From: Natronosalvus halobius
GTDB lineage: Archaea > Halobacteriota > Halobacteria > Halobacteriales > Natrialbaceae
Length of the DNA: 64,000 nucleotides
NCBI RefSeq assembly: GCF_024138145.1
Contig: NZ_CP099997.1
Location: forward strand, 1,302,001 to 1,366,000
Direction: 5' to 3'
Shown: positions 1 to 64,000 of the stretch, one piece after another
How the letters are laid out: each line of letters begins with the position of its first letter
Position numbering within the stretch: the stretch's first letter is position 1
Program-made: the position numbers and the translations under genes
The notes under the pieces: model-generated
Seen by the model: the letters and a program-made list of their open reading frames with translations, nothing else
Told to the model about the DNA's origin: nothing
Databases searched by the model: none

Positions 1-42
1 GGCAGCCAGTCAGAAGGTCAGTGGAGTAGTCGATCCAGTCGA

Positions 43-276
43 TCAGTGAGTCGCTTTCCGAATCGCGTCGATTTCGTAGAGGTCCTCGTGGAGTCCCTCG
101 CCATCACAGTCCTCCGTCGGGCACGCGTAGTGCCAGCCGTCTCGAGTCGCGTCGCGTTCCCGGAATCGCTCCCCACAGACCTGACAGTACAGTTGTCCTT
201 TCTCACACGAGTCCCGGTGTATCTCGAGGGCGAGCGACGTCTGGAACGACTGGTTGCAGTTGCGACAGGTGTGCAT
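43..276 (-). CDS. Small zinc-finger protein
   Basis: A 77-residue protein with two Cys/His clusters: CxxC followed by HxxxC near the N-terminus, then a second CxxC with a later His and two Cys. These look like two small zinc-binding modules. The function is unknown; small zinc-finger proteins are common in haloarchaea and may bind nucleic acid or protein. An upstream GTG at 303 would add nine residues, but the ATG at 276 begins directly at the first finger and is preferred. It is transcribed away from the window start and stands alone. Confidence 0.7.
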   Translation of the reverse strand: MHTCRNCNQSFQTSLALEIHRDSCEKGQLYCQVCGERFRERDATRDGWHYACPTEDCDGEGLHEDLYEIDAIRKATH

Positions 277-303
277 ACGAGGAGTGACGTGAACCCAGGC
301 CAA

Positions 304-510
304 AAATCACGTGGGTTCGTTTATTTCACCGTATTCACCGCCGATTGGGCCACTCTCGGTCGATTTTGGCGTCGGGTTCGAGAAAAAATGAGCGTCACGA
401 TCCAGTGAGCGTGATGCGGATCAATCAGTTTCGATTACAGGTCGACCCGAGAAAACGAGGATAGGTCGCGGTGGAAAAACGCTACTCGAAGTGTGTCGAG
501 AACCCGTCAG
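304..510. other. Intergenic region, zinc-finger gene to fumC
   Basis: About 200 bp without a gene. It holds an A/T-rich patch near 318-330 that may be the promoter of the zinc-finger gene. A short A-run near 475-479, read as T on the minus strand just beyond fumC, could be a poly-T terminator. Confidence 0.4.
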
Positions 511-1917
511 TTACTCGTCGCCGAGGATGCCGCGCTCGGTCATCTTCCGCGGGTCGAGCACCTCGTCGGCCTCGTCCTCCGTGAGGTATCCCTTCTCGAG
601 GGCGACCTCGCGAACCGTCTTGTCCTCCTTGAGCGCCGTCTTCGCGACCTCGCTAGCCTTGTCGTAGCCGATGTGGACGTTGAGCGAGGTCGCCAGCGCC
701 ATCGACTGCTCGACCTGCCGTTCGCAGTACTCCTGGTTTGCCTCGAGCTTGCGGACGAAACGGTCGGCGAACACCGTGCTCGCGTTCGAGAGGAGTTCCG
801 CCGACTCGAGGAAGTTGTGCGCCAGGACGGGCTTGTAGAGGTTGAGGTCGATCTGGCCCTCGGCGGCGCCGGCAGCGACGGCGGCGTCGTTGCCGACGAC
901 CTGTTTGTGGACCTGATTCACGGCCTCGGCGACGACGGGATTGATCTTGCCGGGCATGATCGACGATCCGGGCTGATTCTCGGGCTGTTCGATCTCACCG
1001 AGGCCGTTTCGCGGGCCCGAGGCGAGCAGTCGCAGGTCGTTGGCGATTTTGTTGAGCGACCCTGCGACGACGCGAAGTGCGCCGTGGGCCTCCGACATGG
1101 CGTCGTGGGCGGCCTGCGCTTCGAAGTGGTCGTCGGCCTCGCGGAACTGGACGCCGGTCTCTTTGGTGATGTACTCGGCGGCGCGCCCGGGGAACTCGGG
1201 GTGGGTGTTCAGCCCCGTCCCAACTGCGGTTCCACCGAGGGCGAGTTCTGCGAGGTGCTCACGAGTCTTGTCGACGCGGGCGAGCCCCTTCGCGACCTGC
1301 GTTCGGTAGCCGCCGAACTCCTGGCCCAGGGTGACCGGCGTGGCGTCCTGGAGGTGCGTCCGTCCGGTCTTGACGACGTCGTCGAACTCCTCTTCTTTCG
1401 CTTCGAGCGCCTGGCGAAGCGTGTCGAGCGCGGGGATGACGTCCTTCTCGACGGCCTCGAGGGCGGCGACGTGCATCGCCGTCGGGATCACGTCGTTGCT
1501 TGACTGGCCGAAGTTGACGTGGTCGTTCGGGTGGACGACGCGGTCGCCGATTTCCGAACCCATGAGCTCGGCGGCCCGGTTGGCGATGACCTCGTTGGCG
1601 TTCATGTTCGAGGAGGTGCCAGAACCGGTCTGGAACACGTCGACGGGGAACTGGTCGTCGAGGTCGCCCGCGATGACCTCGTCGGCCGCCTCGACGATGG
1701 CGTCGGCGACGTCCTCGTCGATCAACTCGAGGTCGCGGTTGGCCTGGGCCGCGGCCTTCTTGACGACGCCGAGGGCGCGAACGAACCGGCGGCCGAACGT
1801 GATCCCCGAGATGGGGAAGTTCTCGACCGCTCGCTGGGTCTGTGCGCCCCAGTAGGCGTCGGCCGGGACCTGCATCTCGCCGAGACTGTCCTCCTCCGTG
1901 CGAAACTCGTCTCCCAT
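511..1917 (-). CDS. fumC: Fumarate hydratase, class II
   Basis: A 468-residue fumarase that interconverts fumarate and malate in the citric acid cycle in the cytoplasm. It has the usual class II length. The family signature GSSIMPGKINPV lies at residues 317-328 and includes the catalytic serine (Ser318). The second key residue, His188, sits in TGRTHLQDA, the same number as in the E. coli enzyme. The HPNDHVNFGQSSND substrate loop is also intact. The gene is monocistronic, with the PH-domain pair just downstream of its start in the same orientation. Class I fumarase is ruled out because there is no iron-sulfur cysteine pattern. Confidence 0.97.
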   Translation of the reverse strand: MGDEFRTEEDSLGEMQVPADAYWGAQTQRAVENFPISGITFGRRFVRALGVVKKAAAQANRDLELIDEDVADAIVEAADEVIAGDLDDQFPVDVFQTGSGTSSNMNANEVIANRAAELMGSEIGDRVVHPNDHVNFGQSSNDVIPTAMHVAALEAVEKDVIPALDTLRQALEAKEEEFDDVVKTGRTHLQDATPVTLGQEFGGYRTQVAKGLARVDKTREHLAELALGGTAVGTGLNTHPEFPGRAAEYITKETGVQFREADDHFEAQAAHDAMSEAHGALRVVAGSLNKIANDLRLLASGPRNGLGEIEQPENQPGSSIMPGKINPVVAEAVNQVHKQVVGNDAAVAAGAAEGQIDLNLYKPVLAHNFLESAELLSNASTVFADRFVRKLEANQEYCERQVEQSMALATSLNVHIGYDKASEVAKTALKEDKTVREVALEKGYLTEDEADEVLDPRKMTERGILGDE

Positions 1918-1937
1918 ACCCTAGCGGTTCGCGGGCG

Positions 1938-3656
1938 TCAGGTAAAATCCACCGAAAACCGCGGCCCCTCGTCCGTCGCGTCGCGACGCTCGCGCAGGGC
2001 CGTCTGCAACCGTTTCCGACCCGTCGAGGCGACGGTTCGGCCGTCCCCGAGGTCGACGTCGTATATCGTCGGCGTCTTCCAGACGAACGTCTGAGAGCTG
2101 GCCGTGTCGACGACGACCGAGGTCAGTCCGAGTCGACGCTGGAAGATCGACCGGCGGTTCGAGACGGTCTGGATGCGGTAGTAGGGGATCACGGTGGTCC
2201 GGCGTCGCCAGAAGCCCCGACGGATCACGAGGTGGTCGTCGCCGACGGAGTACCCGAGGTTGACGTAGCGGAGGTGGGCCGCCGGGGGCACCGCGAAGAA
2301 GATGGCCGCCGAGAGATACCAGTACCCCGTCCCAAATCCGGTCAGGCTCGAGACGCCGAACGCGAGCACGACGAAAACCGCCGCGACGAGCGCGTAGCGC
2401 ACGAGGTAGCGCCGGCGGGCGACTGCCGGTGGCGACTCGAATCGCGGGGGCTCGGTGCCCGTGAGGTTCTCCGCGAACGTCTGGACACGCTCAGCCCTCG
2501 CCAGCGGGACGGCGGACGTGCTCCCACCGCTCGAGTCCGGACCGTAGCCGGCGGTTTCTACCCAGAGGCCCGCGTAGCCGAGGGCGCGCTGGAGCGGATT
2601 GTCGGTGATCGTCACGGACTGGACCTTCTCGGCCGGAACGGAGCCGCTGTAACGCTGGAGCAGGCCGCGCTCGTAGACGAAGTCGTCGCCGGCGCGTCCG
2701 AGCCGGAAGTCGTAGTAGGTGACGAAGGTGTAGGCGACGCTGACGGCGTAGGTGACGACGACGGCGTTCACTACCGAGGCGAGCCCCAGAATCAGGTAAC
2801 TCGAGGGCGTCCCGTCTGTGAACGAGGCCGGGCCGCCGAACGGCTGGGCCGTCGCGAGCAACAGCGCCTCTACCTGGTTGGTGAAGAAGAACGCGAGTGC
2901 GAGAACGCCGGCGGCCGCTGCCGGGCGAACCGTCGTAAACGCGTAGAGCAACAACTCCCGCGCGTCGAGTGCGAAGAGGAGCGTCGGTCGGTCGTCCTCG
3001 AACGGCGCCTCCGTCTCCGTTTCTGTTTCCGTCCTCGTGGTCGAGGCCCCGAGGTCCGAACCCGTGGGGGCCGGGGCCTGGCCGCTCGAGGGGTGCTCCC
3101 GCTCGCTCTCGTGCTCACGTTCGTGCTGGTCGGTTTCGTCCGGTGTGGTCGTGGAGTTGGCCGCTGGAGCGGACGTACTGGTGGCGGTCTCGGCCGCACC
3201 GGTTCGTCTGGCGGTTCGCCGCCGAATCTCGCGCTGCACGCGCTTCGCTTCGTCCTCGCCGACGAAATCGAGTGCCGCTTCCGTCTCGCCGCCGCCGGCG
3301 GTTTCGATCGAGACGACGGCGAGACCCACCACGCGGTGGAACACGCCCTGGCGAACGTCGACGTTCTGAATGCGCCGGTAGGGAATCTCTCGAGCGCGTC
3401 GGGAGAAGACGCCGGAGGCGACGTCGACCGTATCCTCCGTGAGCGCGTACCCGAACCGGTAGTAGTACGCGAGTCCGTACGCGGCGCCGACGAGCAGTCC
3501 GACGGGTGAGAGATACAGTGTCCAGGACACGGAGACGGCGTCGAAGACGGCACTCAGCGCGCTCACGAGGAAGAACGGCATCGAGAATCCGACGACGGCC
3601 GACCGGACCGTGGTCGTGACCGCGCTCAACGGGTGGAGGCGACTCGAGCCCGTCAT
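1938..3656 (-). CDS. PH domain (bPH2/YdbT-type) membrane protein
   Basis: A protein of about 572 residues with several hydrophobic segments, each followed by a soluble domain carrying motifs such as YRIQNVD and YRIQTVSN, typical of bacterial PH domain 2 (YdbT-like, DUF304). At least three such modules are visible. A charged, Ser/Thr/Glu-rich linker of roughly 80 residues interrupts the middle. The start is the ATG at 3656, which overlaps the stop of the gene before it by 4 bp (ATGA), so the two are probably translated together. In bacteria YdbS/YdbT pairs are membrane proteins of uncertain role in envelope stress or peptide sensitivity; the role here is unknown. Confidence 0.85.
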   Translation of the reverse strand: MTGSSRLHPLSAVTTTVRSAVVGFSMPFFLVSALSAVFDAVSVSWTLYLSPVGLLVGAAYGLAYYYRFGYALTEDTVDVASGVFSRRAREIPYRRIQNVDVRQGVFHRVVGLAVVSIETAGGGETEAALDFVGEDEAKRVQREIRRRTARRTGAAETATSTSAPAANSTTTPDETDQHEREHESEREHPSSGQAPAPTGSDLGASTTRTETETETEAPFEDDRPTLLFALDARELLLYAFTTVRPAAAAGVLALAFFFTNQVEALLLATAQPFGGPASFTDGTPSSYLILGLASVVNAVVVTYAVSVAYTFVTYYDFRLGRAGDDFVYERGLLQRYSGSVPAEKVQSVTITDNPLQRALGYAGLWVETAGYGPDSSGGSTSAVPLARAERVQTFAENLTGTEPPRFESPPAVARRRYLVRYALVAAVFVVLAFGVSSLTGFGTGYWYLSAAIFFAVPPAAHLRYVNLGYSVGDDHLVIRRGFWRRRTTVIPYYRIQTVSNRRSIFQRRLGLTSVVVDTASSQTFVWKTPTIYDVDLGDGRTVASTGRKRLQTALRERRDATDEGPRFSVDFT

Positions 3657-4114
3657 ACGCCGTCGTCGGCCTCGCTCTCGACGGCCAGTTCCCGGAGCGT
3701 GTCCTGGAGGCGGCGGGCGCGTTCGGGGGTGAGTCCCGGGACTCGTACGTCGGCGTTTCGCGAGCCGGCCGTGTAGACGACGACGCTCGAGAGGCCCAGC
3801 GCCCGTTCGACGGGGCCGAACTGCGTGTCGACGTGCTGGACGCGAACGAACGGGACGGCCGTCTCGACGAACGTCACGACGCCCCGCTCGAGGTAGAGCG
3901 CGTCGTCCTGGAGGTCGAAGTGCCAGCGGCCGTAGAGGACGATCGCGTAGACGATGCCGAGAACGAGTGCGAGTGCGACGACGGCGACCGTCACGGTGAT
4001 CGGTATCGAGAACAGCCACTGGTCGACGGCGCTGACGGCGACGCCGAGGAGGACCGCCAGCAGCACCCACCGAGCGATCCACACCAGGCGAATGCGCGGA
4101 TGCAACGATTCCAT
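3653..4114 (-). CDS. PH domain (bPH2/YdbS-type) membrane protein
   Basis: A 153-residue protein with two adjacent N-terminal membrane segments (about residues 12-32 and 35-60) and one bPH2 domain. The domain contains FVRVQHVDTQFGPVERALGL, the same motif seen in its larger partner. This small protein followed by a large multi-module one matches the ydbS-ydbT pair of bacteria. It is the first gene of a two-gene operon with a 4-bp overlap. Membrane location is inferred; the molecular function is unknown. Confidence 0.85.
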   Translation of the reverse strand: MESLHPRIRLVWIARWVLLAVLLGVAVSAVDQWLFSIPITVTVAVVALALVLGIVYAIVLYGRWHFDLQDDALYLERGVVTFVETAVPFVRVQHVDTQFGPVERALGLSSVVVYTAGSRNADVRVPGLTPERARRLQDTLRELAVESEADDGV

Positions 4115-4212
4115 AGCCGAATCCTCTCAGGTGAGTCGGATAAACGTGCGGATTGGTGGCGCGTTCGGTTGTCGAGTCGCCGCCGTAGAGTGTTCAGTCG
4201 CCGGGGCTGTCA

Positions 4213-4344
4213 CCGACGAGCGTTCGGTCGTCGAGTCACTGTTGTCGAGCGTCCGGTCGTCGAGTTGGCACCGACGAGCGTTCGGTCGTCGAGTCACTGT
4301 TGTCGAGCGTTCGGTCGTCGAGTTGGCACCGACGAGCGTTCAGT
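4213..4344. repeat. 58-bp tandem repeat, about 2.3 copies
   Basis: The sequence beginning CCGACGAGCGTTCGGTCGTC recurs at 4213, 4271 and 4329, an exact 58-bp spacing. Each unit contains internal copies of GAGCGTTCGGTCGTCGAGT. It fills the gap upstream of the ydbS-like gene and reaches the end of the BolA gene. Confidence 0.8.
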
Positions 4345-4597
4345 CGTCGACGCGCTCGGCGTACTCCGCGGGAGTGTACGTCGATAATTCGAGGGCGTGG
4401 ATGTCGGTCGTCATGTGTCCCTCGAGGGCGTCGTAAACGCGTTGGTGTTGCTGGACGAGTGGGAGGCCCTCGAACGCCGGCGAGATGACCGTCGCCGCCA
4501 GGTGATCGTCGTCGTGGTCGCCGCGGGCGCGGGCGACGGTCACGTCGGCGTCCTCGAGTTCGGATTCGATGAGAGATTCGACGGCTTCGGGTTCCAT
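4340..4597 (-). CDS. BolA family protein
   Basis: An 85-residue protein of the BolA/IbaG fold. The family pattern is seen in an N-terminal helix (EAVESLIESELEDADV) and in FEGLPLVQQHQRVYDAL followed by IHALELSTYTPAEY, the helix-turn-helix-like core. BolA proteins work with monothiol glutaredoxins in iron-sulfur or iron handling, or bind DNA. The ATG at 4597 is preferred over an in-frame TTG at 4624. The C-terminus runs into the last copy of a 58-bp repeat. Confidence 0.85.
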   Translation of the reverse strand: MEPEAVESLIESELEDADVTVARARGDHDDDHLAATVISPAFEGLPLVQQHQRVYDALEGHMTTDIHALELSTYTPAEYAERVDD

Positions 4598-4727
4598 GTC
4601 CGGTTCATCGTCCGAAGTGCCCAAAAGCGCCCCGGTCTCGTCGTCTCCGTTACTGTAGCCGCCACCGTCTCCGTTACCGCCATCTCCGCCACCGTCGCCG
4701 TTGTTGCCATTTCTGTGACTATCTTCG

Positions 4728-4800
4728 TAGCCGCCGTCCTACCCACCCCCTCCGTAGCCGCCGTCCTACCCACCCCCTCCGTAGCCGCCGTCTTCGCCAC
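4728..4800. repeat. 27-bp low-complexity tandem repeat
   Basis: TAGCCGCCGTCCTACCCACC begins at 4728 and 4755, with a degenerate third copy at 4782, giving a 27-bp period. The flanks (about 4640-4840) are built from similar CCGCCGTC/CCACCGTC words. No gene is supported here. Confidence 0.7.
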
Positions 4801-4865
4801 CGTCCTCGTTGCCGCCGTCGCCGTCGGCCGGCGCGTTTATACTGGTCGCCTCCACACCGCCGAAC

Positions 4866-5357
4866 ATGTCACTCGCAGCCGACACGCGACGGGCAGTCGA
4901 CGCCCATCCGTTTCTCCACACCGCGCTCCGTGCAGGCGTGGTCAACTACACCGCCGCCGCCCGCTTCCTCGCGGTGGACGGCGAAGCCGACGCGGTCGCG
5001 ACGGCGCTCAGGCGCTACGCCGACGAACTCGAGGCACTCGATTCGGACGACCGGACCGTCCGCGTTCGCATGCAAAGCGGCGTCGGGCCAGTCAACGACC
5101 CCGACGAGGCCATCCTGGCGGTCGGCTCGACCCTCCTCGGCACCGGGGGCGACTCGAGTGCGTACACGGCAATCGTCGCGACGGGCGAGGTGGACGCGCG
5201 AGCGGTTTCGACGGCCCTCGCGGCGCTGAGCATCGCGGACATCGAGGTGGTCGCCGCCGGGTTCGAACCCGAAACGCTCGTCGTCGCGGTCGAGCGACTC
5301 GACGGAGCGAACGCCGTTCGGGCAATCGAGGGCGTCCTGGAGACGGCACTCGAGTGA
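4866..5357 (+). CDS. Uncharacterised haloarchaeal protein
   Basis: A 163-residue acidic, Ala-rich soluble protein with no membrane segment or signal peptide. It starts at the ATG at 4866 (MSLAADTRRAV). The first 55 residues look helical (PFLHTALRAGVVNYTAAARFLA), as in a small DNA-binding or ACT-like haloarchaeal family. The rest alternates short strands and helices and ends in DGANAVRAIEGVLETALE. I do not recognise a characterised relative. It is convergent with the phosphate transporter gene. Confidence 0.75.
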   Translation: MSLAADTRRAVDAHPFLHTALRAGVVNYTAAARFLAVDGEADAVATALRRYADELEALDSDDRTVRVRMQSGVGPVNDPDEAILAVGSTLLGTGGDSSAYTAIVATGEVDARAVSTALAALSIADIEVVAAGFEPETLVVAVERLDGANAVRAIEGVLETALE

Positions 5358-5395
5358 GGAGGAGCGTGTCGGTCTCGAGTGAGGCGAATCCCACG

Positions 5396-6541
5396 TCAGT
5401 ACACCGGTGCGACGGAGAAGACGGCGTAGGCACCGACGGTCGAGACGATCGGGATCACGTGCTGGAGCGTGAGCACGCGGGCGCTCTCGAACGGGTCGAA
5501 CTCGAGTTCGGGTTCGGACGAGTCGTTCTTCGACGCGATGGCTCCCCTGGCCTCAGCAGGGTCGAGGCCGCCATCGCCGATGGGAGCGCGTATTCTGCCG
5601 TTGGAACCGTCGTCGCTGCGGAGTGTCCGACTCCACCCGAGTCCCGCGATGGAGACCGTCGCGACGATCACGAAACTCGCGGGGATTCCCAGCAGTGAGA
5701 GTGTAGTGATGATAACCCCACTGACCGTCGACGCAACGAGTGCGGCAGGGAGGGGGAGTTCGACGATCTCGTTGCCCAGCGTCTCGATGGTTCGTCGAGC
5801 GATCGTCAGCGCACCCAGGGCGACGGCGGCCGATCCCAGAACGATGCCGGCCGACATGTCGAGTACGCCACCGCCGATCAGCGGCGCGACGATGTTCGCG
5901 ATGTTGGAGGTGCCGGAACTGAACGCCATGAGACAGCCAACGGCGACGACTACGCCCCCGGCCAGTAATTCGTCGCGCTGGCTCGAGGTGACGGTTATCG
6001 AGGGAATCGTTCCAGATTGGTCCAGGGCGAACAGTGGTTCGTTCGAACTCGACTCCGAGATCCAGTCGGCGATCCGCTGGTAGGAGAAGTACCCGATGGC
6101 TACCGAGACAGCGAACCCAGCAATCGGGGCGACGACCCACCAGAAGACGATCTCGCGCATCGTTGCCCACTGCAGTTCGCCGCTGGCCACGCCCAGGCCG
6201 GCGATTGCCCCGACGGTGGTCATCGAGGTCGACGCGGGGACACCAGTTCGATTGCCGGCGAACAGCGCGAGGCCGATGAGGCCGAGGATGACGATACTCG
6301 ACTCGAGCGTGAAGAGCGACGAATCGTGGAGTACCTGCTGCCCGAGCGTGTCGACGACGCGACGACCGATCGTCGCCGCACCGAGGCCGAAAAAGACGGC
6401 CATCAACCCCCCAGCGACGACTTTCGGTACGAGCGACGCCCCGACGGCGGGTCCGAACGCCGGCGCCGTCGTCGAGCCCCCGATGTTGAACCCAACGAAG
6501 ACGGCGATCAGAAGCGCGAAAATCAGCAGTGGCTCGGGCAT
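5396..6541 (-). CDS. pit: Inorganic phosphate transporter, Pit family
   Basis: A 381-residue integral membrane protein of the PiT family (low-affinity cation-coupled phosphate uptake). The duplicated family signature is visible as GFNIGGSTTAPAFGPAVGA near the N-terminus and as SSGTSNIANIVAPLIGGG in the second half. Each is followed by the usual hydrophobic repeats, with a hydrophilic loop of about 50 residues before the last helix. The start is the ATG at 6541 (MPEPLL); a longer reading frame upstream lacks support. A TATA-like TTATCA around 6566 fits a leaderless transcript. Confidence 0.9.
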   Translation of the reverse strand: MPEPLLIFALLIAVFVGFNIGGSTTAPAFGPAVGASLVPKVVAGGLMAVFFGLGAATIGRRVVDTLGQQVLHDSSLFTLESSIVILGLIGLALFAGNRTGVPASTSMTTVGAIAGLGVASGELQWATMREIVFWWVVAPIAGFAVSVAIGYFSYQRIADWISESSSNEPLFALDQSGTIPSITVTSSQRDELLAGGVVVAVGCLMAFSSGTSNIANIVAPLIGGGVLDMSAGIVLGSAAVALGALTIARRTIETLGNEIVELPLPAALVASTVSGVIITTLSLLGIPASFVIVATVSIAGLGWSRTLRSDDGSNGRIRAPIGDGGLDPAEARGAIASKNDSSEPELEFDPFESARVLTLQHVIPIVSTVGAYAVFSVAPVY

Positions 6542-6637
6542 TGTCTCAACGTTTCGAAATCCGTTGATAACGCTTCTTCCAAAACAACTTGGTGGGATGA
6601 GCGTGGAACGCAAGCGGCCGGATGATTGAGTAGGCCC

Positions 6638-6654
6638 GTGTCGACGGTCGACAC
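6638..6654. promoter_or_regulatory. 17-bp perfect palindrome upstream of cysS
   Basis: GTGTCGACGGTCGACAC is a perfect 8-1-8 inverted repeat placed just before the cysS TATA box. It is a candidate regulator-binding site; the regulator is unknown. Confidence 0.5.
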
Positions 6655-6665
6655 CCCATCCGACG

Positions 6666-6674
6666 CTTTAAGGT
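6666..6674 (+). promoter_or_regulatory. cysS TATA box
   Basis: CTTTAAGGT lies about 25-30 bp before the ATG at 6698, the position expected for a leaderless archaeal promoter. Confidence 0.55.
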
Positions 6675-6697
6675 TTGCCCGCGAAGACACTCGAGTA

Positions 6698-8197
6698 ATG
6701 ACCCTGCACGTGACGAATACGTTGACGGGCGAAAAAGAGCCGTTCGAGCCACAGGATCCCAACAACGTCCTCCTCTACTACTGTGGCCTGACGGTTTCGG
6801 ACCCGCCCCACCTCGGGCACGCTCGCTCGTGGGTGCACGTCGACGTGATGCACCGCTGGCTCGAACACACCGGCTACGGCGTGCGTCACGTCGAGAACTT
6901 CACCGACGTCAACGAGAAAATCGTCGCCCGCGTCGGCCAGGACGACCTCGGAGACGACGAAGCCGAGGTCGCCACAACCTACGTCCAGCGGACGATCCAG
7001 GACATGCGCTCGCTGAACCTCCTGCGGGCAGAAGTGTACCCCCGCGTCTCGGAACACATCCCCGAAATCATCGACCTCGTGGACACGCTCGTCGAGTCGG
7101 ACTACGCCTACGAGTCCAATGGCTCGGTCTACTTCGACGTGACGACGTTCGAGGAGTACGGAGAACTCTCGAACCAGGACATCGAGTCGATCGAAGCCCA
7201 GGGCGAACCCGACGAACAGGCCGAAAAGCGCCACCCCGCCGACTTCGCGCTCTGGAAGGCAGGTCCAGTCTCGGAGGCGGCCGTCCACGAACACAGCAAA
7301 GGTGCGACCTGGAAGGAGACGCCGACCGGCCAGACCTGGGACTCCCCGTGGGGAGAGGGGCGTCCTGGATGGCACATCGAGTGCTCGGCGATGAGCATGA
7401 CCCACCTCGGAGAAACTCTCGATATTCACGTCGGCGGCCGGGACCTCGTCTTTCCCCACCACGAGAACGAGATCGCCCAGAGCGAGGCCGCGACGGGCCA
7501 CCGGTTCGCCCGCTACTGGCTCCACTGTGAGTTGTTCCAGATGGGCGAGACGAAGATGTCCTCGAGTCTGGGCAACTTCGTGACCGTCGACGAAGCCGTC
7601 GAGAAGTGGGGGACAAACGTCCTCCGAACGTTCCTCACCGCGGGGGCGTACAACAGTCAGCAACTCTACAGCGACGAGACCATTGCGGAGGCCGAGGAGC
7701 GCTGGGAACGCCTCGAGCGCGCCTACGACGCCGCCGTCGACGCGCTCGATTCCCCCATAGCAAAGTCGAAATTCGCCGACGAGGAACTTCGTGAGTCTGT
7801 GGCCGCTGCGCGGGAGGCCTTCACCGAGGCGATGAACGACGACTTCAACACCCGCGAGGCACAGTCGGCCCTGCTCGAGGTCGCGAGCGCGGCGAACCGA
7901 CATCTCGAGGGCGTCGACGGAGAGAGCGGACCGGGGGCGTACGACTACCAGGGCCTGAATCGAGCCGTCGAAACCCTCGAGGACCTCGGCGGCGTGCTCG
8001 GGTTGACCTTCGGCGGCGCCGATGCGAGCGGTAACGTCGAACTCGCGGGCGAGGTCGTCGACCTGGTCCTCGAGATCCGCGAGCAGGAACGAGACGCGGG
8101 CAACTACGAGCGCGCCGACGAACTGCGCGACGAACTCGAGGCCATCGGCGTCGAGGTCCAGGATACGGACGAGGGGCCAACGTTCCGGCTTCCGTGA
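6698..8197 (+). CDS. cysS: Cysteinyl-tRNA synthetase
   Basis: A 499-residue class I aminoacyl-tRNA synthetase that charges tRNA-Cys in the cytoplasm. The HIGH-type motif HLGH is at residues 38-41 and KMSSS is near residue 286. Zinc ligands are present as Cys29, Cys in GWHIECSAMS, and the HHENE motif. A C-terminal helical anticodon-binding region follows. The ATG at 6698 gives the usual N-terminus and sits about 25 bp from a TATA box, so the upstream in-frame extension from 6626 was not used. It is divergent from the phosphate transporter. Confidence 0.97.
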   Translation: MTLHVTNTLTGEKEPFEPQDPNNVLLYYCGLTVSDPPHLGHARSWVHVDVMHRWLEHTGYGVRHVENFTDVNEKIVARVGQDDLGDDEAEVATTYVQRTIQDMRSLNLLRAEVYPRVSEHIPEIIDLVDTLVESDYAYESNGSVYFDVTTFEEYGELSNQDIESIEAQGEPDEQAEKRHPADFALWKAGPVSEAAVHEHSKGATWKETPTGQTWDSPWGEGRPGWHIECSAMSMTHLGETLDIHVGGRDLVFPHHENEIAQSEAATGHRFARYWLHCELFQMGETKMSSSLGNFVTVDEAVEKWGTNVLRTFLTAGAYNSQQLYSDETIAEAEERWERLERAYDAAVDALDSPIAKSKFADEELRESVAAAREAFTEAMNDDFNTREAQSALLEVASAANRHLEGVDGESGPGAYDYQGLNRAVETLEDLGGVLGLTFGGADASGNVELAGEVVDLVLEIREQERDAGNYERADELRDELEAIGVEVQDTDEGPTFRLP

Positions 8198-8383
8198 CGG
8201 CGGCTGTTCACGTCACACTCCCTGGTTCGACCGTCGTCAGGGTCCGTGACGGGCTCGAAACCCGTGTTCGTCGCGAAGGCAGAAACGAGCGCAGCGGGTA
8301 TACTCTTGCGATAGAAACGAGAAGGCGAGGCGGGCTGGCGACAGCGGAGCGGGCGACCACCGAGTACGACGATGCCGTGTTAC

Positions 8384-8405
8384 GGTAGCCGCCGCGAGGG
8401 CTACC
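8384..8405. terminator. Hairpin between convergent genes
   Basis: GGTAGCC (8384-8390) and GGCTACC (8399-8405) form a perfect 7-bp stem with an 8-nt loop. It overlaps the stop codon of the zinc-ribbon gene, between two convergent genes. A role in termination or transcript end protection is inferred. Confidence 0.4.
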
Positions 8406-8838
8406 GGTCCGAGGCAGTAGGCATCTCCTGTTGTGCTTCCAGGTTCGAAAAGTCGGAGAGATCGCTCGTACACCAGTGGCAGAACTCGAGATCCATGTCG
8501 AGTTCCTCCCCACAGTACGGGCAGTGTGTGAGGGTCCCGTCGGGCGCGGGTGTTCGCCGGACGACCTGATTGTGCGCCACCGCGAGTAGATACGCGTCGA
8601 CGACGCTGAGAATCGCGACGAACACGAGCGGGGACAATTCCGCCAGATTGCCGCTCTCGCCGGCCGCGAGCGCCTCGAGCGTGGTCGTCTCGACGAACAG
8701 GATGCTGACGCCGAACAGGAAAACGATCCAGCCCAGCGCACGCCGCCAGCGGCGGAGGTAACAGTGACCGAAGCCGGTGACGAGTACACCGAGTAACGCG
8801 GCGAGCCACGGGCGCTTCTTCGAGAACGACCGATCCAT
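8401..8838 (-). CDS. Membrane protein with C-terminal zinc ribbon
   Basis: A 145-residue protein. Two or three hydrophobic segments fill residues 11-90. They are followed by a short cytoplasmic-looking tail with a zinc ribbon CPYCGEELDMDLEFCHWC (Cys106, 109, 120, 123). This architecture recurs in haloarchaea without an assigned function. The gene stands alone. Its start ATG at 8838 lies about 25 bp after a TATA-like sequence, fitting a leaderless transcript. Confidence 0.8.
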   Translation of the reverse strand: MDRSFSKKRPWLAALLGVLVTGFGHCYLRRWRRALGWIVFLFGVSILFVETTTLEALAAGESGNLAELSPLVFVAILSVVDAYLLAVAHNQVVRRTPAPDGTLTHCPYCGEELDMDLEFCHWCTSDLSDFSNLEAQQEMPTASDR

Positions 8839-8839
8839 A

Positions 8840-8868
8840 GGTTAACTAACCAGTTGGGTGGCTATAAG
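8840..8868 (-). promoter_or_regulatory. Promoter of the zinc-ribbon gene
   Basis: On the minus strand CTTATAGCC (about 8860-8868) is a TATA box 25 bp before the ATG. A small inverted repeat GGTTA-AC-TAACC at 8840-8851 overlaps the expected transcription start. Confidence 0.5.
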
Positions 8869-8870
8869 CC

Positions 8871-8932
8871 TTCACGTTCATGTTCATGTTTACGTTCACG
8901 TTCATGCCGTCGAATCCGTCCCCCCCCCCCCC
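8871..8932. repeat. TTCATG/TTCACG hexamer array and 13-C homopolymer
   Basis: Six imperfect copies of TTCAYG/TTTACG run from 8871 to 8906. A run of 13 consecutive C follows at 8920-8932, a length that is unusual and could vary between cells or be a sequencing error. Confidence 0.7.
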
Positions 8933-8963
8933 GCACGAAACGACGTGGTCGGGAGTCGCCGAC

Positions 8964-10055
8964 TCACAGCCCGAGGGCGGTCGCGATTGGGACGCCAGCC
9001 CACAGTGCGCCGACGAGATAGCCACCGATCGCTCCCGAATTGAGCAGCGGCAATCCGGCGTGCGGTCGGCCCTTGAGGACCATGGCCATCAGGACCAGCA
9101 GCCCCGCGAGCGTGCCCAGCACGCCACCCAACGCGGGCGCGTTGAGCGTGATCAGCGGGACATCGAGCGAGCCGACATCGAGGAAGGACGCGGCGCTGGC
9201 GACAAGGATGGTCGGGATGACGGCGTCACCGAGACCGATGAAGAGGGCGTCGCGAACGCCTTCGGGTTCTGCGTCCGGTTCTGGCCTGGGCTCTGTTCGC
9301 TCCAGCTCTCGTTCGTTCTCGACGGCCTCGGAATCGGTCGGTTCGACGGTGGAGCGTTCGAAATCGTCCGCATCGGCTTCCGAGGAACTGCCGTTGGTCG
9401 TCGCCGTCGATCCCGCGCCTCGATCTTCGATCTCACCGGGCACATCGCCAGCCTCGAGGAAGGAGTACGACAGCGAGGTCGGGACGACGAGGACGACGGG
9501 AATGTGCAGGTCCATCACGCCCTCGGCGAGGTCGAGCATGTGTTCCGTTCGATAGACGCTGATCGCGTCGTAGACGGCGAGCACGACGAGCAATACGAGA
9601 GCGGGCAAGAGGCCGAAGCTAATCCCGAAGAGGCCGGCCGCGCCCGCGCCCATGACGACGCCGGCGATGTCGATGACGTACCACTCGGGATAGATCACGA
9701 GGGCGGCTCCGACGCCCAGCGAGACGAGGAGGGGGAAGACACCGATCGAGCCGACCGTGGCGACGGACGGGAGAATCTCAGCGAAGACGAACCACGAGAG
9801 CAAGACGCTGACGCCGACGATGAGCCCCCGAATGATCCACTGGAGGTCGTACTTGAACGCCGCGAGCATGAACGCTGTCATCACGAGAATCGCCCCGACG
9901 TAGACCAGGCTGTTCGTCGGGTCGGAGGGGTCCTCGACGGCCTGCATCTCGGCGGCGGTGAACGGTTCGACGAGCGCGAGCGCGCCGAACTGGACGCCGA
10001 TAAAGAGCAGGCAGGTGAATCCAACCGCGCTGCCCAACCGAATCCGCTCGTTCAT
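8964..10055 (-). CDS. Presenilin-type intramembrane aspartyl protease (A22)
   Basis: A 363-residue multi-spanning membrane protein with the three signatures of presenilin/signal-peptide-peptidase enzymes. These are YD at residues 162-163, GLGD at 274-277, and a PAL-like GLPLLN at 334-339. Asp163 and Asp277 would be the catalytic pair that cleaves transmembrane helices. About nine hydrophobic segments can be seen. A long hydrophilic loop of about 65 residues (203-268), rich in Ser, Thr, Glu and Pro, separates the two catalytic helices, as the large loop does in presenilin. The ATG at 10055 was chosen because the sequence upstream is not membrane-like. Confidence 0.88.
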   Translation of the reverse strand: MNERIRLGSAVGFTCLLFIGVQFGALALVEPFTAAEMQAVEDPSDPTNSLVYVGAILVMTAFMLAAFKYDLQWIIRGLIVGVSVLLSWFVFAEILPSVATVGSIGVFPLLVSLGVGAALVIYPEWYVIDIAGVVMGAGAAGLFGISFGLLPALVLLVVLAVYDAISVYRTEHMLDLAEGVMDLHIPVVLVVPTSLSYSFLEAGDVPGEIEDRGAGSTATTNGSSSEADADDFERSTVEPTDSEAVENERELERTEPRPEPDAEPEGVRDALFIGLGDAVIPTILVASAASFLDVGSLDVPLITLNAPALGGVLGTLAGLLVLMAMVLKGRPHAGLPLLNSGAIGGYLVGALWAGVPIATALGL

Positions 10056-10112
10056 GGGTCGCGATTTGACCGGCCGTCGTATTGGTGTTGCGTTCTCGAG
10101 GCAGGCAATCTT

Positions 10113-10202
10113 CCGTCCGAATTCACCGACATCGCGGCGCTCGCCGGCGGCGGCGGACTCACCCTCGAGTAGCTGTGGCGTCGGGTGCCCGGGGACGAAA
10201 AC
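10113..10202 (+). pseudogene. Remnant of a C-terminal tail like that of the next gene
   Basis: Read in frame from 10113, this stretch gives PSEFTDIAALAGGGGLTLE, a stop (TAG at 10170), then LWRRVPGDEN. The intact tail of the gene ending at 11994 reads PGFTGVGALAGGGLAFE followed by WLRRRVDEDE. The two match almost position for position, with one inserted codon and TGG changed to TAG. It looks like the last piece of a degraded paralogue left in the gap. No start or body of a gene remains. Confidence 0.55.
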
Positions 10203-10410
10203 GCCGCCGATCAACGCACGAGGTACCTGGATCGGCCACTGAACGTATCATTTCGTAGAAACGAAGCGGGGCCCGGTTTCGTGAACGGTTATTTTCGACC
10301 CAGGGACGTGGTCCGTTGCTCCCGGCGCAATCGTCTCACGAGTACCGTTTCGATGTCGAAATTGAGTTACCGAAACAGTAGATAACTGGGTAGCGTCAAA
10401 GGGCCCGCGT

Positions 10411-11994
10411 ATGTCAGACCACAGCCGACGAACGTTTCTCCGGCGTACCGGGCTAACGATCACCGCCGGAAGTGCCCTCGCCGCAGCGAGTGGGACGACT
10501 GCCGTCGCGTCGACGACGGCCGCCGACCCGGGCGACTGGCCTTCCCTCGGAGGGAGGCCCGGAAACAACGCACGGGTCGCATCGGGAATCGACGACCCCG
10601 GGTCTCTCGAGGTCGCCTGGTCGTGTGACTGCGGCGGCCACGTCGCGGTCGTCGACGAGACGGTCTACCTCCGAGCGGACGACGGCTCCGTACACGCCTA
10701 CGAAGCCGAGGACGGGTCACAGCTGTGGCAAACCGACGACCTCGGCGCCGATCGAACGCCAGCGTTTGCCGACGGAACCGTCTACGTCGGCGGCGACGGC
10801 CTCACCGCGGTCGACGCCGAAGACGGCGACGTTCGCTGGCAGCGAGACCTCGAGTACAGCGACGGAATTCGGTCGCCTAACGTCGCGGACGAAACCGTGT
10901 TCGTCGTCGGCGACGGCGTCCTCTACGCGATCGACGCCACAAGCGGCGAAGCGCACTGGCAGTTCGAACCGGACGACGGGGAGCTACACGAAATGTCGGT
11001 CCCGATCGACGACGGCGTCGTTTTCGTCGCGGACGAGACGCGCCTGTACGCCCGTGAGGCCAGCGACGGCTCCGAACGCTGGACGTTCGACCTCGAGGCC
11101 AACGACGACGATGGACAGTTCAGTACGGTCACGCCGGTCGTTGACTATGGCATCCTGGCCGTCGGTTACCAGGACGAATCGGACGCTGGACTCTCCTACC
11201 ACGATGTCGAATTCGGAGGTCGAATCGCTCGCGTGGCCGGTCGAGCGCACAACCACCCACCCGTGATCGGCTCTGAACTCGTCTACACCGTCGACGGGAC
11301 GAACAACGACACCGCTACGGGCCACGACATCGAGACGGGAGAGAAAGCGTGGGATCCAGAGCCGTCCGGCGAAGGGACCAGTCCGCTCATCATCGACGAA
11401 GAGCACGTTTACGCCGGTCTCGAAAGTGGCCCAGGATCGACCGATGGGGACGAGGAGTCCTGGATGCGGTTTTTCGCGTTCGACGCCTGGGACGGCTCCG
11501 TCGAGTGGGAGAGAGACACCAGGACGGTACTGAGTCCCCTCGCACTCGTCGACGAAACGCTCTACGTTGGGAGCGTCGACGGCGAGGCGCTGGCTGCGTT
11601 GCGACCGGACGGCGAGGGCAACGACGGAAAGAACGGAGACGACGAGTCCGACGGGGGGAGCGAGATCGACGATGATACCGACGAAGAGGACGGCTCCAAC
11701 GAAAGAGGGGATTCTGACGACGGTGGTTCCGAAAACGATTCCAGTGATATCAGCGAGGGCAACGAGAGCGACAGTACCGACGACTCGAGCGGTTCTGATG
11801 AGACGGACGACTCCAACGACACCATCGGCTCCAACGACTCCAGCGACGAATCCGCAACCGAAGATGGCGGATCGTCGGCCGACGAAACGGACGACTCGAC
11901 CCCCGGATTCACCGGCGTTGGCGCGCTCGCCGGCGGTGGACTCGCCTTCGAGTGGCTGCGACGCCGAGTCGACGAAGACGAACACGAGGAGTAA
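10411..11994 (+). CDS. Exported PQQ-like beta-propeller protein
   Basis: A 527-residue protein. A Tat signal (residues 1-34, RRTFLRRTG then an Ala-rich stretch) directs export of the folded protein. The middle (about 45-400) contains repeated blades of the type VYxGxxDGxxYALDAxDGxxxW, the PQQ/YncE-like propeller. A Ser/Asp/Glu/Asn-rich linker of about 110 residues follows. The C-terminus PGFTGVGALAGGGLAFEW plus RRR resembles a PGF-CTERM anchor but has a weak hydrophobic core and an acidic extension. A surface location is likely. Substrate and role are unknown, and no cofactor-binding residues are obvious. Confidence 0.8.
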   Translation: MSDHSRRTFLRRTGLTITAGSALAAASGTTAVASTTAADPGDWPSLGGRPGNNARVASGIDDPGSLEVAWSCDCGGHVAVVDETVYLRADDGSVHAYEAEDGSQLWQTDDLGADRTPAFADGTVYVGGDGLTAVDAEDGDVRWQRDLEYSDGIRSPNVADETVFVVGDGVLYAIDATSGEAHWQFEPDDGELHEMSVPIDDGVVFVADETRLYAREASDGSERWTFDLEANDDDGQFSTVTPVVDYGILAVGYQDESDAGLSYHDVEFGGRIARVAGRAHNHPPVIGSELVYTVDGTNNDTATGHDIETGEKAWDPEPSGEGTSPLIIDEEHVYAGLESGPGSTDGDEESWMRFFAFDAWDGSVEWERDTRTVLSPLALVDETLYVGSVDGEALAALRPDGEGNDGKNGDDESDGGSEIDDDTDEEDGSNERGDSDDGGSENDSSDISEGNESDSTDDSSGSDETDDSNDTIGSNDSSDESATEDGGSSADETDDSTPGFTGVGALAGGGLAFEWLRRRVDEDEHEE

Positions 11995-12068
11995 CGACTC
12001 GAGACTGACCCGAGGAGTACCAATTCGAGGGCGATCCGAGAGTAACGATACCAGGCAGACATCGACTG

Positions 12069-12116
12069 CCACTACGCCAGAGATCCGCCACTACGCCAGA
12101 GATCCGCCACTACGCA
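12069..12116. repeat. 19-bp tandem repeat, about 2.5 copies
   Basis: CCACTACGCCAGAGATCCG starts at 12069 and 12088, with a partial third copy at 12107, giving a 19-bp period. It lies in the convergent gap after the propeller gene. Confidence 0.8.
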
Positions 12117-12130
12117 CGAAACGCACGACG

Positions 12131-12409
12131 TTATCGTGCATACAGCGTCGACCCGACGAGGCCGGGCAGGTGAACGCTCGACTGCGGCGTAACCGCGAGA
12201 TACGGTCGGTCGACCGGACCGAACACGTCGACGACGCGACCGACGGTTTCGAGAGAGTCGTCCAGGACCATCGTGCCAATGGCGTTTCGTCCGCTATCGT
12301 CGCCAGTACCGCCCCCGCCGTCGTTGCCGTCGTCCCCGTCGCCCACAGGCTCAGCCCGCAATACTGCGAGCCCCTGGGCCGTCCGGACGACCGTTCCAAT
12401 CCGCCGCAT
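12131..12409 (-). CDS. gar1: H/ACA ribonucleoprotein subunit Gar1
   Basis: A 92-residue protein of the Gar1 family, which joins Cbf5, Nop10 and L7Ae in guide-RNA-directed pseudouridylation. The small beta-barrel is recognised by [10 protein letters not shown] at the start and GTMVLDDSLETVGRVVDVFGPVD in the middle, the core Gar1 pattern. An extra Gly/Asp-rich loop (about residues 22-42) is a haloarchaeal insertion. Its ATG at 12409 overlaps the stop of srp19 by one base within ATGA, so the two are an operon, an arrangement common in archaea. Confidence 0.85.
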   Translation of the reverse strand: MRRIGTVVRTAQGLAVLRAEPVGDGDDGNDGGGGTGDDSGRNAIGTMVLDDSLETVGRVVDVFGPVDRPYLAVTPQSSVHLPGLVGSTLYAR

Positions 12410-12690
12410 CACTCCCGCAGCGCGACGACGTACGCCGCGACTGCCTGGACGAGGTCGTTCTTTGTCGAATCGTCGGTTCCGCGGACGACGACCCGCCCCC
12501 GGGGCACCCAGTGCTCTCGCGAGTATGCCTTGTCGCGTTCGACGGTCGCGTCGTAGCCGATCTGCTGGACGGCCTTCGCGATTTCCTCGACCGTCGGCTC
12601 TTCGACTGCCAGCTCGAGGGGTACGCGTCGCCCCTCGGCCCGCGTGCGGGTGGAATCCAGGTACGCGGGCCAGATGACGTTCTCGACCAT
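12409..12690 (-). CDS. srp19: Signal recognition particle subunit SRP19
   Basis: A 93-residue RNA-binding protein that assembles on 7S RNA and helps recruit SRP54. The family start [22 protein letters not shown] is clear, followed by [30 protein letters not shown] and the basic, Arg-rich RNA-contact segment PRGRVVV. The length fits archaeal SRP19. It is the first gene of the srp19-gar1 pair. The 7S RNA gene itself is not seen next to it. Confidence 0.93.
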
Positions 12691-13038
12691 GGGCCAACTC
12701 GGCGGGCGGGTGAGTAAACGCTTTTCAAAACGAGATGGCGCGCGCAGACGATGCGAAATCCGGTCTCGACTCGGTATGCGGCGTGGAATCGCGACTCGAG
12801 TGCCGTCACGAGCGTTACCGAGGGTCGACCCCTCGGTCGCTTGGGACGTGGTCGGCTGAAAGTCTGCTCGCCGTGGTGGAAGTCCAGGCGTTCGGTGAAC
12901 CTACCTGGCCTGTAGTCCCGGTGTGCTGGGAAATAAGGCGATCATACAGAGAGAAGGTACTATCGAATCCTTGGTCTGGTCTTTTTTCGAATTTTCAACT
13001 TGTCTCTAACAATATCTGGTGATGGTATCGGTGCTCGC
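12691..13038. other. 348-bp gap with a strong hairpin
   Basis: No coding sequence is supported. A 14-bp-class hairpin is present: AGCG-tt-ACCGAGGG (12811-12824), loop TCGAC, CCCTCGGT-CGCT (12830-12841), extendable by a G-T and a C-G pair. The last 80 bp are A/T-rich, with a T-run near 12982, and should hold the promoter of the next lipoprotein gene. Confidence 0.5.
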
Positions 13039-13947
13039 ATGGGTAACACCATCAAACGACGAACGGTGCTGGTGGCGACCGGGGTGGCCATGGGTTCGCT
13101 GAGTGGGTGTCTCGGATCGCTACAGGACAGCGGGCAGGAGGGATGCGTGCCACCGGGGCAGTACGACTGTCCCGATGGCGAGTTGATGGCGGTCCACGAG
13201 TTCGATGGCTGTTCCGTCGAACAGGTCGAAGGTGACTGTGCGATCACCGTGGAAGTGACCGAGTCCGAAGGCGAGGGCGAGGGAGACGGCTGCGACGCGT
13301 ACAGTTTCGAATGGACAGTCGACGACGACTGTGTCGTGTACTCCGTGCGTGTCTACGGTGGCAGCGATTGTGAGGATTACGACTACGGAGACGGTGAGAC
13401 CGAGGGGTTCGTCGAGACGGATCTCGAAGCGGGGCAGAGCGGACAGCAAGCCGGAATATCGAATATTCGGTTCTGTGGTGAACCTGAGGAAGACGACGGT
13501 GGTGACGATGGTGACGACGGCGACGGCAGTGACGAAGACAATGGCGGAGATGGAGACGACGGAGACAATGGCGGAGATGGAGACGACGGGGACAATGGCG
13601 GAGATGGAGATGACGGGGACAATGGCGGAGATGGGGACGGAGAAGACGACGGTAACGGCGATAATGGCGACGACGATGATGATAGTGGCAGCGGTGACGA
13701 CGGTGACGACACTGACGATGGCGACGACACTGACAACGGCGAAGACAGTGGCGACGGCGACGATAGCAGCGACGACGCTGACGATGGCGACGACGCTGAC
13801 GACGGCGACGACGCTGACGATGGCGACGACGCTGACGACGGCGACGATGGCAGCGACGACACTGACAACCAGGACGGGAAATCGAAAAAGGAAAAACGAA
13901 AGGAAGCGGCCGAAGAGCAATCGAAAACACAGCAGAAATGTGAGTGA
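13039..13947 (+). CDS. Cys- and Asp-rich lipoprotein
   Basis: A 302-residue protein. The signal with lipobox LSGC at about residues 19-22 predicts a lipid-anchored surface protein. The next 130 residues carry eight more cysteines in an extracellular-type domain whose end (RVYGG ... AGISNIRFC) resembles the VKGG/GISHVTFC module of secreted proteins. After that come about 120 residues of almost pure Asp/Gly/Asn repeats, including 9-residue GDGDDGDNG units coded by a 27-bp tandem repeat (13541-13640) and 6-residue DDGDDA units. A short basic tail rich in Lys/Glu and a final Cys end the protein. Disulfides and calcium or water binding are plausible; function unknown. Confidence 0.75.
   Translation: MGNTIKRRTVLVATGVAMGSLSGCLGSLQDSGQEGCVPPGQYDCPDGELMAVHEFDGCSVEQVEGDCAITVEVTESEGEGEGDGCDAYSFEWTVDDDCVVYSVRVYGGSDCEDYDYGDGETEGFVETDLEAGQSGQQAGISNIRFCGEPEEDDGGDDGDDGDGSDEDNGGDGDDGDNGGDGDDGDNGGDGDDGDNGGDGDGEDDGNGDNGDDDDDSGSGDDGDDTDDGDDTDNGEDSGDGDDSSDDADDGDDADDGDDADDGDDADDGDDGSDDTDNQDGKSKKEKRKEAAEEQSKTQQKCE
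13541..13640. repeat. 27-bp in-frame tandem repeat inside the lipoprotein gene
   Basis: ATGGCGGAGATGGAGACGAC recurs every 27 bp, about 3.5 copies, and encodes repeated Gly/Asp/Asn residues. The period is a multiple of three, so copy changes keep the frame. Confidence 0.75.
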
Positions 13948-14162
13948 ACGGAGGGACTAATCGACACACCGGGGCGAGCGAATCTACCCTACGTACGCTC
14001 TCGGCTTTTGTTCGATCCGACTAGCGTTCTCACGAGTACCTCGGACCCTGACCACCGTTCGACTCGAGCGTGACTACAGACTCGTCGAACAGAAGGTGGA
14101 CAACGAAACACCTCGCTGCAAGAATTCCGCGGTGATTCGGAAAGAACCTGCCGAGTCCGGAG

Positions 14163-15380
14163 CTACAGCCGACGGAGTCCGAGCAGACCCGCGATAGCGG
14201 CGAGCGCGACGGGAACACCGAAGCCGGGAATCGAATCCTCGTCGTCGGATTCGTTTGCGTCCTGATCTTCGTCTTCCGTCTCGTTCTCGCTGTCGTTCGC
14301 GTCGCTTTCGTTCCCGCCGTCGGCATTTTCTTCAGCGCTATCTTCGTCGGAGCCAGTCGTCTGCAGATCGGCCAGCGACTCCTCGTAGGATTCGTCGGCC
14401 GCCTCGAAATCCGCTTCGACCTCGGCGTAGGCGTCGGTGTGGACGGCGGCGAAGATATCCTCGATGGCCAAAACGACGTTCGGTCCGGGCTGGGCCATCG
14501 CGTTGGCGTCGACGCCGAAGTGCTGGTCCTCCTGCATCGCCGTCGTCTCGCCGACCGCGTCGGAGACGGGCGGTTCGTCGTAAGCGTCGTCGCCGTAGAG
14601 GATCCACTCGGGATCCTCGTCGATTATCGTCTCGTCGCTGATGATTCCCCAGCCCTCGATGCCAGCGTTCGCGGCCACGTTCTCGACGCCGGCTGTCGTC
14701 AGCACCTCGTCCTGGAACGTGCCGTTTCCGGCGGTGTAGACCTCGCCGTCAATCGCGTAGAGGGCCGACGGGCGCGGTTCGTCGGCGAGCGCGTCCTCGA
14801 TGATTGAGAGGCGCTCGTCCATCCACTCGAGGGTCACGTCACTGCCGTCGCAGGCGCCTGTAAGCTGGCCCGCCGTTTCGACGTCGGCGCGGACGTCGTC
14901 GAGCGATCCCGAGGCGTCGAAGACGTAGACGTCGATGCCGGCGTCTCGGAGCTGATTCAACTTGTCCTCCTCGAACGTTGCGAGGTTCGCCGCCAGGACG
15001 ATGTCAGGCTCGAGCGCGATGACCTCCTCGGTGATTACCGCACCGTCGTCGGCGGTGATGTCGGTCTTGCCCTCGGTTTCGAGCCCCTCGGTGTACGGAC
15101 CAATCGGCATGCCCTCGAGTCGGTCCTCGGCCCCGACGCTGTACACCAGTTGCGCGTCGCTCGGATAGAGCGCGACGATCGATTCTGGCGGTTCCTCTAG
15201 TGTCACCTGTTCGCCTGTCGCGTCCTCGAATTCGATCGGGTACTCGCACGTGGAGTCGGCCTGAGCCGGAGTCTGGATCCCGCTTGAAGCCGCTGGCGCA
15301 GCGCCCCCGGCAGCCAACACGGAACCGGCGCTCGCGGTGAGCGCGAGTAACGCGATCGTCACGATGAGTAGTCGTCGCAT
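14163..15380 (-). CDS. btuF: PGF-CTERM-anchored substrate-binding protein, BtuF type
   Basis: A 405-residue protein. Residues 1-24 are a Sec signal peptide. The body is a two-lobed class III binding protein for cobalamin-, heme- or siderophore-like ligands (EPPESIVALYPSDAQLVYSVG, then EVIALEPDIVLAAN). A long Asp/Glu/Asn/Ser linker leads to a PGF-CTERM anchor (SIPGF, hydrophobic stretch, LRRL), which archaeosortase is known to process. The neighbouring divergent btuC and btuD complete the transporter. The ATG at 15380 fits the shared TATA element; a GTG at 15395 is possible. The ligand cannot be fixed from sequence, and cobalamin is inferred from gene order. Confidence 0.85.
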   Translation of the reverse strand: MRRLLIVTIALLALTASAGSVLAAGGAAPAASSGIQTPAQADSTCEYPIEFEDATGEQVTLEEPPESIVALYPSDAQLVYSVGAEDRLEGMPIGPYTEGLETEGKTDITADDGAVITEEVIALEPDIVLAANLATFEEDKLNQLRDAGIDVYVFDASGSLDDVRADVETAGQLTGACDGSDVTLEWMDERLSIIEDALADEPRPSALYAIDGEVYTAGNGTFQDEVLTTAGVENVAANAGIEGWGIISDETIIDEDPEWILYGDDAYDEPPVSDAVGETTAMQEDQHFGVDANAMAQPGPNVVLAIEDIFAAVHTDAYAEVEADFEAADESYEESLADLQTTGSDEDSAEENADGGNESDANDSENETEDEDQDANESDDEDSIPGFGVPVALAAIAGLLGLRRL

Positions 15381-15404
15381 CGCCTGATGCTCCACGGCTA
15401 TCCA

Positions 15405-15416
15405 ATAAATATTTAT
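15405..15416. promoter_or_regulatory. Shared palindromic TATA element, btuF / btuC
   Basis: ATAAATATTTAT is a perfect 12-bp palindrome. It lies about 25 bp from both the btuF start (15380) and the btuC start (15440), so one element can act as TATA box for both divergent leaderless transcripts. Confidence 0.6.
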
Positions 15417-15421
15417 CTAAA

Positions 15422-15435
15422 GCAAGCGAGCTTGC
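15422..15435. promoter_or_regulatory. Inverted repeat in the btuC promoter
   Basis: GCAAGC-GA-GCTTGC is a perfect 6-2-6 inverted repeat between the TATA element and the btuC start. Its position suits a repressor operator. Confidence 0.45.
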
Positions 15436-15439
15436 CAAC

Positions 15440-16531
15440 GTGAAGCGATCCGGGCTCTCGTGGTCGATCGGGCTGGCGATACTGCTCGGTATCGTGATGA
15501 TCGGGAGCGCCGCCCTCGGACCAGTCCGGATCGAACCGTTCGTCGTCACGAAAGCGATGCTCAACGTGCTGATCGTCCCCGCGGGTCTCGAGTGGACCAC
15601 GATGGCGGTTCCGCTGCTCGAGCGACCGGTTCCTCGACCCGGGTTCACCTACGCCTCTATCTTCGGGTTCGATGTTCCCGCGAGCCACCAGACGATCGTC
15701 GGCGACGTCCGCCTGCCGCGGATTGCGCTGGCGGCCACGGTCGGCTTCGGCCTGGCCGCCGCCGGGACGGTGATGCAGGGGTTCTTCAGGAACCCCCTGG
15801 CTGACCCTTCCATCATCGGCGTCTCCACTGGTGCAGCCGCCGGCGCCGTTGCCGCCATCGCGTACCCAGCGCTAATCCCCTTCGCGAGCCTGCACCTCTC
15901 CGCGTTCGTCGGGGCCATCGCCACCGCGATGCTCGTCTACGCCATCGCAACCGAGGGTGGACGCACCCCCGTCACCACCCTCCTGCTCGCCGGCGTCGCC
16001 GTCCAGGCGTTCCTGGGCGCACTCATCTCCTACATGCTCGTCCATAGCGGTGACAGCCTCCGGGCGGCCGTCGTCTGGATGATGGGCCACCTCGGCGGGA
16101 GCAACTGGGGCGACGTCGGCTTCGCCCTCCCCGTCGCCCTCGTCGGCGTCGGCGTCCTCGGCGCCTACACCCGCGAGATGAACGTCCTCCTGCTCGGCGA
16201 GGAGGACGCCCACCACCTCGGGGTCGACGTCGAGCGAACCAAACTCCTCTTGCTCGTTATCGCCTCGGTCGTCACCGCTGCGGGTGTCGCCGTTGCCGGG
16301 GTCATCGGCTTCGTCGGCCTCGTCGTCCCGCACGTCCTGCGCTTGCTCGTCGGCCCCGACCACCGAATCCTGCTCCCGACGAGCGCGCTCGCCGGCGCGT
16401 CGTTTCTGGTCGCGACAGACACCCTCGCTCGGGCTGGTCCCGCGGAGGTTCCGGTCGGAATCGTCACGGCGGCCCTCGGCGCGCCGTTCTTCCTCTTTCT
16501 GCTCGTTCGACGGGAGGTGCACTCGCTGTGA
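15440..16531 (+). CDS. btuC: ABC permease, FecCD/BtuC family
   Basis: A 363-residue membrane protein with about ten hydrophobic helices, the BtuC-type importer permease. Family motifs are RLPRIALAATVGFGLAAAGTVMQGFFRNPLADP, cut here to its key parts RLPR and MQGFFRNPLA, then VVWMMGHLGG and GVIGFVGLVVPHVLR (the ATPase-contact loop). The start is GTG at 15440, 24 bp after the shared TATA element. It overlaps btuD by 4 bp and is divergent from btuF. Confidence 0.92.
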   Translation: MKRSGLSWSIGLAILLGIVMIGSAALGPVRIEPFVVTKAMLNVLIVPAGLEWTTMAVPLLERPVPRPGFTYASIFGFDVPASHQTIVGDVRLPRIALAATVGFGLAAAGTVMQGFFRNPLADPSIIGVSTGAAAGAVAAIAYPALIPFASLHLSAFVGAIATAMLVYAIATEGGRTPVTTLLLAGVAVQAFLGALISYMLVHSGDSLRAAVVWMMGHLGGSNWGDVGFALPVALVGVGVLGAYTREMNVLLLGEEDAHHLGVDVERTKLLLLVIASVVTAAGVAVAGVIGFVGLVVPHVLRLLVGPDHRILLPTSALAGASFLVATDTLARAGPAEVPVGIVTAALGAPFFLFLLVRREVHSL

Positions 16532-17886
16532 CCGACTCGTCTCCCCGACCGCTCGTCGAAATCGAGGATCTCCGGGTCGCCTACGGAAACCTCGAGGTCC
16601 TCGAGGGCGTTTCGCTCGAGGTCGACCGCGGCGAGTTCGTCGGGCTCGTGGGTCCGAACGGCGCGGGGAAGACCACCCTCCTGCGGGCGCTCAGCGGCGC
16701 GATCACGCCCGCCGGCGGCAACGTCCGGATCGACAGTGAGGACGTCGCGACGCTCGCCTCCCGTGAGACGAGTCGACTCGTGAGCGTCGTCCCTCAGAAC
16801 ACGTCGCTGTCGTTCGCCTTCGACGTCCGAACCGTCGTCGAGATGGGGCGATACCCCCATCGTTCGCGGTTCTCCCCGCCTACAGAGACCGATCGTCGAC
16901 AGGTCGACCGGGCGCTCGAGCGGACGCGAACGGCCCGGTTCGCCGATCGGCCGATCGACGCGGTCAGCGGCGGCGAGCGCCAGCGAATTCTCATCGCGCG
17001 GGCGCTCGCCCAGGACACACCCCTGCTGTTGCTGGACGAGCCAACGGCCAGCCTGGACGTGAACCACCAGGTCGAGACGCTCGAGCTGGCCCGCGACCTG
17101 ACCGCGGACGGGCGGGCCGTCGTCGCGGCCATCCACGACCTCGACCTGGCGGCGCGCTACTGCGACCGACTGGTCGTCCTGGCGGGCGGAACGGTCCAGG
17201 CCGACGGTCCGCCGGGCGAGGTGCTGACGGCCGACGTGCTCGAGTCGGCCTTCGACGCGAATGCGACGGTCACCCGACACCCGGTGACCGGGGCGGCGAG
17301 CGTGACGGCGTTTCCGCGCTCGGAGTCGGGGGATCTCGGTACCGTGGACGACCGGGGGATCGAATCGACGACCCCGTCGAGACTCGAGGGGCGACGCGTT
17401 CACATTGTCGGCACGGGAGAGACTGCTGCCGACGTGATAGAACGGTTCGAGCGAGCGGGCGCCGAGGTGACGACCGGTCCCGCACCGGCCGGTGGAGCCG
17501 TCGACCAGCGCGCGACCGAGCGCAACCTGGAGTGCGTACGAACCGAACCGTTCGCGCCGGTCTCTGCCGCCGCTCGAAGACGCGTCGCCGAACTCGTCGG
17601 CGCGGCCGACGCGACGGTGCTCGTCGACTTCGACCTCGCGCCCGGAACGCAACTCCTGCTCGAGGCGCTCGAGGACGTGGCGTCTCTGGTCGCCCTCGAC
17701 ACCCGGCCGCTCGGGGACCGGAATTTCGTCGGCGAGGCGGGGACCGCGCGATACCGACGGATCGAGGCAGGCGCACTCGAGGCGACCGAAGGGTCAGTGC
17801 TCGAGGTGACGGCGAGAGCCATCGCCAACCGAGATGCTGACGTTCGCGAAACCGCCTTCGACGAATCCCCGAGCGACGACGACTGA
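16528..17886 (+). CDS. btuD: ABC ATPase, BtuD family with C-terminal extension
   Basis: A 452-residue protein that begins with GTG overlapping btuC. Residues 1-255 are a complete ABC ATPase: Walker A GPNGAGKTT, Q-loop VVPQNT, signature SGGERQRIL, Walker B LLLLDEP, and the switch His in AAIHDLDLA. The last 160 residues are an extra domain (HIVGTGETAADVIERFERAG to the end) with a Rossmann-like look, known in haloarchaeal BtuD proteins but absent from bacterial ones. It may be regulatory. Its function is inferred only from position. Confidence 0.9.
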   Translation: MTDSSPRPLVEIEDLRVAYGNLEVLEGVSLEVDRGEFVGLVGPNGAGKTTLLRALSGAITPAGGNVRIDSEDVATLASRETSRLVSVVPQNTSLSFAFDVRTVVEMGRYPHRSRFSPPTETDRRQVDRALERTRTARFADRPIDAVSGGERQRILIARALAQDTPLLLLDEPTASLDVNHQVETLELARDLTADGRAVVAAIHDLDLAARYCDRLVVLAGGTVQADGPPGEVLTADVLESAFDANATVTRHPVTGAASVTAFPRSESGDLGTVDDRGIESTTPSRLEGRRVHIVGTGETAADVIERFERAGAEVTTGPAPAGGAVDQRATERNLECVRTEPFAPVSAAARRRVAELVGAADATVLVDFDLAPGTQLLLEALEDVASLVALDTRPLGDRNFVGEAGTARYRRIEAGALEATEGSVLEVTARAIANRDADVRETAFDESPSDDD

Positions 17887-17944
17887 ACTGGCCCCCGGGA
17901 CGGACTGGACGGTTTTTTACCCCTCCGCCACCGAGTGCTCGCCA

Positions 17945-19816
17945 ATGACCGCGGACTACGACTACGAGGCGCTCGGCCTCGTCGCCGGACTCGAGATCCA
18001 CCAGCAACTCGACACGGCGACGAAACTGTTCTGTGCGTGTCCGACCGACCTGCGCGAACCCGACGAGTCGGCCCGCCGATTCACCCGCTACCTCCACCCG
18101 ACGCGGAGCGAGTTGGGCGAACTCGACGAGGCCGCCCTCGAGGAGAGTCGGGTCGAACGGGAGTTTACCTACCTCGCCTACGACAGCACCTGTCTCGTCG
18201 AGGAGGACGACGAACCACCCCATCGCCTCGACGACGAGGCTCTCGAGACGGCCCTCGAGGTCGCTCAGTTGATGGACATGACGCCGGTCGACCAGGCGAA
18301 CGTGATGCGCAAGATCGTCGTCGACGGCTCGAACACCTCGGGCTTCCAGCGCTCGACGCTGGTCGCCACCGGTGGGGCCATCGAAACGAGCGTGGGCGAC
18401 GTCGGCATCGAGGACATGATGCTCGAGGAGGAGAGCGCCCAGCGCGTCCAGGAGACCGACGACGGCGTGACCTACAGCCTCGACCGCCTCGGCATCCCGC
18501 TGGTCGAGATCGGTACGGCACCCGATATTCGAACGCCGGAACAGGCCCAGGAGGCAGCCGAACGCATCGGGATGCTGTTGCGCTCGACCGGAAAGGTCAA
18601 GCGCGGCCTGGGGACCATCCGCCAGGACGTCAACGTCTCCATCGCCGACGGCGCTCGCGTCGAGATCAAGGGCGTCCAGAGCCTGGACGACATCGCCGAC
18701 ATCGTCCGAACCGAGGTCGGGCGCCAGGCCGAACTGGTCTCGGTCCGCGACGAACTCGCATCACGCGAGGCGGCCGTGCACGATCCCCAGGACGTGACGG
18801 CGGTCTTCGAGGACACCGACAGCGGGGTCGTCGCGAGTGCCCTGAACGATGGCGGGGCGGTCTTCGGCGTCCGCCTCGAGGGCTTCGACGGCCTCGTCGG
18901 TCGCGAGATCGCGCCCGACCGCCGCCTCGGGACCGAGTTCTCCGACCACGCGAAGCGCCACGGCGCGGGCGGCATCTTCCACACCGACGAACTCCCGGCC
19001 TACGGCGTCACCGACGACGAGGTGGCGGCACTTCGCGACGCGGTGGATGCGTCGAATGAGGACGCCGTGGCCATCGTCGCCGCCGCGACGGAGGTCGCCG
19101 AATCCGCCATCGACGCCGTCGCCGACCGGGCGCGGACGGCTCTCGATGGCGTCCCCGAGGAGACCCGCGGCGCGAACCAGGACGGGACGACACGCTACCT
19201 CCGCCCGCTCCCGGGTGCGGCCCGAATGTACCCCGAGACGGACGTGCCGCCGGTCGAACCCGATCCGAGCGAGGTTCCCGAACCCGAACTGCTGACCGAG
19301 AAGGTCGAGCGTTACCAGGCCGAGTACGACCTCGACGCCGGCCTCGCCGAACAGGTCGCCTACGGCACCCACATGCCGCTGTTCGAGCGCGTCGTCGCCG
19401 ATGGCGTCGATTCGACCTTCGCCGCGACGACGCTCGAGTCGACGCTCACGGAACTGCGTCGGGACGACGTGCCGGTCGAAAATCTGCGCGAGGACCACCT
19501 GGAGGCCGTCTTCGCGATGGCCGAGGACGGCGACCTGGCGAGAGAGGGTGTGCCTGATCTCCTCACCGAACTGGCTGCGAACCCCGACCAGGAGGCGCGG
19601 GCGGTCGCCGAGCAGGCCGGACTCGGCTCCGCCGCCGAAGACGACGTCCGCGAGGCCGTCCTGGAGGTCGTCGAGCGAAACGCCGACCAGGTCGAGGACG
19701 AGGGGATGCAGGCGTTTTCGGGGCTCATGGGCGAGTGCATGGGCGCGCTTCGCGGGAAGGCCGACGGCGACCTCGTGAGCGAGGTGTTGCGCGAGGAGAT
19801 TCAGAAGCGCGCCTGA
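17945..19816 (+). CDS. gatE: Glutamyl-tRNA(Gln) amidotransferase subunit E
   Basis: A 623-residue archaeal GatE, which with GatD converts Glu-tRNA(Gln) to Gln-tRNA(Gln). The GatB/GatE start GLVAGLEIHQQLDTATKLFC is complete, and the GatB-type signature region (LGTIRQDVNVSI, RVEIKGVQ) is present. An AspRS-like insertion separates it from the helical/YqeY tail (GLMGECMGALRGKADG). The ATG at 17945 matches the family start. The gene stands alone; gatD is not in the window. Confidence 0.96.
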   Translation: MTADYDYEALGLVAGLEIHQQLDTATKLFCACPTDLREPDESARRFTRYLHPTRSELGELDEAALEESRVEREFTYLAYDSTCLVEEDDEPPHRLDDEALETALEVAQLMDMTPVDQANVMRKIVVDGSNTSGFQRSTLVATGGAIETSVGDVGIEDMMLEEESAQRVQETDDGVTYSLDRLGIPLVEIGTAPDIRTPEQAQEAAERIGMLLRSTGKVKRGLGTIRQDVNVSIADGARVEIKGVQSLDDIADIVRTEVGRQAELVSVRDELASREAAVHDPQDVTAVFEDTDSGVVASALNDGGAVFGVRLEGFDGLVGREIAPDRRLGTEFSDHAKRHGAGGIFHTDELPAYGVTDDEVAALRDAVDASNEDAVAIVAAATEVAESAIDAVADRARTALDGVPEETRGANQDGTTRYLRPLPGAARMYPETDVPPVEPDPSEVPEPELLTEKVERYQAEYDLDAGLAEQVAYGTHMPLFERVVADGVDSTFAATTLESTLTELRRDDVPVENLREDHLEAVFAMAEDGDLAREGVPDLLTELAANPDQEARAVAEQAGLGSAAEDDVREAVLEVVERNADQVEDEGMQAFSGLMGECMGALRGKADGDLVSEVLREEIQKRA

Positions 19817-19886
19817 TTGCTCTCGGGTCCGTTTCCACTCGAGAGAGTCGCCGCGAGTCGGCCGTCCGAGTCTAATCGAGGACCAT

Positions 19887-19905
19887 AACTACATTTTTTG
19901 TAGTT
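19887..19905. terminator. T-loop hairpin between convergent genes
   Basis: AACTACA-TTTTT-TGTAGTT is a perfect 7-bp stem with an all-T loop in the only A/T-rich patch of this gap, between gatE and a convergent lipoprotein gene. A bidirectional terminator is likely. Confidence 0.5.
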
Positions 19906-19965
19906 TATTGATATGAAAAGGATAGTGATTTCGGCTGCATCGTTCGAGTAACGTTCGCTCGCCCC

Positions 19966-21081
19966 TCACTCCTCGATCGGATCGGTTCCGTAGACGGCTG
20001 TGACAAGCACTGCAGAGCCGCCCGTCTCCAGGTCGAACGAACGGGCCTCGCCGCCGAGACCCGACTCGAGACGCTCGGCGTCGACGGCGGTTTCGGACTC
20101 GTAGGTGACGATTACGCGAGCATTGGACTCGGATTCCACGAGCTGCAGTCCCTGGACGATTCCCGTCGCCCCCTCGAAGGGCGAGAAGTCGAACGCGACG
20201 TCGTCCTCCTGGACCTGGTCGCCGGGCTCGAGGTCGGTGAGCGACTCGCCGGCGCCTGCGAGACACGACGTGATTCCGGTGTTCGCCCCTGCACGGAGCA
20301 GGGTCTCGAGTGTCGCGTCCGATTCGTGGGCCGGCGACTGCGAGCCGACGTTCGTCTCGACGATGGCAGAGACCGCCGCCAGGGACCGAGCCTGGTCGGC
20401 GCCGAACGCGTAGACGAACGCGTCGTCAGTGACGCCGACGACCTCGTTCGAGGCGTCGTCCGCGAAGACGACGAAGTCGTCGGCGCCGTCTTCCGCCTCG
20501 GCCTGCAGTTCGTAGCCCTCGGCCTCGAGCCCCGAGCGGGCCGTCTCGAGGTCGTACGCCCCGTAGAGGGCGTACGCGCCGTCGACGTAGACGAGGGCAG
20601 CGTCGTCGGACTCGCCCTCCGCCTCGGCCTGTACCTGTGCAATGGGCGAGGATCCGAATGCGAACAGTCCGTAGATGCCGAGCGACACCACGGCGATCGG
20701 ATTCTGGAGAAGGGGGTCGTCGGGCACCGTTCCCTCGCCGGGATTGTCATCGAGGGTCCCGACGATGGTCGCGAGGTCGACGGCGGTGAAGAAGTACTCT
20801 CGCGAGGTCGTTTCGGCGTCGACCAGCGCGTCGGTCGACGGCAGGACCGACGCGTAACTGGGGAGTCCGCCGCCCTCGAGCCAGGCGGGCGTCGTCTCTT
20901 CGTCGGTTTCGTCGTCCTCGGCGGCCCCGTCTGTGTCATCGTCTGCGTTCGAATCCTCGTTGGCCTCTTCATCGCTGGGCTCGAGCGACTGATCGCCCTC
21001 GTCGGCGAGATCGGAACAGCCGGCCAGAAGCGTGCTGGCGGCGCCGAGCATCGCGAGAACGTGACGACGGTGTGCGTCCAT
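19966..21081 (-). CDS. Lipoprotein of unknown function
   Basis: A 371-residue protein with a Tat-like start (RRHVLAMLGAAS) and lipobox LAGC, so it should be a membrane-anchored surface lipoprotein. An acidic Asp/Glu/Asn linker of about 40 residues follows. The rest is a soluble alpha/beta-rich domain with no recognisable catalytic motif (LEGGGLPSYASVLPSTDALVD is one conserved-looking stretch, given here in its first part). A TATA-like GGGATATAG about 25 bp upstream on the minus strand fits a leaderless transcript. Several haloarchaeal paralogues of this type exist without known function. Confidence 0.75.
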   Translation of the reverse strand: MDAHRRHVLAMLGAASTLLAGCSDLADEGDQSLEPSDEEANEDSNADDDTDGAAEDDETDEETTPAWLEGGGLPSYASVLPSTDALVDAETTSREYFFTAVDLATIVGTLDDNPGEGTVPDDPLLQNPIAVVSLGIYGLFAFGSSPIAQVQAEAEGESDDAALVYVDGAYALYGAYDLETARSGLEAEGYELQAEAEDGADDFVVFADDASNEVVGVTDDAFVYAFGADQARSLAAVSAIVETNVGSQSPAHESDATLETLLRAGANTGITSCLAGAGESLTDLEPGDQVQEDDVAFDFSPFEGATGIVQGLQLVESESNARVIVTYESETAVDAERLESGLGGEARSFDLETGGSAVLVTAVYGTDPIEE

Positions 21082-21250
21082 TGCTCGGTGGTCGTGAGCC
21101 GAGGACTATATCCCTGGCGGCCACCTTCGGAAGTGTTGATACCTCTTCGTACTAGTTCGTGCTTCTCAGTACCGTTCCAAGCGTCGCCTGATACGTGAAA
21201 TCGGGGGAACGCTATCGGTTTCACCCATCAGTTCAGGCCTGGAAAAGCAC

Positions 21251-22036
21251 TCAGGTCCCCTCCTGGTCCGGCCGCTCGGTCGCCCGACGCAACACGCCGA
21301 GCAAGGTTGTGACCTCCTGGACAGTGGGATCGGCTCGGCCGTGTAGTCGCCGGAGCATCCGCATCGTCTTCGCTCGCTTCTCCTCGGGGTGGTTGATCTC
21401 CTCCAGGAGAGCCGCCCACTGGTCGTATAGGCGCTCGAGCGACGGCTCGTCGGCTCGGACACGTTCGATATCGGGAAGCTGGACGTCTCCGGGCTCGAGC
21501 GCGAGCGTCCGGAGCTCGTAGAGCGTGATCGTCGCGGCCTGGCCGAGGTTGAGCACCGGGTACGCCTCGCTGGCGGGGATCGAACAGACCTCGTCCAGGC
21601 GGGCGAGTTCCTCGTTCGTCAGGCCGACGCCTTCCCGGCCGAAGACGACGACGGTGTCGGTTACGACGCGCTCTAGGCGGCCGGCGAGTTCGGCGGGCGT
21701 GGAAAACGGAAAGCGGACGTGATGCTGGTCGTCCTCGTTCGTGATCGCCGTGGTCCCGACGGTGTGGTAGTTCTCGACCAGGTGGTCGAACGAGACCTCC
21801 CGCGCGTTCGGGAGGACGTCCTCGCGTGCGTGGCCGGCGAAGCCGTAGGCCTCCCCGTCGGGGTCCAGTTCGGGTGGGTCGACGAGCAGCAGCTCCGAGA
21901 AGCCGAAGTTCTTCATCGCTCGAGCGATGGTGCCGACGTTGCCGGGCGTCTGGGCGTCGACGACGGCGACGGCGGGTGGGTTTCGACGACTCTCGTCACC
22001 GGTTTCCGGCGAACACGTTCGCGGGTCGTCGGTCAT
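21251..22036 (-). CDS. RNA 2'-O-methyltransferase, TrmJ/SpoU family
   Basis: A 261-residue SPOUT enzyme. The three family motifs are present: N-terminal AVVDAQTPGNVGTIARAMKNFG (motif 1, key residues N and R), VVFGREGVGLTNEE (motif 2), and YPVLNLGQAATITLYEL (motif 3 forming the trefoil knot). Archaeal TrmJ methylates C32 of tRNAs, the likely role here. A helical C-terminal extension is typical of TrmJ. The ATG at 22036 overlaps the stop of the upstream gene by 4 bp, so the two are cotranslated. Confidence 0.88.
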   Translation of the reverse strand: MTDDPRTCSPETGDESRRNPPAVAVVDAQTPGNVGTIARAMKNFGFSELLLVDPPELDPDGEAYGFAGHAREDVLPNAREVSFDHLVENYHTVGTTAITNEDDQHHVRFPFSTPAELAGRLERVVTDTVVVFGREGVGLTNEELARLDEVCSIPASEAYPVLNLGQAATITLYELRTLALEPGDVQLPDIERVRADEPSLERLYDQWAALLEEINHPEEKRAKTMRMLRRLHGRADPTVQEVTTLLGVLRRATERPDQEGT

Positions 22037-22584
22037 TTCCGTCCTGGATACTCGGCGCCCAGATCGACGTCCGCGTTGGCGATGTCCTCGTTGCTCAGGC
22101 CGACCCGGTCGCTGATGTCGTCGCCCATCAGGTCGCCGTGCTCGTCGGGGTCGGCCTTCGGGGGCTTCGGCAGGTCCGTCGGATCCGTCTCGACGTACTC
22201 CATTCCCTCGTAGCCCTCGGGTGCGCGACCGCCCTCGAGGAACCACTCGTAGAACGCCTCCGCGAAGTCGTCGCTGCCGCGGTGGGCGTCGCCACCCTCC
22301 TCGCGGAACCAGTAGACGAAGTCGGGTTCGTGTTCCTCACAGAGGATAACCTCCGAGAGGGGTTCGCCGTAGACGTACCGCGCCCGGTTGCACGCCTCGA
22401 GGTTTTCGTCGCCGTGGATCAACCAGCAGCCGTGACACGGCGCGTTGTAGATGACGTCGAGTCGGATCATCCGTTTGCGGGCGTCCTCGGGCATCTGTGC
22501 GAGCGGGAGAAAGTCGCCGTCTTCGTCGAGGATGTCTTCCTCGTCGAAACGCCAGCCACGCATCCCGATACTCACTTTTCCCAT
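22033..22584 (-). CDS. Conserved haloarchaeal protein with four cysteines
   Basis: A 183-residue soluble acidic protein. Residues 40-85 hold Cys50, Cys53 (CHGC), Cys65 and Cys82 with several His and Asp, a likely metal-binding site. I do not recognise the family. It overlaps the TrmJ-type gene by 4 bp and precedes it, so a link with RNA modification or translation is possible but only by position. No signal peptide or membrane segment is seen. Confidence 0.75.
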   Translation of the reverse strand: MGKVSIGMRGWRFDEEDILDEDGDFLPLAQMPEDARKRMIRLDVIYNAPCHGCWLIHGDENLEACNRARYVYGEPLSEVILCEEHEPDFVYWFREEGGDAHRGSDDFAEAFYEWFLEGGRAPEGYEGMEYVETDPTDLPKPPKADPDEHGDLMGDDISDRVGLSNEDIANADVDLGAEYPGRK

Positions 22585-22644
22585 GGTCGGGGTTTCGGCC
22601 GCGAAGACAAAAAGAGACTGTTCGCTTCCCGAGTGGTCAGGGGC

Positions 22645-23202
22645 TCAGCCCAGCAGGTACCGCATCGCCGGGTACCGCTCGACGAGCGGTTCGCCGCGGA
22701 TCTCGAGTTGCTCGATGTAGCGGTCGAGGCCGAGGATGCGCCCGGCGCCGAAGGCGGCGATCGCCAGGAAGACGACGGCGTAGATCAGCGTCGAGTCGAA
22801 CAGCGCGAGGATGTCGCCCTCCCACCCGCCGAGGTAGAAGGCGGTCATCTGGAGCGCGCCGCCGAGGGCCGCCAGCCGGACGAACGCCCCCGCGATGAGG
22901 GCGAGGCCGATCAGGACCTGGGTCACCGGGATGGCGACGTTGATGACGTCCATCAGCGCGGCGTTGGCCGCCATCGAAGCGTAGAGCCCACTGACGGGGC
23001 TGGCCGCGTCGACGCCGTGGACGAGGTAGCCGTTCGCGTCGAACGGCCAGTCACTGACCTTGCCGATCCCGGCGAACAGGATCATGCCGCCGATGACGAA
23101 CCGAAGGGCAACGACGAACCACGCCGACAGAGCGTGGGGGTGGCCTTCGAGGGTGATACCGCCGTAGCGGCTTTCGAGCCGGTTGAACGTGTTAGTTGAC
23201 AT
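22645..23202 (-). CDS. DoxX family membrane protein
   Basis: A 185-residue protein with four hydrophobic helices and the DoxX pattern RFVIGGMILFAGIGKVSDW in the first helix. DoxX-type proteins relate to the small subunit of thiosulfate:quinone oxidoreductase, but many act in unclear redox or stress roles. The ATG at 23202 (MSTNTFNRLESR) was chosen; a longer start at 23244 lacks support. A 17-bp inverted repeat lies about 60 bp upstream. Confidence 0.85.
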   Translation of the reverse strand: MSTNTFNRLESRYGGITLEGHPHALSAWFVVALRFVIGGMILFAGIGKVSDWPFDANGYLVHGVDAASPVSGLYASMAANAALMDVINVAIPVTQVLIGLALIAGAFVRLAALGGALQMTAFYLGGWEGDILALFDSTLIYAVVFLAIAAFGAGRILGLDRYIEQLEIRGEPLVERYPAMRYLLG

Positions 23203-23261
23203 TGTCTTGTACCTCTTACAGGTAATCGTAGGCTGTCTATCCACCTAAGAAGGGGCCGTGG

Positions 23262-23278
23262 TTCCCAACCGGTGGGAA
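23262..23278. promoter_or_regulatory. Inverted repeat upstream of doxX-like gene
   Basis: TTCCCA-ACCGG-TGGGAA is a perfect 6-5-6 inverted repeat in the gap between the divergent DoxX and DHPS-like genes. It is a candidate operator. Confidence 0.4.
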
Positions 23279-23428
23279 ATACGCTCTCGAGGAGACGTTC
23301 GTTTCGCTCGAGGGGCGTTTTCGTGACCATCTCGACAGACCACTTCGTGACGGACGCACCCTGGGTCCGACGACTGAACTGTTCGCCGGAATCACGGGCC
23401 CTTTGTAGCCGCCCGCTCGAGTACCCTC

Positions 23429-24622
23429 ATGGACAGCGTCGACGCCGCGGGACTGGGCATCGGAGACGAGCACCCGCCCCGGATCATGGGCGTGCTGAAC
23501 GTCAGCGAGGAGTCGCCGTACGATCCGAGCGTGTTCGACGATCCCGAAGAGGCGGCCCGATACGTCGACGAGGAACTCGTCGGCGAGGGCGCTGACATCG
23601 TCGACATCGGCCTCGAGTCGGCCAACAAACGCTTCGACGTGCTCAGCGAAGCGGAGGAACTCGAGCGCCTCCACGTCGCTCTCGAGACGATCGATCGCGT
23701 CTCCGGAGACGCGGTGTTCTCTATCGAGACGCGCTACGCGGCCGTCGCCCACGAGGCCCTCGAGAACGGATTCGACCTGGTCAACGACGTTTGCGGGTTC
23801 GCCGACCCCGAGATGCCCGCGGTCTGTCGGGACCACGACGCCGCCGTCGTCAAGATGGCGAGTCCGCCGGACCTCGAGCGACCCGGTGCCGTCGAGGAAA
23901 CCGACTGGACCGCTCGGAAGTCGCCCGAGTGGGCCGAGTCGGCCGACTACGTCGACCAGATCTACGAGGCGCTGAAGCAGAACGGGCTGACCGAGAAGAC
24001 CATCGTCGATCCCGCCTTCGGCGGCTGGAGCGAGGCGAAGACGCTCGCCCACGACCGAGAGACGTTCCACCGTCTTCGCGAGTTTCGCGCGCTCGGCCGG
24101 CCGATGCTGGTCTCGATAAACCGGAAGAACTTCCTTGGCGACCTCGTTAGCCAGGACACCGACGAACGCCTCCCCGCGAGCCTCGCGGCGACCGCACTGG
24201 CCGTCGAACGCGGGGCCCACGTCGTTCGAACGCACGACGTGGCGGAGACGCGCGACGCCGCGCACATCGGGAAGGCGTTCACCGACCGTGACCAGGTGCT
24301 GGAAAACGGTGTTCGAGTTGCTCGGCTCGACGTCGAGTCGACGCGCGACCTCCGGGCACACCTTCGCGAGGGCGGAGTCGATCCGTCGCTGGCCGACGAA
24401 ATATGTCATCAGATTCTCGAAATCGACGGCCTTCCACCCTCGAAACGCGAACGAGTCGGCGAGTTGGCACACAATACGGGTGCAACCCCGGTCGAATTGT
24501 CTGACGGACGTGTGCTGTTGTGCGCGACGGACGATCAAGCATCCGTGATATTTCGGCGTTTCGGGGCCTCAGACGATGATTTCGAAAATCTCCGGAACGG
24601 CGTCAGACGGATGTTTGAGTAA
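23429..24622 (+). CDS. folP: Dihydropteroate synthase-like protein with C-terminal extension
   Basis: A 397-residue protein. Residues 1-280 follow the DHPS TIM barrel, which joins pABA to pterin pyrophosphate in folate synthesis. IMGVLNVSEES replaces the usual MGILNVTPDS, DIGLESANKR replaces DIGGESTRP, and SINRKNFLG matches SRKSFLG. DHDAAVVKMASP and VDPAFGGW occupy the middle motifs. The last 110 residues are an extra domain. The next gene is MptE, which makes the pterin pyrophosphate, supporting a folate role. The altered loops leave some doubt about substrate. Confidence 0.82.
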   Translation: MDSVDAAGLGIGDEHPPRIMGVLNVSEESPYDPSVFDDPEEAARYVDEELVGEGADIVDIGLESANKRFDVLSEAEELERLHVALETIDRVSGDAVFSIETRYAAVAHEALENGFDLVNDVCGFADPEMPAVCRDHDAAVVKMASPPDLERPGAVEETDWTARKSPEWAESADYVDQIYEALKQNGLTEKTIVDPAFGGWSEAKTLAHDRETFHRLREFRALGRPMLVSINRKNFLGDLVSQDTDERLPASLAATALAVERGAHVVRTHDVAETRDAAHIGKAFTDRDQVLENGVRVARLDVESTRDLRAHLREGGVDPSLADEICHQILEIDGLPPSKRERVGELAHNTGATPVELSDGRVLLCATDDQASVIFRRFGASDDDFENLRNGVRRMFE

Positions 24623-24663
24623 GAGAAAGCTTATGGCATCCGCTTCGAAAGATGGAAGTGGAA

Positions 24664-24709
24664 GCCGGGTGGCCTCACGGGTAGGGGTACTTGCGAGGCA
24701 ACGCTCGGC
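24664..24709 (+). ncRNA. Structured intergenic hairpin, possible small RNA
   Basis: Two nested stems are visible: GCCGGG/CTCGGC (24664-24669 with 24704-24709) and GCCTC/GAGGC (24672-24676 with 24695-24699), with an 18-nt G-rich loop. ACA follows two bases after the outer stem, as in H/ACA guide RNAs, but the pocket is small. It may instead be an mRNA element between two pterin genes. Confidence 0.25.
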
Positions 24710-24757
24710 CCACAAACGGATTATTGCGGTCGGCGCTAAGATGAGACAGTGACGACT

Positions 24758-25456
24758 ATGGACTATCACGAGTGGGAACCGGCGTACGAGCAAATTCTCG
24801 CCGATTTCGGGTTCGACCGTAGGGCCGACGAGCGCGCTCGCGACGTGCTCGCGGGTCTCATCTCGACTTTCGACCTCGGACGACTGGCGTTCGTGCACGG
24901 TGCCCGGGTCGTCGTCGCCGGAGCGGGGCCATCGCTCGAGGCAGACGAGGCCATCGAGACGGCTCGAGCGGCCGAGGTCGTAATCGCGGCCTCGACGGCA
25001 GTGGACGTACTCGAGGCCGCTGGAGTCGAGGTCGACTGCATGGTGACGGACCTGGACAAGAATCCCGAAACCGTCGAACGGCTTACCTGCCGCGGAACCC
25101 CGGTAGCCGTCCACGCACACGGCGACAACGTTCCCGCCGTCCGAACCGTGGTCCCCGAGTGCGACCAGGAGTCCGTCCTGGCGACGACTCAGGCCGAACC
25201 CGTCGGGCCCGTCCGCAACTTCGGTGGGTTCACCGACGGCGACCGGGCGGCGTTTCTCGCGGACCACCTCGGGGCCAGTCGGTTGGATTTCGTCGGCTGG
25301 GATTTCGACGACCCCTCCGTGGACCCGGAGAAATCGAAAAAGCTTGCGTGGGCCGAGCGGTTACTCTACTGGCTCGAGCGTCGTCGCGGCGAGAAGTTTT
25401 CGGTTCTCGACGGCCGCCGTGAGGGGATCGACGTGCGATCACTCCCACTCGAATAA
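24758..25456 (+). CDS. mptE: 6-hydroxymethyl-7,8-dihydropterin pyrophosphokinase MptE
   Basis: A 232-residue protein of the archaeal DUF115/MptE family, which pyrophosphorylates 6-hydroxymethyl-dihydropterin and replaces bacterial FolK. Key patterns are VVVAGAGPSLE (nucleotide loop), DCMVTDLDKNPE and HAHGDN in the core, then FGGFTDGDRA and FVGWDFDDP. The ATG at 24758 (MDYHEWEP) is preferred over GTG at 24749. It follows the DHPS-like gene in the same direction, so together they give two consecutive steps of pterin/folate synthesis. Confidence 0.9.
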   Translation: MDYHEWEPAYEQILADFGFDRRADERARDVLAGLISTFDLGRLAFVHGARVVVAGAGPSLEADEAIETARAAEVVIAASTAVDVLEAAGVEVDCMVTDLDKNPETVERLTCRGTPVAVHAHGDNVPAVRTVVPECDQESVLATTQAEPVGPVRNFGGFTDGDRAAFLADHLGASRLDFVGWDFDDPSVDPEKSKKLAWAERLLYWLERRRGEKFSVLDGRREGIDVRSLPLE

Positions 25457-25497
25457 CGCAGTTCGAGGCAACGGTGTCTCGTCTCGCACTCACCAAT

Positions 25498-25519
25498 CCG
25501 TAACCACATCCGATTACGG
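25498..25519. promoter_or_regulatory. Inverted repeat upstream of the tungstate operon
   Basis: CCGTAA-N10-TTACGG is a 6-10-6 inverted repeat just upstream of the TATA-like GTTATTT (25530-25536). Its layout resembles ModE sites, and a ModE-like regulator is encoded by the last gene of the operon. Confidence 0.5.
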
Positions 25520-25561
25520 CTGATCGACGGTTATTTGCGACTGGAGCGTATCGTGGTATCC

Positions 25562-26518
25562 ATGTCGATACAACGCCGTCGGTTCCTGGCCGTCGCCGGA
25601 TCCACCGCGGCGGCCGGCGTCGCCGGCTGTTTCGCGAGTGGCGATTCGGAACATGACGGGGCCGAGATCGCCGGCGAAACCCTCACGCTGGCGACGACGA
25701 CCAGTACCGACGACACGGGGCTCCTGGACGCGCTGAACGAACCGTTCGAGGAGCGCTTCGGGGCGACCGTTCACGTCGTCGACCAGGGAACCGGCGCCGC
25801 GCTCGAGACGGCGCGAAACGGCGACGCCGACGTGGTCATGGTCCACGCCCGCTCGCTCGAGGACGAGTTCATCGAGGACGGGTACGGGATCAACCGACGC
25901 GATCTCATGTTCAACGACTTCGTGATCGTCGGCGAGAGCGGGGATCCAGCGGGAATCGGCGGCGAAGGCGAGGTCGACAGCGCCCTCGGCGCAATCGCTG
26001 AAAACGAATCCACGTTCGTCTCTCGAGGGGACAACTCCGGAACCCACACCAAGGAACTCGAACTCTGGTACGAGGCGGGAATCGATCCCGCCGAGAGCGG
26101 CGAGTGGTACCTCGAGACCGGATCGGGGATGGGCGAAGCGCTGACCCGTACCGACGAGATGGGCGGGTACACCCTGGCTGACAGGGGAACCTACCTCTCA
26201 ATGAAGTCTGAGATCAACCTCGAGATTCACGTCCAGGGGCCGGTCGAAGGCGGTCCGGAGTCCCTGATGAACCCCTACGGGATCGTCGCGGTAAATCCGG
26301 CTGTCCACGAGAACGCAGCCTACGACCTCGCGATGGCCTACATCGGCTTCCTCACGAGCCTCGAGGGCCAGGAGATCATCGAGGAGTACACCGTCTCGGA
26401 CGAACAACTGTTCTTCCCCGAGGCACTCGCCGAGGAGCCGGACTTCGAACAGTACGTGCCGACGGCGTGGCAGTCGTCGTCCGGCGACTCGTCCGACGAG
26501 TCGAACGCCGAGGAGTGA
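25562..26518 (+). CDS. tupA: Tungstate-type ABC substrate-binding lipoprotein
   Basis: A 318-residue lipoprotein with a Tat signal ([12 protein letters not shown]) and lipobox VAGC. The binding domain opens with [16 protein letters not shown], the TupA oxyanion-binding loop. It continues through [17 protein letters not shown] and [14 protein letters not shown], also TupA hallmarks. TupA binds tungstate very tightly; molybdate or other oxyanions are possible. It is followed by permease, ATPase and ModE-like regulator genes in one operon. The ATG at 25562 lies about 26 bp after a TATA-like sequence. Confidence 0.9.
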
Positions 26519-26554
26519 TCGAGAATTCGAAACGACTACGGTGGCCCTACGGAG

Positions 26555-27292
26555 ATGAGACACGGAATGACCACACTGGCGCTCGAGGCCGCTTCGGTCC
26601 CAACGCCAGCGGTCGCGTTCCCCTTCGAGTGGCCCTACGTCAGGAGCATCATCGAGGTCTCCCTGTACGTCAGCACCGCCGCCGTCCTCGTGAGCACGCT
26701 GCTCAGCCTGCCCATCGCGCTCGCGCTGGGATTTACGTCGTTTCGCGGGAAGGGACTGCTCACCTCGATCATCACCACCGGGATGGGCTTTCCGAGCGTC
26801 GTCGTCGGACTCGTCGTGCTCTTCGGGGTCTCGAACCAGGGGCCGCTCGGCTCGCTCGAGCTCGCTTTCACGCCGGAGGCGATGATCCTCTCTCAGATCG
26901 TCCTCGCGATGCCGGTTATCACCGGCGTCAGCCTCGCTGCGGTCTCGAGCGTCGACGCCGGCGTTCGTGACGCCGCGTTCGCCATGGGTGGCACCCGGCT
27001 CGACGTGGCCATCGTGACGATCAGGGAGGCCCGTTATGGCATCGCGACGGCCGTCCTGGCCGGCTTCGGCCGGGCAATTAGCGAGGTCGGCGGGGTGCTC
27101 ATCGTCGGCGGGAACATCGTCGTCTCCGGGGAGTCGTACACGCGGACGCTCACGACGGCGATCCAGCTCGAGGCCCGACAGGGTCGGTACGAGACGGCGA
27201 TGATCCTCGGGGGCGTCCTGGTCGCGCTCGTCTTGCTCGTGAACGCGCTGGTGCTTCGGCTGGGCGATGGCGGGGGTGGGCGGTACCGATGA
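26555..27292 (+). CDS. tupB: ABC permease, tungstate (TupB) type
   Basis: A 245-residue protein with about five or six membrane helices and the BPD_transp_1 loop [23 protein letters not shown], whose EAA-like glycine contacts the ATPase. Motif [13 protein letters not shown] matches TupB/ModB permeases. The start could be ATG at 26555 or 26567. Its stop overlaps the ATG of the ATPase gene by 4 bp. Confidence 0.9.
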
Positions 27293-28188
27293 GGGTGACG
27301 GACGAGACGGGCGAGACGGGCGAGGCAGACGGACCGAACGCGACGAACGTGACGAACGACGCGAACGAGACTGACAAGACGAATGCAATGAACGCAACGA
27401 ACGCAACGAACGCACCGAGGGAACCCATCGAGGCCCGCGGCATCTCCCACGGCTACGGCCGCGAACGCGTCCTCGAGAACGTCTCCCTCTCGGTCGACCC
27501 CGGCGAAGTCGTCGCGCTCATCGGCCCCTCGGGCGTCGGGAAGACGACCCTGTTGCGACTCCTCGCCCTCTTCGAGCGTCCCGACGACGGGACGATTCGT
27601 CACGGCGACGAGGACGTCTGGGCGAACGGTAACGGCAAGCGTCTCGACCACCGCCGCCGCGTCGGCATGGTGTTTCAGGAGCCAAACCTTTTCGACGCGA
27701 CCGTCCGGCAGAACGTTGCTTACGGATTGCGCGTTCGTCAGGCGTGGCCCGAACGAGTTCGGCGCAGTTTCGCCTCGATCTTCGGACGCGAGGCGACGCC
27801 TCCGGCCGTCGCGCAGGCCCTCGAGATCGTCGGCCTCGCCTCGTACGCCGACCGCGACGTCGACTCGCTCTCGGGTGGCGAGGCCCAGCGCGTCGCCTTC
27901 GCTCGAGCGCTCGCGTACGATCCGGACGTCCTCGTCCTGGATGAACCCACGTCGGAACTCGACCCACGGAACACGGCGATCCTCGAGGAGGCCGTCCGGA
28001 CGGCCCGCTCGAACGGCATCGGGGTCGCGATGGCGACCCACGACATGCACCAGGCGCGACGGGTGGCCGATCGCGTCGGCCTGCTCCTGGACGACGGTAT
28101 CGTCGAGATCGGCGAGACGGATACTATCTTCGAGGACCCCAGCGACGACCGAACGCGGCAGTTTATCCGGGGGGATCTGGTCTACTGA
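27289..28188 (+). CDS. tupC: ABC ATPase, tungstate (TupC) type
   Basis: A 299-residue ATPase. Walker A is GPSGVGKTT, the Q-loop is VFQEPNLF, the signature is LSGGEAQRV, Walker B is LVLDEP, and the switch is ATHDMHQ. The first 43 residues are an unusual low-complexity tail rich in Asn, Thr and Ala, coded by repeats of ACGAACG. The tail is probably real because the ATG overlaps the tupB stop, which implies coupled translation. A Met at residue 34 would remove it. Confidence 0.88.
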
Positions 28189-28191
28189 CCC

Positions 28192-28965
28192 ATGACGATC
28201 GAGCGCGGGTATCGAACGGAACTCTCCGTCGGCGAGGTCACGGTCGACCGCCGCGACGTCGAGATGCTCGAGGCGATCGACGCCCACGGATCGATGCATG
28301 CGGCCGCGGACGTGCTGGGGCGGTCCTACGCCCGCCTCCAGCGCCGGATCGTCGAACTCGAGGACGAACTGGGTCCACTCACCGAGCGCAACCGGGGCGG
28401 CGCCGACGGCGGCGGAACCACCATCACCGAGACTGCACGGGATCTCCGTCGGCGCTTCGAGCGTCACCAGACGGCCCTCGAGGGCGTCGCGAGCGTCACG
28501 GAGACGGTGCTATCGGGAACGGTCGTCGAACGCGAGGGCGAACTCGCGACGGTCGAGACTGAAATCGGGCGGGTCGTCGCCGTCGCACCCGCTAATTCCA
28601 ACACGGTCCAGGTCAGCGTCCGGTCGGACGCCGTCGTCCTGTCCGATCCGGGCGAACGATCGCGACCAGGCCAGACGAGTTTTCGCAACCGGTTCGAGGG
28701 CACCGTCGAGCGCGTGGAGCAAGGAACCGCGGTCGCCCAGGTTCGCGTCGACGTGGACGGAGCGCAGGCGCGAACGGGGATCGACGGAGCCGGGCTCGAG
28801 GGGGCACGGGCCGACGAAGCCACACTCGAGGCACTCGTCACGCGAACGAGCGTCGACTCGCTCTGTCTCGAACCTGGTCGCCCCATCGTCGCGTCGTTCA
28901 AGGCGACCGCGGCACGGGCGATTCCGCTCGGGGGCGTTGACGACTCGCCCGTGGATTCGAACTGA
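28192..28965 (+). CDS. ModE-like regulator with TOBE domains
   Basis: A 257-residue protein. Residues 20-95 form a winged HTH of the LysR/ModE type (LEAIDAHGSMHAAADVLGRSYARLQRRI in outline). Two TOBE-like oxyanion-binding domains follow (about 105-160 and 170-250). Such proteins sense molybdate or tungstate and repress uptake genes. It is the last gene of the tup operon, so autoregulation through the inverted repeat before tupA is a reasonable inference. Confidence 0.87.
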   Translation: MTIERGYRTELSVGEVTVDRRDVEMLEAIDAHGSMHAAADVLGRSYARLQRRIVELEDELGPLTERNRGGADGGGTTITETARDLRRRFERHQTALEGVASVTETVLSGTVVEREGELATVETEIGRVVAVAPANSNTVQVSVRSDAVVLSDPGERSRPGQTSFRNRFEGTVERVEQGTAVAQVRVDVDGAQARTGIDGAGLEGARADEATLEALVTRTSVDSLCLEPGRPIVASFKATAARAIPLGGVDDSPVDSN

Positions 28966-28971
28966 CCCGGC

Positions 28972-29901
28972 TCATTCCTTCGTTAGTGCGTACCGACCAC
29001 CCTCCTCACACACCACGACGCCATCCCGCTGAAGTCGTTCCAGGTGGGCCGCAACCTCGCCGGCCCCGAACTTGGCGTGGATCCCCTCGAGTTCGCCGAA
29101 CAGGTCCCGGGCGAGGTCCCACGGCGTCGCTTTCGTGCGTTTCTCGAGAGCCGTCACGACCCGTTGCGTTCGCTCGTCGTGGTGGTCTCGAATCGTCTCG
29201 ATCCGCTCGGGGTCGACGGTTTCACCGTGTCCTGGACGGAGCGTTACCGCACCCGATTCGACCCCCTCGCGGGCGAGGAGTCGATCTAGCGTCTCGAGGT
29301 AGGTACCGAGCGGGTCCATGTCGCGTGTCCGCGTGTCGCTCCCGCCGACGTTCGGGGTGTACGTTGGCAACACGGCGTCTCCGAGGACGAGCGCCTCGTC
29401 GGTCGCGAGCGAGACGTGCCCCGCCGTGTGCCCGGGCGTCTCGAGCACTTCGAGGCCCGCGACGGTCTGCCCGTCGACCAGCGACTCGACGGGCATTGCG
29501 TGGGGAAGCGGTGACGATCGATCACTCTCGACGACCGCGGTGACGACGTCCTCTGGAACACCCCAGGCGACCATCGCTGCGGCGTCTCGATCGAGTCGGG
29601 CCTCGCGCTCGGCGGCGTACGCCGCGAGCAGGGGCGCGTCGCGCTTGCCCATTGCGACCGTCGCGTCGGCGGCCTGGGCGAGACGTGGCGCCAGTCCGAC
29701 GTGGTCGGCGTGCCAGTGGGTGCAGACGACGTACTCGATGTCCGCGAGCGTCTCGAGTTCGATTTCGAGGCCGTTCTGGAGATCCGACCACGCCGCCTCG
29801 GTCGGCGGTCCAGGATCGACGAGAACCCGTTCGTCGACGAGGTAGGCGCTGTTGGTTCCTTCGGGCGTCCCGCCGCCAACCGGTATTCGAACCACGGTCA
29901 T
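28972..29901 (-). CDS. Metallo-beta-lactamase-fold hydrolase
   Basis: A 309-residue protein. The zinc signature HWHADH is at residues 62-67, with further ligands in ETPGHTAGH, GDAVLP and RPGHG, giving a complete two-metal site. The C-terminal 90 residues form a winged-helix-like domain, as in LACTB2-type enzymes. Hydrolysis of a thioester, lactone or RNA is possible; the substrate is unknown. The ATG at 29901 was preferred because the sequence before it is not protein-like. It is convergent with the tup operon and divergent from a membrane protein. Confidence 0.88.
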   Translation of the reverse strand: MTVVRIPVGGGTPEGTNSAYLVDERVLVDPGPPTEAAWSDLQNGLEIELETLADIEYVVCTHWHADHVGLAPRLAQAADATVAMGKRDAPLLAAYAAEREARLDRDAAAMVAWGVPEDVVTAVVESDRSSPLPHAMPVESLVDGQTVAGLEVLETPGHTAGHVSLATDEALVLGDAVLPTYTPNVGGSDTRTRDMDPLGTYLETLDRLLAREGVESGAVTLRPGHGETVDPERIETIRDHHDERTQRVVTALEKRTKATPWDLARDLFGELEGIHAKFGAGEVAAHLERLQRDGVVVCEEGGRYALTKE

Positions 29902-30025
29902 AGTCGTCGTTTCGGCGCCCGCTACCTGAGTCGACCGGTCCTGGGTCGACGAGCTTGTGACAATCGCGAGCCGTGACGACTCGAGAGCTGAGTCGTCGAC
30001 AACAATTAAGCCCCTCAAACGGCCA

Positions 30026-30475
30026 GTGAGAGACGTGGATCGACGCCTCATCGTCACGATGTCGTTTACCGGCTACCTCGTCGGCGGCGCCCTGTTCGCT
30101 ATCGCCCAGTCGGCGGCCGGCGTGACGTATACAGAGAGCCAGATCGAGTTCATCGTTCTCGTCGGGTACCTCGGCCCGTTTCTCGCGATGGGGTTCGTCT
30201 GGGTGAAGAACTACGGCTACGGCGCACCGCTGCTGGTTGGAACGACCGCCACGACGTGCTGGTTCGTCGTCTACTTCTTCTTCGTCCACGACAATCCCGC
30301 GAACGTTGGCGCCGTCACGGGTGACGCTTCCATCGCGTACACCGCGTCCGTCGCCGCGCTCGTCGCGATGTCCCTCGTGACCGCCCTGACCGGAACGTGG
30401 CTCTGGTACTGCGAGAGCGACGGGTTCCGGGAGGCCGTGGACAACGTGATTCGTCCGACTGAAGTTCGAGAGTGA
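30026..30475 (+). CDS. Four-helix membrane protein
   Basis: A protein of about 149 residues with four hydrophobic helices and short loops. I recognise no family function. The start is uncertain: GTG at 30026 lies about 20 bp after an A/T-rich TATA-like stretch (AATTAAG), and an ATG at 30059 is also possible. It is divergent from the metallo-beta-lactamase gene. Confidence 0.65.
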   Translation: MRDVDRRLIVTMSFTGYLVGGALFAIAQSAAGVTYTESQIEFIVLVGYLGPFLAMGFVWVKNYGYGAPLLVGTTATTCWFVVYFFFVHDNPANVGAVTGDASIAYTASVAALVAMSLVTALTGTWLWYCESDGFREAVDNVIRPTEVRE

Positions 30476-30545
30476 GTGTGAGAGTGAGTGTGAGAGCGAG
30501 GATAAGAGCGAGAGCGCGACCGGGACCAGGACCAGGACAAGACAG
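30460..30545. repeat. Purine-rich low-complexity tail
   Basis: GAGTGAGTGTGAGAGTGAGT and later GACCAGGACCAGGACAAGAC form simple repeats right after the membrane protein gene, on the boundary with the convergent cupin gene. Confidence 0.6.
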
Positions 30546-30548
30546 GAC

Positions 30549-30932
30549 TCAGCCCTGAAAACCCGTGAGTGACCAGGTATCGTCGTCGGCTTCCCCCGAA
30601 TCGAACTCGGGGGCACTTATCAACACGAATGCGCTCTCTTCGTCACCGTTTCTGATCTGCCTTTCTGCCTCCGGTGCGATCCAGACCGCGTCCCCCTCCT
30701 CGACGGGGACCGACTCGTCGTCGACGCGAACCTCCGCAGTGCCTCGAACCAGGACGTACACCTCTTCGTGGTCGTCGCCGGTGTGATCGTGCGGTTTGCT
30801 GTTCCAGTTCGGCGGACACCGGGAGAACGTGACGCCGACCTGGCGACATCCCAGTGGCTCGCTCAGGAGGTGCATCGCGTCCGAGACCTGCTCGACCTCC
30901 TCGTAGTTCACCTTCCGGTAGCTCATGCTCAT
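30549..30932 (-). CDS. Cupin domain protein
   Basis: A 127-residue single-domain cupin. Motif 1 is seen as HDHTGDDHEEVYVLVRG, with two or three His and a Glu for a metal, and motif 2 as EGDAVWIAPEAERQIRNG, lacking the usual His. The substrate is unknown; such proteins may be isomerases, dioxygenases or sensors. ATG at 30932 or 30926 are both possible. It stands alone. Confidence 0.82.
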   Translation of the reverse strand: MSMSYRKVNYEEVEQVSDAMHLLSEPLGCRQVGVTFSRCPPNWNSKPHDHTGDDHEEVYVLVRGTAEVRVDDESVPVEEGDAVWIAPEAERQIRNGDEESAFVLISAPEFDSGEADDDTWSLTGFQG

Positions 30933-31028
30933 GGGTGACGTTCGTGACGAGTTCTCTTAAACGCTCACACGTGCTACCTGGCGAGGAAGATCGCCGGACT
31001 CGTCCGCCGGAGCCCGGAAACTGAGGAC

Positions 31029-32033
31029 TCAACGCTCAGGCGCGAGCGCGTCGACCGTCGCCTCGATCTCCTCGGTCGTGGCCCCCCGCGGGAAGCCGAT
31101 GGCGAGCGAATCGACGCCATCGATCGTCTCGAACTTCTCGAGTTCGGCGCGGGCTCTCTCGGGCGTCCCCGCCGCGCCGAGGTCGTCGAGTAAGTCGTCG
31201 GGAATCAGCGAACACGCCCGCTCGTGGTCGCCGCTCGACCAGGCAGCCGCGATGTCGTTCGCCGCCTCCTCGTATCCCTGCCGAGCGAGGGACTCCCGGT
31301 AGTACGTGCCCATCGCGCCGACGTAGAACGCCAGGTGCTGGCGGGCGAGGGTACGGGCTCGTTCGCCGTCCTCTAGCGCACAGGCAGTCAGCGAGAGCGT
31401 CACGCGGACGTGGTCGCGCTCGCGGTCGCCGAGGTCGATCCCCCGCTCGAGATCCTCGAGACGTTCGCGCATGCCCTCGGGCGTGAAGACGATGGCGTGC
31501 CAGCCGTCGGCGAACCGCCCGGCGAGTTCGACGGATTTCGGCCCCATACCGGCCACGTCGACGGGAATCGACGTCTCGGGCGGGTCACAGCGTAGTCGAA
31601 AGCCCGCCAGCGAGAAGACGTCGCCGTCGTAGTACAGCGTCTCCCCGCTGGTCACTTCCCGGACGATCTCGAGGTACTCGCGTGTGCGCCGGAGGGGACG
31701 ATCGAATTCGACGCCGTGCCAGCCCTCGATAACGGCCGGGCCGCTGGGGCCGATGCCGAGACGGAGACGGCCGTCGGAGACCTCCTGGAGGGTGGCGGCC
31801 GTCTGCCCCATGAGCGCCGGGGAGCGCGAGTAGACGTTAGCGATGCTCGGGCCGATGCCGATCTCATCGGTTTCGGTGGCGATTCGCGTGAGGACGGTTA
31901 CGACGTCGCGTCCCCACGTTTCCGGAACCCACGCGCGTTCGTATCCCCGCTCCTCGCCTCGTTTGGCGATGTCGACGAGCGACTGGACGGAAGGCTGTGC
32001 GGCGACGGGCAGGTGAAGCGTTTTTCGGGTCAT
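31029..32033 (-). CDS. LLM-class F420-dependent oxidoreductase
   Basis: A 334-residue TIM-barrel protein of the luciferase-like monooxygenase family. Typical segments are RGYERAWVPETWGRD, GIGPSIANVYSRSP, LRLGIGPSGP and VDVAGMGPKSVELAGRFADGW. Haloarchaeal members most likely use coenzyme F420. The substrate is unknown. The SDR gene lies 36 bp upstream on the same strand, so both may act in one pathway. Confidence 0.88.
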   Translation of the reverse strand: MTRKTLHLPVAAQPSVQSLVDIAKRGEERGYERAWVPETWGRDVVTVLTRIATETDEIGIGPSIANVYSRSPALMGQTAATLQEVSDGRLRLGIGPSGPAVIEGWHGVEFDRPLRRTREYLEIVREVTSGETLYYDGDVFSLAGFRLRCDPPETSIPVDVAGMGPKSVELAGRFADGWHAIVFTPEGMRERLEDLERGIDLGDRERDHVRVTLSLTACALEDGERARTLARQHLAFYVGAMGTYYRESLARQGYEEAANDIAAAWSSGDHERACSLIPDDLLDDLGAAGTPERARAELEKFETIDGVDSLAIGFPRGATTEEIEATVDALAPER

Positions 32034-32069
32034 CGTAGGTAGTAGGTGTTAAATCTCAGATGCCTGGTG

Positions 32070-32846
32070 TCAGGTGTCGGGGTTCTCCATGATCGGTGGT
32101 TTGCCGGCGGCCTCGAGCGTCTGACCGACGAGGTACGACGAGGCGGGACTGGCGAGGAACTGAACGACGTCGGCGATCTCATCGACGGTCCCCATCCGTC
32201 GGTCGATCTCGTTGCGGTCGACCTCGTCTGCCGCGATGCCCATCTGGGCCTCGACGCCCTTCGTCGCGACGAAGCCGGGAGCGACGGCGTTGACGCGCAC
32301 CCCCTCGCTCGCCCACTCGAAGCCCAGCGACGACGTGAGGGCATTGACGCCGGCCTTCGCCGCCGCGTAGTGGCTCATGTACGGCGCGCCCTGGACACCG
32401 GCGACGCTCGAGAGGTTGACGACGATGCCGCCGCCGTCCTTGAGGTGGTCGGCGGCCGCGTGGGTACACAGGTACGTTCCGGTGAGGTTGATGTCCAGGA
32501 TCGTCCGCCAGCCGTTTTCGCTGATGCTGTCGAAGGTGGCCATGAAACTGGCGCCCGCGTTGTTCACGAGGACGTCCAGTCCGCCAAACGTCTCGACGGT
32601 CGCCTCCAGGAGGGCCGCGACGGCCTCACTATCGGTGACGTCGCACTCGACGGCGAGTGCATTTCCCGGTCGATCGCTGTCCTGGATGGCCTCAGCCACG
32701 GGGTCGACGTTCCCCTGCTCCCGCGAGCAGATTACGACGTCGACGCCGTCGTCGGCGAAGCGCTCGGCGATGGTCCGGCCGATGCCGCTCGAGGCGCCGG
32801 TCACGAGTGCGACGTCGCCGTCGATGTGGAACTGTTCGACCGTCAT
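32070..32846 (-). CDS. Short-chain dehydrogenase/reductase
   Basis: A 258-residue classical SDR. The NAD(P) motif TGASSGIG is at about residues 17-24, NNAG near 90, the catalytic Ser in NLSSVAGVQG, and YAAAK (YxxxK) follows. The cofactor and substrate are not determined by sequence alone; C-terminal residues QTLEAAGKPPIMENPDT are unlike FabG. It is the first gene of a probable two-gene unit with the LLM oxidoreductase. Confidence 0.93.
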   Translation of the reverse strand: MTVEQFHIDGDVALVTGASSGIGRTIAERFADDGVDVVICSREQGNVDPVAEAIQDSDRPGNALAVECDVTDSEAVAALLEATVETFGGLDVLVNNAGASFMATFDSISENGWRTILDINLTGTYLCTHAAADHLKDGGGIVVNLSSVAGVQGAPYMSHYAAAKAGVNALTSSLGFEWASEGVRVNAVAPGFVATKGVEAQMGIAADEVDRNEIDRRMGTVDEIADVVQFLASPASSYLVGQTLEAAGKPPIMENPDT

Positions 32847-32970
32847 CGCCGGTCACTCCGCCTCGTGGTAGCCATGCTCGTGGCCGAATACACAGTCAAC
32901 TCTCTTAACGTTTCATGTCCCGCGACCTGCCGGCGGGTTTCGTTTTCGGTATCGAATCTGACGAGTGCCC

Positions 32971-34143
32971 CTAGAACAGCGCGTCGAGTTCACCGCCGGT
33001 GTCGAGCAGCGACTCCAGGCCGCCGGTCTGCTCGGCTCGAATAGCCGAGGTCGTCTCCTTGGTCTCGACGGCGACCGACTGGAGTTGCTCGATGCGTGGC
33101 ACGTCCGTGACTCCGGAGAGGAGCACGATGGCCCCCACCTCGTCGGCACCCGGTCGCGGGTAATCGCCGCCGCGGATCTCCATGCTCCCGGTCTCCTCCT
33201 CGAGCCAGGTACGTCCACGCTCGATTCCCTTCCGGCTCAGTTCGTCCGGCGGGCCCGTCGCCACGACGAGTCCCTTGTCTGCGCTCGCGACCGAACAGGG
33301 GAGCGTCAGTCGGCCCAGCGTCGCCTTTCGGACGAGGCTCGTGATTCGGTTCGTCGCCCCGTGTTCGGTGCCGAAGTTGGTGCTCGAGGAGGCTCCGGAG
33401 ACGCGGTCGAGGATTCCGGACGTGTTCGAGTCGACGGGCTGGGTCGCGTAGCCGATCGTGGCGACGCCGTTTTCGAGCGTGTTGATGATCTCGGAGGCGT
33501 CGACGACGCTCTCGGCGACGTGGTCGCCCGACGAGACTTCGCCCGCCGCGAAGAGTCGACCGACTCGCTCGACGAGTTCCTGGTTGCTCCGTTCGAACCC
33601 ACTCCCGACCGACTCGCCGGTCTGGCGCCAGGCGTCGTTGTCGAAGACGAGCAGCGAATCGACCTCGCGCGTGAAGGTCCGAAACGACCGAGCGGCGTTG
33701 AGCGTGTAGATGCCGCCCTCGTCCGTCGCGGGGAGGATGCCGAGGCCGTACACCGGCTCGTTGTAGATCCGTTTGAGGTGCGTCGCGAGCACGGGGGCAC
33801 CGCCCGATCCCGTCCCGCCGCCCAGCCCGGCCACGATCAGGAAGGCGTCCAGGTCGTGGACGGGCACGCGATCGATTGCCGTCTGTATCTCGTCGACGTC
33901 GGCCGCGGCGACCTCGGCGCCCAGTTCGTTATCGGCGCCCACACCGTGGCCCTTCACGCGAGACTGCCCGATCAGGACGCGATTTTCGGGAGTTACGTGC
34001 TCGAGTCCGCGCAGGTCGGCCGTCGCGGTGTTGACGGTGATCGCCGCCTCGACGACGTGGCCGCCGATCGTTTCGTCGAACGCGCAGAAGGCGTCGACGA
34101 CCTTTCCGCCTGCCTGACCGAAACCGATGAGTGCGAGTTTCAT
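32971..34143 (-). CDS. cetZ: CetZ tubulin-superfamily protein
   Basis: A 390-residue GTPase of the CetZ family, cytoskeletal proteins that control cell shape and motility in haloarchaea. The tubulin/FtsZ signature GGGTGSGG is at residues 108-115. The N-terminal KLALIGFGQAGGKVVDAF is typical of CetZ rather than FtsZ. Conserved blocks RVLIGQSRVKGHGVGADNEL (in part) and GSMEIRGGDYP resemble CetZ1/CetZ2. The synergy loop and the acidic C-terminal tail ELDALF are intact. The gene is alone. Whether it is the CetZ1 orthologue needs a tree. Confidence 0.94.
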   Translation of the reverse strand: MKLALIGFGQAGGKVVDAFCAFDETIGGHVVEAAITVNTATADLRGLEHVTPENRVLIGQSRVKGHGVGADNELGAEVAAADVDEIQTAIDRVPVHDLDAFLIVAGLGGGTGSGGAPVLATHLKRIYNEPVYGLGILPATDEGGIYTLNAARSFRTFTREVDSLLVFDNDAWRQTGESVGSGFERSNQELVERVGRLFAAGEVSSGDHVAESVVDASEIINTLENGVATIGYATQPVDSNTSGILDRVSGASSSTNFGTEHGATNRITSLVRKATLGRLTLPCSVASADKGLVVATGPPDELSRKGIERGRTWLEEETGSMEIRGGDYPRPGADEVGAIVLLSGVTDVPRIEQLQSVAVETKETTSAIRAEQTGGLESLLDTGGELDALF

Positions 34144-34383
34144 GGCTCTGTTTCCGCCGGCTACCGCCTGGTATCCCCATCTTACAGCGCTCGCCCCGAT
34201 TCCTGCGGGCGATCGTCGCGGGAAACCTGTCTGGAAGCCGTATAGTCAGGGCTCCGTATGCATCCATTGTTATGCCGACCGTACTGCGAGCGCCGAGATT
34301 CGAGCGAGCGGGTAATCGGTCGCTACGTCACGTTTGGGAGCGATTACTCGAGGCTTCACTCGAATCAGAACTCGAGTCTCGAC

Positions 34384-34447
34384 GCTCGAATCATCACTCT
34401 GGCCTTACACTCAATGCTCGAACCATCACTCTGGCCCTACACTCAAT
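34384..34447. repeat. 32-bp tandem duplication
   Basis: Two copies differ at only two positions (T/C). They lie mid-gap, away from both promoters. Confidence 0.75.
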
Positions 34448-34595
34448 TTCCGTCTCTCGCATATCGCGCGACCGCAGGGTGCCCACTGGTGGTCGTCGTG
34501 TTCGGTGTATCATCTCCGACGTGACCGAAGAGATGCCACCCCCGTTCGAGGACGGCAAACTGCCAAAGACACGCAATGTCGATTGAGTAGAAAGT

Positions 34596-34601
34596 CATAT
34601 A
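34596..34601 (+). promoter_or_regulatory. TATA box of the peptide-type binding protein
   Basis: CATATA lies 27 bp before the ATG at 34628 and is preceded by a purine-rich BRE-like AGAAAG. This fits a leaderless transcript. Confidence 0.55.
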
Positions 34602-34627
34602 CTGCGCCGTAAGTAACCAGTGAGGTG

Positions 34628-36535
34628 ATGGATAATCGGGTACGCCGGCGAGACGTCCTGGCCACGCTCGGGGCCGCTGCCAGCGCGTCCCTCGCCGGCT
34701 GTTCGGAGTATATCTGGTCGGGAACCAATGGCACCTCGCCCGACCCAATCTCACTCGAAATCAAGACCGTTCCGACCGACGACGACGTCATCGCTCCGAA
34801 AATCGCGAACCAGTTGACCGACAACCTCCGCACAGTCGGAATCGACACCGATCACGTCCCGCTCGAGGAAGCCGAACTCTACCGCGAGGTGCTAATCGAG
34901 CGAAACTACGACATCTTCATCGTCCGCCACCCCGGCATCGACGAAGTCGACTCGCTCCGGTCGCTCCTCCACTCGGATTTCGTCGGCGAGCAAGGTTGGC
35001 AGAACCCGTTTCGCTTCTCCGATCCCACGGCAGACAATCACCTCGATTCACAGCGCGAGGCGGATGGAGACGAACGACGCGAGATCTTCGACTCCCTGTT
35101 TACCTACCTCACCCAGGACGATACGGCTCCGTACACTGTCGTCGCCCACCACGACCACCTCGGCGCCGTCGACGCCGACCTCTCACTGTCCCGGATCCCG
35201 TTTACCCCGCGGGAGTATCTCGAGGCCGTCACGAATCCACCCGACGACGAGATCGACCGACCACTTCGTGCCGGACTGTTCGGCTATCAGCGCACGTCAC
35301 GCCTGAACCCGCTCGTTGTCGACCTGACCGACGTCCAGACGATTCTGGACCTGGTGTACGATCCGCTCGTTCGGAAGTTCGAAGAGGAGTACGTCCACTG
35401 GCTCGCCAACGGCATCGAGTGGGAGGAATCCAGTGGCGCCCTCGAGGCGACGGTGACACTCCACGACGGCCTCCACTGGCACGACAGCGAACCAATCGAC
35501 GCCGAGGACGTCCGGTTCACGGTCGATTTTCTCTCCGACACCTCGCTCGGAGAGGCCGAAAGCCCCGTCACGGCACCACAATTACGGGGTCGTCAGTCGC
35601 TGATCGACGAGGTCACCGTCGTCGGCGAGCGAACCGCCCGCATTCGCTTCGACGACGTCTCTCGGGAAGTGGCCCGATGGGCGCTCACGCTCCCCCTGCT
35701 GCCAGAACACGTCTGGTACGAGCGTTCGGAACTCGTCGGCGATCACCAGACCGCCGCCCTCAACTGGGATAACTCCGAACCCATCGGCTCCGGCCTGTTC
35801 GCGTTCGTCGAGTCCGAAGACGGGGAGTCAGTCACCCTCGAGTTGTTCGAGGACCACGTGCTGTACGAGCCCGAATCCGAATCTGAGTCCGAAGACGAAG
35901 ACGAAGACGAAGACGAACCGGCGACGGACGACCCCGAGACGGAGCCTGAGTCAGACGGCGGAACCACCAATGGGACGGACGACGAACTCGAAGACGAGAT
36001 GGACGACGAACTCGAAGATGGGGACGAGGACGATCAGTTCGACGACGAAGACGCGTCCACGGAGGCTGACGCCAAATTCGACGGCCTCGAGTTTCGCGTC
36101 CTGCCGAACGCCGGAGCCGCTCTCGACGCGCTGATCGACGGCGACCTCGACTTCATCGCCAATCAGATCCCGGCGACTCGACTCGACGAGGTCCAGGACG
36201 AAGAATCCATTCGGACGACGACCCAGGACACCGGGGCGTTCTACATGATCGGGTACAATCTGACCCACTCCTCGCTCGGCAATCCTCGGTTCAGGGGCGT
36301 GATATCGCAGTTGATCGACCGAGAAAATGCGGTCGAGGCGATTTTTCACGGGTATGCGAGGGCGCCAGAGGCCCAGAGTGCCTTCGTCGGCATCCCTGCC
36401 GACCAGTGGGACACCGACCGCTACGCTTCGGGGTACGCGTTCCCGGGCCAGGACGGTGAACTCGACGAGGAACAGGCACGCGCGCTGTTCGAGGAGGCTG
36501 GATACAATTACGTCAACGGCGAACTCGTCGAGTGA
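34628..36535 (+). CDS. Orphan ABC binding lipoprotein, family 5 (peptide/nickel type)
   Basis: A 635-residue lipoprotein: Tat-like signal RRRDVLATLGAAAS with lipobox LAGC, then a family 5 solute-binding fold (VHWLANGIEWEES, TLHDGLHWHDSEPIDAEDVRFT, LPLLPEHVWY, NLTHSSLGNPRFRGVISQLIDRENAV in outline). A block of about 65 almost purely acidic residues (about 416-480) is inserted in the fold, which is not normal for the family. No permease or ATPase genes are nearby. It may serve another transporter or act as a receptor. The ATG at 34628 follows a GTG two codons earlier in frame. Confidence 0.85.
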   Translation: MDNRVRRRDVLATLGAAASASLAGCSEYIWSGTNGTSPDPISLEIKTVPTDDDVIAPKIANQLTDNLRTVGIDTDHVPLEEAELYREVLIERNYDIFIVRHPGIDEVDSLRSLLHSDFVGEQGWQNPFRFSDPTADNHLDSQREADGDERREIFDSLFTYLTQDDTAPYTVVAHHDHLGAVDADLSLSRIPFTPREYLEAVTNPPDDEIDRPLRAGLFGYQRTSRLNPLVVDLTDVQTILDLVYDPLVRKFEEEYVHWLANGIEWEESSGALEATVTLHDGLHWHDSEPIDAEDVRFTVDFLSDTSLGEAESPVTAPQLRGRQSLIDEVTVVGERTARIRFDDVSREVARWALTLPLLPEHVWYERSELVGDHQTAALNWDNSEPIGSGLFAFVESEDGESVTLELFEDHVLYEPESESESEDEDEDEDEPATDDPETEPESDGGTTNGTDDELEDEMDDELEDGDEDDQFDDEDASTEADAKFDGLEFRVLPNAGAALDALIDGDLDFIANQIPATRLDEVQDEESIRTTTQDTGAFYMIGYNLTHSSLGNPRFRGVISQLIDRENAVEAIFHGYARAPEAQSAFVGIPADQWDTDRYASGYAFPGQDGELDEEQARALFEEAGYNYVNGELVE

Positions 36536-36562
36536 TCGGCCGCGTCAGCTTTGCATAGCAGG

Positions 36563-36651
36563 GCTTCCGGTCACAGTCACACTGGGCCTTCGGCCATATT
36601 GCTCACCCAGGCCTTCGGTCACAGTGCTCACCCAGGCCTTCGGTCGATCAC
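36563..36651. repeat. 25-bp imperfect tandem repeat
   Basis: GCTCACCCAGGCCTTCGGTC starts at 36601 and 36626; degenerate copies with GGGCCTTCGG and GGGCTTCCGG precede it. It sits between the binding protein and the PAP2 gene. Confidence 0.7.
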
Positions 36652-36712
36652 CGTGAACTGATTCGACCGCGAGCAGATTGTTTTAACCCCGTCGAGAACG
36701 TACCAGGAGCGT

Positions 36713-37606
36713 ATGGCACTCGAAGGAGTCGTGCTGGACCTCGCGCTCGGCGTCGGCGTGATGCTCTGCTCCGCGACCCTGGTCCTGATCGGGCCGGCAC
36801 GATTCACCCGCGCACTCCGGGATGCTGGCTCGCGGTTTCGAAACGCATCCCTCTCCCTCGGCGCCCTCCTCGGCGTGTTGGTCCTCAGATGGGGGGCCTC
36901 CCAGAGCGTCCCGTGGGCCTCCCAGGACATCATGTCGTGGTTACAGTTTCGCGTCGTCGGCCGAAACATCACGCCGCTGATCGACCGGTTCGAGCGGGAA
37001 CTGTTCGCCGAGAACCCCGTCATCGTGCTCCAGTCGCTCGAGAGCGACCTCCTGACGTCGTTTTTCGTCTTCAGTTACCTCTATGGCTACGCCTTCTTGC
37101 TCCTGTTCCCATTCGTCGCGTACTTCTCGCTACAGCGAATGGACCGGTTCAATTCGCTGGTGCTCGCGTTTACGGCGAACTACGCCATCGGCCTGCTCTG
37201 TTACGTGTTGTTCATCGCCTACGGGCCGCGAAACCTGCTCGCCCTCGATGTCGTCCCGCTCCTTTACGAGTCCTATCCACAGGCCCGGTTCCTGACCAAC
37301 GAGATCAACCAGAACACGAACGTCTTCCCCTCGCTTCACACGTCGCTGTCGGTGAGCGTCTTCTTCCTCGCACTGGCAACCCGCGACGAGTATCCGCTCT
37401 GGGTTCCCATCTCGGGCGTCCTGGCGCTGAGCGTCGTCGTCTCGACGATGTACCTCGGCATCCACTGGTTTTCGGACGTCGCGGCCGGGATCGCGCTCGC
37501 GGCCGTGAGCGTCTACATCGGGCTCAACTTCGACCTCGAGAAGTACCGAGGGCCGCTCCTAGAAGCCGCGTCGCGGCGGACCTGGCGGCGAGTGGGCGGG
37601 AGTTAG
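36713..37606 (+). CDS. PAP2 superfamily membrane phosphatase/transferase
   Basis: A 297-residue protein with about six or seven membrane helices. The PAP2 catalytic motifs are FPSLHTS with His209 and GIHWFSDVAAG with His251 and Asp255. The spacing and the SLHT form are like the AUR1/inositol-phosphoceramide group rather than classic PSGH phosphatases, so a lipid phosphotransferase is possible. TATA-like TTTTAAC at about 36682 lies about 28 bp before the ATG. Confidence 0.87.
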   Translation: MALEGVVLDLALGVGVMLCSATLVLIGPARFTRALRDAGSRFRNASLSLGALLGVLVLRWGASQSVPWASQDIMSWLQFRVVGRNITPLIDRFERELFAENPVIVLQSLESDLLTSFFVFSYLYGYAFLLLFPFVAYFSLQRMDRFNSLVLAFTANYAIGLLCYVLFIAYGPRNLLALDVVPLLYESYPQARFLTNEINQNTNVFPSLHTSLSVSVFFLALATRDEYPLWVPISGVLALSVVVSTMYLGIHWFSDVAAGIALAAVSVYIGLNFDLEKYRGPLLEAASRRTWRRVGGS

Positions 37607-37654
37607 GGAGTCAGAAATCACACGGAATAGAATTCATCGACACCGGCGAGTCCC

Positions 37655-38623
37655 TCACTCGGCCCAGTAGGCTTCGCCCGGCTGGTCCGTGAAGACCGCC
37701 CGTTCGAGCAGTTCGATGGCCTTCTCGAGGCCCTCCGTCGAACTCGTGAGCGAGTCCTCGTGCTCGATGCTCAGCACGTCGTCGTAACCGACCATGCGTA
37801 GCGTCGAGACGATGTCCTTCCAGTGACCCTCGCCGTGTCCGTAGCCCACCGAGCGGAACAGCCACGACCGGTTGGCCTCGTCGTCGTAGGCCGTCGTGTC
37901 CAGGACGCCTTTCACGCGCGACTCCTCCTCGTAGATGCGGGTGTCCTTGGCGTGGACGTGGTGGATCGCGTCGCGCTTCCCGAGATGGCGAATCGCGTCC
38001 GTGATCGAAATCCCCTGCCAGTAGAGGTGCGAGGGGTCGAAGTTCGCCCCGACGCGCTCGTTGGTCGCCTCGCGCAACTCGAACAGGCCGCTGGGTTCGT
38101 AGATCAGCATGTTCGGGTGCATCTCGATCGCCAGATCGACGCCGTGATCGTCCGCGTACGCGGCCAGGTCGCCCCAGTACTCGCGGGCGACCTCCCACTG
38201 GTACTCGTGGGCGTCGGCGTGTTCGCTCGGCCACGGCGCCGTGATCCAGTTGGGGACCTCGTCGTTCGGTCCACCCGCGGGGAGACCCGAGAAACAGGTG
38301 ACGGTGCCGACATCGAGCTGGTCGGCCAACTCGATCGCCTCTCGGAGTTCCGTATCCGCCTCACTGGCCCGTTCCTCGTCCGGGTGGAGCGGATTGTTGT
38401 GGGTCGCGAGCGCACTGATTCGCATCTCGTGATCCTCGAGCAGCGCGTGGAGGTCCGCTTGCGCGTCCTCGTCGTCGAGGTACTCGTCTCGAGGCAGGTG
38501 GGTGTCGCCCGGGTAGCCGCCGACGCCGGGTTCGATCGCGCCGACGCCCCGCTCGGCGAGGTAGGCGACGGCGTCCTCGAGCGATTCACCGTACAGCGGT
38601 GGGGTGTGTACGCCGATGTCCAT
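37655..38623 (-). CDS. Sugar phosphate isomerase/epimerase (AP endonuclease 2 fold)
   Basis: A 322-residue TIM barrel like IolE and xylose isomerase-type epimerases. Metal ligands are visible in LAIEMHPNMLIYEP (Glu, His), GANFDPSHLYWQG (Asp, His), HHVHAKD (His) and LSIEHED (Glu). It is the last gene of the sugar cluster and follows the Gfo/Idh/MocA dehydrogenase. Such pairs act on inositols or oxidised sugars after uptake. The exact substrate is unknown. Confidence 0.88.
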   Translation of the reverse strand: MDIGVHTPPLYGESLEDAVAYLAERGVGAIEPGVGGYPGDTHLPRDEYLDDEDAQADLHALLEDHEMRISALATHNNPLHPDEERASEADTELREAIELADQLDVGTVTCFSGLPAGGPNDEVPNWITAPWPSEHADAHEYQWEVAREYWGDLAAYADDHGVDLAIEMHPNMLIYEPSGLFELREATNERVGANFDPSHLYWQGISITDAIRHLGKRDAIHHVHAKDTRIYEEESRVKGVLDTTAYDDEANRSWLFRSVGYGHGEGHWKDIVSTLRMVGYDDVLSIEHEDSLTSSTEGLEKAIELLERAVFTDQPGEAYWAE

Positions 38624-38724
38624 ACGTCTCGACCGACGACTGCTGGCGAAATAAAAGGGCGGGTACGCGCAGTCGTCCAGTTCTCGACGTCTCGCCGTCT
38701 CGACGGCAGGACGGCCAGAGGCGA

Positions 38725-39804
38725 TCAAGGAGACTCGAAATCCATCACACACTTGCCCAGGTCGCTCGAGCGATAGATCCCGTCGATCACCTGCTGCACC
38801 GCGAACGCCTGGTCGACGCTGTCCTCGAGCGACCGGCCGCTGACGATGGCGTCGAAAAACGCGCGCTGTTCGTCGGCGTGGGTGTCGTTGTGAGCCGTCT
38901 CCACGGACGTATCCTCGAGGTGGTGTGGACCGGCCGCACTCGCGGAATAAAACGAGAGATCCCCCTCGAGGAAGTCGAACCGTGCGGCCGCCTCGGTGCC
39001 GCGGACGAAGAACTCGTGGGTCGGCGGGCGGTTCGTCGCCCAGGCGACCTCGAGCGAGATCGTCCGGTTGTCCGCACAGCGAATAAAGGCGCTGGCGGAG
39101 TCGTCCACGTCGAACTCGTCCGGCCCGGCGTCGTCGCCCCACATGTCGAGGTAGGCGTACTCCTCCTGGATGCCGAACTCGGTTCGCGTCACGCCGTTGA
39201 CCTCGACGACGTCGGGGTACTCGTGGAGGTAGAGTGCGAGGTCGATGGCGTGGACGCCGAGGTCGATCAACGCACCGCCGCCCGCGACCGCCCGGCGGGT
39301 GAACCAGGAGCCGCGGCCGGGAACGCCTCGCCGACGGACGTAGTTCGCCTCGATGTGGTTCACCCGCCCGAGGTCGCCGCGTTCGATCCGATCGCGGACG
39401 ATTCGAACGGTGTTCAGGAAGCGGTTGTTGAACCCGACCATGCAGACGGCGTCGCTCGCCTTCGCGGCGTCGACGATTCGTCTGGCGCTCTCGAGGGAGT
39501 GCGCGAGCGGTTTCTCGACCAGAACGTGCACGTCTCGCTCGAGCGCGGCGACGGTGTACTCCTCGTGGAACTTGTTCGGCGTGGTGACGATTACGGCGTC
39601 GACCTCGTCGTAGAGGTCGGTGTGGTCGTCGTACGCGTCGACGTCGTAGCGACGCGCGAAGCTCTCCCGAGCCTCCGCGGAGATGTCCATGCCGCCGACG
39701 AGGGGGACGCCGAGGTCGAGCAGCCGCTCCGTGTGGTACTGCCCGATGTTTCCGAGGCCGACGAGGCCGGTCCGAAGCGTCGTTCGGTCGTGTTGTGGCG
39801 TCAT
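38725..39804 (-). CDS. Gfo/Idh/MocA family dehydrogenase
   Basis: A 359-residue protein. The N-terminal Rossmann fold has GLVGLGNIGQYHTERL, followed by the EKPLAHS motif (catalytic Lys) near residue 100 and GGALIDLGVHAIDLA (catalytic Asp/His) in the C-terminal domain. It probably oxidises a sugar or inositol with NAD(P). It lies between the small membrane protein and the isomerase, all read leftwards. A hairpin just upstream separates it from the transporter genes. Confidence 0.92.
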   Translation of the reverse strand: MTPQHDRTTLRTGLVGLGNIGQYHTERLLDLGVPLVGGMDISAEARESFARRYDVDAYDDHTDLYDEVDAVIVTTPNKFHEEYTVAALERDVHVLVEKPLAHSLESARRIVDAAKASDAVCMVGFNNRFLNTVRIVRDRIERGDLGRVNHIEANYVRRRGVPGRGSWFTRRAVAGGGALIDLGVHAIDLALYLHEYPDVVEVNGVTRTEFGIQEEYAYLDMWGDDAGPDEFDVDDSASAFIRCADNRTISLEVAWATNRPPTHEFFVRGTEAAARFDFLEGDLSFYSASAAGPHHLEDTSVETAHNDTHADEQRAFFDAIVSGRSLEDSVDQAFAVQQVIDGIYRSSDLGKCVMDFESP

Positions 39805-39825
39805 GTGCGGTGAGTGCGTCTCCCG

Positions 39826-39843
39826 GTCGAGTCAGAACTCGAC
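39826..39843. promoter_or_regulatory. Stem-loop between transporter and enzyme genes
   Basis: GTCGAGT-CAGA-ACTCGAC is a perfect 7-4-7 stem exactly between the stop of the small membrane protein gene and the dehydrogenase start. It may be a partial terminator or RNA processing site. Confidence 0.45.
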
Positions 39844-40047
39844 TCAGTACAGCTGTCGCTCCCGTTCGTCCCGCTCGTCTCGTTCTGTCGCATCGTCCTC
39901 GAGACGTCGTCGCCCCCGGCGGTACCGACGGATTCCAGGGACGATCTTGTATCGCACGTCGAGGACGAACGAGACGATGCCGTAGATCCAGAAGAAAAAC
40001 AGGACGAGCAGACCGCCGTAGTAGATCGCGATGACGAGGTTGCTCAT
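39844..40047 (-). CDS. Small single-helix membrane protein of the sugar cluster
   Basis: A 67-residue protein with an N-terminal hydrophobic stretch of about 35 residues (LVIAIYYGGLLVLFFFWIYG and on), then a basic/acidic tail (RRYRRGRRRLEDDATERDER). The ATG at 40047 overlaps the stop of the ABC ATPase by 4 bp, so it is translated with the transporter. Its function is unknown; an accessory role in the transporter is only inferred. Confidence 0.75.
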   Translation of the reverse strand: MSNLVIAIYYGGLLVLFFFWIYGIVSFVLDVRYKIVPGIRRYRRGRRRLEDDATERDERDERERQLY

Positions 40048-41252
40048 GAGTAGCTGTCGGACCCCGCTTCGGTCGGCGTCGTGTCGTCGCCCGGGGACTG
40101 TTCGGCGAGCGTCTCGATGCCGTGAACCAGCGCTTCGCCCGACCTGGTGTCGAAGAGGTGGATGCTCGAGCGATCCAGGACGACGCTGGTCTCCTGGTCT
40201 TCCTCGATCGGCGTGTCGGGATCGAGGCTCATGAGCAACTCGCCCGTCGAAGCGCCGGCGACGTCCTCGTCCATCGTTCGACTCGGGCCGTCCGCGAGGC
40301 GCAGGTAGACGAACACCTCGTTGCCCATCGGCTCCAGGACGTCCGTGGTGACGGGGATCTCCCGCGTGGCGGTCGAGAGCGACTCGGTTCGGTCGGCCAG
40401 GTGGACGTCCTCCGGCCTGACGCCGAGTGTCACGTGGTCGCCGACCGTGACGCCCTCGATCGTGGACGGGTCGAACGCGACGTCGAACCACTCGCTTCGG
40501 AGGCCGTCCTCGGCGAGTTCGCCCTCGACGAAGTTCATCGACGGCGAGCCGATGAACCCGGCGACGAACAGATTGGCGGGCTCGTTGTAACAGACCAGCG
40601 GCGGGTCGATCTGCTGGAGTTCGCCCGCATTGATGACGGCGATGCGATCGGACATCGTCATCGCCTCGGCCTGGTCGTGAGTGACGTAGATGATCGTCGT
40701 ATCGAGTTCCTTGTGCAGACGCTGGAGTTCGGTCCGCATGTGGACTCTGAGCTTTGCGTCGAGGTTCGCCAGCGGTTCGTCCATCAGGAAGACGTCCGGC
40801 TCGCGGACGATCGCCCGCGCGATTGCCACGCGCTGGCGCTGTCCCCCGGACATCTCGTCGGGCATTCGGTCGAGCATGCCCTCGAGTTGAACGATGTCGG
40901 CGGCCTGGTCGACCCGGCGGTCAATCTCGTCCTTGTCGTATTTCCGGAGTCGGAGACCGAACGAGATGTTCTCGTAGACGTCCATGTGTGGGAACAGCGC
41001 GATGTTCTGGAAGACCATCGACACCCCACGATCCTTCGGCGGCAAGTTCGTGACGTCGACGTCGCCGATGTAGACCTCACCCTCCGTGGGCTTCGTGAGG
41101 CCGGCGATGGTCTCCATCGTCGTCGACTTTCCACACCCCGAGGGGCCGACGAGGCAGACGAACTCCCCGTCTTCGATCTCGAGGTTCATGTCGTCGACCG
41201 CGGTGACGTCTTCGTAGCGTTTCGTGACGTGTTCGAGTGTTACGCGTGCCAT
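40044..41252 (-). CDS. Sugar ABC ATPase, MalK/UgpC type
   Basis: A 402-residue ATPase with all ABC motifs: Walker A GPSGCGKST, Q-loop VFQNIALFPHM, signature MSGGQRQRV, Walker B FLMDEP, switch YVTHDQAEAM. A MalK-type C-terminal OB/TOBE region of about 160 residues follows. The ATPase energises uptake by the two permeases encoded just upstream. It sits 3 bp from the permease gene and overlaps the small membrane gene. Confidence 0.94.
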   Translation of the reverse strand: MARVTLEHVTKRYEDVTAVDDMNLEIEDGEFVCLVGPSGCGKSTTMETIAGLTKPTEGEVYIGDVDVTNLPPKDRGVSMVFQNIALFPHMDVYENISFGLRLRKYDKDEIDRRVDQAADIVQLEGMLDRMPDEMSGGQRQRVAIARAIVREPDVFLMDEPLANLDAKLRVHMRTELQRLHKELDTTIIYVTHDQAEAMTMSDRIAVINAGELQQIDPPLVCYNEPANLFVAGFIGSPSMNFVEGELAEDGLRSEWFDVAFDPSTIEGVTVGDHVTLGVRPEDVHLADRTESLSTATREIPVTTDVLEPMGNEVFVYLRLADGPSRTMDEDVAGASTGELLMSLDPDTPIEEDQETSVVLDRSSIHLFDTRSGEALVHGIETLAEQSPGDDTTPTEAGSDSYS

Positions 41253-41255
41253 GAT

Positions 41256-42308
41256 TTACTCCTTGAGTGCGCCGGCGGTCAGTCCGCTGACGATGCGTTC
41301 CTGGGCGACGACGACGAGGATCACGACGGGCAGGACCCCGATGATGCTCGCGGCCGCCATCAGGTTGAACTCCGTCGAGTACTGGGTCTGGTAGCTCAGG
41401 ATCCCGCCGACCAGCGGCGACCAGTTCTGGGGCTGGTTCCCGATGGCCATGATCGAACTGAAGAAGTACTCGTTGTAGACGGCGATAAAGGTGAGCACAG
41501 CCGCCGTCGCCACGCCGGGCGCCGACAGCGGCATGATGACCCGGAACAGCGCTCCCAGCCGGGTCGTCCCCTCGACGCGCGCCGCGTCCTCGAGGCCGTC
41601 GGGAATCTGGGCGTAGAACGTCGTCAGGATGAAAATCGCCAGCGGCAAGAACAGCGCGCTGAACGGCAGGACCATCGACGGCGGGCTGTTGACCAGCCGC
41701 GGCGACTGGAACAGTTCGACACCCAGGAACGGGATCACGACGGCGTTGCCGGTGAACGCCTCGAACAGCGGCACCAGGAACGCCGCCGGCGGGAAGTACG
41801 AAATCGCCAGGATCCCGAGCATGAGCGCCCCGCGGCCGGGGAACTCGAGGCGCCCGAAGACGTAACCGGCGAGGCTCGCGATCATGATGACGATGATGGT
41901 CGTGATCGTCGCCAGCACGAAGCTGTTGAAGACGTAGAGGTGGAACGGGATCACCTCGAAGACCTCAACGAACGACTCCACCCGGAACGCCTGCGGCGTC
42001 GGGAACGGGATCTCGAGGCCCAGGAACGAGAGCGTCCAGTCGCCCGCGATGATGTCCGTGTTTGGCGTCAGCGCGAGCACGAGCAGCCAGTAGAAGGGGA
42101 ACAACGTCGTCGCCAGGAAGAAGATCGCGACGACGTAAAACAGCGCCCGGTAGAGGCGGTCCCGACTCCCCGAGTCGGTGAGCACCGATCGCGTCCAGCG
42201 CTCGAGCGGGCCGCCGTCCTCGGCCTCTCCGCGGCGAGTTTCCGACGCGGCGTCGGGCGTTCCGGACTCGGCTCGAGGCGGCGTTCCGGTTCCCGATTCG
42301 ACCCCCAT
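41256..42308 (-). CDS. Sugar ABC permease, MalG type
   Basis: A 350-residue permease with six membrane helices. The charged N-terminal tail of about 50 residues is a haloarchaeal addition. The EAA loop reads EDAARVEGTTRLGALFRVIMPLSAPGV in outline. Position and family point to carbohydrate uptake. It directly abuts the MalF-type gene and is 3 bp from the ATPase gene. Confidence 0.93.
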   Translation of the reverse strand: MGVESGTGTPPRAESGTPDAASETRRGEAEDGGPLERWTRSVLTDSGSRDRLYRALFYVVAIFFLATTLFPFYWLLVLALTPNTDIIAGDWTLSFLGLEIPFPTPQAFRVESFVEVFEVIPFHLYVFNSFVLATITTIIVIMIASLAGYVFGRLEFPGRGALMLGILAISYFPPAAFLVPLFEAFTGNAVVIPFLGVELFQSPRLVNSPPSMVLPFSALFLPLAIFILTTFYAQIPDGLEDAARVEGTTRLGALFRVIMPLSAPGVATAAVLTFIAVYNEYFFSSIMAIGNQPQNWSPLVGGILSYQTQYSTEFNLMAAASIIGVLPVVILVVVAQERIVSGLTAGALKE

Positions 42309-43298
42309 CTACAACCCCTCCTTGTACTGCTGGTAGACGACGATCAACACGACCGCACCGATGATGCCTGCCGTGACGAACGCGATCGCCGAGGCGAGGC
42401 CGCGCTGGGTCGTGAACGTCGCGACGACCATGCACGTCAGCGATGGCACGGCAGTACAGCCGGCGGTCGAGTCGATCAGACCGTAAACGCGCATGGCGTC
42501 GATCGTCCGGAAGAGGATGGCGATGCCCAACGTCGGCACGATGAGCGGGAACGTGATGAGCTTGAACTGCTGCCAGCGCGTGGCGCCCGCCACCTTCGCG
42601 ACGTCGTAGAGGCTCCGGTCGATGCTCTGGAGGCCCGCGAGGATGAGTAAGGCCATGAACGCCGACGTCTTCCAGATGTCCGCGACGGTGACGATGATCA
42701 ACCCGCTCGAGGGATCGTTCAGCGTGTTCTCCTGGGCGACGATGCCAAGCCGGGCGATCAGGTCGGCGGCGAACCCGGTGCTCGGGTGGAACATCAGGTA
42801 GAAGATCATCCCCTGGATGACGATGGGGATCGCCCACGGGATGATGATGGCCACGCGAACCCAGCTCCGGCCCCGAAAGTCCTGATCCAGGACGAGCGCC
42901 TGACCGAATCCGATGATCGTCTCGAAAAAGACGCTCACGAACGTGAAGATGAGCGTCACCATCAGGGCGCTCCGGAACATCGCACTCCCGGTGAGATCGG
43001 TCGGAAGGAACGTCGACGACCCGGGGAGCCACCGGTCCGCGTCGCCGGTAAACAGACTCACGTAGTGATCGAGGCCGACGAACTCCCCAGATCCCGCGCC
43101 AATGAGGTCCGTGAACAGCGACATCTCGAGGGTTCGCAAGAGCGGGTACAGCGCGATGGCCCCGAGGAGGACGAAGACGGGCGTCAACAGGAGGTAGGCG
43201 AAGCCGGTTTCGCCGAGGTTCTCCATCCACCTGGTGATCGCGACGAGCGGTCCCGTCCGTCTCGATTCGCGTGTCGGGCCGCTCGATTCTGTACTCAT
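42309..43298 (-). CDS. Sugar ABC permease, MalF/UgpA type
   Basis: A 329-residue permease with six membrane helices and an EAA loop (YDVAKVAGATRWQQFKLITFPLIVPTL in outline). The large periplasmic loop of MalF is short here, as in UgpA/LacF types. The stop is the base before the MalG-type gene ends its start, so the genes are coupled. It forms a heterodimer with that permease. Confidence 0.93.
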   Translation of the reverse strand: MSTESSGPTRESRRTGPLVAITRWMENLGETGFAYLLLTPVFVLLGAIALYPLLRTLEMSLFTDLIGAGSGEFVGLDHYVSLFTGDADRWLPGSSTFLPTDLTGSAMFRSALMVTLIFTFVSVFFETIIGFGQALVLDQDFRGRSWVRVAIIIPWAIPIVIQGMIFYLMFHPSTGFAADLIARLGIVAQENTLNDPSSGLIIVTVADIWKTSAFMALLILAGLQSIDRSLYDVAKVAGATRWQQFKLITFPLIVPTLGIAILFRTIDAMRVYGLIDSTAGCTAVPSLTCMVVATFTTQRGLASAIAFVTAGIIGAVVLIVVYQQYKEGL

Positions 43299-43306
43299 GG
43301 GTCACG

Positions 43307-44755
43307 TCACCCCGATTCGATGTCCTCGAGAGCGGTCTGGAGGTCCGTGGCGGCGTCCTCGGGGTCCTTCGATCCCGAAACCGCGCTGTTGGCTTCCTCG
43401 GCGATCCGCGTCGACTCGGTACCCCAGACCTCCGTGACGGGTCGGGGCATCGTGTTCTCGCCGGCGAGGCGAAGCGTGTTCATGTACGCGCCCATCGGCT
43501 CGATGCTCTCGGCCTCCTCGGACTCGAAGAGTTCGGGCTTGGGCGGGAGCCAGCCCCAGATGTCGAGGATGCCCAGCAGCAAGTCGTCCTCCATCGACAC
43601 CCGCAACACCTCGCGTGCCTGCTCGAGGTTGTTCGAGTTCGGGTTGAGCACGATGTGCCAACCCCCGAGGGCGGAAGTCGTCCCGCCGGTACCGGACTGG
43701 TTCGCCTCGTCCTCGGTGACGGCGTAGGGAATCGGCATCGTGCCGACGTTGTCGACGCCGTGTTCCTCGGCGCCGGCCCGGATCGCGTACGGCCAGTTGC
43801 GGTGAAACGCCGCGTTGCCGTTCTCGAACTCGGGCAACGACTCGTCCTCGGTCCAGGAGGTGATGTCGGAGGGGGCGACGCCGGACGCGTAGCCCTCGAG
43901 AGCGTCGTCGTACTCCTCGTCGACGAACGTTCGCATCATCCGGAGCGAGTCGACGAACTCAGGTTCGTCGACGGTGACGGGTCGCTCGCCGACCGGGCCA
44001 AACAGGTTGTCCCGCCCGCCGAAGTACGCACCGCCCCAGGAGCTCAACACTTCGTTGAACGTACAACAGGACGTCCCCTCGTAGACGTCCCACTGTGTCG
44101 AGAGGCCGAACTCGGCGTCAGAGGCGTCGACGACTTCTTCCGCGAGATTCGACCACTCCTCCCAGGTTATCGGTTCGGTGGCCCAGGTCTCGAAGTCGCC
44201 GTCCTCGTAACCGGCCTCGCGGGCGTAGTCCTTCCGGTAGATCATCACCGGGAAGTCCGGAAAGAGCGGTACGCCGTAGAGGTCCTCGGATTCGGGGTCT
44301 CGAGCCGTCGCGGTGAACCCCTCGAAGTACTCGTCGTTGACCCGCTGGACGTCCTCATCTTCGAGTTCCTCGTTCAGGTTCGCGATGAGCCCCTGCTGGA
44401 TGAAGACGTTGACCCAGCCGTTGTCCATCAGCATCAGGTCGGGTTCGGCCTCGCCGGTGTCGAGGGCCGTCTGGTAGTTGTCCCGGCGTTCGTCGCTGTT
44501 GTCCGCCCCGGGGCGGAACTCGATCTCGATGTCCTCGCTCAGCCCGTTCTCGTGGTACAGGTCCTCGATGTCGTCGCCCACTTCGTTCGCGGCGCTCGGA
44601 TCGAAGCCGAACGAGACCGATCCCTCGGAGTCCTCACCACCGCCGCCGTAGATGCATCCGGCGAGTCCCACCGCACCGGAGGCACCCGCTGCGGCGACGA
44701 ACGTCCGACGGGAGACCCGCGAGCGTGGCGCGTTTCGGGGCCGATTTCCAGACAT
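43307..44755 (-). CDS. Sugar ABC substrate-binding lipoprotein
   Basis: A 482-residue family 1 binding protein. The Tat signal SRRTFVAAAGASGAVG ends in lipobox LAGC, so it is lipid-anchored outside the cell. Body motifs such as LMDNGWVNVFIQQGLIANL, FPDFPVMIYRKDY and GNAAFHRNWPYA match sugar-binding proteins. It is the first gene of the seven-gene cluster. The ATG at 44755 directly precedes the signal peptide; the sequence before it is intergenic. Confidence 0.93.
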   Translation of the reverse strand: MSGNRPRNAPRSRVSRRTFVAAAGASGAVGLAGCIYGGGGEDSEGSVSFGFDPSAANEVGDDIEDLYHENGLSEDIEIEFRPGADNSDERRDNYQTALDTGEAEPDLMLMDNGWVNVFIQQGLIANLNEELEDEDVQRVNDEYFEGFTATARDPESEDLYGVPLFPDFPVMIYRKDYAREAGYEDGDFETWATEPITWEEWSNLAEEVVDASDAEFGLSTQWDVYEGTSCCTFNEVLSSWGGAYFGGRDNLFGPVGERPVTVDEPEFVDSLRMMRTFVDEEYDDALEGYASGVAPSDITSWTEDESLPEFENGNAAFHRNWPYAIRAGAEEHGVDNVGTMPIPYAVTEDEANQSGTGGTTSALGGWHIVLNPNSNNLEQAREVLRVSMEDDLLLGILDIWGWLPPKPELFESEEAESIEPMGAYMNTLRLAGENTMPRPVTEVWGTESTRIAEEANSAVSGSKDPEDAATDLQTALEDIESG

Positions 44756-44799
44756 GACGTGCACTCGTGTGCGGGGACCGGCCATTGTAATAGAGAGAA

Positions 44800-44832
44800 T
44801 ACACGCCCCAGCCCCGACGCTTCCGGCGTGTA
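44800..44832. promoter_or_regulatory. Inverted repeat upstream of the sugar operon
   Basis: TACACGCC (44800-44807) and GGCGTGTA (44825-44832) are perfect inverted halves with a 17-bp spacer. They lie just upstream of a TATA-like ATTACAAT (about 44785-44792, minus strand). An activator or repressor site is likely. Confidence 0.5.
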
Positions 44833-45125
44833 ATCTCGAGTTACTCATCGAGAAAACCAGACGCCGACTTCAGGACGGGATCGAACGCATTCGACCCCGC
44901 GTTTCGCCACGAGTGTTCGTCTCACGCCGTTCGTCGACGCCCGTCACCGTCGCCGGGTTTTCGGGCAAGATACCGTTGGCCCGCGACGCGGAAGTGTAAC
45001 GAGAGGTTCTCTCGGGTTCGCTGAGTCGTCAGTCGTCGATTGTCGATCATCGGTCGTCGGTCGTCGGTCGCCGGTCGTTTATCCTTGATCTGTAGACTCG
45101 AGCGGTAACGCCGACTACTGAATGT

Positions 45126-45161
45126 AAATCCGAATCCAAATCCGAATCTAAATCCGAATCC
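45126..45161. repeat. 12-bp tandem repeat, three copies
   Basis: AAATCCGAATCC at 45126, 45138 and 45150 differ by one base. The array sits about 100 bp upstream of nikR. Confidence 0.75.
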
Positions 45162-45266
45162 GAAACCATATCCAGATTTGCATTCGGATCCGCTCTACCT
45201 CTCGCTCTAAACCCGAATCGCACCGGAATAATAAGGCTTAACAATTTCATAGCGCCGAATTATTAC

Positions 45267-45689
45267 ATGGCCGTCGTTAGCGTCTCGATGCCGGATGCGT
45301 TGCTCGAGCGAATCGATCAGTTCGCCGACGATCACGGATACACGGGTCGGAGCGAAGTCGTCAGGGAAGCCTCCAGAAACCTCCTCGGCGAGTTCGAGGA
45401 CACCCGACTCGAGGGTCGCGAACTCATGGGCATCGTCACCGTCATGTTCGACTACGAGACGACCAGCGTCGAGGAGCGAATGATGCGCCTCCGTCACGAA
45501 CACGAGTCGCTCGTCGCCTCGAACTTTCACAGCCACGTCGGCGATCACTTCTGCATGGAACTGTTCGTCCTGGAGGGGTCGCTCGAGGACATCTCGACGT
45601 TCGTCGGCAAGATCCGGGCGACGAAGGACGTCCTCTCGGTCGATTACTCGGTCAATCCGGTCGACGGACTCGAGACGATTAGCGAGTGA
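45267..45689 (+). CDS. nikR: NikR-like nickel-responsive regulator
   Basis: A 140-residue regulator. The N-terminal ribbon-helix-helix ([32 protein letters not shown]) binds DNA. The C-terminal ACT-like domain has His77, His88, His90 and Cys96, with exactly the spacing of the square-planar nickel ligands of E. coli NikR (76, 87, 89, 95). Nickel sensing is therefore likely. A TATA-like CTTAAC lies about 25 bp before the start. The mobile cassette begins 37 bp after its stop codon. Confidence 0.93.
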
Positions 45690-45718
45690 CTGGCTAGTCA
45701 AACGTACCGCGTAACGCT

Positions 45719-45726
45719 ATAAATTT
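45719..45726. repeat. Target-site duplication, left copy
   Basis: ATAAATTT directly abuts the left inverted end of the cassette. An identical copy abuts the right end at 46988-46995. Confidence 0.8.
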
Positions 45727-45732
45727 GGCTTT

Positions 45733-45764
45733 GTTGAAACCCTCAAACGGTGATAGGTTTCAAC
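45733..45764. repeat. Hairpin at the left cassette end
   Basis: GTTGAAACC (45733-45741) pairs perfectly with GGTTTCAAC (45756-45764) across a 14-nt loop. It may block incoming transcripts from nikR. Confidence 0.6.
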
Positions 45765-45901
45765 GACCGTGCTGAATACAAAGCGCGAATGTGGCACGAG
45801 ATGAGAGACAATCTGCGAGAGTTGATAACCGTTCAGTACAGGCGGAGTACGCCCCGACCAGCCAAGACTAATACACCTCGTACAGTAGGACTACAACCCC
45901 T

Positions 45902-45927
45902 CTTTTAGTTACCCAAATAACTATTTT
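45902..45927 (+). promoter_or_regulatory. Promoter of the cassette lipoprotein gene
   Basis: An A/T-rich segment with AACTATTTT (45919-45927) about 26 bp before the ATG at 45953 fits an archaeal TATA box, so the cargo gene is transcribed independently. Confidence 0.45.
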
Positions 45928-45952
45928 CGAGCGGGTCTCAATAACTCAACAA

Positions 45953-46741
45953 ATGAAACGACGACGGTATCTACTTGGAGTAATCACGGTGCCAACTGCT
46001 GGTGTAGCGGGGTGTCTCTCACGTGGTTCAACACCGGATGATGGATCTGATTTGACCCCTGAGGATGACCGAGACGTCGAGACGGTTGCCACGGAGACGT
46101 TCGACACCGATTTCACCCCGATCTGTGCCGACGGTGAATCCCTCGAATCAGATGTCGAGGGATCGTACGCAGAGCTCGTTACCGACCACGAATTTTTCAG
46201 AGACGCCGAAAGCGGTCGATACGGTGTTCGGGGTCGAATTGGGCCGTGGGAAGGTGGGAATATTCCAGAGGTTCGAGCAGAATTTTCCGATGAATCGCAT
46301 GCAAAAGATACGGGGTTCGGCGTTGCTGAGGACGAGACGTATTTGTTTACGGTGATGGCTTCTGAAGGCAATCCTGACGCGATAGAGGGGTATACGCTCT
46401 CTACTGACGGTGGTGGGGTCGAGGATATCGGGCCCGCCTCCGAGGAGTACGTGACTCTCGATGGAGACTGGGGCCAGATTGGAACGTACGATGACGCTCC
46501 AGTGTATGGATACGTTGGAAGAGTCGATAACAACCACACGAAGGACGTTACGCTGTATCCACACCTAAAAGCCTATCTCGACGAGACGACGGTGGCCTAC
46601 GCTGGCCAAAGCACAGAGTTGGGGATCGATGTTGCTTCCGGAGACACTCAAACAGTCTACTTCCCCTATCCACGGTGCGATCCCGCGAAAATTGAATACG
46701 TTGAGGGATGGTTGGCATGGGCTACGATGGATAACCCGTAG
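45953..46741 (+). CDS. Cassette-borne lipoprotein
   Basis: A 262-residue protein. The signal (KRRRYLLGVITVPTAG) ends in lipobox VAGC, giving a lipid-anchored surface protein. An acidic linker follows, then two domains that look like beta-sandwiches (about 85-160 and 180-262). The second, VYGYVGRVDNNHTKDVTLYP followed by GDTQTVYFPYPRCD, resembles the FxLYD pattern. That is an inference; no function is known. Base composition is clearly lower in GC than in neighbouring genes, with frequent A/T-ending codons, which suits recent transfer. It is the only gene between the inverted ends of the cassette. Confidence 0.8.
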   Translation: MKRRRYLLGVITVPTAGVAGCLSRGSTPDDGSDLTPEDDRDVETVATETFDTDFTPICADGESLESDVEGSYAELVTDHEFFRDAESGRYGVRGRIGPWEGGNIPEVRAEFSDESHAKDTGFGVAEDETYLFTVMASEGNPDAIEGYTLSTDGGGVEDIGPASEEYVTLDGDWGQIGTYDDAPVYGYVGRVDNNHTKDVTLYPHLKAYLDETTVAYAGQSTELGIDVASGDTQTVYFPYPRCDPAKIEYVEGWLAWATMDNP

Positions 46742-47061
46742 CTCGTTACGCGGAAGAATCGAAGAATCCCTCTCGAAGGCCGTCAACTCCAATCAGTCTC
46801 TCGAAATGGTGTTGATCACTGATCATAACCTATAAGCCAAATCTAATTGGGTGACACAATCAGTAAGCACGTGTGTGATCGGATGATTCACCGGTGTCAA
46901 TGCGAAATAACCGATGTTGTCGTGCTGCACTCATCCTCTATATTCAGCACCCGATCTCTATCAACAGTTGAGGGTTTCAACAGAACCATAAATTTTGAAG
47001 TAGTGATACCCAACTCGAGTCCTTCGACAGCTACAAGCCGTCCATCGCCCACGTTCGTCGT
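46742..47061. other. Right part of the cassette and leader of the next gene
   Basis: No gene. It contains a TGATCACTGATCA-like palindromic patch near 46813, the right inverted end (46968-46987), the target duplication, and 66 bp of native leader before the AIR-synthase-like gene. Confidence 0.5.
46988..46995. repeat. Target-site duplication, right copy
   Basis: ATAAATTT, identical to 45719-45726, directly follows the right inverted end. Confidence 0.8.
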
Positions 47062-48060
47062 ATGCCCGGCAAAGTCCACCCCGACGACCTCGTGGCGCAC
47101 GTCTTCGGCCGGACCGGCGACGCCGACGACTCCGTCCTGCAGGGTCCGGCGACGGGCGAGGACGCCGCGGTCATCGACTGGCCCGGCGGTCACCTCGTCG
47201 TGAGTTCCGACCCCATCTCGCTCGCCGCCAGCGAAGTCGGCACCCTCGGCGTTCACATCGCCTGCAACGACGTCGCCGCTAGCGGGGCCGACCCTCGCTG
47301 GCTCACGACCGTCATCCTGCTCCCTTCGTCGGCGGCTGACGACGGAGACGACACCCTCGAGACCGTCACCCGCGACCTGGACGCCGCCGCTCGCTCGCTG
47401 GGGGCGACCATCGTCGGCGGCCACTCCGAGTACGTCGACGCCCTCGAGCGCCCGCTGGTCTCGCTGACCGCGATGGGCGCCGCCGAACGCGTCCTGGAGA
47501 CCGGCGGCGCCAGACCGGGCGACCACGTGCTCCTGACGAAAGCCGCCGCCATCGAGGGGACGGCCATCCTGGCGGCGGATTTTGGCGAGCAACTCGGCGT
47601 CGACGAGGCGACGCGCTCGAGTGCCGAGACGTTCCTGGCGGAGGTCAGCGTCGTCCCCGACGCCCGAATCCTCCGGGAGTACGCGAATGCGATGCACGAC
47701 CCGACTGAAGGCGGCGTGACGGCCGGCCTGCTCGAACTCGCCCAGGCCTCGGGGGTTCGACTCGAGGTAGACCGCGACGCGATTCCGGTTCGGTCGGAGA
47801 CGGCGACTCTCTGTAGGGCTGCCGAAGTCGACCCGCTGCGGATATTCGGCTCCGGAGCCCTGCTCGCGACGATTCCCGACGACGACCTCGAGGCGTGTCT
47901 CGACTCGCTTTCGGCGGCCGACATCGAGGCGGCGGTCGTCGGTCGCGTCCAGGCGCTCGAAGGCGACGCCAAACGACCGTCGCTCGTCCTGGACGGCGAG
48001 ACCATCACCGACCCGGTGATGGACGACCTCTATCCGCTCTGGGAGGGGAGCGACGTCTGA
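47062..48060 (+). CDS. AIR synthase/HypE-like ATP-binding protein
   Basis: A 332-residue protein of the PurM/HypE/SelD fold. The N-terminal ATP domain shows GEDAAVIDW, VVSSDPIS and HIACNDVAASGADPRWL, and the C-terminal domain shows HDPTEGGVTAGLLELA and FGSGALLATIP. HypE matures [NiFe] hydrogenase, but haloarchaea usually lack that enzyme, and the C-terminal Cys of HypE is absent here. The true reaction is therefore unknown. It may once have lain next to nikR before the cassette inserted. Confidence 0.85.
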   Translation: MPGKVHPDDLVAHVFGRTGDADDSVLQGPATGEDAAVIDWPGGHLVVSSDPISLAASEVGTLGVHIACNDVAASGADPRWLTTVILLPSSAADDGDDTLETVTRDLDAAARSLGATIVGGHSEYVDALERPLVSLTAMGAAERVLETGGARPGDHVLLTKAAAIEGTAILAADFGEQLGVDEATRSSAETFLAEVSVVPDARILREYANAMHDPTEGGVTAGLLELAQASGVRLEVDRDAIPVRSETATLCRAAEVDPLRIFGSGALLATIPDDDLEACLDSLSAADIEAAVVGRVQALEGDAKRPSLVLDGETITDPVMDDLYPLWEGSDV

Positions 48061-48111
48061 GGAGGCAGCGTCGAACTCGTACGCACGCACTTCTCTTATT
48101 ACCGGCTTTCA

Positions 48112-48181
48112 CGACTCTGTCCGCTCCCACGACTTTGCCCGCTCCCTCGACTCCCAAGGTTCCACGACTCCCAAGGTTCCA
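48112..48181. repeat. Short tandem repeat array, 17-18-bp units
   Basis: Four units run from 48112: two degenerate 18-bp CGACTYTGYCCGCTCCCN units, then two perfect 17-bp CGACTCCCAAGGTTCCA units at 48148 and 48165. The rest of the 294-bp gap holds no gene. Confidence 0.75.
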
Positions 48182-48354
48182 CAGTTGCTCGCGCAATTTC
48201 AGTCACCCTCACACTTACACTCCTCACACCCGTCCCCCCTCGAGCGTTGATGTGCCGCCGCGTGAAACCGATGTGGCCCCAATACTGTATTTCCGGCTGA
48301 CACCTGTCGACACGCTTTTCTCTCTCGATAGATGAGGTTGCGCTGATAGGCAGA

Positions 48355-48855
48355 ATGTTTCGTAACCAGGTGATACGCGTGCAGGACCGGGTCCGGCACG
48401 CGCTCCGGACGGCGTGGGAAGAGGAACACACGCCCCACGAGGTCGCGACGAGTTTCGCCATCGGCATCTTCGTCACGGCCCTGCCGACCGGCGGGCTCGG
48501 AATCGGCTCGTTTTTTCTATTCGCGTACTGGTGGTCCTGGATCTCGAAGCCCGCGATCTTCTCCTCCGTAGCCGTCCTGAATCCCGCCATCAAACCCGCC
48601 GTCTATCTCGGGAGCTTCTACGTCGGTGCAACCCTCTTCGGCACCGACCCCATTATCGTCTCCGAGTGGGCACACCTCGAGACCGCCCTGCTGTTGATCC
48701 AGCTCCTGCTCATCGGAAACCTCATACTCGCGGTGTTGCTCGCCGGCGTCGCCTACGTCGCGGCGTACTACCTGGTCCAGAACTACGTCGAGAACGCTGA
48801 CAAGCAGACGGCCTCCCCGGCCGACGACCTCCCCACTCCGTTCTGGCGGAAGTAG
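48355..48855 (+). CDS. DUF2062 membrane protein
   Basis: A 166-residue protein with three membrane helices and the DUF2062 pattern ATSFAIGIFVTALPTGGLG, then a Pro-containing loop (NPAIKPAVYLGSF). In bacteria the domain is often linked to glycosyltransferases or chain-length control, but its role in archaea is unknown. The N-terminal 30 residues are charged and cytoplasmic. The 30-bp minisatellite begins 65 bp after its stop. Confidence 0.85.
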   Translation: MFRNQVIRVQDRVRHALRTAWEEEHTPHEVATSFAIGIFVTALPTGGLGIGSFFLFAYWWSWISKPAIFSSVAVLNPAIKPAVYLGSFYVGATLFGTDPIIVSEWAHLETALLLIQLLLIGNLILAVLLAGVAYVAAYYLVQNYVENADKQTASPADDLPTPFWRK

Positions 48856-49209
48856 CCGTTTCCGGCCCGTTCCGCACATCGTACCGCCTCCAGCAGAATA
48901 GACGACGTGTTCGCTCACATTCACACCCAGACCTACGCCTGCACCTACACTCACACCCAGACCTACGCCTGCACCTACACTCACACCCAGACCTACGCCT
49001 GCACCTACACTCACACCCAGACCTACGCCTGCACCTACACTCACACCCACACTTCGACCCGATCAGTCGCGTCCCGAGACTCGAAATCCAGCGCCAGCTG
49101 ACAGTCTTGGGCAACGAAACAGCGGGGATAGAATTAACTCCCCCCAGACGGATTCACAATCAGTTGTGGACCGTGCTGGACCAGTACGGTTCGCGTCTAT
49201 CACGCATCT
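48856..49209. other. 354-bp gap dominated by a minisatellite
   Basis: Apart from the 30-bp repeat array at 48921-49049, the gap has a TATA-like GAATTAAC at about 49130, 80 bp before the HEAT-PQQ start. No gene is supported. Confidence 0.5.
48921..49049. repeat. 30-bp minisatellite, four perfect copies
   Basis: The unit starting ACCTACGCCTGCACCTACAC is found without any change at 48931, 48961, 48991 and 49021, preceded by the last 10 bases of another copy. The unit itself is built from CACCTACACTCACACC-like words. Perfect identity suggests recent expansion. There are no spacers, so it is not a CRISPR. Confidence 0.92.
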
Positions 49210-52200
49210 ATGCCACGAAACGACCCTTCGAACCCGGACGACCCCGTGCTCGGAAAGCCGGGCGACGACCTCGAGGTTACCCTCGGGATCGACCAACTAC
49301 AGCGCTTTCTCTCTGCCGACGACCCCGACGTTCGGACGTACGCGGCCAGCACGCTCGCCGGCGAGGCGGCCGATCGACCGCGCGAGGTCTGCTCGGCAGT
49401 TCCAGCATTGATCGACCGACTCGAGGACGAACCGTCGGTTCGGTCTCACGCGACGGCGGCGCTCGCGGCAATCGCCCGGGACCACCCGGAGGAAGTCACG
49501 GCTGCCGTCCCAGCGCTGACCGATCGACTCGAGGGATCGACCGCCGTCCGCGCCGACGCCGTCGACGCCCTCGCGTCCATCGGTGACGCGGAGCCGACCA
49601 CGTTGCTCGAATCGGTCGACGCACTGGCAGCGATCGTTTCCGACGAGGAAGAGGACCAGGACCACGACGATGCCGAAGACGATTTCGTCTGCCGGCGAGC
49701 GGCCGCCGCGCTGGCGGCCGTCGCCGACGTCGACGCCCAGGCGGTCAGGCCCGTGGCAGCCTCGATCGCTACGGCCGCCGACCACGAGGATGAGGCAGTT
49801 CGCGGACACGCCGTTCGAGCCCTGCGAGCCGTCGCCGAATCGGACCCGGCCGCACTCGCCGCGACGACCGACGCCGCCTCGCCCCTGCTCGAGCGACTCG
49901 TCGACGACGGAGCGATCCGGGCCGACGCGATGGCCGCACTCCGCGCGCTCGCGGTCGGAGACGACCCCGCGCCGGTCGCCATCGAACCCGTCGCGAAACG
50001 ACTCGACGACCAGAGCCCAAACGTCCGCCAGGACGCCGCGATCACGCTGATGGCAGTCGCAACCGAGACGCCAGAGCGGGCGTCGACCGCACTCGATCCG
50101 CTCACGGCGGCGCTCACCGACACCCCCTCGATTCGCGAATCGGCCATCCGCGCACTCCGACACGTCGCCACTGCAGACCCCGCGCTGACGGGCCTCGAGT
50201 CGTCCGTTCCGGCCGTCACGGATCGCCTGACTGACGTCCAGGCGGCCGTCCGAACCGACGCGGCGGCGACCCTGCGCGCCGTCGCCGACGAACGGCCAGC
50301 TACCGTTCGGTCGTCGGTCGTCGCGCTGGCCGCCGTCCTGGAGGACGACGCCATCGAAACCCGCGAACACGCTGCCGCCGCAATCGAGGCCGTTGCCGGG
50401 GAACACCCCGACGCCGTCGCGCCCGTCGTGGCGGAACTCGCGGCTCGCCTCGAGGAGGACGAGGGTGAAGACGAAGACGAAGACGAAGACGGGACGTCGG
50501 TGCGGGCGGACGTCGCTCGAGCCCTGGCCGCCGTCGCGGCGGCCAACCCCGACGCCGTTCGCGTCGAGGTTCATGCCCTCGCCGCGTGCCTGGACGAACC
50601 GAACGAGTCAGTCAGACGGCCAGCCGCCGACGCGCTCGGTGCCGTCGCTCTCGACGGCGACGTCGACCAGGCGGTCGTCGAACATTCCCTCGCACAGCTC
50701 GAGGAAGGGCGAGGTGAAGAGACCGACACGTGGAGACAGGGCCACGCCGCCCGGTCGCTGGCGGAGGTCGCCGAGGAGCAGGTTGCGAACGTCCATCCGG
50801 CCGTTCGATCCCTCTCGAGCCGTCTGGCAGCCGACACCGTCGCCGTCCGACGAGCGGCTTCTCGCGACCTCGCCGGCGTCGCCACCGAACGGCCGCGAGA
50901 CGTCCGTTCGGCCGTCGAACCGCTGGCGACTCGCCTCGAAGACGACGACGCGAGTGTCCGCAACAACGCCGCGATCGCCCTCCAGAGACTGGGGGAGGCC
51001 TACCCCGAGGACGTTCGGTCGGCGCTGGGCGCGCTATTCGGATCGGTGGACGATCCCGACCGGACCGTCCGGACGAACGTCGTCGCCGCGCTCACCACGA
51101 TCGGTCCCGACGGCGACCGCATTCGATCGCCGGCTCGGGCGCTGGCAGTCGCCGAAACCACAGCCGACGACGCCTCGATTCGAACCGGCGCACTCGAGGC
51201 CCTCGGCGTGTTGCTCCCGGAGACCGGCGACGAAACGACCGCCGTCGTCGACGCCGTTCTCGATCGACTTGCCGACGACTGTCGACCAGCCGAACGGAGT
51301 GCCGCGCTCGAGGCACTCGAAACTCTCCTCACGAGACCCATCGAGACCGATCCGACGCCGACCGAGGCCGTCCTGGACCAGCTCGACGACGGGACGACGG
51401 CGAGAACGACCGCCCTGGCCCGTTCGCTGGCCGACCTCGCTCGCGTCGATACGGCCATCGTGGAACCGCTCGCCTCGAGCCTGCTCGAACGGCTGGCGAA
51501 CGCCGGACGACTCGAACGTCAGGCCCACCTTCGAACACTCTCGGCCGTAGCCGATGGGTCGGGTCGGTCCGTCGTGGCGCTCCTCCTCGAGTCCGCAGAC
51601 GATCGGTCGATGGAGGCAGTCGCGGCCGACCTCGCGACGCTCGCGGCGGTCGAATCCGAGTCAGTGAGCCAGAACGCGGACGCCGTCGCCGACCTCCTCG
51701 AACACGAGACGACGGCCGTTCGCGGCTACGCGACGCTCTCGCTCGCGACCGTCGCCGTCCTCCAGGACGACTCGACGCTCGAGACGGAGTTCGACGCCGT
51801 CGAGGACCGACTGGTCGACGCCGCGTCGCTCGTGGCCGGCGGGGAGACACCGACGCACACGGACGCGATCAACAATCAGCTCTCGGGACTCGGTCGCCGC
51901 GTCGACGGCGACCCCTGGGCGGCCGGAATCGCGGTGCTCGGACTGTCGGTGCTCGCCGAGTGCTCCGAGCAGCTACGACCGACGGCGCTGTCGAAGGTTG
52001 CCGCGGGACTCGATGTCGATTCGCCCGTGGTTCGGACGACGACGGCTCGAACCCTCGCGGCAGTCGCCGAAGACGACTCCGGTGGGTTCGAGTCGAGCGT
52101 CCCGGCGCTCGTCGACGCGCTCCAGGACGAAGACGACAGCGTTCGAGCGTTCGCCACTCGCACGCTGTCCGCACTGGCGCCTCGCGGCGACGTAGACCTC

Positions 52201-53565
52201 GCGGACGCGGTCGACGTGCTCGTCGCTCGACTGGCCGATCCCGATAGCCGCGTCAGGGAACAGGCGTGTCACAGCCTCGGGTTCGTGGGCGTCGAGCCGT
52301 CGACCCTCGAGTCGCTCGGAGCCGATCCGGTCCCGGCCGTCGCCGAGGCGGCCGTGCGGGCGCAGAGTCGGTCGACGAGTGCGCGCGAACCCATCGACGA
52401 CCACGACGAGTGGGCCGACTGGAGCGCCACTCGAGCCGACGCCGCACGGACCGGGGCCGTTCCGGACGGCAACCCGCTCTCGTCGGCGGTCGACGTCCAG
52501 TGGCGGTTCGATCCAGAGGTGCGAACGACCGCACCGACCGTCGTCGCCGACACCGTGTACGTCGGCACCGACAGCGGTCGCGTGCTGGCGCTCTCGCTCG
52601 AGACGGGCGACGAGCGCTGGGGGTATCAGACCGACGGTATCGTGATCGGGGCGCCCACGGTCGTCGGCGAGGAGGTCTACGCCACGAGCGCGGACGGGAC
52701 GGTGTACGCGCTCGACCGAGAGACCGGCGAACGAAGCTGGCAGTACCGGCTGGAGGCGACCTGCCGGGTCGCCCCGGTCGTCGACGACGGAACCGTCTAT
52801 GCCGACGACGACGGCGGAACGGTGTACGCCCTCGAGGCCGAGTCAGGATGCGTCGAGTGGACGCTCGCGACCGACGGGACCGCGGCCGTCGCGAAGGTCG
52901 CCGTCACCAGCGGCGGCGTCTTCGCCGGAACGGCTGACGGAATCGTTCGACGCCTCGACGGCGAATCCGGCACGCTCGAGTGGACGCGCGACATCCGGGC
53001 AGCGGTCGACGTCGAGGGTGACGGTGATGGCGACGGTGACGTCGGCGCTGGCGTGAACGCCGAGGGAGCCAGCTATCTAGCCGCCACGGACGACCTCGTC
53101 GTCGCCACGGCCGGCGACAGTCTCTACGCCCTCGAGGCGGCCGACGGCACGATTCGCTGGCGATTCGACACCGGCGGCGTCCTCGAGGCCCCGGCGGTCG
53201 CCCACGGAACGGTCTACGTCGCCAGCGGCGATCTGAGCGTGTACGCGGTCGACCTGGCCTCGGGCGCCGAGCGGTTCCGGTTCGACACCGGCGGGGCGAC
53301 GCCGACCGCACCGGCCGTCGTCGACGGCACGTGCTGTGTCGGTACCGACGAAGGGGTCATCTACGCGCTGGATGCGAGCGACGGCGCGGCCCGGTGGCGA
53401 TACGACACCGAAACCGGGGCGGCCCTCGAGGGGCTGACGGTCGCGAGCGGCCTGCTGTGTACCGCCGGCCCCGGCGGCATCGCCGCCCTCGGCGACGACC
53501 AGTCCTCGTGGGCCGATCGTATCGGATTCTCCGGGCTGTTCACCCGGTTCGGCGCGAATCAGTAG
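49210..53565 (+). CDS. Giant HEAT-repeat / PQQ beta-propeller fusion protein
   Basis: A 1,451-residue protein without a signal peptide or membrane helix, so probably cytoplasmic. Residues 25-1060 are an unbroken run of HEAT-like repeats of about 36-40 residues (VRxxAAxALAAVA...P..V...V..L...L.DE). They are broken only by acidic loops near 142-156 and 418-432. Residues 1067-1440 form a beta-propeller of eight PQQ-like blades (VYVGTDSGRVLAL, VYATSADGTVYALDRETG, and so on). HEAT arrays bind proteins; propellers of this type bind proteins or ligands. The fusion suggests a large scaffold. Its partner is unknown. Codon use is ordinary for the genome. Confidence 0.85.
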   Translation: MPRNDPSNPDDPVLGKPGDDLEVTLGIDQLQRFLSADDPDVRTYAASTLAGEAADRPREVCSAVPALIDRLEDEPSVRSHATAALAAIARDHPEEVTAAVPALTDRLEGSTAVRADAVDALASIGDAEPTTLLESVDALAAIVSDEEEDQDHDDAEDDFVCRRAAAALAAVADVDAQAVRPVAASIATAADHEDEAVRGHAVRALRAVAESDPAALAATTDAASPLLERLVDDGAIRADAMAALRALAVGDDPAPVAIEPVAKRLDDQSPNVRQDAAITLMAVATETPERASTALDPLTAALTDTPSIRESAIRALRHVATADPALTGLESSVPAVTDRLTDVQAAVRTDAAATLRAVADERPATVRSSVVALAAVLEDDAIETREHAAAAIEAVAGEHPDAVAPVVAELAARLEEDEGEDEDEDEDGTSVRADVARALAAVAAANPDAVRVEVHALAACLDEPNESVRRPAADALGAVALDGDVDQAVVEHSLAQLEEGRGEETDTWRQGHAARSLAEVAEEQVANVHPAVRSLSSRLAADTVAVRRAASRDLAGVATERPRDVRSAVEPLATRLEDDDASVRNNAAIALQRLGEAYPEDVRSALGALFGSVDDPDRTVRTNVVAALTTIGPDGDRIRSPARALAVAETTADDASIRTGALEALGVLLPETGDETTAVVDAVLDRLADDCRPAERSAALEALETLLTRPIETDPTPTEAVLDQLDDGTTARTTALARSLADLARVDTAIVEPLASSLLERLANAGRLERQAHLRTLSAVADGSGRSVVALLLESADDRSMEAVAADLATLAAVESESVSQNADAVADLLEHETTAVRGYATLSLATVAVLQDDSTLETEFDAVEDRLVDAASLVAGGETPTHTDAINNQLSGLGRRVDGDPWAAGIAVLGLSVLAECSEQLRPTALSKVAAGLDVDSPVVRTTTARTLAAVAEDDSGGFESSVPALVDALQDEDDSVRAFATRTLSALAPRGDVDLADAVDVLVARLADPDSRVREQACHSLGFVGVEPSTLESLGADPVPAVAEAAVRAQSRSTSAREPIDDHDEWADWSATRADAARTGAVPDGNPLSSAVDVQWRFDPEVRTTAPTVVADTVYVGTDSGRVLALSLETGDERWGYQTDGIVIGAPTVVGEEVYATSADGTVYALDRETGERSWQYRLEATCRVAPVVDDGTVYADDDGGTVYALEAESGCVEWTLATDGTAAVAKVAVTSGGVFAGTADGIVRRLDGESGTLEWTRDIRAAVDVEGDGDGDGDVGAGVNAEGASYLAATDDLVVATAGDSLYALEAADGTIRWRFDTGGVLEAPAVAHGTVYVASGDLSVYAVDLASGAERFRFDTGGATPTAPAVVDGTCCVGTDEGVIYALDASDGAARWRYDTETGAALEGLTVASGLLCTAGPGGIAALGDDQSSWADRIGFSGLFTRFGANQ

Positions 53566-53582
53566 TCGTTTCGAGCCGTCTC

Positions 53583-54218
53583 TCAGGACCTGTCTCGAGT
53601 CCCCGACCGAGTAGCAGCCGTTTTCGCGAGGATCAGTATCCAGGCGCCGAAGGCGACGGCGGCGACGAACTCCGGGACGGCGAACCAGTGTCCCGGGTCT
53701 GGCGCCGTGGAACGAACGAGGAGCCAGCCGAGCCAGCCGGCCAGGTGGGCAACACCGAGCCAGATCGACGCGACCGCGACCCATCGATCACCGGCCAGCA
53801 CCTGTCCCGTCCCGGTGAGCAGCTGGGCGACTGGGGCGACGCCGAACACCGTCAGCGCGGCGAGGCCGTGCAGGCTCGACTCGAGGTAGTACGCCGTGTG
53901 TCCGAGGAAGAAGATCCCGACGCCGATCATACCAAGGACGGCGACGCCGGTGAGCGCGATGCCGATCCGCTCGAGCCGGTTACGGGCACGCGACCAGAGC
54001 AGGGCGACGAACGGTGTACCGAGGAGACCGCCGAGGACCAGACCGCCGTTGAAGATCCAGAACGTTCGCGCCGTGACCCGGCCCATGTCCGAGAGTGCAC
54101 GCGTTCGCCAGGTGAACGTCTCGGGGGTCGCGACGAGCGTCGACAGGACGATTCCAGCCAGCGCGACGGTCGGAGCGGCGATGCCGCAGCGGATCGCCAG
54201 CGTCCGGCGAACGGTCAT
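53583..54218 (-). CDS. DUF998 membrane protein
   Basis: A 211-residue protein with six hydrophobic helices and the DUF998 pattern TWRTRALSDMGRVTARTFWIFNGGLV (in outline) after helix one. DUF998 proteins are membrane proteins with no firm function. It overlaps the upstream lipoprotein gene by 4 bp, so the two are made together. It is convergent with the HEAT-PQQ gene. Confidence 0.87.
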   Translation of the reverse strand: MTVRRTLAIRCGIAAPTVALAGIVLSTLVATPETFTWRTRALSDMGRVTARTFWIFNGGLVLGGLLGTPFVALLWSRARNRLERIGIALTGVAVLGMIGVGIFFLGHTAYYLESSLHGLAALTVFGVAPVAQLLTGTGQVLAGDRWVAVASIWLGVAHLAGWLGWLLVRSTAPDPGHWFAVPEFVAAVAFGAWILILAKTAATRSGTRDRS

Positions 54219-55714
54219 CGCGCACCTCTGGTGAGGACGGCGCCGCGAGACGATGCTCGAACGCCCAACAGCGTGTCGCCAGGCGAAGAGGGCGCTGGCC
54301 GTACCGCTGGTCCGACCGTTTCGATCGACACGCTCGAGGGCAGGCGTCGACTCGAGTCGGCCGACGCCGCCATCGATTTCTGCTCGTCGAACGCGACCTG
54401 GACGTCGCCCGTTGCCGAAACTCCCTCGAGGCTCGCCGACTCGACGTACGTCTCGTCGCCGGCGAACAGAACGATCGTCCGGTCGTTGGTACGCTCGAGG
54501 CTGAATGCGTACGTCTCGGTTCGCCAGCGCGTCGTCGTCGCCGTGCGATTTACCGCGTCGGTTCCGGACTCGGCCTCGACGCTCGTCGCCCGGCGCTCGA
54601 GCGCCGTGGCCATTGCGTCCGTCGCGAGCGAGGCGTTCGATTCGTCCTGGAATCTGATCGCCCAGACGTAACTGTCGACCTCGTCACCGTCGTTATCGCC
54701 GTCGCCGGTCACCGACCCCTCACTCGAGAACCGTCGCACGCGATCGTACGACCAGCCAGCGGCGGCCTCTCTCGCCACTTCCGGGGCGAGTTCCGTCGCG
54801 AGCACCTGTTCGAGGACGAACGACCCCACGACGTCCGTCTTGGCGGGGTCGCTCTCCCAGCCAGCTGATTCGGCGTCGATGTCGATCCCGAACGATTCGA
54901 GTTCGGCCTCGCCTGAAGCGATGGCGGGTTCGCCACGACGAACCTCCTGCATCGTCACCGGCGGCGTCTCGTAGACGCTCCAGTGGGTAGCCGGCGATTC
55001 GGCGGCCGCCGCGACGTACCGACCGCCATGGTGGTACGGTCCCCAGGCGAGCCTGGTTCCCGGGCCGGCGTTCGGGTACAGCGACTCGAGCAGGTCGTCC
55101 TCGGGCGTCACGGGCAGGTCGTACGTTTCGACGTACGCACTCGAGACGTAGACGGCGCTTCCCTCGACCAGGCTCGTCACCGTCAGCCTGGCGTCGGTCG
55201 TCCCGCGGTGTTTGGCTGGGATCTCCGCCCTGACTCGCCGCGGTGCTCCCCGCTGGAACTGCGCGGTGTGGACCAGTTCGTGGACGAACACTTGTTCGAT
55301 CTCCGCTGGCGAGGCTTCTACCTCGGGAAGGAGATACACCGCCTGCATCGGACTCGAGACGCCACCGACCCGGAGTTCCTCGGCCCCGTCGGCCGGGTCG
55401 GGCGCCGGAATCCCCATCACGGCGTAGAAACTCGAGGGATCCTGGACGGGGCGCGGCGGCCGCTCGATGGGGTCGTTCACGTACACCGTCGGCGGCCGGA
55501 GGTCGACCGCGAGGAGCGTCTGTACGCGCTCGAACGTCGCGTTCGCGTCGAGCGGCACGTCTCCGTGCACCTCGAGGGCGCGTTCGTCGGTCGCGTGGTC
55601 CTCATCCGTCGAGCCGTCGACGCCGTCCGTGTCGGCCATCGGCGCCGCACAGCCGGCGAGCACCACCGACAGCAGTACGGCGACTGTCGCCATCCGCCGA
55701 CCCGACTGAGACAT
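54215..55714 (-). CDS. Lipoprotein with an HExxH metalloprotease-like motif
   Basis: A 499-residue lipoprotein. A signal peptide ends in lipobox LAGC (residues 19-22). The N-terminal half carries FVHELVHTAQFQ with HELVH at residues 145-149, the HExxH zinc motif. A further Glu may lie in TSLVEGSAVYVSSAYVE, the usual third ligand region. The second half is a separate domain of about 200 residues. Haloarchaea have a related family of large surface proteins with this motif. Protease activity is inferred, not shown. It is coupled to the DUF998 gene. Confidence 0.78.
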   Translation of the reverse strand: MSQSGRRMATVAVLLSVVLAGCAAPMADTDGVDGSTDEDHATDERALEVHGDVPLDANATFERVQTLLAVDLRPPTVYVNDPIERPPRPVQDPSSFYAVMGIPAPDPADGAEELRVGGVSSPMQAVYLLPEVEASPAEIEQVFVHELVHTAQFQRGAPRRVRAEIPAKHRGTTDARLTVTSLVEGSAVYVSSAYVETYDLPVTPEDDLLESLYPNAGPGTRLAWGPYHHGGRYVAAAAESPATHWSVYETPPVTMQEVRRGEPAIASGEAELESFGIDIDAESAGWESDPAKTDVVGSFVLEQVLATELAPEVAREAAAGWSYDRVRRFSSEGSVTGDGDNDGDEVDSYVWAIRFQDESNASLATDAMATALERRATSVEAESGTDAVNRTATTTRWRTETYAFSLERTNDRTIVLFAGDETYVESASLEGVSATGDVQVAFDEQKSMAASADSSRRLPSSVSIETVGPAVRPAPSSPGDTLLGVRASSRGAVLTRGAR

Positions 55715-55792
55715 ACCTGTCACTGTCGATGGACGTCTCATAAATACTCCGGCACCCCAACGGTTTTTCCGTCACCCACACTCGGTTCGGGT

Positions 55793-56143
55793 ATGTCCGG
55801 CATCGTCTTCTTCGGCACCGAATCGCTCGAGCCGATCGTCGACTTTTACGTCGAGGATATCGGCGCAGAACGGTGGCTCAAACAGCCCGATTGCACGATC
55901 CTCACCTACGACAATCTTCTGCTCGGATTCTGTGCTCGCGAGAGCGCCGAAACGGACGGCACGATCACGTTCGTCTTCGACACCGCGAACGAGGTCGACG
56001 CGATGTACGACCGCCTTGCGGGTCGGGCGCTCGGCGAACCGGTCGAGAACGACCGCTATCGAATCTACCAGTTCTTCGCCGAGGATCCGGAGGGACGGAC
56101 GCTCGAGTTTCAGACGTTTCGCCACGAGACTGATTCGCTGTAA
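55793..56143 (+). CDS. VOC/glyoxalase family protein
   Basis: A 116-residue single VOC domain of two beta-alpha-beta-beta-beta modules (GIVFFGTESLEPIVDFYVED, then YQFFAEDPEGRTLEFQTF with the metal Glu). Members include glyoxalase I, extradiol dioxygenases and resistance proteins. Only one of the usual metal ligands is clear, so the activity is unknown. It stands alone and is convergent with the iron-type ATPase. Confidence 0.85.
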   Translation: MSGIVFFGTESLEPIVDFYVEDIGAERWLKQPDCTILTYDNLLLGFCARESAETDGTITFVFDTANEVDAMYDRLAGRALGEPVENDRYRIYQFFAEDPEGRTLEFQTFRHETDSL

Positions 56144-56169
56144 GAGAAGTCAGACAACCAAACAGACGC

Positions 56170-57354
56170 TCAATCGGCCGAACTCGAGGTCGCCTCGCTC
56201 TCGACGCCCGATTCGACGGCGTCGACGCGCTGGTCGGCGGGGAACCACGCCAGGTCGTGGTCGGCGGTCACCCTGACGGCGACGCGCTCGTCCAGGTCGA
56301 TCCGATCCGAGTGGTTGTGCATACACTCGATGGTCTCGCCGTCGTCGAGTTCGACACGGTAGAGGATCGTCGGGCCGAGGTAGCGCCGGTAGACGACCGT
56401 CCCGTCGGCCTCGGGGCCGCTTGCGGGGTAAGCCGTTACGTCGTCGGGGCGCAGGAGGAGGTCGATGTCGGTCCCGTCGTACTCGGCGACGAGGCCGTCG
56501 ACGTCCGCTCGCAGGACGCGACCCAGGGCCGTCGAGACGTGGTCGCCGCGGACGGTTCCCGACAGGAAGCTCGCGTGCCCGAGAAAGCCCGCAACGAACC
56601 GCGACTTGGGGTGCTGGAAGACGCGTTCGGGTTCGTCGATCTGCTCCAGATCGCCGTCGTTCATGACGGCCACCCGGTCTGACACCGAGAGCGCCTCCTC
56701 CTGGTCGTGGGTGACCGAGACGGCCGTCACGCCGGTTTCCTTGATGATTCGGCGAACCTCCTCGCGCATCTCGACGCGGAGGTCGACGTCGAGGTTCGAG
56801 AACGGCTCGTCCAGGAGTAACATCTCGGGTTCGGGAGCGAGCGAGCGAGCCAGTGCGACTCGCTGTTGCTGGCCGCCGGAGAGTTCCTCGGGATAGTCGT
56901 CGTCGTGTTCGCTCAGGTTCACGAGAGCGAGCAATTCGTCGACGCGGGCCTCCCTTTCGGCCGTGGGCCAGTCGGTGAGCCCGAACGCGACGTTCTCCCT
57001 GGCCGTCAGGTGCGGAAAGAGCGCGAACTCCTGGAATACGATGCCGACGCCGCGGTCTTCCGGCGGAACGAACGACCCGTTCCCGGCCACGGACGTCCCG
57101 TCGAGGCGAATCTCCCCGCCGTTCGGTCGCTCGAGGCCCGCGATGAGTCGGAGCGTCGTCGTCTTTCCGCACCCGGACGGCCCGAGGAGAGTCAGAATTT
57201 CGCCGTCCTGGACGGTGAGTGAGAGGTCGTCGATGACCGCCTCGGAGCCGTAGTGCTTCGCGACGCCCTCGAGTTCGAGGATGACGTCGCTGGTCGGCGG
57301 TGCGTCCGCGAGTCGGTCGTCGGCCGTCGATGTGAGCAGAGATTCGTGAGCCAT
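56170..57354 (-). CDS. Iron-type ABC ATPase (FbpC/PotA class), orphan
   Basis: A 394-residue ATPase: Walker A GPSGCGKTT, Q-loop VFQEFALFPHL, signature LSGGQQQRV, Walker B LLLDEP, switch SVTHDQEEAL. A TOBE-type C-terminal region follows. The sequence belongs to the ferric-iron/polyamine group. An iron-box-like palindrome in its promoter favours iron uptake. No permease or binding protein gene is nearby, so it must work with genes elsewhere. ATG at 57354 was chosen over TTG at 57360. Confidence 0.9.
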   Translation of the reverse strand: MAHESLLTSTADDRLADAPPTSDVILELEGVAKHYGSEAVIDDLSLTVQDGEILTLLGPSGCGKTTTLRLIAGLERPNGGEIRLDGTSVAGNGSFVPPEDRGVGIVFQEFALFPHLTARENVAFGLTDWPTAEREARVDELLALVNLSEHDDDYPEELSGGQQQRVALARSLAPEPEMLLLDEPFSNLDVDLRVEMREEVRRIIKETGVTAVSVTHDQEEALSVSDRVAVMNDGDLEQIDEPERVFQHPKSRFVAGFLGHASFLSGTVRGDHVSTALGRVLRADVDGLVAEYDGTDIDLLLRPDDVTAYPASGPEADGTVVYRRYLGPTILYRVELDDGETIECMHNHSDRIDLDERVAVRVTADHDLAWFPADQRVDAVESGVESEATSSSAD

Positions 57355-57376
57355 TGGCAACCGCTGTCTTCGTTAG

Positions 57377-57392
57377 TTTAGGCTACCCTAAA
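57377..57392. promoter_or_regulatory. Iron-box-like palindrome of the ABC ATPase promoter
   Basis: TTTAGG-CTAC-CCTAAA is a perfect 6-4-6 inverted repeat close to the core of DtxR/IdeR boxes. It lies between a TATA-like CTATAAGT (about 57395-57402, minus strand) and the start codon at 57354, a good place for an iron-dependent repressor. Confidence 0.6.
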
Positions 57393-57448
57393 TCACTTAT
57401 AGCTGCCGGTCCGTTCCCGACAGGTCAGAATCGAGTCCCTGCGAGTGG

Positions 57449-57922
57449 CTACAGTTCGACGCCGCTCGGGATCAGGCTCCGGTGTCGGAGCAGGTCGCCG
57501 TCGTCGTCGTAGACGAGAAACGTGCGTTTGTCGTACTCGACGAACGGTTCGCCGTCGAGGGTGATCGTGACGTGGTAGCGCCCGCCGTCGTCGGTCGTTC
57601 CCTCGCCGTAGCCACGGGCGGCCCGGATGAACTGGAGGACGTCCTGGGCAGGGACGTTGAGTTCGAGAACGAACTCGCCGGTCACGCGGTTCGTGACGCT
57701 GACGACGCCGTCGGTATCCTCGGCATCGACTGGACCCTGGAGTCGAAGCGCGGCATCCGTCTGGCCAGCCTCGAGTGGCTCGCCATCGGGGTCAGTAAGA
57801 CGATCTCGGAGAAGTGTCGCTGGACCGGTACAGTCGATCGTTACGGCAGGTTTCTTCGGGTCGCTGTCGGTCTCGATCCAGTCGACGTTGCTGGCAGATA
57901 GCGTGAAGTGCTCGCGCTTCAT
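57449..57922 (-). CDS. Conserved haloarchaeal protein
   Basis: A 157-residue soluble protein that starts KREHFTLSASNVDWIETD. The pattern of beta strands suggests a small C2-like or beta-sandwich domain. It matches a haloarchaea-only family (DUF5793-like, by memory) without known role. The ATG at 57922 matches that family start; a start at 57943 adds seven basic residues. It stands alone, divergent from the pilus operon. Confidence 0.75.
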   Translation of the reverse strand: MKREHFTLSASNVDWIETDSDPKKPAVTIDCTGPATLLRDRLTDPDGEPLEAGQTDAALRLQGPVDAEDTDGVVSVTNRVTGEFVLELNVPAQDVLQFIRAARGYGEGTTDDGGRYHVTITLDGEPFVEYDKRTFLVYDDDGDLLRHRSLIPSGVEL

Positions 57923-58054
57923 TACGCAAAGACGCCTTCGCACTCACGGGGTATGAACGTAACGCCCATTGTGCGTTTTCTGCACATCCGAGCAAGACAG
58001 CCCAGCCGGGAAGGCGGTGCTGACGTCCGTCGAATTCACGCGTCGGGCACTCGG

Positions 58055-58068
58055 CAGATGGCCATCTG
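58055..58068. promoter_or_regulatory. 14-bp palindrome at the pilB promoter
   Basis: CAGATGGCCATCTG is a perfect palindrome immediately before the TATA box ATTTAAGG (58069-58076). It covers the BRE position, so a bound protein could block or help TFB. Confidence 0.55.
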
Positions 58069-58116
58069 ATTTAAGGCGATACGGCCTCACCGTAGAAGAG
58101 ACTGCGAACAGAGACG

Positions 58117-60117
58117 ATGGAACCACACAGCGACACCGATGCGGCAGCCGAACTCGACACCACCGCGGACACTACCGAGAACGCGAAGGTCCCCGCGAGT
58201 AACCCGTCGTCGGCAACCGACGCGAACGAGAGGAGCGACGGCGACGGTCCAACGGCTGCAAGCGTCCAGGACGCCGGAACCAACGAGAACGCCGGAACCA
58301 ACGAGAACGCCGGAACCGACGAAATCCCCTCGGCCGTCGATGACGACACGACGATCCCTCCCGACTCGACCCTCGAGTCCACCTTCGACCAGATTCGACG
58401 AACGCTGCGTCGAGTGGTCGAGGTGCTACAGGGCTCGCACATCGACGTGACGGCCTACGACCCTGCCGCGCACGGCCCGCTCGTCACGTTCGACGACGCT
58501 GACGGGCTCGAGGAGGTCGACCGCTACTGGGTGAACGCCCCCTTCTCGTTCGTCGTGGTTCAGTACGACGAGGCGGCTAACCACCACCGCTACCGGACGG
58601 TCGAACCCACGCTCACCGACGAGGAGCGACTCGTGCTCGAGACGCTCCTCGAGGACGTGCGCGATCCGCTGCTCTACCGACAGACCGACGAGGACGAAGA
58701 CGTCGAGACGCTGCTTCGATCCACCGTCCGCGAGTACCTCGAGCGCTACGGCGCGGAGGTCGATATGGCGACGTTCTACCGCCTCTTTTACTACATATTC
58801 AGGGACTTTCGAGGCTACGGGCGACTCGACCCGATCATGCACGACCCGCACGTCGAAGACGTCTCCTGTGACGGGTACGATCTCCCCATCTTCGTCTACC
58901 ACGATCAGTACACGGACGTCCAGACGGACGTTAGCTTCGGCGAGGACGAACTCGATCGGTTCGTCGTCCGTCTCGCCCAGCACTCCGGGCGCCACATCTC
59001 CATCGGCGACCCGATGGTCGAGACGACCCTCGAGGACGGCTCCCGGGCCGAACTCGCCCTCGGGACGGAGGTCACGCCACGCGGATCGGCGTTCACCATC
59101 CGGAAGTACGCCGACGAACCGCTCACGCCGGTCGACCTCGTCCGGTACGGAACGTTTAGCGTCGAGCAGATGGCCTACCTCTGGCTAGCCATCGAGCACA
59201 ACAAAAGCCTGCTCTTCGCCGGCGGGACCGCCTCGGGGAAGACGACGAGCATGAACGCCATCTCGATGTTCGTCCCGCCGCGCTCGAAGGTCCTCACCAT
59301 CGAGGACACCCGCGAACTTCAGTTACACCACGACAACTGGCTCTCCTCGGTCACTCGCGAGCGCGTTCACGAGGGGAAGAACGTCACCATGTACGACCTC
59401 CTGCGGTCGGCGCTTCGCCACCGCCCCGAGTACATCGTCGTGGGGGAGGTTCGCGGCGAGGAGGCCATCACGCTCTTCCAGGCGATGAACACCGGCCACA
59501 CGACCTACTCGACGATGCACGCTGACTCCGTGCAGACGGTCATCAACCGCCTCGAGAACGAGCCGATCAACGTCCCCCGAGCGATGGTCCAGAGCCTGGA
59601 CATCCTCTCGGTGCAGACGCTCACCAGGCTCGGCGGCGAGCGCGTTCGGCGGAACAAGGTCCTCGCAGAGATCGAGGGCATCGACCAACGAACGGGCGAG
59701 CTGGACTACTCGACGGCCTACTCCTGGGACGGCGAGACGGACACGTTCACCGCCGAAACCAGCCACGTCGTGGCCGAGATTCAACACGAACGCGGCTGGA
59801 CCCAGCGGGAACTCCTGACCGAACGACGCAACCGGGAACGATTCCTCGAGTACGCGCTCGAACACGAGATTTCGGACTACCGACGATTCACGGCGCTCGT
59901 TAACGAGTACTACGCCGACCAGGAACGCGTGCTCGAGCGGATCGAGGACGCGAGCGAGAGCGACGGACTCGACGGACTCGAGACAAGTGAAACCGGGACC
60001 GGCGAACTCGACGGAGTCGACGGAAGCACGAGCGGCGAAACCGAGACCGGCGAAAGCACGAACGACGCGGACGCGACACCGCCGAAGCGAGCGGGTGACT
60101 CGCTCGAAACGGAGTGA
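58117..60117 (+). CDS. pilB: Type IV pilus assembly ATPase PilB
   Basis: A 666-residue secretion ATPase of the archaeal GspE/PilB group, which powers assembly of type IV pilins. A disordered acidic N-terminus with a repeated NENAGT unit (about 55-70) precedes an N-domain. The motor follows: Walker A GGTASGKTTS near 368, Asp box, Walker B YIVVGEVRGEEA, His box MNTGHTTYSTMHAD. The acidic C-terminal tail is disordered. It is followed 28 bp later by the PilC gene, so both form one operon. Pilins and prepilin peptidase are not in the window. Confidence 0.93.
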   Translation: MEPHSDTDAAAELDTTADTTENAKVPASNPSSATDANERSDGDGPTAASVQDAGTNENAGTNENAGTDEIPSAVDDDTTIPPDSTLESTFDQIRRTLRRVVEVLQGSHIDVTAYDPAAHGPLVTFDDADGLEEVDRYWVNAPFSFVVVQYDEAANHHRYRTVEPTLTDEERLVLETLLEDVRDPLLYRQTDEDEDVETLLRSTVREYLERYGAEVDMATFYRLFYYIFRDFRGYGRLDPIMHDPHVEDVSCDGYDLPIFVYHDQYTDVQTDVSFGEDELDRFVVRLAQHSGRHISIGDPMVETTLEDGSRAELALGTEVTPRGSAFTIRKYADEPLTPVDLVRYGTFSVEQMAYLWLAIEHNKSLLFAGGTASGKTTSMNAISMFVPPRSKVLTIEDTRELQLHHDNWLSSVTRERVHEGKNVTMYDLLRSALRHRPEYIVVGEVRGEEAITLFQAMNTGHTTYSTMHADSVQTVINRLENEPINVPRAMVQSLDILSVQTLTRLGGERVRRNKVLAEIEGIDQRTGELDYSTAYSWDGETDTFTAETSHVVAEIQHERGWTQRELLTERRNRERFLEYALEHEISDYRRFTALVNEYYADQERVLERIEDASESDGLDGLETSETGTGELDGVDGSTSGETETGESTNDADATPPKRAGDSLETE

Positions 60118-60145
60118 CGCGGAGAGACCGACTGCACCCACAATC

Positions 60146-62224
60146 ATGACCCGCGCAAACTTCCTCCCGCTCGCGTTCGCGGTCGTCCTCTGTTCGCCGA
60201 TCCTGCTCGCGGCCGTCAACCGGGGGGTCGATACGCTCCTCGCCCGGACGGCGGATCGGCTCTTCGGCCCCTACGTCGAGGAGTTCAGGTCCGAACACCC
60301 CGGGAGACAGGACGCGCTTCGAGCGGCACACATCCCGACCACCTACCGCGAGTACGGGGCGAAGTCGCTCCTCTACGCCGGCCTGCTCGCCGTCGTCGGC
60401 AGTATTCTCGGCATCTACGTCAGCTGGGGACTTCTCCTCGTCCTCTCGATCGAACCCGCGGTGATGCGCGAGCAACTGCCGGGTGCCCTCTCCTTTCTCG
60501 CGAACGTCGCCGGCATCCCGACGCTCTCGGCACTCGAGCTATTCGGGCTCTTACTCGTCTCCTGTCTGACCCTCGGCGTGCTCGCCGGCGTCGGCACCTA
60601 CTGGTTTCGGTGGTGGTACCCGGGCTACGTCGCCGATAACCGGGCACGACGGATCGAGTACACCCTGCCGTCGACCGTCGCGTTCATTTACGCCCTCTCA
60701 CAGAGCGGGATGGAGTTTCCGACGGTCGTTCGTATCGTCGCCGCGCACGACGACACCTACGGGGAGGCCGCGAGCGAGTTTCGCGTCGCCGTCCGGAACA
60801 TGGACACCTTCGGCACGGACGTGATCACGGCGCTGCAGACGATGAGCCGACGTTCCCCGAGCCCCCAGTTTCGGGAGTTCTCTGAGAACCTGATCAGCGT
60901 CCTCAAGAGCGGCCACAGCCTCTCGTCGTTCCTCGAGCGCCAGTACCACGACTACCAGGAGGAGTCGGAGTCCCAGCAAGAACGTATGCTCGACTTGCTC
61001 GGCACGCTCGCGGAATCGTACGTCACCGTCCTGGTCGCCGGGCCGCTGTTTCTCATCACGATCCTGTTCGTCATCGGCATCTCCGTCGGCGACACCCTCG
61101 GCCCCCTGCAAGTGTTGATCTACGTCATCCTGCCGTTTGGCAACCTGGCATTCATCGTCTACCTGAGCATGGTCACCGACTCGGTCAACCCCGGCCGAAC
61201 GATCGACGAAGGCGACGTCGACGACCCGGGACCGTACCAGCAGGCTCTCGCCCGAACCGACGGTGGACTCCAAAACGACACCTCGCCAAATGTCGAGCGA
61301 ATCCACATCTACAGGCGTCTCCGAGCGGTTCGAGAGCGACTGGGATCTCCCCTCGAGACGCTGCTCGACCGGCCGGCACGCTCGCTCCTGGTAACGGGAC
61401 CGATCGCGCTCGGGTTGATCGCCTGGCGGCTCCCCGAGGCGACGACCAAGGCCGGAATCGACGCGGCCGTCATCGACGACGTCCTGGTCGTCGCCGGTCT
61501 CCTCGTGGGCACCACGTTCGCCGTCCTGTATGCGATTCATCGACGACGAATCGACGCCGTCGAAGCGGCCATCCCGGACTTCCTCGACCGACTCGCGAGC
61601 GTCAACGAGGCCGGGGTAGCGCTCGTTTCGGCGATCGGTCGCCTCCGCGACTCGGACCTCGGCGCACTCGACGTCGAACTCGAGCGCATTTGGGCGGACG
61701 TCCAGTGGGGGGCCGAGTTGGAGACGGCGCTCGTCCGGTTCGGCATCCGGGTTCGGACGCGGGCGGCCTCCCGCGTCGTAACGCTCCTGACGGAAGCGAT
61801 GAACGCCAGCGGGAACCTCGCGACCGTGTTGCGAATCGCCGCCCGTCAGGCCGCGGCCGACCGACGGCTCAAGCGCGCCCGCCAACAGGCGATGCTCGAG
61901 TACATGGTCGTCGTCTACATCTCGTTTCTCGTCTTCCTGTTCATCATCGCCGTCCTGGCGGGCTACATGCTGCCGACGCTCCAGGCGGCCGCCGTCGAGG
62001 GCGGCAGCGAGTCGCTCGAATCGTCCCAGGTCGATGGGCTGTCGGGACTCGACAACGTCGACGCCGCGACGTACACGCTCCTGTTCTACCACGCGACGCT
62101 CATTCAGGGGGCGCTCTCGGGGCTGATCGCCGGGCAGCTAAGCACAGGAGACGTGAAAGCCGGGGTGAAACACGCCGTGGCGATGGTCGCGCTCTCGTTC
62201 GTGCTGTTTGCGGTCGTGATCTGA
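60146..62224 (+). CDS. pilC: Type IV pilus membrane platform protein PilC (two T2SF domains)
   Basis: A 692-residue membrane protein. Two type II secretion F domains (about 170-330 and 470-620) are each followed by hydrophobic helices, giving about nine membrane segments in all. Conserved patterns are SLSSFLERQYHDYQEESE in domain one and ATVLRIAARQAAADRRLKR in domain two. It is the platform on which PilB acts. The double domain is the archaeal form. ATG at 60146 was chosen because the upstream sequence belongs to pilB. Confidence 0.93.
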   Translation: MTRANFLPLAFAVVLCSPILLAAVNRGVDTLLARTADRLFGPYVEEFRSEHPGRQDALRAAHIPTTYREYGAKSLLYAGLLAVVGSILGIYVSWGLLLVLSIEPAVMREQLPGALSFLANVAGIPTLSALELFGLLLVSCLTLGVLAGVGTYWFRWWYPGYVADNRARRIEYTLPSTVAFIYALSQSGMEFPTVVRIVAAHDDTYGEAASEFRVAVRNMDTFGTDVITALQTMSRRSPSPQFREFSENLISVLKSGHSLSSFLERQYHDYQEESESQQERMLDLLGTLAESYVTVLVAGPLFLITILFVIGISVGDTLGPLQVLIYVILPFGNLAFIVYLSMVTDSVNPGRTIDEGDVDDPGPYQQALARTDGGLQNDTSPNVERIHIYRRLRAVRERLGSPLETLLDRPARSLLVTGPIALGLIAWRLPEATTKAGIDAAVIDDVLVVAGLLVGTTFAVLYAIHRRRIDAVEAAIPDFLDRLASVNEAGVALVSAIGRLRDSDLGALDVELERIWADVQWGAELETALVRFGIRVRTRAASRVVTLLTEAMNASGNLATVLRIAARQAAADRRLKRARQQAMLEYMVVVYISFLVFLFIIAVLAGYMLPTLQAAAVEGGSESLESSQVDGLSGLDNVDAATYTLLFYHATLIQGALSGLIAGQLSTGDVKAGVKHAVAMVALSFVLFAVVI

Positions 62225-62401
62225 GGAGTACCGTTCGTTGTCGTAGTCTGAGGTGACGTTCGCGGTCGGTAGTTGAAGAGTAACGTTCGCGGCCGAGAGC
62301 TATCGAGAGTTGAGCCAAAAGTCGAGCCAGAGCGGCCGCTACCGCCTTTCGTTCGTCGGTGTCGTACTCGAGTTACACCTCTCTACGGCGGCGTACTCGC
62401 G

Positions 62402-62806
62402 TCACTCCTCGCCAGTTTGGCCGTCGGTGTTTGTGTCGGAATCGTCGACGGTAATACGGCGAGGCTCGACGGGTTCGTCGTTCCCGCCCTTGCCGCCGCC
62501 GACTGGAATCTTCGTCTGCAACTCGCTGGCGAACGACTGGACCCGGTCGAGCAGCGTTTCGACTTCCTGTTCGAACTCCTCGACGGATCGTTCGACGTAG
62601 TGGACGCGCCGGGTCGGGATCCGCCGGATGATGTCGTGGCCATCCTCGTCCTCGTCGGTCTTGATGATCCAGTGGTCCTGGAAGTACGCGACGTGTTCGT
62701 TCGGGATCGTCTTCCTGACGGTTCCCTCCTCCGGTTCTTCGTAGACGATCGTGGCCTCGCCGAGATCGCGTTGGATCTCGAGGTCGTCGTCGACAACGTC
62801 GGTCAT
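62402..62806 (-). CDS. Conserved acidic haloarchaeal protein
   Basis: A 134-residue protein with no signal or membrane segment. It has a compact N-terminal half (VRKTIPNEHVAYFQDHWIIK), then a helical segment likely to form a coiled coil (VEEFEQEVETLLDRVQSFAS), and an acidic tail. I recognise no function. It is convergent with pilC and divergent from the methyltransferase. Confidence 0.75.
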   Translation of the reverse strand: MTDVVDDDLEIQRDLGEATIVYEEPEEGTVRKTIPNEHVAYFQDHWIIKTDEDEDGHDIIRRIPTRRVHYVERSVEEFEQEVETLLDRVQSFASELQTKIPVGGGKGGNDEPVEPRRITVDDSDTNTDGQTGEE

Positions 62807-62996
62807 GGACGAACGTGCGCCACGAGTGGGTGTAGGGATTGTGCTTGCAACGAAGCAGTCAGCCAGCGGCCAGAGAAGCCGATGGATTCTATGACCTCTG
62901 GCAGTACCGACACTGCGCATCGACCGACGCGTTCGAACGGGCCCGCCACCGGCAGGAACGAACGTTTTTGGTTCGACACCACCGACCTCGAGCCAG

Positions 62997-63653
62997 ATGG
63001 ACAGACGGAGCGAGGTACGGGAGACATACGATCGGATCGCCACCCACTTCGCCTCTACGCGCGAGTACGCCTGGCCCGAGGTGGAGGCGTTCGTCGACGA
63101 GTACGTCGGCAGTGCAGACGACCCGGAACTCGGTCTCGACCTCGGCTGTGGCAACTGCCGCCACGCCGAAGTGCTCGCCGAACGGCTCCAGCGCGTCGTC
63201 GGCCTGGACGTTAGCCGCGGGTTACTCGAGACCGGTCGGGACCGTGCCCTGGAGCGTGGATTCTCGGTGGATCTCGTTCTCGTACAGGGGGAGGCCGCGT
63301 CCCTTCCGCTCCGAAGCGACATCGTGGACGCTGCCGTCTACGTCGCGACGATTCACCACCTGCCGACCAGGAGGGCGCGCGTGGCGAGCCTCGACGAACT
63401 CGCTCGGGTGCTCGACCCCCAGGGCATTGCCCTCGTAAGCGCCTGGAGCACCGCCCACGACGCCTTCGAGGAGACCACGGGCTTCGATACAACCGTCGAG
63501 TGGACGCTCCCCGGTGGCGAGGCAGTCGATCGCTTCTACCACATCTACGATCCCGACGAGTTCGAGGCCGATCTCGAGACGAGCGCGCTCGAAACCGTCT
63601 CTCTCGAGATCTCGAGCGGCAACTGCTACGCGGTGGTTCAGCCTCGTTCCTGA
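62997..63653 (+). CDS. SAM-dependent methyltransferase (Trm9-like)
   Basis: A 218-residue class I methyltransferase. Motif I is LGLDLGCGNCRHAEVLAE, followed by the acidic VVGLDVSRG, then DAAVYVATIHHLPT and a VSAW motif. The start SEVRETYDRIATHFASTREYAWPEVE and the GCGNG/HH pattern resemble Trm9/ALKBH8 tRNA wobble-uridine methylases. Such a role is plausible but unproven. It stands alone. Confidence 0.88.
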   Translation: MDRRSEVRETYDRIATHFASTREYAWPEVEAFVDEYVGSADDPELGLDLGCGNCRHAEVLAERLQRVVGLDVSRGLLETGRDRALERGFSVDLVLVQGEAASLPLRSDIVDAAVYVATIHHLPTRRARVASLDELARVLDPQGIALVSAWSTAHDAFEETTGFDTTVEWTLPGGEAVDRFYHIYDPDEFEADLETSALETVSLEISSGNCYAVVQPRS

Positions 63654-63730
63654 CTCGGGTCGGCGATGGCTCGAAGACTGCCGAGAGCGAAACCGGTACC
63701 GTTTCTCCCTCCCACCGTCTCGAGACACAC

Positions 63731-64000
63731 ATGGCCGATCTGAATCCCATCGCGAAGCGCATCCACAACGTCTCGCCCAGGCCGGTTCGGCTCACCCTCG
63801 ATGACGGAACCGAGGCCGTGTTCGAGATGGACTGGGTGGAGTTCTTCCAGCAGGAGTTCAAAGCCGAAGGAAGCCGTGAGGACGAACCCGACGTCGAGTA
63901 CCGGTTCGTCTCGAGCGCGGACAACGAGTCCGTCCTCGTCGGTCGCCGGGCGTCGAGGGAGGAGGGGGACGAGGAGGGCTGGTCGATGGTCGGACGCGTG
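63731..64000 (+). CDS. Haloarchaeal protein, cut by the window end
   Basis: The first 90 residues of a gene that runs past the window with no stop. It begins MADLNPIAKRIHNVSPRPVR, followed by a likely small beta-barrel, LTLDDGTEAVFEMDWVEFFQ, and an acidic loop. I do not recognise a function. The gene begins 77 bp after the methyltransferase. Confidence 0.7.
   Translation, partial: MADLNPIAKRIHNVSPRPVRLTLDDGTEAVFEMDWVEFFQQEFKAEGSREDEPDVEYRFVSSADNESVLVGRRASREEGDEEGWSMVGRV

Follow-up and report, generated by a model that had tools for sequence, protein, structure and literature searches.

A HEAT-repeat solenoid fused to an eight-bladed PQQ-type propeller in the Natrialbaceae: a candidate intracellular scaffold

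Introduction

The haloarchaeon Natronosalvus halobius carries a single open reading frame in which a long array of HEAT-like repeats is joined to a propeller of the PQQ type (the frame lies in a stretch of 64 000 nucleotides, here called the window, to which all positions refer). This locus raises the question of whether the frame represents one genuine gene and, if so, what an intracellular protein of this design might do. The best-known giant intracellular proteins that combine an α-solenoid with a propeller are eukaryotic. The original prediction knew of no characterized protein with such a design, and this agrees with the open-access literature, in which no paper on the HEAT–PQQ fusion was found.

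Domain layout and predicted structure

The frame runs from ATG to stop over 1451 codons and its product is an acidic protein of 150 kDa (pI 4.19) with only four lysines. The coordinates and overall layout that had been read from the sequence proved to be right on ORF and Pfam analysis, and the proposed arrangement of ∼1035 residues of HEAT-like repeats followed by an eight-blade propeller is borne out by both Pfam and AlphaFold2. The parts of the gene are as follows.

49210–53565, + strand: coding sequence of the HEAT–PQQ fusion, 1451 residues (ORF, orthologues, dN/dS)
49270–52389, + strand: HEAT/ARM-type α-solenoid, residues ∼21–1060, ∼59 helices (Pfam, AlphaFold2, Foldseek, cap conservation)
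51838–51939, + strand: conserved insertion in the solenoid, residues 877–910 (alignment and conservation profile)
52390–52488, + strand: solenoid–propeller linker, residues ∼1061–1093, of low confidence and probably flexible (AlphaFold2)
52489–53499, + strand: eight-bladed PQQ/BamB-type propeller, residues ∼1094–1430 (strand list, VIA-align, Pfam PQQ_2)
53506–53562, + strand: C-terminal tail, residues 1433–1451, predicted to be exposed (orthologue alignments, dN/dS, pLDDT below 50)

Stretches matching the Pfam models HEAT_2, Cnd1 and HEAT_EZ extend across the N-terminal ∼1035 residues, with PDS5 also among the matches to the solenoid; the scores for HEAT_2 (124 bits, cut-off 27.7) and HEAT (70 bits, cut-off 23.5) place this region in the HEAT-repeat superfamily. 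PQQ_2 matches residues ∼1100–1440 with an E value of 2.8e-44. No catalytic domain was found in the fusion with domain profiles or in the structure models.

Two overlapping AlphaFold2 models, built from alignments of 29 orthologues, span the protein: residues 1–790 (mean pLDDT 87.9, pTM 0.60, 42 helices) and residues 700–1451 (pLDDT 81.8, pTM 0.52). Combined, they give ∼59 helices up to residue 1059, or ∼27–29 HEAT pairs, followed by a propeller with seven four-strand blades and an eighth of three strands that is completed by the first strand (velcro closure). The pLDDT falls below 50 in the linker (1060–1080) and in the tail (1433–1451), so that the relative orientation of the domains is not fixed by the models; at these pTM values domain placement is too uncertain for a composite binding surface to be defined.

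Structural comparison of the propeller with VIA-align gave Z scores of 36–39 and an r.m.s.d. of ∼2.2–2.7 over ∼320–330 residues against tetrathionate hydrolase, YxaL and BamB, but WD40 propellers score equally high, so that assignment to the PQQ type rests on sequence. The fold is the BamB-type eight-blade PQQ-like propeller. BamB and YxaL-type propellers share the fold and the number of blades (∼23% identity), but they are exported or lipid-anchored and lack a HEAT array, and the BamB model itself (TIGR03300) scored 138.9 bits against a cut-off of 285. A Foldseek search with the solenoid returned CAND1, SF3B1 and karyopherins with TM-scores of ∼0.2–0.3, which indicate a shared fold class alone; these eukaryotic proteins (CAND1, SF3B1 and importin-β/karyopherins) have a long HEAT/ARM solenoid in common with the fusion and no propeller. 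Among the matches listed by pdb_via, no chain spans both solenoid and propeller, a result of little weight as propeller matches fill the list. A match to the DVU0298 family (NF045662), in which seven repeat stretches add up to 106.7 bits against a cut-off of 75 for a ∼213-residue domain, probably reflects repeat matching, and a PADLOC match to OloA (24.8 bits) was set aside as a weak HEAT repeat match.

Integrity of the gene

When 125 Natrialbaceae genomes were searched, 33 intact single-frame copies of ∼1390 residues or more were recovered (30 translated loci together with genomes G107, G109 and G113). They are distributed over six genera (g1, g8, g10, g16, g22 and g24), and the named records among them include Natronosalvus, Natronorubrum, Natrinema, Natronolimnohabitans and Haloterrigena; full-length identity to these relatives is 43–90%. 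Three further copies (G026, G059 and G116) are partial and apparently lie at contig ends. One genome (G024, locus L099) carries a copy with seven frame-breaking indels, some of them near the junction, which leave three short frames. Its 92%-identical sister in G025 is intact, which points to decay or an assembly or sequencing error in G024 rather than to ancestral separate genes. In G077 the first ∼50 residues are missing in frame with the upstream element (described below) present, probably a local error.

Simple Nei–Gojobori counts comparing the window copy with three congeners, with dS near saturation for G117, gave overall dN/dS values of 0.28–0.34; the larger parts of the gene, junction included, each fall within 0.20–0.43, and residues 1030–1110 at the junction give 0.22–0.38. 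In the three closest Natronosalvus copies (the two closest pairs) the tail is invariant at the amino-acid level. Every part tested is under purifying selection. A frame error near 52 400 joining two neighbouring genes, which the original prediction had named as a finding that would refute it, is ruled out by the 33 intact orthologues and the purifying dN/dS, and no relatives with two separate intact genes were seen among the same-family genomes searched.

Taxonomic range

Two wider samples, drawn from the order (99 genomes) and the phylum (100 genomes) and including some Natrialbaceae, had full-length matches only in Natrialbaceae, with propeller-type matches alone elsewhere. The frames inspected outside the family encode stand-alone propellers that lack HEAT repeats and often have C-terminal anchors, or a kinase–propeller protein, a haloarchaeal chain (G178, L096:4876–6153) that combines PQQ-propeller and Ser/Thr-kinase domains. 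Within the samples searched the fusion therefore appears to be confined to Natrialbaceae, with sparse occurrence outside the family possible. A two-pattern contig scan for stand-alone HEAT-only relatives with the conserved motifs (105 matches) yielded none: the 15 relatives, at 14 loci, all belong to the HEAT–PQQ fusion family. No plasmid copies covering 80% of the query were found.

Conserved elements of the protein and its location

The conservation profile, in which a few windows are high only through lineage-specific insertions in the window copy, singles out several regions. The N-terminal cap (residues 21–80), with the consensus EVTxGIDQLExFLxADDPEVREYAA opening the solenoid, is highly conserved, as are residues ∼900–920, which form part of the 877–910 insertion (GGETPxHTDxINxQLSGxGRRLDxDPWAAG). 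This insertion is a candidate binding site. Most orthologues end in the motif SW(K/A)DSISGLFTRFG, which is degraded in some lineages and is probably exposed; GLFTR(L/F)G is encoded nowhere else in the genome.

The window protein has no transmembrane helix (the highest 19-residue Kyte–Doolittle mean is 1.48). It begins with a polar, acidic N-terminus, and inspection of orthologue N-termini revealed no Sec, Tat or lipobox signal. The predicted absence of a signal peptide is therefore confirmed as judged by inspection and hydropathy rather than by a trained predictor. The accompanying generalization, that haloarchaeal PQQ propellers are usually exported, holds for some proteins of this genome, such as the one at 10411 with its Tat-like leader and others with leader- or lipobox-like starts, but not for at least two (L005 and L007) that have no leader, although their start sites are uncertain.

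Upstream element and gene neighbourhood

An alignment of upstream regions together with a genome scan identified one further feature.

49124–49139, + strand: conserved upstream element GGGGATAGAATTAACT, 71–86 bp before the ATG

A GGGRTAGAATTAACT-like block lies ∼60–90 bp before the ATG in ten aligned orthologues from several genera, with one or two bases changed in some. The 14-mer has a single perfect occurrence in the genome and one other site with a mismatch; the element occurs once in the window, where 0.08 occurrences with up to three mismatches are expected. No regulon sharing the element was found in the genome. With its AT-rich, TATA-like core it is probably the core promoter of the gene itself, and a private regulator site is possible; a σ70 scan, a model unsuited to archaea, gave no match. 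A 30 bp tandem repeat (4.4 copies, 99% alike; 48917–49049) also occupies the DNA between the preceding DUF2062 gene and the fusion gene.

Together with the C-terminal tail and the upstream element, a fixed chromosomal site near topA is newly described here. Of 21 loci, 19 have the topoisomerase gene (identified by its sequence and, for one copy, with Pfam) at most two genes upstream of the fusion and on the same strand. The exceptions are G112 and the window; in the genome to which the window belongs, topA lies ∼23 kb beyond the 3′ end of the fusion gene. The gap between topA and the fusion gene is ∼260–410 bp in the two loci measured. No conserved co-transcribed partner was found among the 21 loci examined. 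Two observations concern the surrounding genes: in G051 (genus g16; L143:23–4159) the topA frame, 1378 residues long, contains between its topoisomerase parts an intein-like insert (Intein_splicing, LAGLIDADG_3), and in two g16 genomes a 1300-residue Eco57I-type restriction–modification gene (L058:13495–17502 and its match in L059) lies just downstream of the fusion.

The gene is dispensable across species. Non-carriers in many genera keep topA unchanged, and most keep the same downstream genes (thioredoxin-like, methyltransferase and LysE-like, named from their sequences rather than by domain search) with nothing in between. Mapped on a topA tree, presence and absence require at least seven changes and are more clustered than in shuffled data (two of 500 shuffles were as low). 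The tree alone does not separate repeated loss from repeated gain, but a fixed chromosomal site combined with scattered absence is better accounted for by ancestral presence and repeated loss, to which the data point.

Functional considerations

On balance, we lean towards the fusion being an intracellular, dispensable, multivalent protein-interaction scaffold; both this role and the binding that it would entail are what we infer from the features above. Two binding-type folds, the absence of a catalytic domain and a fused frame kept in 33 genomes support such a role, as do the selectively conserved cap, 877–910 insertion and tail in a protein with no transmembrane or signal segment. A hub with partners encoded at other loci would be consistent with the lack of a conserved co-transcribed partner and with the private upstream element. 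It counts against this explanation that any protein made of HEAT repeats and a propeller would be read as a scaffold by default. On this view, some of the Natrialbaceae would retain the protein as a stand-alone intracellular scaffold: the HEAT solenoid likely wraps one or more clients, which it would contact through the N-terminal cap and the 877–910 insertion, the eight-blade propeller on its flexible linker likely binds a second partner or a peptide via its faces, and the C-terminal peptide likely docks the protein on a third partner or a membrane surface.

The tail also invites the reading, which we consider unlikely, of a peripheral membrane protein in which SISGLFTRFG forms an amphipathic helix on the inner membrane face and organizes a membrane-bound, coat-like or transport-linked complex. 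The conserved tail has I/L/F/F at i, i+3, i+4 and i+7, the pattern of a short amphipathic helix, and is not confidently packed in the AlphaFold2 model, but its hydrophobic moment is moderate (0.4–0.56 in most copies), the last 26 residues carry a net charge of +1 to −3, and some lineages (L040 and L047 among them) have lost the tail arginine or most of the motif. A β-propeller and an α-solenoid also share one chain in membrane-coat (protocoatomer) proteins, those of the Planctomycetes–Verrucomicrobia–Chlamydiae among them, but there the propeller is N-terminal and the solenoid C-terminal (PMC2799638), the reverse of the order found here (solenoid 21–1060, then propeller 1094–1430). Haloarchaeal ESCRT-associated Halo_adaptin proteins have WD40/PQQ-like propellers and are proposed cargo binders (PMC10936438); they pair the propeller with IG-like domains where the fusion has HEAT repeats. 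Snf7/ESCRT-III relatives do not track the fusion gene, being weak in three of 21 carriers and four of 19 non-carriers and above cut-off in none. The position of topA and the Cnd1 and PDS5 matches might instead suggest a chromosome-associated, condensin-subunit-like HEAT protein working with topoisomerase I, but this is improbable: these are repeat matches, SMC genes were not seen among the neighbours, the fusion gene is preceded by an upstream element of its own and, in the two loci measured, stands apart from topA by the gap given above, and topA is unchanged in non-carriers and distant in the lineage of the window.

The original prediction had left the choice between scaffold and sensor open for a cytoplasmic fusion. 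The scaffold half fits the anatomy, since an export signal is lacking, both folds are of a binding, non-enzymatic kind and the conserved tail is predicted to be exposed; any partners would be hypothetical. The sensor half, in which the HEAT array would relay the binding of a small ligand, PQQ-like or not, by the propeller, fared poorly and, if anything, is slightly more improbable than a role in DNA topology: the propeller is of the PQQ type and the kinase–propeller chain at L096 offers a precedent, but the fusion has no signalling domain, conserved ligand site or regulatory neighbour gene that we could find, the PQQ-dependent alcohol dehydrogenase model TIGR03075 scores far below its cut-off (65.3 bits against 480), and the vicinal cysteine pair at ∼1374–1375 is absent from the copies of other genera. 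AfsK-type Ser/Thr kinases likewise place a PQQ propeller in a regulatory protein, but the fusion lacks a kinase domain (no Pkinase in Pfam; score 89 bits, cut-off 1300). Export by an unrecognized route to the surface or the medium, for which the leaders or C-terminal anchors of many haloarchaeal PQQ propellers would speak, is very improbable given the N-termini and hydropathy described above. Identities as a coat protein, BamB, a PQQ dehydrogenase or an AfsK-type kinase were rejected on domain order, score or domain content.

Raptor and Vps15 are eukaryotic scaffolds in which a solenoid is followed by a C-terminal WD40 propeller, with extra domains. The likeness to the fusion is one of layout and no homology is claimed; it is a rather doubtful thought that the fusion might be a convergent archaeal scaffold of this kind, using HEAT array, propeller and docking tail to organize an intracellular multi-protein complex. 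With the favoured reading of the fusion as an intracellular scaffold, a conserved archaeal example in culturable lineages, reversed in order relative to the coat proteins, would offer a tractable system for studying the origin of such scaffolds and their use in archaeal cells. Close carriers and natural non-carriers occur in one genus (g16, Natrinema), making a comparison of phenotypes possible.

Follow-up and report, generated by a model that had tools for sequence, protein, structure and literature searches.

The locus studied lies in a 64-kb window (the whole stretch of DNA that was analysed) and consists of an ABC ATPase gene, its promoter and a same-strand DUF5793 gene upstream (Table 1). 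Read along the minus strand, the promoter comprises ACCGGCA, one base, the TATA-like box, one base, the 16-base operator, a further 22 bases and the ATG; the initial annotation had likewise placed the palindrome between a TATA box and the start codon. ACCGGCA is taken by us to be the BRE (TFB recognition element). Within the operator the core TTAGG-N4-CCTAA is exact at 57378-57391, and the resemblance to DtxR/IdeR sites that was noted at the outset is borne out by exact TTAGG and CCTAA half-sites, inverted about a 4-base spacer.

Table 1. Features of the ATPase locus and of related loci elsewhere in the genome (positions in the window unless prefixed; C1, genome coordinates; L005 and L007, extracted loci)
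Feature	Position	Strand	Description	Basis
ABC ATPase gene, proposed FbpC	56170..57354	-	394 aa from ATG (TTG at 57360 possible)	ABC_tran + TOBE_2
Operator TTTAGGCTACCCTAAA	57377..57392	.	palindromic halves TTTAGG/CCTAAA, 4-base spacer	sequence, genome scan, conservation
TATA-like box CTATAAGTG	57394..57402	-	one base from operator	sequence; recurs in most rows of the 42-promoter alignment
ACCGGCA, probable BRE	57404..57410	-	before TATA box	conserved columns in site-anchored alignment of 42 promoters
DUF5793 gene	57449..57925	-	upstream neighbour of ATPase; would mark the place to which the ATPase gene moved	PF19106
FbpA gene	C1:2293447-2294655		binding protein	
Protein B gene	C1:1963097-1963522		142 aa, DtxR family, no FeoA domain	PF01325
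Ferredoxin gene	L007:4858-5196 (C1:2183755)	-	4Fe-4S	
Ferredoxin operator site	L007:5256-5269		~20 bases upstream of TATA box	
57-aa ORF	L005:5203-5373 (C1:1714179)	+	directly behind TATA box and iron box	

A set of 42 ATPase promoters from relatives, chosen by an exact match to the core, was aligned at the operator. In most rows both ACCGGCA and the TATA element stand right beside it, and the spacer is almost free, while the ten half-site bases are invariant in this alignment because exact matches were selected. The usual distance from TATA box to start in archaea would put the start of transcription just past the operator, and a bound dimer would therefore block the loading of polymerase. 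Since the DUF5793 gene ends 94 bases upstream of the ATPase, read-through into the ATPase is also possible.

Exact operator sites in the genome

The operator contains the sole exact TTAGG-N4-CCTAA of the window; at up to two mismatches, 4 matches were found there (4.55 expected by chance), the other three having two mismatches each. A genome-wide scan for the core, as suggested in the initial annotation, returned 8 exact copies and 0 for the reversed control (3.85 Mb, 3 contigs), where ~1.2 copies per genome are predicted from the base composition of the window and ~0.13 from its dinucleotide model. When up to one mismatch was allowed there was no genome-wide enrichment (19 matches compared to 45 for the reversed control), so only the exact form is informative; one-mismatch sites were accordingly dropped as extra members of the regulon and are mentioned only beside exact sites. 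Across 61 genomes (this one and 60 relatives) there were 544 exact sites and 71 controls, with more sites than controls in 56 genomes, equal numbers in two (G005, G020) and fewer in three (G037, G048, G053).

The classic 19-bp box TTAGGTTAGSCTAACCTAA was set aside as the common motif: the window site comes close to it, with 2 mismatches (a fit reached by 26 of 20,000 simulations), but the other seven sites differ from it at 4-8 positions, which is no better than chance.

Two of the seven further exact sites lie before FbpA and two before a Peripla_BP_2 lipoprotein gene, while single sites precede a Peripla_BP_2/FecCD permease/ABC ATPase set, a 4Fe-4S ferredoxin gene and a 57-aa ORF. The suggestion that the site links the ATPase to an iron regulon elsewhere is supported by these targets, the FbpA and Peripla_BP_2 genes among them, and by the retention of the ATPase site across the family (see below). 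A TATA-like stretch stands directly before the proximal site at the ATPase, at the 57-aa ORF and at both Peripla_BP_2 genes, and is weak at FbpA, whose site pair lies between FbpA and a divergent methyltransferase gene.

A second copy of the site (exact or one-mismatch) was observed 34-36 bases from the exact site upstream of FbpA (L008) and of the binding-protein genes of L009 and L006, and a comparable pair, 31-34 bases apart, occurs upstream of FbpA in many relatives. At the ferredoxin gene the operator precedes the TATA box, the opposite order to that at the ATPase, where it stands downstream of the box; such an order would fit activation by iron. The 57-aa ORF is divergent from an IF-2B-family gene and has no match in Pfam or NCBIfam.

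Likely partner genes and their arrangement among relatives

The closest solved relative of the ATPase is that of an iron ABC transporter (9j4r, E 3.5e-83). The best solved match of FbpA, the putative iron-binding lipoprotein, is a ferric-binding protein (7w3w, E 5e-57) and its solved relatives are nearly all iron-binding. Its NHYY motif aligns with NNYY of the solved ferric-binding proteins, and the tyrosine pair, which in FbpA proteins serves as iron ligands, is kept. The following gene, FbpB, encodes a permease with two fused BPD_transp_1 domains. Both genes stand together behind two copies of the operator, and of the 19 clusters of PF00528 permeases theirs alone lacks an ABC ATPase within 5 kb (the search covered PF00528; FecCD permeases fall outside this family). 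The nearest ABC ATPase to fbpAB is 16.4 kb away on the opposite strand. The initial annotation described the window ATPase as lacking nearby partners, and this holds insofar as the PF00528 permease domain nearest to its own domain is 13.9 kb away and has an ATPase of its own 93 bp from it, but specific likely partners are present at a distance of 0.94 Mb. The ATPase is most likely the FbpC of a ferric FbpABC importer, judging from these sequence comparisons.

The FbpA family gave 62 matches, of which 61 were read and 58 had upstream sequence; 49 of these 58 carry an exact site. The site was found upstream of 49/54 binding proteins with the tyrosine dyad and 0/4 without it (Fisher test, P = 3e-4, ignoring relatedness). 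The four dyad-less proteins are second copies in G008 (L112), G027 (L107), G032 (L128) and G036 (L140), while the five dyad-bearing ones that have no exact site are those of G033, G042, G053, G060 and the C94 copy of G046; in G033 and G042 a one-mismatch copy lies just upstream. The dyad-less binding protein and its paralogous permease have no iron box; in three of these genomes (G008, G027 and G036) a same-family ATPase adjoins that permease. As both the dyad and the box are missing, this branch probably carries a cargo other than ferric iron.

Where FbpB has no FbpA beside it and upstream sequence was available, an exact site was present in 14/14 cases, 87-238 bp upstream of the match; several of these sites sit between divergent genes and could serve either. 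In G007 (L091), G002 (L095) and similar loci, two genes next to the lone FbpB are flanked on either side by exact iron boxes; judged by eye, this pair may encode a flavin dehydrogenase and its small subunit.

The arrangement of the genes was compared among the 61 genomes using thresholds of E up to 1e-100 for the ATPase, 1e-60 for the permease and 1e-30 for FbpA, at which they were found in 58, 57 and 57 genomes, respectively. Among the 63 ATPase matches, 17 have the permease no more than 371 bp away on the same strand and 6 have it on the opposite strand within 8 kb. The remaining 40 are split from it: 19 by more than 100 kb on a single contig, 20 only in the sense of lying on a different contig, and 1 in a genome with no permease. 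A site was counted if it was exact and no more than 350 bp upstream, or no more than 100 bases from the start of the match. By this measure it was present in 35/39 split ATPases with readable upstream sequence, in 6/6 near or divergent ones and in 1/17 with a permease neighbour on the same strand, that is, in 41/45 unlinked or divergent ATPases compared to 1/17 (Fisher test, P = 3e-10, ignoring relatedness). No site was found at four split ATPases: those of G048 and G034, and the second copies of G010 and G058. Exact half-sites with a free spacer were also seen at the same ATPase promoter in all of the first 29 relatives read (29/29).

A set of named genomes, which overlaps in species with the 61-genome set, supplied 80 loci; 17 from bacteria or remote paralogues were left out and L205 is cut at the gene, leaving 62 to be counted. 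The site was present in 41/41 loci with no permease and in 0/21 with a permease directly upstream. The permease-adjacent loci were from Haloferax, Halogeometricum and Halomarina, together with second copies in Natronococcus and others, and the closest named relatives were from Natrialbaceae, Natrinema, Natronococcus, Halobiforma and similar. The operator thus follows the promoter, being present where the ATPase is a separate transcription unit.

The DUF5793 gene adjoins the ATPase in 30/63 of the relatives' loci and 41/64 of the named loci. The 30 loci make up a clade of 31 (tree support 97) except for G009, where the contig is cut; 29 members of the clade have the site, G034 does not and G009 is unreadable. 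Outside the clade the site was seen at 12 more ATPases, split or divergent. The best tree has 8 changes of arrangement, and only 3 independent pairs fall on well-supported branches, so that a test corrected for relatedness was not significant for these 3 pairs (1.6 in the predicted direction, 0 in the opposite direction and 1.4 with no difference). This distribution suggests that the splitting of the ATPase was a single old move to a place beside the DUF5793 gene.

Candidate regulators and the reading of the operator

Three clear PF01325 (Fe_dep_repress) proteins of the DtxR family, here called A, B and C, were identified in the genome, and a member of this family is the most likely reader of the operator. 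Protein A (229 aa) has a FeoA domain and occurs in 60/61 genomes. Protein C (170 aa; L153) was ruled out as the reader, being found in only 4/61. In the search of the 61 genomes for protein B, nothing better than cross-hits was obtained from G037, G048 or G053, and G010 gave no match. The first three of these encode A, and they are the only genomes in which controls outnumber sites; their assemblies are 78, 78 and 70% complete and two belong to one genus. The absence of B was associated with site count (Mann-Whitney test, P = 0.0016, G010 included, uncorrected). Protein A is disfavoured as the sole reader, since it is present in three genomes whose boxes do not exceed the control, and may be a co-regulator. 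Two observations run counter to B: 3 sites are present in G010 (70% complete), where neither A nor B was found, and in G005 and G020, which do have B, site counts stay at the control level. On balance, co-occurrence in these few genomes favours B, a short protein with four cysteines.

In an alignment of B-type proteins (n = 21, six rows being cut at an internal methionine), a helix cysteine and both cysteines of a CPxC motif are present in 21/21 and a tail cysteine in 20/21. When B was aligned with solved members of the family, the histidine of the HRLIE-type segment was matched by tyrosine and that of LEH by serine, both histidines being metal ligands in the DtxR family; the LEH position is alanine or glycine in some B-type relatives. 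In G044 and G059, the two rows that diverge most, both histidines are retained alongside the cysteines. It is conceivable, if rather doubtful, that this 142-aa paralogue and not a canonical DtxR/SirR-like protein is the reader, that it senses iron by thiolates, perhaps through an Fe-S cluster, and that a 14-bp single-dimer operator is its normal target. Of our proposals, the four-cysteine reader is the most daring and the least firmly supported.

We consider it probable, with good confidence, that the palindrome is a DtxR-family iron operator which keeps the FbpC ATPase in step with the distant fbpAB genes of one split importer. In an ancestor of the family the ATPase gene would have come apart from fbpAB and settled beside the DUF5793 gene, with the operator at its own promoter. 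In an iron-replete cell a DtxR-family dimer on the operator, beside the TATA box, would keep polymerase out; at low iron the dimer would leave, and the ATPase and fbpAB would both be made. Binding, response to iron, repression and assembly of the three subunits are the inferred steps of this account.

Among other readings, the ATPase could be a shared component of several importers, with iron as one input among others, by analogy with what is outlined for MsmX and the sugar importers of Bacillus. It stands alone beside DUF5793 throughout a clade, and in G002 and G007 it is 96% like our own while the permease is only 60-61% alike. In G034 no match to FbpA (E up to 1e-30) or FbpB (E up to 1e-60) was found and the ATPase (L141:2612-3748) is intact beside DUF5793, so it may have another job there. 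However, every other PF00528 permease cluster of the genome studied here has an ABC ATPase within 5 kb, and the operator is found on the ATPase promoter wherever this is a separate unit yet is absent from G034, a genome that lacks the ferric partners: there ACCGGCA and the TATA box are kept and the operator is eroded, and 15 exact sites are present elsewhere in that genome. A shared ATPase is therefore considered unlikely.

It is very unlikely that the split importer carries phosphonate or another substrate and that its control by iron is incidental. The top NCBIfam models for the ATPase, binding protein and permease alike are those for 2-aminoethylphosphonate, but all score far below their curated cut-offs (43 bits compared to a cut-off of 393 for the binding protein), and the solved relatives and retained tyrosine pair of the binding protein point to iron. 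For the ATPase every NCBIfam model falls below cut-off; phosphonate and PotA models come first and the ferric model fifth (285 bits, cut-off 496).

All three DtxR-family proteins score best against models of manganese MntR, again below cut-off, and the operator might thus answer manganese through an MntR-like protein. This has only a slight chance of being correct, given that the targets are an FbpA with a tyrosine dyad, Peripla_BP_2/FecCD importers and a 4Fe-4S ferredoxin, that the boxes are missing from dyad-less FbpA paralogues and that a ferR signal is reported in PMC11349517 for the fhu operons of Haloferax volcanii. A chance palindrome with no role, to which the lack of enrichment of one-mismatch copies might point, is scarcely credible, as the conservation of exact half-sites around a free spacer in the first relatives and in the named loci with no adjacent permease already contradicts it.

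Comparison with known systems

The mechanism of the regulon is of a known kind; the ATPase as a target and the split pump are the additions. A literature search by titles and the beginnings of abstracts found no paper on this ATPase, which may already be listed in primary papers. The reading of the operator as an iron operator gives a likely function and partners to a conserved, unlinked ABC ATPase of an archaeal family, and describes a transporter that is encoded in several transcription units and would be coordinated by a common operator. It also bears on the single-dimer sites of DtxR/IdeR. According to PMC8464063, one IdeR dimer binds a half site and TTAGGNNNNCCTAA (14-bp) is proposed as a redefined single-dimer target; the role of such half sites is left open there and again in PMC10317159. 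In haloarchaea, as far as sequence comparison goes, 14-bp single-dimer sites look like an ordinary iron operator with a candidate reader.

As for haloarchaeal regulators, PMC11349517 lists Idr, SirR and TroR as candidates for the control of iron homeostasis. PMC11218638 describes denitrifying Haloferax mediterranei, in which iron-uptake genes, including one for an iron(III) binding protein, are repressed and a FeoA-containing SirR-like gene rises. The FerR regulon of haloarchaea (Leyn and Rodionov 2015, as cited in PMC11349517) is also of the DtxR family and, from that account, lies before siderophore importers, including those of the Peripla_BP_2/FecCD type.

The operator resembles the iron boxes of actinobacterial DtxR/IdeR, as presented in PMC8464063 and PMC10317159, in its TTAGG/CCTAA halves and 4-base spacer, and resembles IdeR-repressed genes in being placed over the promoter; it differs from the classic two-dimer box in belonging to an archaeal promoter with a TATA box. 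The proposed importer is like FbpABC in the adjacent tyrosines of FbpA, the fused two-domain permease and the FbpC-like ATPase with its TOBE domain. Unlike in FbpABC, the ATPase is encoded away from the other two components under an operator of its own, and some relatives have all three genes (FbpA, FbpB and the ATPase) in different places, each behind a site.
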